DNA of 24,846 bases, from IMG/VR virus record IMGVR_UViG_3300042314_000743, positions 1-24,846 of that record; one strand, 5' to 3'. Source of the DNA: a virus. Under the pieces are notes generated by a model. That model saw nothing but the letters and a program-made list of their open reading frames with translations, searched no databases and was not told the origin of the DNA. Made by a program: the position numbers and the translations under genes. Positions 1-24,846 of the stretch are shown one piece after another (positions within the stretch are counted from its first letter, which is position 1; the number at the start of each line of letters is the position of its first letter).

Positions 1-74
1 CCATTGTGGCTGGATTGGACCGGATGGAGACCGGAGAGTTCAACCCCTTCCTGCACGGCAAGCCGAAGAAATAG
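1..74 (+). CDS. C-terminal end of an unidentified protein (partial)
   Basis: The frame from base 3 is open into the window and ends at TAG 72-74. The last residues read MMETGEF-like: the visible tail ends in GEFNPFLHGKPKK, with a basic C-terminus. The start lies outside the window. It is on the plus strand, the same direction as the next small membrane protein and opposite to the long minus-strand gene series, so it belongs to a separate transcription unit. Too little remains to identify the family. Confidence 0.5.
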   Translation, partial: IVAGLDRMETGEFNPFLHGKPKK

Positions 75-104
75 CCTTGTCTGACAGACGGCTACTGGCT
101 ACGA

Positions 105-377
105 GTGCTGGTCATGACCGCACACTTACTGGCTGCATCCGATGGGGCCTTGGCGGCCTTTGGGATCTTCGGCATTCTGGCCTCCGTGGTCATTGGGTTG
201 CTCTATGCGCTCTTCCCCCTGATCGTCATGTGGCAGTTGGGAGGGGTGAAGCAGCGGATCGACCGGCAGAGGAGCGAGGAGTTGAAGGCGCTCAAGAGTG
301 CCACCGAGGAGATCCGGACTCAGAATGCCCTGACCCGCCAGTTGCTCAGGGCCTACGGCCACGATCCGGAGGTCTAG
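105..377 (+). CDS. Small single-pass membrane protein with coiled-coil tail
   Basis: The protein is about 90 aa. Residues about 17-42 form one long hydrophobic segment (GIFGILASVVIGLLYALF), followed by a charged, helical, coiled-coil-like tail rich in Arg, Glu and Gln. This predicts an inner-membrane anchor with a cytoplasmic or periplasmic helical rod. The start is uncertain: GTG at 105 or ATG at 114, neither with a clear Shine-Dalgarno. It follows the partial plus-strand gene by 30 bp. Its TAG stop (375-377) lies in the palindrome CTAG, which also supplies the TAG stop of the convergent metallopeptidase-like gene. Such proteins occur in phages as holin-like or accessory lysis proteins, but no specific function can be claimed. 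Confidence 0.65.
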   Translation: MLVMTAHLLAASDGALAAFGIFGILASVVIGLLYALFPLIVMWQLGGVKQRIDRQRSEELKALKSATEEIRTQNALTRQLLRAYGHDPEV

Positions 378-625
378 AACTCAATCCTCCTCCACCGATC
401 CCTCCACAGGAGGTCGCTGAGTCTGTTTGCCAGGGCGATGATTCGCACCTCTGGCTCCGAGGGAAGGAGCAGATGGAGTGCCTCATGGCAGACCGTGTCG
501 AGCCTTTCGCGGCTGTTGTTCTTGGTCGGGTCGATCTCGATCAGGTCGGGCGCGATGGCCTGACCGAGGGCCTTCTCCTTGCCGAGCTTGCGGTCGCGGA
601 TCTTCAGCGTCCTGGGCAGCTTCAT
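374..625 (-). CDS. Mini HExxH metallopeptidase-like protein
   Basis: The protein is 83 aa. Residues about 46-50 read HEALH, a zinc-metallopeptidase HExxH motif, preceded by a hydrophobic helix and followed by a second helix (residues ~58-75) ending in LLWRDRWRRIEF. Short HExxH proteins of this shape are frequent in phage genomes; substrates are generally unknown, and a third zinc ligand is not obvious here. It is the last gene of the accessory operon. Its ATG overlaps the stop of the 64-aa gene upstream (ATGA, 622-625), pointing to translational coupling. The 3' end converges with the plus-strand membrane protein gene. Confidence 0.75.
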   Translation of the reverse strand: MKLPRTLKIRDRKLGKEKALGQAIAPDLIEIDPTKNNSRERLDTVCHEALHLLLPSEPEVRIIALANRLSDLLWRDRWRRIEF

Positions 626-816
626 TGCAGGCGTTCGTCAATCCGCTCCAAGATCATGGAATGGAAATCTGCCAATGCCTCCAGCATGTCCTCATGGTTG
701 TCGGTGGCGAACCTCAACCTGAACGGCAGCTCGATCCCGTCGATGGCCACGTCGAGGCAAAGGCACCAGCGGATCTTCCCCTCTGGCATCTTTTCGCTCT
801 CGGTGACGACGCTCAT
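622..816 (-). CDS. Hypothetical 64-aa protein
   Basis: I chose the ATG at 816 because it overlaps the stop of the preceding gene as ATGA (813-816), as for other coupled genes here. A TTG at 837 would add seven residues. The protein has a beta-strand-like N-terminal half (IRWCLCLDVAIDGIELPFRL) and an acidic C-terminal helix (residues ~43-64, DMLEALADFHSMILERIDE). I do not recognise the family. It lies between the winged-helix protein and the HExxH protein and overlaps both by 4 bp. Confidence 0.65.
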   Translation of the reverse strand: MSVVTESEKMPEGKIRWCLCLDVAIDGIELPFRLRFATDNHEDMLEALADFHSMILERIDERLQ

Positions 817-1145
817 TTTGCTGGGTGGTAGTGCCAAGTCAGCATGAGTTGGTGACCTGTCCAGACTCGGAATCTCTTCCTCTGGAGCCTATTCGATTCC
901 ACCAGTCGGGAGATGCGAACCCTCATGGCACTCTCGGAGACGTTACACTCCTTGCACATTTGCTTGAGGGTCAGCCAGCCCTCAGGGATGACATCGGGTG
1001 GGCCAGACAGGACTCGCTCTGACATGATCTCGGCGAGCCAATCATTTCCTGTTTTTTCTGGCTTCTTGTATTTTGTTGGATTGCAAACAGAGCAATCGAA
1101 ACCGCCGTAGCAACTGCACTTTTCGACTGGGGTCTTCTTTTTCAT
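813..1145 (-). CDS. Winged-helix/HTH DNA-binding protein with N-terminal Cys cluster
   Basis: The protein is 110 aa. Residues 9-21 carry a Cys cluster (CSCYGGFDCSVC) that could bind zinc. The C-terminal half (from ~56) reads as a helix-turn-helix with wing: GWLTLKQMCKECNVSESAMR is the HTH, followed by a basic recognition segment and a wing ending in TWHYH. This suggests a small sequence-specific DNA-binding regulator, possibly controlling the phage's own genes. It follows the phosphoesterase gene by 5 nt and overlaps the next gene by ATGA. A zinc-ribbon role for the Cys cluster is inferred, not shown. Confidence 0.7.
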   Translation of the reverse strand: MKKKTPVEKCSCYGGFDCSVCNPTKYKKPEKTGNDWLAEIMSERVLSGPPDVIPEGWLTLKQMCKECNVSESAMRVRISRLVESNRLQRKRFRVWTGHQLMLTWHYHPAK

Positions 1146-1150
1146 AGAGG

Positions 1151-1906
1151 CTAAAACGGCAGACGCCAGCCGTGGTCTTCACCCTCGCTGGGGCCTGTGA
1201 AGAGCCAGACTTGGGAGGCAGGCTTCTTCCCCTCGCGGATCTCTGCGGCGACAAGGCCCATGCCCCACCCCATGGTGGCCCGTCGGCAGGAGGCGTAGGT
1301 CATTTCCCTCTTCCGAGTCAGGGTGCCGACGCAGTAGCCGTGGGAAGCCTTCATCGTGCGACCGGGGGCCTGCATGGCGCGGTGGGTGTGGGCAAAAACC
1401 ACCTTGCCGCCGTAAGCCTCGGCCATGTCACGGGCTGCCATCTCATTATAGAAAGTGCCGTGGGTGAAGAGGACATCCCCGATCATCAGGCGCTGATAAA
1501 TTCCGTCATAAGGGACGACTCGTGTTCCCATTTTGCGACACTCCTCTTCGATGTGGTAGAGGGCGCGTGATGCTGCATACGCAATCACGGCGTTCGGTGA
1601 ATTGGAGAGGGAAGCGAGACGAGCTTCGTGATTTCCCAGAAGGAATGTGTCTGCCTTTAGCTCACGCAGGAACATCAGGCCCCCGTCGATGTCCGGGGCG
1701 ACTGGTTCGGCTGAGTCGGCGTCGATGCCACGCGCCCCACTGCGGAAGGCTGATGTGTCCATCGCATCCCCGAGGTGCAGGATGCGGTCTGGCTTGAACT
1801 TGAGCTTGGCCTCCAGCACGGCGGCTTTGGCAGAGGGGCAGATGTGCTTCCCATGACTGCACCCAATGGCAAGCACCTTTGTCCAGCGCGAGGCGATGTT
1901 TGCCAT
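1151..1906 (-). CDS. Calcineurin-like metallophosphoesterase
   Basis: The protein is 251 aa and has the core motif series of the family: GDAMD (46-50), GNHE (91-94), THG (148-150) and AHTH (172-175). The first motif, normally DxH, is CSH (16-18) here, so one metal-ligand Asp is replaced by Cys. Family members hydrolyse phosphomono- or phosphodiesters; phage versions are often nucleases or nucleotide phosphatases, and this substrate is unknown. The ATG at 1906 is supported by a TTTGACA element 16 nt upstream. It starts 29 nt after the endolysin gene stop and heads the accessory operon. Confidence 0.85.
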   Translation of the reverse strand: MANIASRWTKVLAIGCSHGKHICPSAKAAVLEAKLKFKPDRILHLGDAMDTSAFRSGARGIDADSAEPVAPDIDGGLMFLRELKADTFLLGNHEARLASLSNSPNAVIAYAASRALYHIEEECRKMGTRVVPYDGIYQRLMIGDVLFTHGTFYNEMAARDMAEAYGGKVVFAHTHRAMQAPGRTMKASHGYCVGTLTRKREMTYASCRRATMGWGMGLVAAEIREGKKPASQVWLFTGPSEGEDHGWRLPF

Positions 1907-1922
1907 ACACTCTCGGAGGCCG

Positions 1923-1929
1923 TGTCAAA
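1923..1929 (-). promoter_or_regulatory. TTTGACA start-associated element (phosphoesterase)
   Basis: Coding-strand TTTGACA, 16 nt before the ATG at 1906. It lies between the endolysin and phosphoesterase genes. One of twelve such sites in this window; function unknown. Confidence 0.55.
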
Positions 1930-1935
1930 GGTGGT

Positions 1936-2511
1936 TCACGCCACCAGATCCCGCTTGATCGCTTCGAGGCGGTTCATCCAGCCGTTGCGGAACTTCTCAA
2001 GCTTGGGATTCCCCGCCATGATTGCCTCATAGCGGCGGCGGGATTTTTGGAGGAAGGCCATTGCCAGTCCCGTGCTATCTGGCGACGCCATCGCTGATCT
2101 GCGGGTTTTCTCGCCGAGGATGCCGTCCACGGTCAGCCCGGCCCCGTAGTCGTTGATGGCGTTCTGGAGCATCCGGATCGCGGTGCGGGTGCCTTGGTTC
2201 ACTCCCTGCACGAAGGCCACTTCCTGCACGGGTGATGGGAGTCCAGCAAAGGGCATCCAGTCGCACTCGTAGTAGTGGGCGGCGATGCCCCGGGCTGTCG
2301 GCTCGGCAGGCGGTGGGGCGATCCGGTCGTGCTTGACTGTCAGCCCTGCAAAGGTTGCCCCTCCGGGGTCGTCGGGGTCGTTCTCCCAGCGGATCGTCTC
2401 GCCGTCCTTTTCATAGACGCATTCCCATCGGAGGACGAGGCCGAGGCTCTTGCGGAATCGGGACGGGAGGCCCGCGTCTTCTGCGGCGTTGAGGATGTCG
2501 GAGCGTTTCAT
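1936..2511 (-). CDS. Endolysin, GH108-type muramidase with C-terminal peptidoglycan-binding domain
   Basis: The protein is 191 aa. The N-terminal domain has WE at 29-30 (candidate catalytic Glu) and NDPDDPGGAT (44-53), the signature of glycosyl hydrolase family 108 phage lysozymes. Residues ~100-180 match the type-3 peptidoglycan-binding domain usually paired with GH108 (VQGVNQGTRTAIRMLQ, LTVDGILGEKT). It would cut the glycan strands of host peptidoglycan at the end of infection. There is no signal peptide, so export should depend on a holin. Compared with the usual EGGY-type motif there is a short insertion (KDGETIRWE) between the Glu and the DPDDPGG loop. The gene follows the holin-like and u-spanin genes, separated by a repeat-rich spacer. 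Confidence 0.88.
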   Translation of the reverse strand: MKRSDILNAAEDAGLPSRFRKSLGLVLRWECVYEKDGETIRWENDPDDPGGATFAGLTVKHDRIAPPPAEPTARGIAAHYYECDWMPFAGLPSPVQEVAFVQGVNQGTRTAIRMLQNAINDYGAGLTVDGILGEKTRRSAMASPDSTGLAMAFLQKSRRRYEAIMAGNPKLEKFRNGWMNRLEAIKRDLVA

Positions 2512-2538
2512 GAGGAGAGGTGGAGAGAGTGACGATTT

Positions 2539-2574
2539 ACCATGCAGATCATGGAGAACATAAAGATGGAGAAG
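2539..2574. repeat. 9-bp tandem repeat array, copy 1
   Basis: Four degenerate 9-mers: ACCATGCAG, ATCATGGAG, AACATAAAG, ATGGAGAAG. The array is preceded by GATTT. A cleaner relative lies at 3403-3429, also in a lysis-region spacer. It is non-coding on the minus strand as far as can be seen. Confidence 0.6.
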
Positions 2575-2580
2575 GGGAAA

Positions 2581-2692
2581 AATATGGAACTCAGGAACTC
2601 AGGAAGGAAACGGAGAAGAGGCACTTGGAAGACAGCGACGTCACGGACCGTTCTGGCTTGCTGTCCTTTCCTGAGTTCATGAGTTCCATATT
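2581..2692. repeat. 112-bp element with 27-bp near-perfect terminal inverted repeats
   Basis: The left arm (2581-2607) and the reverse complement of the right arm (2666-2692) match at 25 of 27 positions. Each arm contains two tandem 8-mers of the type GGAACTCA. The 58-bp centre holds a further pair, GACAGC (2631-2636) and GCTGTC (2660-2665). It fills most of the spacer between the holin-like and endolysin genes. It could be a MITE-like or REP-like insertion, or a long hairpin in the lysis transcript. No clear target-site duplication is seen. Confidence 0.65.
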
Positions 2693-2695
2693 GAT

Positions 2696-2911
2696 TCACT
2701 TTGTCTCGGCGAATTTCTGGACGACCTTGGCCCCGGCTGAGGTGGCGAGCGTGATTTCAAGCAGGCTGCCGACTCCGTGAGGCACGTCCTGTCCGGTGAC
2801 GAGCCAGCGGCAGATGACCAGGACGACCAGCGAGAGAACGACCGCCAGCGAGAACCTCGTCATCGAGGGGCTACCCGGTTCATCGCTGATCAGGCCGCGA
2901 AGGAAGGTCAT
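2696..2911 (-). CDS. Holin-like small membrane protein
   Basis: The protein is 71 aa. I chose the ATG at 2911 because it overlaps the stop of the u-spanin gene as ATGA; a longer in-frame extension upstream reads as out-of-frame spanin sequence. There is a clear membrane segment at 20-37 (FSLAVVLSLVVLVICRWLV) and a weaker hydrophobic or amphipathic helix at 49-62, ending in GAKVVQKFAE, a C-terminus common in small phage membrane proteins encoded beside lysis genes. Position and size suggest a holin that triggers release of the GH108 endolysin, but the function is inferred. Confidence 0.7.
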   Translation of the reverse strand: MTFLRGLISDEPGSPSMTRFSLAVVLSLVVLVICRWLVTGQDVPHGVGSLLEITLATSAGAKVVQKFAETK

Positions 2912-3357
2912 AGGAACCTCGGGCGGTAGATGCGCCATGCCAGCCAGAGACCCATGCAGGCGACCTCGATGATGATGACCATGCGCCAGAAGGCGACCTC
3001 CTTGAGAGCCTTCCGCTGCTTCGCTTTCCACAGCTCGGCCTGTTCTTGGGACTGAACGAGCTTGACGCTCTGATGGTCCACCTTCGAGGCGTAGTCGGTC
3101 AGCGCGGTCGATGCCTGGTCAAGGTGGGCGTGGAGTTGGTCGAGCGTCCGCAGTCCGAGCGGGTTGACATTGGCCCGGAGGAGAGAGGCCGACTGCTTGG
3201 CCGCAGAGACGGAGGAGACGACCGCTGCGGGTGAGGGTGTCAGCACTTGCTTTGGTGCCGAGGCGCATCCGGTGACGCCGAACAGGGCAATCGTGGCGGC
3301 AAGCATGGCCGCGCAGAGTAGGAAGAGGAGCTGGATCGGGTCTTGGAATCGCCTCAT
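2908..3357 (-). CDS. Unimolecular spanin (u-spanin) candidate: lipoprotein with C-terminal TM
   Basis: The protein is 149 aa. The N-terminus is a lipoprotein signal: hydrophobic residues 10-27, then lipobox V-T-G-C with Cys31. The middle (about 65-115) is charged, Gln-rich and coiled-coil-like. The C-terminus (about 122-143, WRMVIIIEVACMGLWLAW) is a transmembrane helix followed by basic residues. A lipid anchor at one end and an inner-membrane helix at the other is the architecture of u-spanins such as phage T1 gp11, which fuse outer and inner membranes after endolysin action. The placement directly before a holin-like gene and the endolysin supports this. A TTTGACT element lies 13 nt before the ATG. 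Confidence 0.8.
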   Translation of the reverse strand: MRRFQDPIQLLFLLCAAMLAATIALFGVTGCASAPKQVLTPSPAAVVSSVSAAKQSASLLRANVNPLGLRTLDQLHAHLDQASTALTDYASKVDHQSVKLVQSQEQAELWKAKQRKALKEVAFWRMVIIIEVACMGLWLAWRIYRPRFL

Positions 3358-3370
3358 GCAAGAGGCGCGG

Positions 3371-3377
3371 AGTCAAA
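3371..3377 (-). promoter_or_regulatory. TTTGACT start-associated element (u-spanin)
   Basis: Coding-strand TTTGACT ending 13 nt before the ATG at 3357; the last base differs from the commonest form. Confidence 0.5.
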
Positions 3378-3402
3378 ACGTGGCCTGTGCGGAGAGAGAT
3401 TC

Positions 3403-3429
3403 ACCATGGAGAACATGGAGAACATGAAG
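3403..3429. repeat. 9-bp tandem repeat array, copy 2
   Basis: Three 9-mers: ACCATGGAG, AACATGGAG, AACATGAAG, preceded by GATTC. It is clearly related to the array at 2539-2574. Confidence 0.65.
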
Positions 3430-3444
3430 GGGGATCTTCATGCA

Positions 3445-3474
3445 GACCAATTTCGTGACGTCACGAAAAAGGTC
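3445..3474. promoter_or_regulatory. 30-bp near-perfect palindrome in structural/lysis spacer
   Basis: The core TTTCGTGACGTCACGAAA (3451-3468) is a perfect 18-bp palindrome. GACC (3445-3448) and GGTC (3471-3474) extend it after a 2-bp mismatch on each side. A dimeric regulator site is plausible. A second inverted repeat starts beside it: TCGGGGGAGG (3473-3482) with CCTCCCCCGA (3531-3540). The whole spacer 3358-3609 (252 bp) has no convincing gene and holds the repeat array, this palindrome, the second inverted repeat and a TTTGACT element. Confidence 0.55.
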
Positions 3475-3609
3475 GGGGGAGGATCAGGTCGCTCACACGT
3501 TGTCCATTGGGACTTTGTGCGCCCTCATTGCCTCCCCCGATTTATGCTGGAGCCGCCATAACGACCCCGCAACACTTCCCACGAATGGTAGGTGTGAAAT
3601 TCTTGGACG

Positions 3610-3852
3610 CTACTGCTTTTCCAGCGTTCGCAGCCGGGCCTCGTGGTCAGCCAGCAGGATGTCGTGACGCTTGTCTGTCTCGGCATTGGCCTCCATCCGG
3701 ATCAACACGGCCTCGATCTTTTCAATCCGGGTATTCGACGCCGTGAACTCCTCTTTCGTGACAAACTTGGTGCCGAGCAGGGCGACAGCGAGGAGCGCCA
3801 GAGTTGTGGCGACTTTGAGGATCGTGTCGAAGTATTTGGCGATGTCATTCAT
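3610..3852 (-). CDS. Small membrane protein with TM and coiled coil (lysis accessory candidate)
   Basis: The protein is 80 aa. The ATG at 3852 lies 2 nt after the stop of the LamG gene (TGACCATG), so it is probably translated by reinitiation; longer upstream extensions overlap that gene. Residues 11-28 are a transmembrane helix (ILKVATTLALLAVALLG), followed by a charged coiled-coil region to the end. The topology, a membrane anchor then a soluble helical rod, is like an i-spanin or an XhlA-type lysis accessory protein with reversed order. It sits between the tail-fibre genes and the lysis genes. A precise role cannot be assigned. Confidence 0.65.
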   Translation of the reverse strand: MNDIAKYFDTILKVATTLALLAVALLGTKFVTKEEFTASNTRIEKIEAVLIRMEANAETDKRHDILLADHEARLRTLEKQ

Positions 3853-3854
3853 GG

Positions 3855-5366
3855 TCAGGGCAGGCCGAGTCCGAGGCCGAGTGTCTGGCGGTAGAGGGCG
3901 TAGACTTGATCCCATGAGGAGCGGATGTCTCTTGTGAACATCGATGCGAATGGGATGGTGCAGTCTCCTGTTCCACCAGCCCCATTGCGCCTACCAATCC
4001 ACAACGGGTCTGTGTTGGTCAGGTTCCCAGTAAATGCCAATGCCGTGTCTGCGGATTCCGTCGATGGGAATCTCTTGAGCCGAGCATTTGTTATGTTGGA
4101 GGCCACCGCGTAGCCGGAGAAGTTGGTGTCCTTTGAGTTTATAATGTTCAATAGTGTGCTTCCTCCCGCTTGCTGCACTACGCCTATATCCCCAATCCCC
4201 CCGGCAATAGCCGTCGCTTCATTAGTTCTCAGGTTCATTCCGTTCTGCGATCCTCCGGTTGAGTTTCTGGCGATGAGGAGCTGCCCGGCGTTGATGACTG
4301 GCGTCCTAGAGACAGCAAATAGGCTTTGCTCGGCAAGCGTCAGGTTCCCAACTGTCGCAGAAATGCCCTGAGCAGATGCGAGAAGAAACGTCATTCCATT
4401 CGCTCCCCGGCTAGGTGAGTTGATCAGAGCACCATCGAACTGACCCAGCCCGCCCAGCGAAAATGCCGTCGTGCCAGAGGCGGCATTCTGGGAACTCCTC
4501 AAAGGCCAGCAGACCATGGAGTTCCAGAGGCCAAGTCGGTCGATCCCCTGGGCGAAGTCCACGATAAGCTGGCGCGGATCTGAGAGGGCCGTGACAACGG
4601 GGCCAATGTTGGGCGCGGTGACGGCATTCGTCGAGTTGGTGAGGTTGTTCGTGCCGTGAGAATCGGCGGTGACGCTGTTCTGGTTGAGTGCCCACCATGA
4701 GACGAGGTTCGTCCGAAGTCCGGTGTCCAGCGAGGCGTAGGTGCGGCCTGCGCCGTTGTTCCAAAGTTGGGTCACTTCGGAAGGTGTGAGTGCCCTCTTC
4801 CAGAAGCCGACGGAGGAGAGGCCGCCAGAGAGAGGCCACACACTCGGGAAAGAGCCAATGTAAAAGGGGTTAGTGTTGGTTTGAGTTATAGCAGGGACTG
4901 AACTGATGGTTGCGAATGCCCCCCCGTTAATGGAGGTTCCCATCGTCCCAGCGGCGGCGTCGTAGCGGCAGACATAAAAGTTCCAACTGTTTACAGGCCC
5001 TGCCGGTATGTCTACTTCTCTTCGGTTGGCAAAGGTTCCATCCGGAAACACACTAAATCGCAGCGTTCCGGGGACAATTAAAATTTGATACTCACGCAAG
5101 CTACCAGAAACATCCTGCTTTATGACAATGAATTGGCTATTTGAAACATTCACCGCATTGGCCCAAAAAGCAAACGTGAACGAAGTCCCCGTGACTGTCA
5201 GCGTCGAGTTGCTTGCAACGCTTAAAAACTGGTTCGTGCCATTGAAACTCGCCGCATTGTCGTAGCTCGACGGCGTCTGTGTGCCGCCGATGGGTGAGCC
5301 TGCCGCCGCACAGCGGTTGAAGTATTCCTGACATCCGAGCAGGGCCGCGTTGTTTCCGAGATACAT
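3855..5366 (-). CDS. Receptor-binding/tail-tip protein with two LamG-like lectin domains
   Basis: The protein is 503 aa. Residues ~35-220 form a concanavalin A-like LamG domain (SFNGTNQFLSVASNSTLTV, FTFAFWANAV, GLSSVGFWKRALTPSEV are typical strands). Residues ~225-495 look like a second, more divergent jelly-roll of the same kind (SWWALN, LIARNSTGG, DPLWIGRRNG). Such domains bind carbohydrates and occur in phage receptor-binding proteins, so it probably contacts the host surface. It is rich in Asn, Ser, Thr and Gly and its DNA is less GC-rich than its neighbours, as often seen in exchanged host-range genes. The start ATG has an A/C-rich leader like that of the capsid gene. It follows the fibre gene by 11 nt. 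Confidence 0.8.
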   Translation of the reverse strand: MYLGNNAALLGCQEYFNRCAAAGSPIGGTQTPSSYDNAASFNGTNQFLSVASNSTLTVTGTSFTFAFWANAVNVSNSQFIVIKQDVSGSLREYQILIVPGTLRFSVFPDGTFANRREVDIPAGPVNSWNFYVCRYDAAAGTMGTSINGGAFATISSVPAITQTNTNPFYIGSFPSVWPLSGGLSSVGFWKRALTPSEVTQLWNNGAGRTYASLDTGLRTNLVSWWALNQNSVTADSHGTNNLTNSTNAVTAPNIGPVVTALSDPRQLIVDFAQGIDRLGLWNSMVCWPLRSSQNAASGTTAFSLGGLGQFDGALINSPSRGANGMTFLLASAQGISATVGNLTLAEQSLFAVSRTPVINAGQLLIARNSTGGSQNGMNLRTNEATAIAGGIGDIGVVQQAGGSTLLNIINSKDTNFSGYAVASNITNARLKRFPSTESADTALAFTGNLTNTDPLWIGRRNGAGGTGDCTIPFASMFTRDIRSSWDQVYALYRQTLGLGLGLP

Positions 5367-5377
5367 GGTGGGTTGGG

Positions 5378-7285
5378 TTAGAGGACGGATGCCTTGGTGG
5401 TTGTTTCGCAGAGGAGCTGCGCGATCTGATCGACGCCGAGCGTGATATTCGCACCGCCACGGCAGACCAGCGTGGAGGCCCCATGGGTGATGGTGAGTGA
5501 GCCTGCGGTCTTGTTCTGCACCCGGTAGGTGGCCCCGATGGTGCCGCCTGTGATGGTCGAGAGAGGCCCTGTGCCTGTGAGGTAAATGACATTGGCATTG
5601 CTCGGCAGGGCCAGTGCATTGCTGACCAGTGCGACGGACACGACATCCTGGACGAAGAGCGATGATCCGGATGTGACGTAGTTGCCGCTCGTGAGCGATC
5701 CCGTGATCGTGGCGTTAAGGGTCTGCCAGTTCGTCCCGTTGAAATACCGGATGACCTCGATCCGTGATGGAGCAAAGGCCACGCCGCCAATGGTGCAAGT
5801 CCCCGCGCCGATCATCACCTCGTAGTTGTCGCCAAGGGTGGCGGTGCCGGGATCGGTGATCGTCAGGGTCTGGGTCGTGATGTAGCGGACGCCTGTGGCT
5901 GCGGTGAAGTTGCTTGAGCGGATGACTGCTGTGGCCCCCGTGCCGGGATCGCCCTTCGTGAATGAGCCGCTGCCCCATGAGCCTGCGCTCTTTGGGCCAT
6001 AGAGGCGGTTGCCCAGCGTGTCGATGTAGAGGTCGCCATCCGAGCCAAGGCCAGCGGAGGGAACCGTTGTGCCGCTCAGGATCGTCCTCTTGTTGGCGAG
6101 GTCTGAGACTAGTCCCGTGACATCGCTCTGAGCGTGGCCGTGGATGCTCGCGGCCTTGCCAGCGAGTGCCGAGGTCGTGGCTGCGGCGTCGGCCTTGGAA
6201 GCCAGATCACTGACAAGGTTGGTGATTTCGCTCTGAGGATGTGTGTGGGCAGAGGGGGTGAAGGTGGTCGGCCTGTTGGCAATCGCCGTCCACTCGGGGG
6301 TGATGTCCCCCATCTCGATGTAGGAGGCCTCGAGGGTCTTGGAGCCTGTGCCCTTGTAGAGCCAGCGCCGTCCATCGGTCGTCGTGACAATGGCCCCCGT
6401 GATGATCTGGGCCTGCTGGGGAGCGGTCAGGTCGGCGATGGTTCCGGAGGAGACGACCTGCACTCCTGTGGAAAGTGAAGGAAGGCGATCCAAGGAGATG
6501 GTGCCAGAGGTGATCAGCGCCGCATCATGGGCCAGCGGTGGCCGCGCATCGGAGAGGCGGGCGTCGGTCGTGGAGACGGCACCAAGCTCGGCGAGGGTCG
6601 GGATGCGGTGAACGTGATCGGCACGGGCCGCTGTCGGTGACGATCCGACTGCGGAGGTCGAGCCGAGATCGGCAGGGGCTGTTGTGGCAATGTTCGGCTT
6701 TCCAGACAGCAGGCCATCAGTCTCAGCCTGCGAGTAGACGGAGAGATTCCCACGGGCCGAGGGCACCGATCCCAGCCCGGCGAGGTTGCCGCTCTTGGTC
6801 AGGACATCGGCTGCGGCGGGATAGTCCGGATTGGCCTGAGCCAAGGCTCCCTCGTCGCCCCTGATGACATCGTTGGCAATGACAGATGGCAGAGTCACCG
6901 AGGAGGTGATGACGCTGCCGACCGTCCACTGCACCTCGAGCATGGCGCGGAGGCTGGAACCCTCGGATGCCGAGGTGAAGAGGGCGTCGATCTCGGCGGT
7001 GTTGAGCGTGAGGGCGAAGGTATATTTGGCCGAGGTGCCGCTCCCGGTTTTCACCCAGGACAAGGCGCTGGCGATGTAGCCAGAGGCATAGGCCCCGGAG
7101 CGCTTCAGCCCAAGGATGCCCGTGGCACCCGTGCCGAGATCGGTGACGATGCCGGCAGTCAGGAACTGGACCTCAATAGGCTCGGCGTCGCGGCGCTTCA
7201 GATCGAGGCTCTCGATCACCATCCCCCCGGCAGAAGGGAGATCGTCCAGAAACGTGCGGTCGGTCAGGTCAACGAAGAGCTTCAC
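5378..7285 (-). CDS. Tail fibre protein
   Basis: The protein is 635 aa. The N-terminal ~150 residues are a compact domain that probably attaches to the baseplate. The middle has repeated HxH-type elements (DHVHR near 225, HTHPQSEITNLVSDL near 350, HGHAQSDVTGLVSDL near 385), separated by ADA-rich helices, typical of trimeric phage fibres. A short collagen-like stretch (KGDPGTGATAV) follows a DGDLYIDT segment. The C-terminal third is a Thr/Gly-rich beta domain. The start is GTG at 7285, supported by a TTTGACA element exactly 13 nt upstream. It lies between the small distal-tail genes and the LamG protein, which together form the host-recognition cassette. Confidence 0.85.
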   Translation of the reverse strand: MKLFVDLTDRTFLDDLPSAGGMVIESLDLKRRDAEPIEVQFLTAGIVTDLGTGATGILGLKRSGAYASGYIASALSWVKTGSGTSAKYTFALTLNTAEIDALFTSASEGSSLRAMLEVQWTVGSVITSSVTLPSVIANDVIRGDEGALAQANPDYPAAADVLTKSGNLAGLGSVPSARGNLSVYSQAETDGLLSGKPNIATTAPADLGSTSAVGSSPTAARADHVHRIPTLAELGAVSTTDARLSDARPPLAHDAALITSGTISLDRLPSLSTGVQVVSSGTIADLTAPQQAQIITGAIVTTTDGRRWLYKGTGSKTLEASYIEMGDITPEWTAIANRPTTFTPSAHTHPQSEITNLVSDLASKADAAATTSALAGKAASIHGHAQSDVTGLVSDLANKRTILSGTTVPSAGLGSDGDLYIDTLGNRLYGPKSAGSWGSGSFTKGDPGTGATAVIRSSNFTAATGVRYITTQTLTITDPGTATLGDNYEVMIGAGTCTIGGVAFAPSRIEVIRYFNGTNWQTLNATITGSLTSGNYVTSGSSLFVQDVVSVALVSNALALPSNANVIYLTGTGPLSTITGGTIGATYRVQNKTAGSLTITHGASTLVCRGGANITLGVDQIAQLLCETTTKASVL

Positions 7286-7298
7286 AAGGTCAAGGGGA

Positions 7299-7305
7299 TG
7301 TCAAA
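7299..7305 (-). promoter_or_regulatory. TTTGACA start-associated element (tail fibre)
   Basis: Coding-strand TTTGACA ending 13 nt before the GTG at 7285; it supports use of this non-ATG start. Confidence 0.6.
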
Positions 7306-7314
7306 GAGAGAAGG

Positions 7315-7539
7315 TCACCACTTGCCAAGCGGGCAAGTGCTTGTCGCCATCCTGAGCTTTGCCGAGGTGGAACAGCCGCATTTCTGGCACCGCCCCGTGC
7401 CGAAGAACCCTGCCTGATCCCATTCCGGGCAGGCGGCGCAGATGGAGTAGCGTTCCTCAAGCAACTGCTGGCTTGATAGCTTCAGCCCGGAGGATGCCCA
7501 CCTTGCGGCATCGGCAGTCAGGCTTTTAATTCTGCTCAT
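7315..7539 (-). CDS. Small zinc-ribbon-like protein
   Basis: The protein is 74 aa. The ATG at 7539 overlaps the previous stop as ATGA; an upstream in-frame extension lies inside that gene. The C-terminal half has the Cys pattern CAAC (residues ~34-37), then CQKCGC, then C near the end in TCPLGKW. This matches small phage proteins resembling the DUF6171 zinc-ribbon family. Its role is unknown; in tail operons such proteins may be assembly factors. It is the last gene of a coupled series beginning at the tape measure gene. Confidence 0.7.
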   Translation of the reverse strand: MSRIKSLTADAARWASSGLKLSSQQLLEERYSICAACPEWDQAGFFGTGRCQKCGCSTSAKLRMATSTCPLGKW

Positions 7540-8135
7540 GAGACGGTGATCGTGTCCCACCGACCCATGACATAAGATCCGGTCAGGGTTCCTTGGGTAA
7601 TGGGAATCCCATCCTCGTCTACCTTGTATGCTGAGAAAGTCGTGCCCACCGGGCTGGACGGCACCACTCCAAACAACGTCCACCCAACATCTTCCGCGCC
7701 ACAGCCTGAGAAGTTGATCAGGGAGAATGACCAGCTTTGCCCTCCAATAGTTGCACCGCCGCCCCAATCGCAGCCGACACGAGTCAAGGTCACCGTGGCA
7801 CTCGGGCGCGTTCCGGTAGAGTCAACGAGGGAAAGCGTGTAGGTGTTGGTGAAATAATCGGTGATGCTTGTGGAGTATAGTGCGGGCTGGGTAGTCCGGA
7901 CGCTGCTCCGGTAGACCGCCCAGACGGTGTTGGATTCCTCGAGGATCACCCCATTCGTCGTGTTCCCATAAGCGGTTCCAGACAAGGAGAGGCTTGTCCC
8001 GTAGAAGTTAACGGAGGAGGGCAAGTTTCCGCTGTCTACAATCCACGGCTGGGCGGCGGCGCAATACCACTGGCAACTTCCGCAGGGCAACGCTGAGGAA
8101 CAATCAACGCACGTCGATTTTATGTAGGTAGCCAC
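7536..8135 (-). CDS. Putative distal-tail/virion protein, Cys-rich N-terminus
   Basis: The protein is 199 aa. The first 25 residues hold five Cys (CVDCSSALPCGSCQWYC), a possible metal site. The rest is Ser/Thr/Gly/Tyr-rich and beta-like. I do not recognise a family. The stop of the preceding gene is only 5 nt upstream, and its own stop overlaps the next start. Position between tape measure and fibre genes suggests a tail-tip component. Confidence 0.65.
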   Translation of the reverse strand: MATYIKSTCVDCSSALPCGSCQWYCAAAQPWIVDSGNLPSSVNFYGTSLSLSGTAYGNTTNGVILEESNTVWAVYRSSVRTTQPALYSTSITDYFTNTYTLSLVDSTGTRPSATVTLTRVGCDWGGGATIGGQSWSFSLINFSGCGAEDVGWTLFGVVPSSPVGTTFSAYKVDEDGIPITQGTLTGSYVMGRWDTITVS

Positions 8136-8140
8136 CGGGC

Positions 8141-8425
8141 TTAAGGAGTGAAAGGCTCAGTCCCCAGCACCCACATCTTTTTTGCCTCACCGTTGTCGCA
8201 GACATCAATCAGCCGCCAGGTCACGGGGCGATTGGCCGCCGTGAATACGAGGCTTGAGCCGTTGTCAGGGTTGGTCTCCACTTTGTAGATACCGAACTTG
8301 TCGGGTGCTAATTGGCACTTTTGGAAGTTGTCGTCCAGATCCTTGGCCCGGATCGTCGCAGGCGGGGCCGTGGATTTGCCATCAGCCCGCTTGCTGAGAT
8401 AGTCCTGAAAGCGGATCAGCTTCAT
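8141..8425 (-). CDS. Putative tail protein, 94 aa
   Basis: I chose the ATG at 8425, which overlaps the previous stop as ATGA. The sequence starts MKLIRFQDYLSKRADGK and has a central block (ATIRAKDLDDNFQKC) followed by a beta-rich C-terminal half with two Trp. No known family is recognised. Its place in the coupled tail-tip series suggests a virion or assembly role. Confidence 0.65.
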   Translation of the reverse strand: MKLIRFQDYLSKRADGKSTAPPATIRAKDLDDNFQKCQLAPDKFGIYKVETNPDNGSSLVFTAANRPVTWRLIDVCDNGEAKKMWVLGTEPFTP

Positions 8426-9039
8426 GTAACGAGCTTGGTTCCGGTGACCTCGATCACATAGTATGAACCGAACTGGGAGGAGGTCAGATTGGTCATGGAC
8501 CAAGCGGAAGTCAGCGTCGGCGCAGATGCGGCGACTCCGTTGGTGAAGCTTTCGACTACCTGAATGTTATACCCGCTGGTCGGGGTGGAGGGGAGAAATG
8601 CCGCCGTTGCTGAAACAAAGAACCGAGTCGTCGTGGGTGCGATGTAGCTCCCGGTGTAGAGATTGGTGACTGCTGTCTCACCGCTGCCTGTGGTGACGCT
8701 CTTGGAGTAGTTCAGCAGGGCGGTTCCGTAGCGGGTGGCGAAGACGTTGGTTGTCAGGCCGACATAGCTCAGTGAGTAGGTGACGACTCCGTTAGTGACA
8801 TCCTTCTGCGACGAGATGCATGTCAGGTTGTAGACCCCGGTCGGCATCGTGTAGGTGCCCGTCGGGTAGGTGTAGGAAAGGGGGGCGGTATTGATCGCAA
8901 GCAGCGGGTCTGCCGTGGCCTCGTAACTTTGGGCGCAGGAGTAGGATCGCTGAAGCGTGGCCTTGCCCTCGTTGTCCTTGTTGAATGACTCCGAGACAAG
9001 GATCAGGCCCGTCGTATTGCCATGAAGTGTGATAGCCAT
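8422..9039 (-). CDS. Putative distal-tail structural protein
   Basis: The protein is 205 aa, strongly enriched in Thr, Ser, Tyr and Val, predicting an all-beta virion protein. The N-terminus is MAITLHGNTTGLILVSES. It starts 3 nt after the tape measure stop, the position where distal tail or baseplate proteins are usually encoded in siphoviruses. No specific family motif was recognised. Confidence 0.65.
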   Translation of the reverse strand: MAITLHGNTTGLILVSESFNKDNEGKATLQRSYSCAQSYEATADPLLAINTAPLSYTYPTGTYTMPTGVYNLTCISSQKDVTNGVVTYSLSYVGLTTNVFATRYGTALLNYSKSVTTGSGETAVTNLYTGSYIAPTTTRFFVSATAAFLPSTPTSGYNIQVVESFTNGVAASAPTLTSAWSMTNLTSSQFGSYYVIEVTGTKLVT

Positions 9040-9042
9040 AGG

Positions 9043-11082
9043 TCAGGAGAGTGCGTAGACGGGGAGTTTGTTATCGTGAATCGCCTTCACGATTTTGAAG
9101 ATTTCGGAGAGTGAGTTGCTCTGCTCTTCCTGCGGGGATTTCTTGGCCTTGCCTTCAGATCCGGGGCCAGTGCCGCCGGGGCCTCCACCCTTGGCATTCT
9201 TCAGCTTGTCATTCACAAGCTTGTTGAAGTCATCCTCTGCTCTCTTGCGGAGTTCTGCACGAGATCCAGAGACACCTTCCTTCACATACTTGCTGAAGAG
9301 GTCGTCTATTGACTGCTGCCGAGATGCCCTGCTGTCTCCCCCGGTGTATGAAGAGAGATCGGATTGAACGGACTGGCTTGCGCGGGTCTCCATGCGCTGC
9401 TGGATCTGGTCCCAGCTACTGCGGTTCCCGGTTGTGGCCTGCACGTAGTCCTCAGGGCGCAGAAGGGTCTTCATGGCCTCAGCCATTGCCTGCTCCGGGG
9501 TCAGGGATCTTCCGTTGGATTTTCCGGTCAGGACGGATTCTCTCGCCGCCCTATTGGCTGCGGCAGCGGATCGGATATCTCCAGCCCCAGCAACCGGGCC
9601 GATGTCTCCTTGGGGGATGATCAGACCGGACTGTGCTGCTAGTCCTGCTGCCGCTGTGTCCCGTTGAGTGAACTTCTTGAAGCTGTCAGCGGCACCTGAG
9701 AAGTTGTCGGCCATTTGATTGGTGGCCTTCTCCCATGCGTTCGCCTCAGCGGTGACCTGTTTGGCATGATCAACGCTCTCCTGCATGGCGTTACGGACGC
9801 CTGCTCCTGCATCTTGCGCCACCTGGAGGTGGTCTTTGAGATCGGCGGCAGATCCTGCGGCGTTGAACCAGTCCTCGTTTGCCATCTTGGTCTGCTCGGT
9901 AGCCTTCTCAGCGGCAGATGAGATCCCATCCCATGCCTCGGCAAGCCCGACCGCTGCCTTGTTGCTCCACTCATCCGAGGTCTTGGCAAGCTTGTTGCCG
10001 ATCTCGGCCATCGGCCCTCCGAGCTTCTCAGGCAGATAGCCTGCAATTCCCGTGAAGACCTCGGCCAGCATGCCCGAGAATCCACTTACCACGAAACCAA
10101 AGGCAGCAGTGAACTCAGCCTTTAGCAGGCCGCTCCAGTTTGGGATGATGTTCGAGAAGTAGTTGCTCGACCACTCGAAGACATATTGAAGCGCCGAGTA
10201 GAGCGCATTGCCTGCGGTTTTGAATGCCAGGACAAGTGAATCACCGAATGCCAGGAAGAGGTTCCCGGGGTTTGTAAAGACTGAGAGAGCGATGTCGATC
10301 CCTGTTGATAGGGCCTCGGAGAAGGATTTGCCAAATGCCGTGGCATCCACGCTCTTGAAGTAATCCACCAGCGTGGTCATCGCCGGGATGGAGTCACCCA
10401 AAAGTCCAGCCGTGAACTCGGTCAGCTTCTGGCCGATGGCTCCGATGCCGTCGCCGATGGAGTCAAAGGCCCGTGCGTTGTTTTCCATTTCGCTCGCAAA
10501 GCTGCCGACCTCACTGGACGCCTGTGAGACCTGCCCCTCGAAGTCCGCAAAAAGGGCAAGCGTCTTGCCGCCAGATTTTCCGAAGATTTCCATCGCGGCC
10601 CCGGCTCGCTCGGTAGGGTCTTGGATCTTGGCAATGGCTTTGGCGATGGTCTCGAACTGCTGGTCAGGAGTCATCGACTGCAAGTCGGAGACCTTCAGGC
10701 CGAGCCGACCGAGCTTATCAGCCGCCGCGCTTCCCTCATCTCCTGCGGCGACGAGAGTCTTCTGCATCTTGTTGATTATCCCGCCGAGATCCTCAGCGTG
10801 CATCCCGTTGTTCTCAAAGGCGCGTTGGAGAATGACCAGCTTCCCCGCAGCGATGCCAGTCTGGTCGCTAAAGTCGGCAAGCTGCCCCCCCTTCTCCATC
10901 ACGGAGTTGAAGGCATGGATGGCACCGGAGACGGAGACATAGCCAGCAGCCAGACCGGCGAGCTTCCCGGCAATAGAGCCGAAGGTCTCGCCCATTTTCT
11001 GGCCTGCCGCGCCGACTTCGGAGAAGGCTCCAAGGACAGCATCTTTCCCGGTCACTCCTAGACTGACTGATACATCGCTCAT
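9043..11082 (-). CDS. Tail tape measure protein
   Basis: The protein is 679 aa. It has the usual features: a long, mostly helical sequence, an N-terminal Gly/Ala-rich region (ITGKDAVLGAFSEVG-like start), a DFSDQTGIAAGKL segment and internal blocks (AMEIFGKSGGKTLALFADFE) of the tape-measure/minor tail family, a hydrophobic middle (~260-370), and a charged C-terminal third rich in Gln, Ser and Lys. It sets tail length during assembly. Its length suggests a tail in the order of 100 nm, by the usual rule of thumb. A TTTGACT element is 15 nt upstream of the ATG. It heads a coupled series down to the zinc-ribbon gene. Confidence 0.88.
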   Translation of the reverse strand: MSDVSVSLGVTGKDAVLGAFSEVGAAGQKMGETFGSIAGKLAGLAAGYVSVSGAIHAFNSVMEKGGQLADFSDQTGIAAGKLVILQRAFENNGMHAEDLGGIINKMQKTLVAAGDEGSAAADKLGRLGLKVSDLQSMTPDQQFETIAKAIAKIQDPTERAGAAMEIFGKSGGKTLALFADFEGQVSQASSEVGSFASEMENNARAFDSIGDGIGAIGQKLTEFTAGLLGDSIPAMTTLVDYFKSVDATAFGKSFSEALSTGIDIALSVFTNPGNLFLAFGDSLVLAFKTAGNALYSALQYVFEWSSNYFSNIIPNWSGLLKAEFTAAFGFVVSGFSGMLAEVFTGIAGYLPEKLGGPMAEIGNKLAKTSDEWSNKAAVGLAEAWDGISSAAEKATEQTKMANEDWFNAAGSAADLKDHLQVAQDAGAGVRNAMQESVDHAKQVTAEANAWEKATNQMADNFSGAADSFKKFTQRDTAAAGLAAQSGLIIPQGDIGPVAGAGDIRSAAAANRAARESVLTGKSNGRSLTPEQAMAEAMKTLLRPEDYVQATTGNRSSWDQIQQRMETRASQSVQSDLSSYTGGDSRASRQQSIDDLFSKYVKEGVSGSRAELRKRAEDDFNKLVNDKLKNAKGGGPGGTGPGSEGKAKKSPQEEQSNSLSEIFKIVKAIHDNKLPVYALS

Positions 11083-11097
11083 TTTCTAGGGGTCAGG

Positions 11098-11104
11098 AGT
11101 CAAA
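11098..11104 (-). promoter_or_regulatory. TTTGACT start-associated element (tape measure)
   Basis: Coding-strand TTTGACT ending 15 nt before the ATG at 11082. Confidence 0.5.
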
Positions 11105-11114
11105 AAGCAGGCGG

Positions 11115-11933
11115 TCAGGAGGATTCCTTCGCCTTCTTAAGCACAGCGCGGATCTCTGTCCCCATGCTTCGGAAAAACTTCTCGCGTGTGATCCGCACGG
11201 CCTCCTCTCGGTCCTTATCAGTCATCACCTTATCTGCCCACGGGATCTTGCTGGTCAGCTTGATCTGAGGGAGCATCGCATCGGCCTTGTCCTTGACGTC
11301 AGATGGTGCCTTTGCGACGTGCCGTTTCACCCATGCAGGGATGCCTGACCAGATGTTTTTTATGTCGGACTGGCTGAGATCCATCTTCATGATGCAGGAG
11401 GCCCAGCCAGCCTTGGAGAGACCGATGTATTTCACCCGTTCCTTGTAGTAGGCGCGGAGGTATTCCTCGGTTACAATGCCTTTATCAAGGTTCTGAAGGT
11501 CTTTGATACGGTGGCCTGTGGTGACGCCCCTGCGGGCCTTGCTAACCCGTCCATTCGCACCTCTGCGCTTCTCGTGCCATGCCTTCATCTCGTCCCTGCG
11601 AAGGACTTTCTCCGTCACATTGCCCAGTGGCTGCGCTCCCTTGTGACCGTATTTCATGGTGGCTTCACGCCCCTGAAAATCAATGATGCCACGGATGCGC
11701 CCTATGCTCATGACATAGAACAGGCGCATTAGATCACGCATCAAGGCATTTTCTCCAAGCTTCCTAGCGTCAACGTTCTTCCCGTATGGAGGGGTGGAGA
11801 ATGCCATGTTGACGGCGAGCAGACGGCCCGCCCTGCGAAGCGATGAAGCAACCTCCTTTCCAGTCACCTCTTCATACCGCTTCATGCGTTCCAGAAGCTT
11901 CTTGTTATCAATCTGGACTTTCGGCGCGGCCAT
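11115..11933 (-). CDS. Putative minor virion/tail protein, basic
   Basis: The protein is 272 aa, highly basic, helical at both ends. The start (KVQIDNKKLLERMKRYEE) and the region up to ~60 resemble HK97 gp10-like or virion-morphogenesis proteins, but gp10 homologues usually lie near head-tail genes, not between tail chaperones and tape measure. The central part (AMMKYGHKGAQPLGN-like region) has several Gly/Arg-rich loops. A TTTGACA element lies 15 nt before the ATG. I consider it a virion or assembly protein of unassigned function. Confidence 0.7.
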   Translation of the reverse strand: MAAPKVQIDNKKLLERMKRYEEVTGKEVASSLRRAGRLLAVNMAFSTPPYGKNVDARKLGENALMRDLMRLFYVMSIGRIRGIIDFQGREATMKYGHKGAQPLGNVTEKVLRRDEMKAWHEKRRGANGRVSKARRGVTTGHRIKDLQNLDKGIVTEEYLRAYYKERVKYIGLSKAGWASCIMKMDLSQSDIKNIWSGIPAWVKRHVAKAPSDVKDKADAMLPQIKLTSKIPWADKVMTDKDREEAVRITREKFFRSMGTEIRAVLKKAKESS

Positions 11934-11948
11934 ACCTCATCCCCCACC

Positions 11949-11955
11949 TGTCAAA
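11949..11955 (-). promoter_or_regulatory. TTTGACA start-associated element (272-aa protein)
   Basis: Coding-strand TTTGACA ending 15 nt before the ATG at 11933, just after the stop of the frameshifted tail chaperone product (11961). Confidence 0.55.
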
Positions 11956-11960
11956 GGTCT

Positions 11961-12613
11961 CTAAAAATCCAGATCCAGCAGATCATCTGCCCATCTCAGC
12001 GGCCTCCCCGGTGTAGTTCCATCCCCGGTCCAGACATGGTAGTCCAGAATCCGCATCCCCTCCGTGAAGGGCAACTCCCACAAAATGTAGTCGTGACCCC
12101 AGCTTGTCTTTTCGGCCAAGCGTGCGACGTAACTCGTCAGCCAGCCCGGCCGCCAGCTTTTGGGTCGGACTCTCCACCGCCTGATGCCTCACCCTTCACG
12201 GCGGTCTTGCTCTTGTTCATCCGCTCGACGAGTTCGAGGATGCGTGGCGTGGCCTCGGCAAAGACATCGGCTTCGTAGGCGTCGAGGAAGTCATAGACGG
12301 CGGCGCGGAACTCCTGCGGCTTCTCCGAGAGCCGACGGACTGTCTCCTTGGGGGATGACTGGGAGAAAAGGATCGCCCCGACATCGAAGGCCACGGAGTT
12401 CATTCGACCGATGACCAGACCGACGCCGCACTCGATCAGCAGGGCAAGGTCGCCAGCTGAGATCCTGCGGAGTTTGATCCCGGCAATCTCCTCGCCGCTG
12501 CGGAGGATATCCCGGTCGAGTTCCCGATTGCGCTCGGTGGTGTCGATCTCGTTCAGGTCAGCACCGAAGTCGTTGATGACTTCCTTGTCGTTGTGGTCGT
12601 TTTTGCTGTTCAT
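11961..12613 (-). CDS. Tail assembly chaperone G-T fusion by -1 frameshift
   Basis: Ribosomes reading the 12137-12613 gene can slip by -1 at CCCAAAA (12158-12164), after residue 152. The -1 frame stays open for 65 more codons to TAG at 11961-11963, giving a 217-aa product. The added part reads as real protein (WGHDYILWELPFTEG, LDYHVWTGDG, LRWADDLLDLDF), with Trp/Tyr/Glu content typical of T-domains in lambda GT-like proteins. Such fusions bind the tape measure protein and tail tube subunits during assembly. The location just before the tape measure block matches the conserved place of this frameshift in siphoviruses. No stop occurs between the slip site and 11961 in this frame. Confidence 0.85.
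12137..12613 (-). CDS. Tail assembly chaperone G (unshifted product)
   Basis: The protein is 158 aa, acidic, with a charged N-terminus and a helical body (about 55-125), ending in a Gly/Ser-rich tail encoded around the slip site. It is the short form of the G/GT pair; in lambda-like phages the ratio of the two forms is fixed by frameshift frequency. The gene starts 5 nt after the stop of the 143-aa protein, and there is no TTTGACA element or Shine-Dalgarno in front, suggesting coupled translation. Confidence 0.8.
   Translation of the reverse strand: MNSKNDHNDKEVINDFGADLNEIDTTERNRELDRDILRSGEEIAGIKLRRISAGDLALLIECGVGLVIGRMNSVAFDVGAILFSQSSPKETVRRLSEKPQEFRAAVYDFLDAYEADVFAEATPRILELVERMNKSKTAVKGEASGGGESDPKAGGRAG
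12158..12164 (-). promoter_or_regulatory. -1 frameshift slippery heptamer CCCAAAA
   Basis: In the zero frame the site reads gaC CCA AAA, a perfect X XXY YYZ heptamer. Slipping moves reading into the 65-codon extension; the zero frame ends six sense codons later. Confidence 0.85.
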
Positions 12614-12618
12614 ATAAA

Positions 12619-13050
12619 TTAGCTGGCAAGCTGGGCGAGCCGTTGGCGCTCCTCGCGTCCGAGCCTCGGGGTGACGGCAAGGCGCTTGTCCCCCCGGTTG
12701 TGGAGCTTCTGGTTGGGAACCTTGTGACTCTCAGAGATGATATGAGTCCTTGAGAACATGGCCTCTCGCGCCAGCAGGAAGCAGATCATGTTCGAGGGGC
12801 GCATGAGGTTCTCGCCCATCGGGTTTTCCCAAGCACGGAGGAAGTCGCTGATTGCCTCGCCGTCGCCGTTGCTGGTCTCAAAGTGCCAGGTGAAACTCTC
12901 GCGGCCCTGCGCGTCGGTGATCCGGGTGCACTCTGCATTGGCCTTAAATGCGAACCCTGCGCAGTGCAGGGAGATGGCGAGCTTCATGTCGCTGGTGGAA
13001 AACCATCCACCTTGCGCGGCATCCTCTTCGGGGATCTGTGGCTTGTTCAT
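12619..13050 (-). CDS. Hypothetical tail-module protein, 143 aa
   Basis: The N-terminal half has beta-type segments (WFSTSDMKLAISLHCAGFAF, FTWHFETSNGDG), the middle includes FLRAWENPMGENLMRP, and the C-terminus is strongly basic. It lies between tail tube and chaperone genes. Proteins at this position are often tail assembly partners, but I do not recognise the family. The start ATG at 13050 is preceded by a short hairpin at 13061-13080 instead of a TTTGACA element. Confidence 0.65.
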   Translation of the reverse strand: MNKPQIPEEDAAQGGWFSTSDMKLAISLHCAGFAFKANAECTRITDAQGRESFTWHFETSNGDGEAISDFLRAWENPMGENLMRPSNMICFLLAREAMFSRTHIISESHKVPNQKLHNRGDKRLAVTPRLGREERQRLAQLAS

Positions 13051-13060
13051 GTGTTATTCA

Positions 13061-13080
13061 GCCCCCTTTTAGCCGGGGGC
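13061..13080 (-). terminator. Hairpin after tail tube gene
   Basis: GCCCCC and GGGGGC form a 6-bp all-GC stem around an 8-nt loop. It lies downstream of the tail tube stop (13102) and 10 nt upstream of the next start. There is no U-tract, so it may be an attenuator, a processing site or a stabiliser of the abundant tube mRNA. Confidence 0.4.
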
Positions 13081-13101
13081 AAGGGCTTTGGTTGGGGTGG
13101 A

Positions 13102-13476
13102 TTAGACTCCGGTGATCAGCGGGTAGCGGCTCGCGGAGATGGAGATCTGCTTGAAGCCGTCTGGCGTCTTGGAGATCTCGACGCTGTCCACGATGACCTG
13201 ACCAACGGAGACGCCGCCGACTGCCTCGATATTTGCGAGAGTGAGTGCGGTCGCCACCGTTGCGGCAACGACTCCGGTCGATCCTGCAACAGTCCCGGCA
13301 ACTGCAATCGTGGACTTCGGGTTGTAGTATGCAACGAGGCGAACTTCGCCGTTGTTGTCCCGAACCTCCTGCTTGTCCTGCGACGTAGAGATGGAGAACG
13401 AGGAGATGAGGATTCCGGTTTCGGCGGTGCAGCCGAAGGAGGTGCCTGTGGATGATCCGAGTAGGGTGACGGCCAT
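13102..13476 (-). CDS. Major tail tube protein candidate
   Basis: The protein is 124 aa, beta-rich, starting MAVTLLGSSTGTSFG, with strands such as ILISSFSIST and VILVDSVEIS-like and a C-terminal ISASRYPLITGV. The size and position (after the tail terminator and before the chaperones) fit the tail tube subunit. The long leader has a TTTGACA element 33 nt upstream and an A/C-rich stretch right before the ATG. The function rests on gene order; the sequence alone is not diagnostic. Confidence 0.65.
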   Translation of the reverse strand: MAVTLLGSSTGTSFGCTAETGILISSFSISTSQDKQEVRDNNGEVRLVAYYNPKSTIAVAGTVAGSTGVVAATVATALTLANIEAVGGVSVGQVIVDSVEISKTPDGFKQISISASRYPLITGV

Positions 13477-13509
13477 AAGTTTGGTGGTTGGGAGTTAGGA
13501 GTTGCGCGG

Positions 13510-13516
13510 TGTCAAA
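13510..13516 (-). promoter_or_regulatory. TTTGACA start-associated element (tail tube)
   Basis: Coding-strand TTTGACA, 33 nt before the ATG at 13476, the longest spacing of the set. Confidence 0.45.
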
Positions 13517-13555
13517 TGACGTTGCGGCTTTGGCTGTTCAGGTCGGTGAAGGAGG

Positions 13556-13963
13556 TCAGTCCACGACGCCGAGCGTCAGTTGGATGTCGGCAGTCCATGA
13601 GTTCCCGTCTTGGGATGTGGAGATGCTCTGAATCGGTGATGCCCCGGCTAGGTTGGGTGCGTCATTCGCAGGCCAGTTGGCGAAGAGATAAGCCTGCGTG
13701 AGTGCGGTCTTGAGCGTCTCCTGCGCGGCAGAGAATGAGGCGTAAGAGTCAGCACCGAGGAGTGACGGGGAGTGGAGCTTGACCGTGATCGTCGCCGTGT
13801 AGGCTCCGACGCCGACGGAGTTCAGCGTGTCCGCTGAAACGATGAGGTTCAGCGTCTCGGGGCTGAGTTCCGCGAAACTCGTCCCAGTGCTGATTGCTGT
13901 GTTCGGAAAGGCCGAGGCTGAGAGTGCGGCCTTCAGCGCCGATTCGATGGCGAGCGGGTTCAT
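13556..13963 (-). CDS. Tail terminator-like protein candidate
   Basis: The protein is 135 aa. It starts MNPLAIESALKAALSAS, the N-terminal helix pattern usual for tail-terminator (gpU-like) proteins, then beta segments (TLNLIVSADTLNSVG, YTATITVKLHSPS), a helix and a C-terminal strand (WTADIQLTLGVVD). Proteins with this fold cap the tail and join it to the head. Its ATG overlaps the previous stop by one base (TAATG at 13961-13965). Assignment is from pattern and order. Confidence 0.65.
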   Translation of the reverse strand: MNPLAIESALKAALSASAFPNTAISTGTSFAELSPETLNLIVSADTLNSVGVGAYTATITVKLHSPSLLGADSYASFSAAQETLKTALTQAYLFANWPANDAPNLAGASPIQSISTSQDGNSWTADIQLTLGVVD

Positions 13964-14292
13964 TATTCGCGAATGGCAGTGACTTGGATCTCGTTGCCCA
14001 GGGGAGATCCGGTGAGCGAGGTGGCCGTCTCGACCCGGAAGGTCAGCTTCTCAGCTACCAGCAGGACGGAGGTGCCGAGTGCTGGCTTCGGTGCGCGGCC
14101 CACGGGCCAGCGAAGGGTGATGGATCGGTCGGTATTGAAGCCCCCCGTCTCAAGCGACATCGTCGGCTTCGGCGTGCTGACATGGGCGTAGAAGGTCCGC
14201 CCAGAAATGGTGACCTGTGTGCCGAGAGCATCGGCGAGTGTTGCAAGCCCCTTCGCATGGAAGGCGGCGATTGCTGATCGAGACAGGGCCAT
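13963..14292 (-). CDS. Head-tail joining/head completion protein candidate
   Basis: The protein is 109 aa: an N-terminal helix (SRSAIAAFHAKGLATLADAL), then beta strands (VTISGRTFYAHVST, SITLRWPVGR, EKLTFRVETA). Small beta-barrel proteins after the capsid gene are typical head completion or stopper proteins. A TTTGACA element is exactly 13 nt before its ATG, immediately after the capsid-gene hairpin, and its stop overlaps the next start. Confidence 0.65.
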   Translation of the reverse strand: MALSRSAIAAFHAKGLATLADALGTQVTISGRTFYAHVSTPKPTMSLETGGFNTDRSITLRWPVGRAPKPALGTSVLLVAEKLTFRVETATSLTGSPLGNEIQVTAIRE

Positions 14293-14305
14293 GCAGAGAG
14301 GCCCC

Positions 14306-14312
14306 TGTCAAA
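14306..14312 (-). promoter_or_regulatory. TTTGACA start-associated element (head-tail protein)
   Basis: Coding-strand TTTGACA ending 13 nt before the ATG at 14292; it merges with the T-run after the capsid-gene hairpin. Confidence 0.6.
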
Positions 14313-14317
14313 AGCAG

Positions 14318-14349
14318 AAGGCCGTCCCCCACGCACGAGGGACGGCCTT
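14318..14349 (-). terminator. Hairpin terminator after major capsid gene
   Basis: A perfect 11-bp stem (AAGGCCGTCCC with GGGACGGCCTT) around a 10-nt loop, followed in the transcription direction by CTGCTTTTG. It lies 22 nt after the capsid stop. It probably ends or attenuates part of the transcripts, keeping capsid mRNA above that of the downstream minor proteins. Confidence 0.75.
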
Positions 14350-14371
14350 GCTTGTGTGCCTAGTGGAGGAC

Positions 14372-15229
14372 TTAGGCGGCGGTGACGATGAGGCCCATCG
14401 TTCCGGAAGTGACGGCCTTGGCCGCACCGAACATCACCTCGGCGGAGGCGACGAGAGCGCGGGAGCTGCGGTCTGCCATGACGTTGTAGTAGATGGAGAG
14501 GCCGAGCTGCTCGAGGACCACCACGTCGCTGATCAGATACTCGTCACGCACGTGATCAAGCGCAGGAGCGGCGGAAGCAATCGCGAGAGCCTCGGGGCTG
14601 CAAGCGAAACCAGCGAGGCGGGCCTGACCGCTGAACTGGTTGGCGTAGAAGACGCCGTTGTCGAAGCCATACGCGCCCTTGTCGAGCGTGATCGAGGTGG
14701 TCGCCGTCGGGATGATCCCGGAGTAGAGGGTCGGCGAGAGCACGAGGCCCTTGCTGTTGCTCTTGCTCACGGAGGCCCAGAGCTTGGCGAGATCGCCAGC
14801 GGCGAAGTTGGCAGTGGCTGTCGCGGGAGCAACAACTGCGGAGCCGTAGTTCGCAATGGTGATCGGGGTGGTTACGATGCTCCAGATTTTGTCTGCGAGG
14901 GCGTTCAAGTTGATCTTGACGAGCTTCTCGAGCTTGATCGCGTTCTGGATGTCCACATAGTCCAGTCCAAAGGGCTGGTAGATGTGGTCGAGGGCGACAG
15001 TCGCCTTGTCCAGAGTCGTGCCGCCGGTGCTGTTGAAGCTGGTCGGGTTGGTCTGGGTGGAGGCGGTTGCCGTGGCGACGGGCACCTGAACGGTGTCCTT
15101 GGGCTTCTTGACCTCTGAGGAGAAGTCGGTGCTGAAGAGGTTCAGAGCTGCAAGGCGGTTGCCAAGCACGGTCTGCGCCTGCTCAGAGATCGTGCTCGCG
15201 ATGAGCGCGGAATCAATGGTGTTGGGCAT
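14372..15229 (-). CDS. Major capsid protein
   Basis: The protein is 285 aa. The N-terminus (SALIASTISEQAQTVLGNRL) is a helix of the type seen in P22/HK97-fold coat proteins. The core has mixed helices and beta strands (KPKDTVQVPV, TLDKATVALDHIYQPFGLDY, GFACSPEALAIA), ending in MGLIVTAA. Position after the protease-scaffold gene, a large structural intergenic leader and the strong hairpin downstream suit the most abundant head protein. No N-terminal delta domain is evident, in line with a separate scaffold. The ATG has a CCCAA-repeat leader and no Shine-Dalgarno or TTTGACA element. Confidence 0.82.
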   Translation of the reverse strand: MPNTIDSALIASTISEQAQTVLGNRLAALNLFSTDFSSEVKKPKDTVQVPVATATASTQTNPTSFNSTGGTTLDKATVALDHIYQPFGLDYVDIQNAIKLEKLVKINLNALADKIWSIVTTPITIANYGSAVVAPATATANFAAGDLAKLWASVSKSNSKGLVLSPTLYSGIIPTATTSITLDKGAYGFDNGVFYANQFSGQARLAGFACSPEALAIASAAPALDHVRDEYLISDVVVLEQLGLSIYYNVMADRSSRALVASAEVMFGAAKAVTSGTMGLIVTAA

Positions 15230-15254
15230 GGTGGTGGGTTGGGTTGGGTTGGGG
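15230..15254 (+). promoter_or_regulatory. Four-tract G-quadruplex motif in capsid gene leader
   Basis: The plus strand carries GGGTTGGGTTGGGTTGGGG (15236-15254), four G-tracts with TT loops, ending 6 bp before the capsid ATG. The mRNA strand is (CCCAA)n, so the quadruplex could form only in the template DNA strand, not in the mRNA. Confidence 0.7.
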
Positions 15255-15292
15255 TTTGCTTGGCTTTCCTGAAGCGTTAGTGCCTCATGAAA

Positions 15293-16393
15293 TTAGTTGC
15301 GGCGGGCTGCGAAGATCGCGGCCTTGTGCTGCTTGAAGAGTTCGGCGGCGAGCTTCTTGTCGCCTGCCTCGACGGCGGCGGCATAAGCCTCGGCGGGGTT
15401 GAAGGGAGCGGCCTGCGCCTCGATCTCGATCTCGACATCGGAGGGGAGAAGTCCAGCGGCCCGGAGGGCGATGCGCTTGAGATCCTCCAGCTTGGCGATG
15501 GTCAGATCACGCTTCTCGACTTCAGCCTTCAGCGCGGAGAGATTCCTGTGAGCGGTCTCCAGGTCGGCGCGGAGGTTGATGACCTCGGCCTTGGTGTTCT
15601 CGAAATTCAGAACAACTTCGGAAAGCTTGGAGGAGAGCTTCTCCTCGGGGAGTTCCTCCACTTCGGCGGCAGGCTCGGGAGCAACCACTTCGGCTGCAGG
15701 CTCCACCGCATCAGCGGGCAGATTCTGCGTGCCTTCAGGCCCCTTCACTTCCTTCGGCCCCTCGGGGTCGTGCTGCGTGCCCTTGGGGCCGTCCACTTGA
15801 AGCTCGACGACGGCCTCATCGGCCTTCTCCTCTTCGGGCTGGGACTCGGTGACTTCCTCGACCTTCACTTCCTCGACGGATGCGACAGGGGGAACCTCTT
15901 CGGGTTTGATGTCTTCTGGCATAGCTTGAAAAAGACCGGATGGGTTCGCCGCTGGCTGATCGACGAGGGCCACGGCGTAGATTTCCACCGGCCGGGCGTA
16001 GCGGTATTCGTCGATCTCCTCGGAGATGCCGGAGAACTCGATGGAAAGGCCAAATGAGGAGGGCATCATCTCGGCCATCTCCATGATGCGCTCGTATTCC
16101 TCACCGCTTTTGATAAGGTGGAAGTCGGCGCGGAGTTGATTGCCCTCGATGACGAAGTCGCGGAGAACTCCCTCGATCTCACCGAAGCCGCTGCCGTGGT
16201 CGCTCTTGACCTGAAGACCGTCGATGTAGGTCTCAGCGGAAGCCTTGACCATTTCGAGGGATGTCTGGTCGATCCAGATGCCGTGACCCTTGGCCTCGAC
16301 CCCGGCTGTGATGACCGAGACACCGCGCAAAATGCCAGCCTCACGGTCAACCCGTGAGCCGGTTGCGGCGGCGAAAAGAGTCAGCTTCTGCAT
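15293..16393 (-). CDS. Prohead maturation protease fused to scaffold
   Basis: The protein is 366 aa from the ATG at 16393. Residues ~20-155 match phage head-maturation proteases: VKSDHGSGFGEIEGVLRDF (His66), then SSFGLSIEF (112-120) with the candidate nucleophile Ser, and a YAVALVDQPAANPSGLF end. Residues ~160-250 are an acidic Pro/Glu-rich linker with repeated GTQ elements. Residues ~250-310 are a strong coiled coil typical of scaffolding proteins, and the end is Ala-rich and basic. It would shape and then clear the procapsid interior. A TTTGACA element is 17 nt upstream and overlaps the portal stop. Confidence 0.82.
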   Translation of the reverse strand: MQKLTLFAAATGSRVDREAGILRGVSVITAGVEAKGHGIWIDQTSLEMVKASAETYIDGLQVKSDHGSGFGEIEGVLRDFVIEGNQLRADFHLIKSGEEYERIMEMAEMMPSSFGLSIEFSGISEEIDEYRYARPVEIYAVALVDQPAANPSGLFQAMPEDIKPEEVPPVASVEEVKVEEVTESQPEEEKADEAVVELQVDGPKGTQHDPEGPKEVKGPEGTQNLPADAVEPAAEVVAPEPAAEVEELPEEKLSSKLSEVVLNFENTKAEVINLRADLETAHRNLSALKAEVEKRDLTIAKLEDLKRIALRAAGLLPSDVEIEIEAQAAPFNPAEAYAAAVEAGDKKLAAELFKQHKAAIFAARRN

Positions 16394-16410
16394 ATTGGAG
16401 AAATGCGGAG

Positions 16411-16417
16411 TGTCAAA
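16411..16417 (-). promoter_or_regulatory. TTTGACA start-associated element (protease-scaffold)
   Basis: Coding-strand TTTGACA ending 17 nt before the ATG at 16393. It includes the TGA stop of the portal gene. Confidence 0.55.
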
Positions 16418-18164
16418 CGGCAGGGGCGGCAACTGGCAGGACTTCGGGATCTGGCGTGAACTCATCCAATCCCCCGAAGATCCCGTCGATCAGGGCGTCC
16501 GAAACAAATGGGAACGACGCCTTGGCGATTGCGATTCCGGTATGCTTTGGGAACTTTCCGCTTGCCACAGACTGAGCGATGGAAACCAGTGCCTCCACTT
16601 GCGCTCCGTTCAGGGCGGTTGATTGAACGTCCTGTGGCGTTGCGATTGGCTGTTGTGGGTCGATTGGCACTTGGTCTCCTGTTGGAATCTGCTGATCGGT
16701 TGGCTGAATCTCCGACGAGATCGGTGTGCCGGGCGCAGGCGGGAAAACTTCAATCGAGGAGATGACGACTCCTTCTTCCCTCGCGATCTCGGCCACCCGC
16801 TTCTTGCGACGGACGGCGGCGCGGATCGTGTCGTCGAGAACCTTGTCGTGATCCTTGCCCTGCATGTTGTAGAAGTCCTGCGGGGAAATCTGACCACGGA
16901 GAAGCATGTCGCTGTAGAGGCGACCGTCGCGGCCAATGTCCACGGAGACCTTCTGCGGTGCTGTGAACTCACACCTCCACCAATCGCTGCCGTCGTTCGG
17001 CATGGGCAGGCGTCCGCTCTGGATCTCCTGCCAGACCCAGAACCTCCAGAAGGGGGCGGCGAAACTCTGAATGATAATCTCCTGAATGCGACCAATGGTC
17101 TTGGCGGCGTCCTCCATCGCAAACCTCATGGTCGCGCCACCGGCCTCCTCGGGATCGAAGAGCACCGAGGCGGGCATGTTGAAGCCGTGCGCGATGTCGC
17201 GTCGCAGATACTTTAGGAACGTGTCGAGGTTTGCGGAGGGGTGGGCGTTGTTGAACGACTCGATCTTCTCTCCCGGCTTCAACTGCGGGATGATCGACCC
17301 ATCGGTCATCAGATCCTTGGTGACGGGAGAGCCAGATCCGGACTGAACCTTCTGAAGTGAGGAGCCAAGGCCGATGCTTCCTGCCTCTGGTGAGGTGATG
17401 ACAAAGGCCAGCGAGGAACCGAGCTTCGCGCTCATCTTCTCGTAGCCAAGGATCTCGGTGATGTCTTGGAGGTGATCGGCTGCGCGGTGGAGCCACGGGC
17501 GGGATCTCACCTGACCAATCCGGTCCAGCTTCCCAACTCGGGTGAGGTCGTCCGCGCTGATCTCGTTATACTCGGCGTAATTGCCGGGGGCCTTCAGCAC
17601 CCGGTAGCGGGTGGGGGCACCGAGCTTGGAGACCTTCACGCCGTCCACCCATCCGTCCTTCACATCACCGTGGGCCGATCCAACATTCTCGCCCGGGATA
17701 ATCCGGAACATGGCGCGGTCGGAGTTCGATGTCTGCTTCTGCCAGAAGACATCACCGGCAAGGGCCATCTGCTTCACGAGTAGCTCCTGAGCGTCGTAGA
17801 AGTTGACTTGCTTGGAGACATCGACGCCGAAAGCTGCATTTCCACAGGCATCCTCGAACGCCTGCTCGGCGAGTCGGTTCCATGACTCATCGGCGGTCTT
17901 GGCCTGCGGGATGAGAGGGCCGACGAACTTGGCAACGCCATCCACGGCACGGGCGGCGAGGCCGATGTTTTCGTAGAGAAAGAAGCTCTTCTTGGTCTGC
18001 TCGATCCGCGCCGAGGGAGTGAGAGACTTGGAGGCGTCCAGCGTCGGCGTGTAAATCCACATCCGCTGCGGGGAGGCGATGCCGTCCGCAGATGAGAAGT
18101 TGGTTTTCTTCGGGCGACCCGCTCCGGGTCGATAGCCGCCACGCTTTGATTTCGGTTCGCTCAT
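16413..18164 (-). CDS. Portal protein, lambda family
   Basis: The protein is 583 aa from the ATG at 18164; a GTG at 18176 would put the TTTGACA element only 1 nt away, so I prefer the ATG, with 13 nt. The body matches lambda-type portals (ENIGLAARAVDGVAKFVG, LLVKQMALAGDVFW, FNMPASVLFDPEEAGGATMR, LLRGQISPQDFYNMQG). The C-terminal extension has ALNGAQVEALVSIAQSVASG, found in several portal families. It forms the dodecameric DNA gate at the head vertex and docks the terminase. Oddly, the N-terminus is RGGYRPGAGRPKK, a basic AT-hook-like sequence more typical of small terminase subunits. Confidence 0.88.
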   Translation of the reverse strand: MSEPKSKRGGYRPGAGRPKKTNFSSADGIASPQRMWIYTPTLDASKSLTPSARIEQTKKSFFLYENIGLAARAVDGVAKFVGPLIPQAKTADESWNRLAEQAFEDACGNAAFGVDVSKQVNFYDAQELLVKQMALAGDVFWQKQTSNSDRAMFRIIPGENVGSAHGDVKDGWVDGVKVSKLGAPTRYRVLKAPGNYAEYNEISADDLTRVGKLDRIGQVRSRPWLHRAADHLQDITEILGYEKMSAKLGSSLAFVITSPEAGSIGLGSSLQKVQSGSGSPVTKDLMTDGSIIPQLKPGEKIESFNNAHPSANLDTFLKYLRRDIAHGFNMPASVLFDPEEAGGATMRFAMEDAAKTIGRIQEIIIQSFAAPFWRFWVWQEIQSGRLPMPNDGSDWWRCEFTAPQKVSVDIGRDGRLYSDMLLRGQISPQDFYNMQGKDHDKVLDDTIRAAVRRKKRVAEIAREEGVVISSIEVFPPAPGTPISSEIQPTDQQIPTGDQVPIDPQQPIATPQDVQSTALNGAQVEALVSIAQSVASGKFPKHTGIAIAKASFPFVSDALIDGIFGGLDEFTPDPEVLPVAAPAV

Positions 18165-18177
18165 GCATGAGCGCACC

Positions 18178-18184
18178 TGTCAAA
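18178..18184 (-). promoter_or_regulatory. TTTGACA start-associated element (portal)
   Basis: Coding-strand TTTGACA ending 13 nt before the ATG at 18164. Confidence 0.6.
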
Positions 18185-18202
18185 AATCAATCGAAAATCA
18201 AA

Positions 18203-18277
18203 TGGCACAGCCCCTCGGAATCGAACCGAGCCAGATGGTTTTGGAGACCTTCTCGCCGCCTTGGAACATTGGACTGC
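18203..18277 (-). tRNA. tRNA-Trp-like (anticodon CCA)
   Basis: It is 75 nt with encoded CCA. Acceptor GCAGTCC pairs fully with GGGCTGT (two G-U), discriminator G. The T-arm is a perfect 5-bp stem around TTCGATT. The anticodon loop CTCCAAA is identical to that of E. coli tRNA-Trp; its stem has one A-A mismatch. The D-loop has the GG pair at the expected place, but the D-stem pairs poorly and base 8 is A, not U. It sits in the 198-bp spacer between the gpW-like and portal genes. The rest of that spacer holds a TTTGACA element and nothing else recognised. It could be a functional phage tRNA or a decaying one. Confidence 0.6.
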
Positions 18278-18362
18278 TAAATTGGTTCCCGGCTGGGCTG
18301 ACCATATCAAGCCGCCGAAAAAGTCGAGCGGCACCGGGATCTCTCAGGCGTCCCCGAGAAAA

Positions 18363-18662
18363 TCAAACCGACCAGCGGAGGTTGCTGAAGTCGGGCCGGG
18401 TGCCAAGCTGGCGGGTCTGGACAGATGCGCTCGCGTCCAGAACGGCGATGCACTCCTCAATCGCGTTCAGATAAACCCACTTTGGAAGGGTCACTTCTCC
18501 ATTGGCAGAACCACCCTCGGCACTCGTCCCAGTGATGGTGACGTCCTCGACCGCTTGGTTGAACACCTTCGTGGCGAGATCGCGCAGATCCTCCAGAGAG
18601 GAGTTCCGCAGAAGATAGCTCTTGATGCCAGAAATCTTGGCATGGTCGGGAGTGGAGGCCAT
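18363..18662 (-). CDS. gpW-like head-tail connector candidate
   Basis: The protein is 99 aa: an N-terminal helix (YLLRNSSLEDLRDLATKVFNQ), beta segments (VTITGTSAEGG, NGEVTLPKWVY) and a further helix. Lambda encodes gpW between the large terminase (A) and portal (B) genes, the same place as here. gpW is a small protein that binds below the portal. The identification rests on position and size. A TTTGACA element lies exactly 13 nt before the ATG. Confidence 0.65.
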   Translation of the reverse strand: MASTPDHAKISGIKSYLLRNSSLEDLRDLATKVFNQAVEDVTITGTSAEGGSANGEVTLPKWVYLNAIEECIAVLDASASVQTRQLGTRPDFSNLRWSV

Positions 18663-18675
18663 GAAGGCCCCGCCA

Positions 18676-18682
18676 TGTCAAA
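18676..18682 (-). promoter_or_regulatory. TTTGACA start-associated element (gpW-like)
   Basis: Coding-strand TTTGACA ending 13 nt before the ATG at 18662, just after the large terminase stop. Confidence 0.6.
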
Positions 18683-18685
18683 GGG

Positions 18686-20455
18686 TCAGGGGGCCTTTTC
18701 TTCCGAGGCTGGATCCCTTCGTCCCAGTTGGTTCCTCATGATCGCCCAGGCGACGCAGTGAAGCTTGGTGCAATCACCGAAGTGATCGGCTGTGACCTTC
18801 TTCCAGTAGAAGGGGGAGACCCGGCTGTTCTTGTTCTCCAGCATCTGCTGGCCGGTGTGCCCCTCGATGAAGTCTCGACCGACATCCTCAGGAAGGTGGA
18901 GGCGGGGCGGAAGCCGCTTCTTGATCCGCTCGAGATACAGGTGGGTCTTCCAGGCAAAATCTCCGTAGGTGTAGAGCAGGATATTCAGCCCCTTGATGGT
19001 GGTGACGGCGTAGTTCCCGAAGGTGCTCTCTGATCCCTTGGACGGGTAGTAGAGGCCCCCCGATTTCGCGCAGACAGAATAGACCCGCTCCGTCAGGAAG
19101 CCCGAGTCGATGAGCCCGGCCACCGGCGCGACGATCTCGTCGCTCCCGGGCAACTGGTAGCGGCGAGCCGCGAGGAACTCAGGCGAGATGAGATCCTCGA
19201 CGGAGAGGACGGTGCCGTAGTCCACGACCCAACTCTCTCCCTGGTCATTTCGAGCCTCGACCGACCAATGGGTCTGCTTCTCGCCCGGATCGGCGCAGAG
19301 GGTGAGGATCGCAGGCGATCCGTCCGCCGTGACCTCATCAGGGATCTCGCGCAGCCGGTAGCCGGCGCGCAGCTCGAGGATGGCATCCTCTTTCACGGAG
19401 GCAGCGCGGTTCTCGAAGGGAAGCCCTTCGTAGGTATTCCGAAAATCATGGAGCCCTCCGGGGGTGGAGGACTTCTGAAGGAAAAGCTTGGCAAGCTCCC
19501 CCCAAGTCATCTGCGGTGAGTAGAGGGCGGAGATGTGGCAGGAGATATGGTCGCGGGGTGCGAGGGGATTCCCGGCGATCCAGCGGCCAGCGGCGACGAG
19601 CTTTCTCTGCATCTCCTGGGGCCAGAGTTCCCCGCACTCGCGGCACTGGTAGCAGGCGGTGTCGGCCACGCCGTCCAGATCCCACGCCCCATCCGGACCT
19701 CGAAGCTCATCCGACCAGCGGACTTGATCGAACTCTAGGTGCTGCCACTCTCCGCAGGAGGGGCAAGCGACATGGTAGCGGTGCTGGCTCCCGGCCATGA
19801 ACTGCGACCAGATCGCGCCGGTCTCGACGGTGGGGGTCGATGCCAGGACTCGCTTGCAGATCGTCCGGTAGAAGTTCGTGCGAGCCATGGCAAGCTCGAG
19901 GGACGGGGCCTCGGTCGCGGAGGCGTCGGGCCACTTGTCCACCTCGTCACAGAAAAGGTAGCGGGTGGGACGGGATGCGAGGTTGGCCTCGCTGTTCGAC
20001 CCGACGAGCTTGAGGGTGCAGGACTTGAACTGCATCTCGGTTTTCTTGAAGAGATCGGGGTCGTCAGGCATGACCGGCTTGATGGCCGCGCAGGAGCGCA
20101 GCCGGGGGATGAGTTCCCGCTCGCTCCATGACTTGGCATTCTCAGCGGTCGAGGTGACGTAGAGGATCGGACCGGGATCCTGTGCGACGGCATACTGGAT
20201 GAGGTTCGCAAGCAGGGTGGTGCCGCCGATCTGGGCACTCTTCACGAAGGTGATCTGCCGGATCTTCCTGTCGCCGAACCAGAGGTGAAGCTGTCGGAGG
20301 TAGGGGGTGAAGTCACAGGAGAAGCGCCCAGGGCGCGGAGAGAAGCGCGGATCGAGGACGATCTCCCGCTCCGCCCATGTCAGGGGATCAGGTCGCTCCT
20401 TTGGCTCCCACATGGAAGCCAGATCGGCCTCAAGCTTCTGGAGTGCCGGTGACAT
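18686..20455 (-). CDS. Terminase large subunit, lambda gpA family
   Basis: The protein is 589 aa from the ATG at 20455, which overlaps the small-subunit gene by 26 bp. The ATPase has an atypical Walker A, KSAQIGGTT (72-80), with the Lys at the first position as in lambda gpA (KSARVGYS), and Walker B YLFCDE (166-171). A zinc-finger-like insert follows (CPSC 231-234, CREC 271-274). The C-terminal nuclease part has LCADPGEK and LIDSGFLTE, each with a candidate metal-binding Asp. The enzyme cuts concatemeric DNA and drives it into the procapsid; gpA-type enzymes usually make cohesive ends. Confidence 0.92.
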   Translation of the reverse strand: MSPALQKLEADLASMWEPKERPDPLTWAEREIVLDPRFSPRPGRFSCDFTPYLRQLHLWFGDRKIRQITFVKSAQIGGTTLLANLIQYAVAQDPGPILYVTSTAENAKSWSERELIPRLRSCAAIKPVMPDDPDLFKKTEMQFKSCTLKLVGSNSEANLASRPTRYLFCDEVDKWPDASATEAPSLELAMARTNFYRTICKRVLASTPTVETGAIWSQFMAGSQHRYHVACPSCGEWQHLEFDQVRWSDELRGPDGAWDLDGVADTACYQCRECGELWPQEMQRKLVAAGRWIAGNPLAPRDHISCHISALYSPQMTWGELAKLFLQKSSTPGGLHDFRNTYEGLPFENRAASVKEDAILELRAGYRLREIPDEVTADGSPAILTLCADPGEKQTHWSVEARNDQGESWVVDYGTVLSVEDLISPEFLAARRYQLPGSDEIVAPVAGLIDSGFLTERVYSVCAKSGGLYYPSKGSESTFGNYAVTTIKGLNILLYTYGDFAWKTHLYLERIKKRLPPRLHLPEDVGRDFIEGHTGQQMLENKNSRVSPFYWKKVTADHFGDCTKLHCVAWAIMRNQLGRRDPASEEKAP

Positions 20456-21035
20456 CGGGGGCGGGGGCCTTGGCATTCCAAGGCGCGGAGGCGGATGCGG
20501 CGGCCAGCTCGCGGAGGATGGCGACCACCTCGTCGCGGACGATCCCGGCAACATCGGCCTGAGACTCGATCCGTGCCGCCAGCACGTCGGGAAGGTTCTC
20601 CATCAGGCCCTTCGCCATGGCCATGTTCCCAAGGATGAACTCCGAGACCTTCGAGACCTCGACCAGCCGACCGGCAGAGGTGGCCAGCTTCAGGTTGTTC
20701 TCGGCGACTTGGAGCCAGAGCTTGTGCGCTTCGGAAGCAGACTTCAGCAGGGCACCGAGGGAGTTGAAATTCCCAGCCTCTTCCGTCTTGTCACAGAGGA
20801 TAGAGAGCCGGGCATGGCGAACGGCTGCGGCATGTTCCGTCTCCTCCTGGGTCATTGGCTTGGCGGCGGACTCAGGACGGGCGAAGGCGAAGGTCGAGTC
20901 CTGGGCACGGGACCGGATGAACTCCCTCCATCGGGGGTCGTCCTTCACTCGCCAGTTCCTGACGGCGCGGACGGAGACGGAGTGAGCGGAGGCGCACTCT
21001 TCGATGAGCGCGGACTCGTGACGGGAATTCCTCAT
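20430..21035 (-). CDS. Terminase small subunit
   Basis: The protein is 201 aa. The N-terminal ~35 residues (ALIEECASAHSVSVRAVRNW) are an HTH for DNA recognition, followed by a long helical region suited to oligomerisation (about 70-185) and an Ala/Pro-rich tail that is encoded in the overlap with the large-subunit gene. It would recognise the packaging site and recruit the large subunit. The start is supported by a TTTGACA element exactly 13 nt upstream. Confidence 0.8.
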   Translation of the reverse strand: MRNSRHESALIEECASAHSVSVRAVRNWRVKDDPRWREFIRSRAQDSTFAFARPESAAKPMTQEETEHAAAVRHARLSILCDKTEEAGNFNSLGALLKSASEAHKLWLQVAENNLKLATSAGRLVEVSKVSEFILGNMAMAKGLMENLPDVLAARIESQADVAGIVRDEVVAILRELAAASASAPWNAKAPAPDVTGTPEA

Positions 21036-21048
21036 GGCTTCCGTTCCG

Positions 21049-21055
21049 TGTCAAA
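21049..21055 (-). promoter_or_regulatory. TTTGACA start-associated element (small terminase)
   Basis: Coding-strand TTTGACA ending 13 nt before the ATG at 21035, inside the loop of a CCGTTCCGT inverted repeat. Confidence 0.6.
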
Positions 21056-21369
21056 GGAACAGAACGGAACGGGCGCGGAAGGTCGGGAACTAATCGGCTT
21101 CCCTAACGTTCCAAGCTAATTCACGCAAAAACAACGCCAGTGCGCCCAACCGCGAGGAGTGAGAGATGGTAAAAGATTCCTTCCGGAGGGGGTGGGCGAG
21201 GACGTTCCGACGCTTGACGCCGTTTCCCCCCAGTTTCTACTCGAGCGACCGAGAGAAAAACTAACTGGGAGATCAAAAGACAATCGATACATTCTAGATA
21301 ATATGAATAAGAGGTTAATGGTAAGTGTCTTGATCGGGTCGAATGTGGTGCGGAGAGACAATCGCAAAG

Positions 21370-21387
21370 CCGACACTCACAGTCGGT
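21370..21387. promoter_or_regulatory. Candidate operator, copy 1
   Basis: CCGACACTCACAGTCGGT: half-sites CCGAC and GTCGG separated by 7 bp. An identical copy begins 74 bp further right. Confidence 0.5.
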
Positions 21388-21430
21388 AAAACACGCCGAA
21401 CCATAAAAACCCATTCCCTCTTTCCCGAAT

Positions 21431-21643
21431 TCATTGGCCACTACCGACACTCACAGTCGGTTTCTTTGGAAATCCAAGGGCGCGGGACGGACGGTGGGAT
21501 TGAGGCTGAGCGGCCTGCTCCATCTCACGGATCGCATCCATCTTCCCCATCATATAAGCGGCGAGAAGTAGCTTGGAATCTGGCGATTTAGTGGAGGAGC
21601 ATCCGGCGGTAACTATGGCCATAAAAAGGAAAACCCTGCGCAT
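21431..21643 (-). CDS. Small lipoprotein, 70 aa
   Basis: From the ATG at 21643 the N-terminus is RR, a hydrophobic stretch (VFLFMAIVTAG) and Cys13 followed by SS, a lipoprotein signal with a slightly weak lipobox (T-A-G-C). The mature part is short, helical and then Pro/Ser-rich; the last residues are encoded by a copy of the candidate operator. A GTG at 21661 would add six residues. Phage lipoproteins outside lysis cassettes are often superinfection-exclusion proteins, but this is inference. It lies between the helicase gene and the control region. Confidence 0.6.
   Translation of the reverse strand: MRRVFLFMAIVTAGCSSTKSPDSKLLLAAYMMGKMDAIREMEQAAQPQSHRPSRALGFPKKPTVSVGSGQ
21444..21461. promoter_or_regulatory. 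Candidate operator, copy 2
   Basis: The same 18 bp as at 21370-21387, inside the 3' end of the lipoprotein gene. Confidence 0.5.
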
Positions 21644-21686
21644 GGCCGGTGAGCCTTGCACAGGGTGGAATGTTCCGCCAGCTGCT

Positions 21687-22790
21687 TTAGCTTACACGCC
21701 AGCGGCGATTGTCCTTCCCTCCCACGCGCTCTAGCTTCACCGTCCCCAGCTCCTCACCGAAGCGGAAGACCCGCCCGTTATAGCGAGCGAAGAGGCGCGA
21801 CATCTTGCACCTACTGGATTGATAAAGATCGAACTCCTTGGTCTCCCGGTCCACCTTCCCCTTGATCTGCTCCTCGAAGAGCCCACGGTTCCGGCAGATC
21901 CAGATCACCTCGTCGAAGGTAACGCCCTCACGGCAGCGGAGCTCGAGGCCATCTTGGAAGATCCCCTCGGCCATCGCCTGCACCAGATCGCGCATATCGG
22001 CGGCGTCTGGATCGCCGAAGTCCTCGCTCTCAGGCTTCCGCAGCGGATCACCGAAGCCCGCATTCTCCACGATGCCCCCGATCACCCTACTCCAGTCCTC
22101 GAAGCCCACCAACCGCGACGAGCAGGCAGGACGCCCGGCCTTGTCCCAGGACACGATGAGCGACCAGAGAGCCGAGAGAATGGCGAATCTCACCTCCGGC
22201 CTCGCCAGATACTCAGCCCCCATCGGACGCTCGATCTTGCGCGCCTGCGGGTCTGCCTCCTTTTGGAAGAGATCGATGAAGATCGACCGCCGCGCGATGT
22301 CAGAGGAGACCTCCGCCTGGTTCGAGGTGAACATCAGCATGGTCTGCTTGGCCACCTCATACTTGGCCGACGATCCGAGCCGACGCACCGAGACCACCGA
22401 GGAAGTGGCAAATTGCTCCAGATAGGCGCTGTCCAGCTTGTCCTTCACATTGTCGAAGATCACCGAGTCCGATCCCGCCAGCACCTCCGAGTCCAGCACC
22501 TTCTGCAGTTCCTCCCGTTCCTCCGGGAGGGCTCGCATCGCTGCGAAGCCGCGCACCGGGATCTCCACCACCATGGCGAGGAGAGACTTCCCCGCCGCAG
22601 GGCCATTGGCATTCCAGATGGTGAGCGGCACCTGAGCCTGCTCAGGAAGCAGCGAGACGGCGAATCGCGTCATCATCGCCGCAATCTGGCAGGAGAGGGA
22701 ACGCCCCCCATCATCGGCGAAGGGGAACTCGTGGAGGAGATCCGTCAGGTAATCGACGGCAGCCTCCTTGGGCATCAGGTCATAAGTCAT
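21687..22790 (-). CDS. AAA+ replicative helicase/ATPase domain protein
   Basis: The protein is 367 aa. Walker A GPAAGKS is at 63-69, Walker B SVIFDN at 109-114, a sensor-1-like FTSNQ at 154-158 and an arginine finger in ARRS at 166-169. The C-terminal part (from ~270) is a charged helical region, perhaps a winged helix. This is the helicase part of phage primase-helicase proteins, which unwinds the replication fork. Here it is a separate gene whose ATG overlaps the 48-aa gene as ATGA, preceded by an A/C-rich stretch. The upstream 159-aa protein seems to be a middle domain of the same machine. Confidence 0.8.
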   Translation of the reverse strand: MTYDLMPKEAAVDYLTDLLHEFPFADDGGRSLSCQIAAMMTRFAVSLLPEQAQVPLTIWNANGPAAGKSLLAMVVEIPVRGFAAMRALPEEREELQKVLDSEVLAGSDSVIFDNVKDKLDSAYLEQFATSSVVSVRRLGSSAKYEVAKQTMLMFTSNQAEVSSDIARRSIFIDLFQKEADPQARKIERPMGAEYLARPEVRFAILSALWSLIVSWDKAGRPACSSRLVGFEDWSRVIGGIVENAGFGDPLRKPESEDFGDPDAADMRDLVQAMAEGIFQDGLELRCREGVTFDEVIWICRNRGLFEEQIKGKVDRETKEFDLYQSSRCKMSRLFARYNGRVFRFGEELGTVKLERVGGKDNRRWRVS

Positions 22791-22933
22791 GGTTTGTGCG
22801 TGTTTGGTTTTGGTTTCTGTTCCTTCTTCTTCCAGTTGATCGCCTCATACCGGCTGCGATACTCCTTGGAGAAATTATTCCTGGGCGCATCGCCCTTGCC
22901 GTTCTCGGCAGTCTTTCGGTTTTCATCCTTCAT
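22787..22933 (-). CDS. Small basic protein, 48 aa
   Basis: ATG at 22933 to TGA 22787-22789. The protein is very polar (MKDENRKTAENGKGD start, KKKEQKPKPNTHKP end) with a central FSKEYRSRYEAINWKKK helix. The stop overlaps the helicase ATG as ATGA, which supports translation. No known family was recognised. It could be a linker or accessory factor between the 159-aa protein and the helicase, or a leader peptide coupling helicase translation. A 7-bp repeat array lies directly before its ATG. Confidence 0.55.
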   Translation of the reverse strand: MKDENRKTAENGKGDAPRNNFSKEYRSRYEAINWKKKEQKPKPNTHKP

Positions 22934-22934
22934 A

Positions 22935-22955
22935 ATTCAGCCTTCAGCCTTTCGG
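22935..22955. repeat. 7-bp repeat array D (TTCAGCC type)
   Basis: Two to three copies of TTCAGCC in the spacer between the 159-aa and 48-aa genes. Confidence 0.6.
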
Positions 22956-22956
22956 C

Positions 22957-23436
22957 CTACGCCTCCTTGACTAGGATCTTGGTCTCGGCGTCGTATCCCG
23001 CCGACTGGAGAGTCAGTTCACCAGCGCGCAGGATAGGCACCGGGATGCGCGAGATCCGGCGCAGAGGACGTTGCAGGGTGAGGAACTGGTGAGAGGTCAG
23101 GCAGGCCTCCGCCTGCATCTTGTTCATGGAGTCGGGCCGAGCCTCATAGGCATCGGAGCCGTCCTCCTTCTTCCATGGCATCTTGACCAGCTTCACCGTG
23201 CGGAGATTCTTCTCAGCATAGGTGCGGAAGCAGGCCGGGGTCAGCGGCTGCATCCTGTCAGTCTTCGGCTCCAGCACCACGGGGAGACCATCTTGGAGAA
23301 AGACCCCGTTCCGGCTCATCACCTCACCGATATCGTGGGCGAACTCCGAGAGGATCCTCCCCACCCGGGGAAGCTCGATGTGCGGCAGACCCGGGTCACT
23401 GCCTGGGGTGGGAGAGGGTTCATTGTTTTCAGTCAT
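22957..23436 (-). CDS. Middle-domain protein of a phage primase-helicase system (putative)
   Basis: The protein is 159 aa. The C-terminal half resembles the region that precedes the helicase in large phage primase-helicases (FLTLQRPLRRISRIPVPILR, then SAGYDAETKILV; such proteins often have a PVLR..G..L...GYD..T pattern). The N-terminal part has LPRVGRILSEFAHDIGEVMS. I infer it is a detached part of that protein family, placed exactly between the primase and helicase genes. A TTTGACT element is 20 nt before the ATG, and a 7-bp repeat array lies further upstream. Confidence 0.6.
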   Translation of the reverse strand: MTENNEPSPTPGSDPGLPHIELPRVGRILSEFAHDIGEVMSRNGVFLQDGLPVVLEPKTDRMQPLTPACFRTYAEKNLRTVKLVKMPWKKEDGSDAYEARPDSMNKMQAEACLTSHQFLTLQRPLRRISRIPVPILRAGELTLQSAGYDAETKILVKEA

Positions 23437-23456
23437 GTGCGTGTGTTCGTTGAGTC

Positions 23457-23463
23457 AGTCAAA
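23457..23463 (-). promoter_or_regulatory. TTTGACT start-associated element (159-aa protein)
   Basis: Coding-strand TTTGACT ending 20 nt before the ATG at 23436. Confidence 0.45.
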
Positions 23464-23476
23464 TCTTGGTTTTTTT

Positions 23477-23503
23477 TCAGCCTTCAGCCTTCAGTCTTCA
23501 GAC
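23477..23503. repeat. 7-bp repeat array C (TTCAGCC type)
   Basis: Three to four tandem units (TTCAGCC, TTCAGCC, TTCAGTC, TTCAGAC) just after the primase stop. Confidence 0.65.
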
Positions 23504-23515
23504 CTGCTGCCACCC

Positions 23516-24715
23516 CTATCGGTGGTGCAGATCGGCCAGAGCCCCCGCATCCCGTCGTAGCTCCTCCGCCATCGGTGAGAATTTCGCATTGCAGGGAGCG
23601 TAAAATTCCAGCCTCTCCGCGCAGGAGAGCATGAGGTCGGCATCCTCACCCCACGCCGCAGCGCGAGCCGCTTCCACCGCATCCCGCAGCGCATCGCGGA
23701 CGGGTGGCCGGTCCATGATCCGCTCACCGAAGGGAGGCCACGGATTCACATAGAGCAGCTTCTGGAGCGCACCCTTCTCAGGGCGGTATTGCTGGGGCAG
23801 CCGGGTCAGCCTCACCGCGGTCAGAGCCTTCGGATCAGCCCCGATCCGGGCGAGAGTAGCCTTCTGAGCGCGAGCCCAGGCATCCCACTCAGCCTTCGAG
23901 GTAGGGCCGGAGAGAGCCGACATCCCAGTTCCACTGCCCGGCACACGGATCAGAGCATGGACAGACCGACCACCAGAGGAATAGATCGCACTGACAGGAA
24001 GTGTCGTTTTCGCCAGCGCACCGAGCCAGATGCGAGGATCAGCCTCATCGGACTCCAGCAGGGCGAACTTCCAGCGCGTCACCGACTCCTCGGAGCGGCG
24101 GCTGGGCTTCCCCGTGCGCGGGTTCGGGTATTCGAGGCCATCGACCGGATTGGCCAGATACCACATCCCACGAGGACCGCAGGACGGGATCGGCTCATCA
24201 GGCCAGAGAGCCTGCCCCTGCGACTTATCATCCGAGAAAATTAAAACCTTCTCACCCGCATAGAGGAGAGAGAGGAACCCTGCCGAGTCGAGCAGAGAGG
24301 GATCGGCGTAGGATCGGGCCGCGAACCAATCCAGCCGGGGGCGGAACTCCCCAGCGAGAGCCGCCAGGGCCGCAGGGTCGAACTCCACCGGCTCAGGCTT
24401 AGGCATCGGCTTGTAGTCTTCAGCATTCAGCCTTCTTCCTTCAGCCTTTCCTTCCAGCAGATAGCCGGTGCCCTTCTTTGAGTGAGAGTTCGCGGCGGAT
24501 CGGAGCTTATAGGCCAGATCCCGTTCCGACCAAGGAGGAGCGCATCGCGAGTTATACTCCTGCATGAGCGACATCGCCTCCGACTCGCCCAGGGAGAACC
24601 CATGGACGAGAGCACACGCCACCGCGAAGGTCGCATCATGGCCCCCTGACCCGGCGACCGCCGCATCCATCCGCGCGATATAACGGGAAGCCCGTTCGAG
24701 GATCGTCACGCTCAT
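23516..24715 (-). CDS. Archaeo-eukaryotic-type DNA primase (prim-pol-like)
   Basis: The protein is 399 aa. Residues ~20-85 are a helical domain (GGHDATFAVACALVHGFSLG, WSERDLAYKLRSAANS) seen beside phage and plasmid primases. The primase core starts around 105: acidic motif FALLESDEAD (217-226), the S-x-H-like motif SGGRSVHALI (247-256) and RLTRLPQQYR (302-311), in the order of archaeo-eukaryotic primases. It would make primers for phage DNA replication. The linker at ~89-101 is encoded by a 7-bp repeat array. Its ATG overlaps the upstream gene's stop as ATGA. Confidence 0.78.
   Translation of the reverse strand: MSVTILERASRYIARMDAAVAGSGGHDATFAVACALVHGFSLGESEAMSLMQEYNSRCAPPWSERDLAYKLRSAANSHSKKGTGYLLEGKAEGRRLNAEDYKPMPKPEPVEFDPAALAALAGEFRPRLDWFAARSYADPSLLDSAGFLSLLYAGEKVLIFSDDKSQGQALWPDEPIPSCGPRGMWYLANPVDGLEYPNPRTGKPSRRSEESVTRWKFALLESDEADPRIWLGALAKTTLPVSAIYSSGGRSVHALIRVPGSGTGMSALSGPTSKAEWDAWARAQKATLARIGADPKALTAVRLTRLPQQYRPEKGALQKLLYVNPWPPFGERIMDRPPVRDALRDAVEAARAAAWGEDADLMLSCAERLEFYAPCNAKFSPMAEELRRDAGALADLHHR
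24413..24452. repeat. 7-bp repeat array B inside primase gene
   Basis: Imperfect TTCAGCC-type units encode residues ~89-101 of the primase, in frame, between its two domains. Confidence 0.6.
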
Positions 24716-24846
24716 GCGTGGGAGGCTGTTAGGCTGAAGGCTGAAGGAAGAAGGCTTTTACCCAGACTCTCAGCACGGCGTTGGGCGCGCGCCCTTTCGA
24801 TATGAAGAGCCTTCCTGTTTTGCCCTCTCACTCCAGTGCATGGAGA
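24712..24846 (-). CDS. C-terminal end of an unidentified protein (partial)
   Basis: The frame is open from the window edge to TGA 24712-24714, which overlaps the primase ATG as ATGA. The visible 44 residues include RGQNRKALHIERARAQRRAE, a basic helix, and a Ser/Ala/Leu tail encoded by a 7-bp repeat array. It is probably the upstream gene of the replication operon. The family cannot be told from this fragment. Confidence 0.55.
   Translation of the reverse strand, partial: SPCTGVRGQNRKALHIERARAQRRAESLGKSLLPSAFSLTASHA
24729..24757. repeat. 7-bp repeat array A (inverted orientation)
   Basis: GGCTGAA-type units with a related AGGAAGAAGGC segment, in the 3' end of the partial gene. Orientation is opposite to arrays B-D. 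Confidence 0.6.

Follow-up and report, generated by a model that had tools for sequence, protein, structure and literature searches.

A G-free, C/A-rich mRNA leader as a candidate Shine–Dalgarno-independent start signal of abundant virion genes in a phage family

The viral DNA analyzed here (the window; 24,846 nt, positions 1 to 24,846 of IMG/VR record IMGVR_UViG_3300042314_000743) carries nearly all of its genes on the − strand, and the mRNA of its putative major capsid gene is predicted to have a G-free, C/A-rich leader that abuts the AUG (AAACCCCAACCCAACCCAACCCACCACC; positions 15,230–15,257, − strand) and whose composition is kept across the family. We propose, with a probability of about 0.6, that this is a Shine–Dalgarno (SD)-independent, unstructured ribosome-loading leader found on abundant virion genes, and that its perfect repeat and quadruplex potential are secondary. 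The G-free C/A leader, its conservation, the covariation of an upstream hairpin and the exclusivity with respect to a TTTGACA element come from sequence comparison; from there we infer an action in translation (ribosome recruitment), a raised output and a role for the hairpin.

The putative major capsid protein (285 aa; positions 14,372–15,229, − strand) is assigned by weak matches to phrog_283 (major head protein) and by synteny. The window protein matches this profile with E = 7e-4, seven of 21 family members match (best 5e-5), and the gene comes after TerS, TerL and the portal gene. The − strand order is TerS, TerL (gpA type), portal, a gene in the protease/scaffold position (15,293–16,393, − strand; without a family match and with TTTGACA at −24) and the putative capsid gene. 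A profile search of the PDB found nothing, tblastn of annotated phage records found no homologue, and an AlphaFold model of the capsid from 21 sequences was set aside (mean pLDDT 46). Major capsid proteins are generally the most abundant virion proteins. Elsewhere in the window, short tandem arrays of the 7-bp unit TTCAGCC occur at 22,936–22,951, 23,476–23,501, 24,418–24,448 and 24,731–24,756, and some of them fill gaps that precede − strand genes in its right-hand part.

The initial annotation had drawn attention to a perfect G3T2 quadruplex motif on the template strand just before the capsid start. The motif is real: four G-tracts, (GGGTT)3GGGG, the last of them GGGG, occupy positions 15,236–15,254 of the + (template) strand, and the mRNA complement is CCCCAACCCAACCCAACCC. 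From 15,230 to 15,258 the + strand reads GGTGGT-GGGTTGGGTTGGGTTGGGG-TTTG; the span of 15,230–15,257 first assigned to the motif contains the tracts and is slightly wide at its borders. The reported distance of 6 bp to the start codon holds, as GGTGGT (15,230–15,235) separates the G-tracts from CAT, the capsid ATG of the − strand. This is the sole canonical G3+ site (loops of 1–7) of the + strand, and a weaker single site lies on the − strand at 1,257. Second-order Markov shuffles give 0.8 expected G3+ sites per window on both strands, so the presence of some G3+ site is not unusual; the exact four-fold G3T2 form appeared in 0 of 400 second-order shuffles. The motif has the four tracts of at least three Gs with short loops that characterize regulatory DNA G-quadruplexes, its G4Hunter score is about 2.0–2.3, and from its letters it could plausibly fold into a quadruplex in vitro.

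For comparison, 80 capsid homologues were taken from viral contigs, and more were obtained with a profile and two divergent members as queries. Three further homologues came from bacterial assemblies, namely a Verrucomicrobiota MAG, a Chthoniobacter flavus MAG and a MAG labelled Burkholderiaceae. The comparison set consisted of 64 distinct capsid leaders and 418 other leaders from the same phages; the sequences are distinct but phylogenetically related, so that P values are too small and overstate the evidence.

Four C-tracts are kept in six of the 64 capsid leaders, against 1.2 expected from composition, and this excess is driven by the clade of the window. Outside that clade they occur in one of 57 leaders, with 0.8 expected when the same 35-mers are shuffled. 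The initial annotation had suggested that a template-strand quadruplex might keep the DNA open for re-initiation or make RNA polymerase pause; formed during transcription, it would in this way regulate the capsid gene. In favour of this are the four perfect G-tracts with TT loops right at the start, with the G4Hunter score given above, and the four-tract form seen in L027 and a number of close relatives. However, the form is lost in L005, whose capsid is 96% identical and whose leader (CCCAACCCAACCCAACCACC) has three tracts plus CC, and it is missing in L016, L017, L019 and almost every more distant relative, while C/A content persists. Across the 64 distinct leaders, quadruplex potential is thus not conserved at the orthologous site, and because the tracts are lost and the C/A composition is kept, selection follows composition rather than the quadruplex. 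(CCAA)n repeats, which are incapable of forming a quadruplex, are likewise found ahead of start codons in numerous viral contigs, and the published expression-promoting bacterial quadruplex sits in the non-template strand (PMC11087576). Bacterial 5′UTR and non-template quadruplexes resemble the phage motif in having G-tracts near the start region, but the phage G-tracts are on the template, the mRNA has C-tracts, and the four tracts are not conserved (PMC11087576). We therefore regard transcriptional regulation by a quadruplex as very unlikely, and read the motif as real but misinterpreted as to strand and molecule, with the C/A mRNA leader and the hairpin as the candidate functional part. The motif would then be the DNA complement of an mRNA leader of ~30 nt that runs up to the capsid AUG, lacks both an SD and G and is rich in C and A, and its quadruplex potential a by-product of the C/A tract.

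Common to the capsid leaders, down to 54% identity, are ~25–40 nt before the AUG that are (almost) without G and consist mostly of C and A; the tract has no fixed sequence motif. Directly before the start, the median G-free run is 29 nt in the 64 capsid leaders versus 2 nt in the 418 others (P about 1e-27, sequences not independent), and the run reaches at least 25 nt in 46/64 versus 19/418. A second gene of the window has the same type of leader (CAACTCCTAACTCCCAACCACCAAACTT; positions 13,477–13,504, − strand), with TTTGACA at −40. It encodes a putative major tail protein (124 aa; 13,102–13,476, − strand), named by position and size; a profile search gave no PHROG match. The capsid-type leader is found in 14 of 16 distinct orthologues of this gene, with TTTGACA displaced to −40 to −57. 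Since the same leader type occurs on the putative tail gene, it resembles a start signal for high output of abundant virion proteins, a role that we infer from what the two genes encode (capsid and putative tail).

The perfect CCCAA repeat of the window is probably a local version of the C/A tract made by slippage. An array of this kind could also be an intergenic microsatellite that expanded by slippage and has no function of its own. Its fairly pure pentamer unit, length differences of one unit among close relatives (ACCACC versus ACC, CCC versus CCCC) and the occurrence of similar CCAA and CCCAA arrays elsewhere are in line with such an origin. Neutrality is nevertheless unlikely, given that G-free C/A composition is kept at 54–66% capsid identity despite different sequences, and that the tract reaches right up to the AUG, is found again in a second gene family and stands far apart from the remaining leaders of these phages.

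At a number of starts in the window, for example the − strand starts at 14,292, 18,662, 21,035, 7,285, 3,357 and 18,164, TTTGACA is followed by 13 nt and the start codon, and TTTGAC is exactly at −20 in 136 distinct leaders of related phages. In agreement with the initial annotation, no TTTGACA is found within 60 nt of the capsid start. TTTGAC at −27 to −12 and a G-free run of at least 20 nt are almost exclusive (2/202 versus 64/401; Fisher 4e-10, related sequences). In a Chthoniobacter MAG, whose leaders were called with a codon-usage ORF caller, TTTGAC falls in the −27 to −12 range in 2 of 187 leaders, and TTTGACA-N13-ATG occurs only four times in 2.8 Mb; because of this rarity, the element looks like a phage-specific, start-associated one. 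It is too near the start to be a −35 box. Of the initial annotation's interpretation, the comparative evidence favours one part, the suggestion that the CCCAA leader may itself help ribosome loading and offer a start signal other than TTTGACA.

The capsid leader sequence has no SD at a functional spacing from the start, the nearest AGGA being more than 30 nt upstream in the 3′ arm of the hairpin. The conserved AGGA(G/A)A was ruled out as an SD, as it is 25–40 nt from the AUG and forms this arm. The predicted unpaired fraction of the capsid start region is 0.87, versus 0.35–0.75 for nine other genes of the window, which corresponds to the low structure around the AUG that is associated with SD-independent unstructured leaders. 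Lacking G, the leader would be unable to pair with itself in the mRNA, so that the AUG and some 30 nt before it would stay single-stranded and could serve as a landing site for the small ribosomal subunit without an SD. On abundant virion proteins it would act as a high-output start signal in place of the TTTGACA element at −20.

Non-SD initiation is known to correlate with weak structure near the AUG (PMC5397173). Low-structure non-SD starts, including the A-rich leaders of Bacteroidota (PMC5397173, PMC7043885), share with the phage leader the absence of an SD, weak structure at the AUG and avoidance of G; these starts differ in being A- or A/U-rich and genome-wide, whereas the phage leader is C/A-rich, belongs to particular genes and has an upstream hairpin. 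Translational enhancers rich in CA/ACA are described in the enterobacterial mRNAs gltI, yifK and dppA (PMC3879156). There, too, a C/A-rich single-stranded stretch upstream of the start raises initiation, and its position is not strict, but these enhancers are upstream of a working SD, while the phage tract abuts the AUG, has no SD and is richer in C. In E. coli, A-rich reporters lost their expression when A upstream of the start was changed to C (PMC7043885); a C-rich leader would therefore serve that ribosome poorly, which argues against a simple transfer from E. coli.

Directly upstream of the leader, the mRNA can form a hairpin that the initial annotation did not mention, UUUC-A-UGAGGC-[ACUAAC]-GCUUCA-G-GAAA (positions 15,265–15,292, − strand), which follows the stop codon of the upstream gene and precedes the C/A tract. 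Capsid leaders of the family usually have such a small hairpin before them, and its architecture is kept with other letters in relatives (UUUCC-AA-GGC-[CUGA]-GCC-AA-GGAGA; UUUCC-G-GAG-[CCAC]-CUC-A-GGAAA; UUUCC-AA-GGA-[GUAA]-UCC-AA-GGAGA). Covariation was assessed by swapping arms between clades, because automatic alignment put the 3′ arm out of register. Native halves had a mean of −8.3 kcal/mol versus −6.1 kcal/mol for cross-clade chimeras (permutation P = 0.005, nine clade representatives); the halves were split by hand and the outer arms preselected by motif, so that the result speaks chiefly for the inner stem. In many relatives, the last codons of the upstream gene make up the 5′ arm and its stop codon sits in the loop, and protein coding therefore accounts for part of the arm's conservation. 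The UAA stop of the upstream gene (15,293–15,295, − strand in the window) lies in the apical loop in, for example, L021, L032 and L149, but just upstream of the hairpin in the window's clade, a placement that hints at a possible coupling of termination with hairpin opening. The hairpin was ruled out as an intrinsic terminator, in which a U-run comes after a GC-rich stem, as it is followed by a C/A tract.

A binding or processing site, instead of a plain ribosome landing site, would also fit a hairpin that shows compensatory changes and sits at a gene boundary immediately before a single-stranded tract; neither a promoter-like nor a terminator-like site was found. Possible variants are an endonuclease cut that leaves a protective 5′ hairpin on the capsid mRNA, or the binding of an RNA-binding protein of the phage or host. 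We think this improbable, slightly more so than a neutral repeat, as the clades L209–L230 and L340–L368 have no hairpin and still keep a nearly G-free leader, and the tract itself shows no fixed motif. Under the ribosome-loading explanation, the short hairpin over the end of the upstream gene would mark the 5′ border of the leader and keep it free of upstream pairing.

Similar leaders occur more widely. An exact scan of viral contigs found 64 stretches with (CCCAA)3CCC at most 20 nt from an ATG, and of 58 distinct contexts, 32 lie between genes and have a predicted start no more than 20 nt away. Among 30 downstream genes outside the window's family, 23 lack an SD-like sequence in the final 20 nt; most are small and of unknown function. 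The (CCAA)n leaders that cannot form quadruplexes are at least as frequent in these contigs as the (CCCAA)3CCC ones. That C/A leaders outside the family mostly precede small genes, which are not obviously for abundant proteins, counts against our reading, and as such leaders are not confined to capsids, the argument from abundance is tempered.

The best reading of the host phylum is Verrucomicrobiota, based on three MAG contigs, of which one carries the label Burkholderiaceae. The latter contig (L149) is a family member with 57% capsid identity and the same hairpin and leader; it is either misbinned or a sign of a wider host range. Some Verrucomicrobiota species are scarce in SDs although the anti-SD is retained (PMC10783764). 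In the Chthoniobacter MAG, 9 of 187 leaders are G-free, so a G-free leader is not a general host rule. Across 147 genomes of the order of this MAG, exact CCCAA or CCAA arrays before an ATG are almost absent, as is their G-strand version; exact arrays are therefore not a host habit, and their near-absence does not discriminate between the hypotheses. A cellular case of a C/A repeat leader was observed in a Chthoniobacter MAG (L246:434–475), where (CCAA)7 ends just before the ATG of a 166-aa gene whose N-terminus resembles a signal peptide.

As a more tentative proposal, which we hold possible but doubtful, the phages would use two near-exclusive start signals, TTTGACA 13 nt before ordinary starts, and a G-free C/A strip on the capsid and putative tail tube genes that recruits ribosomes without an SD, with a covarying hairpin at the capsid. 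The ratios of virion proteins could thereby be set in a gene-class-specific manner. If right, this would provide a readable rule for bulk-made genes in a large group of uncultured phages with relatives in Verrucomicrobiota MAGs, as well as a test case for SD-independent initiation by C-rich rather than A-rich leaders. It would also illustrate that a perfect quadruplex motif can arise as a by-product when selection acts on the complementary mRNA.
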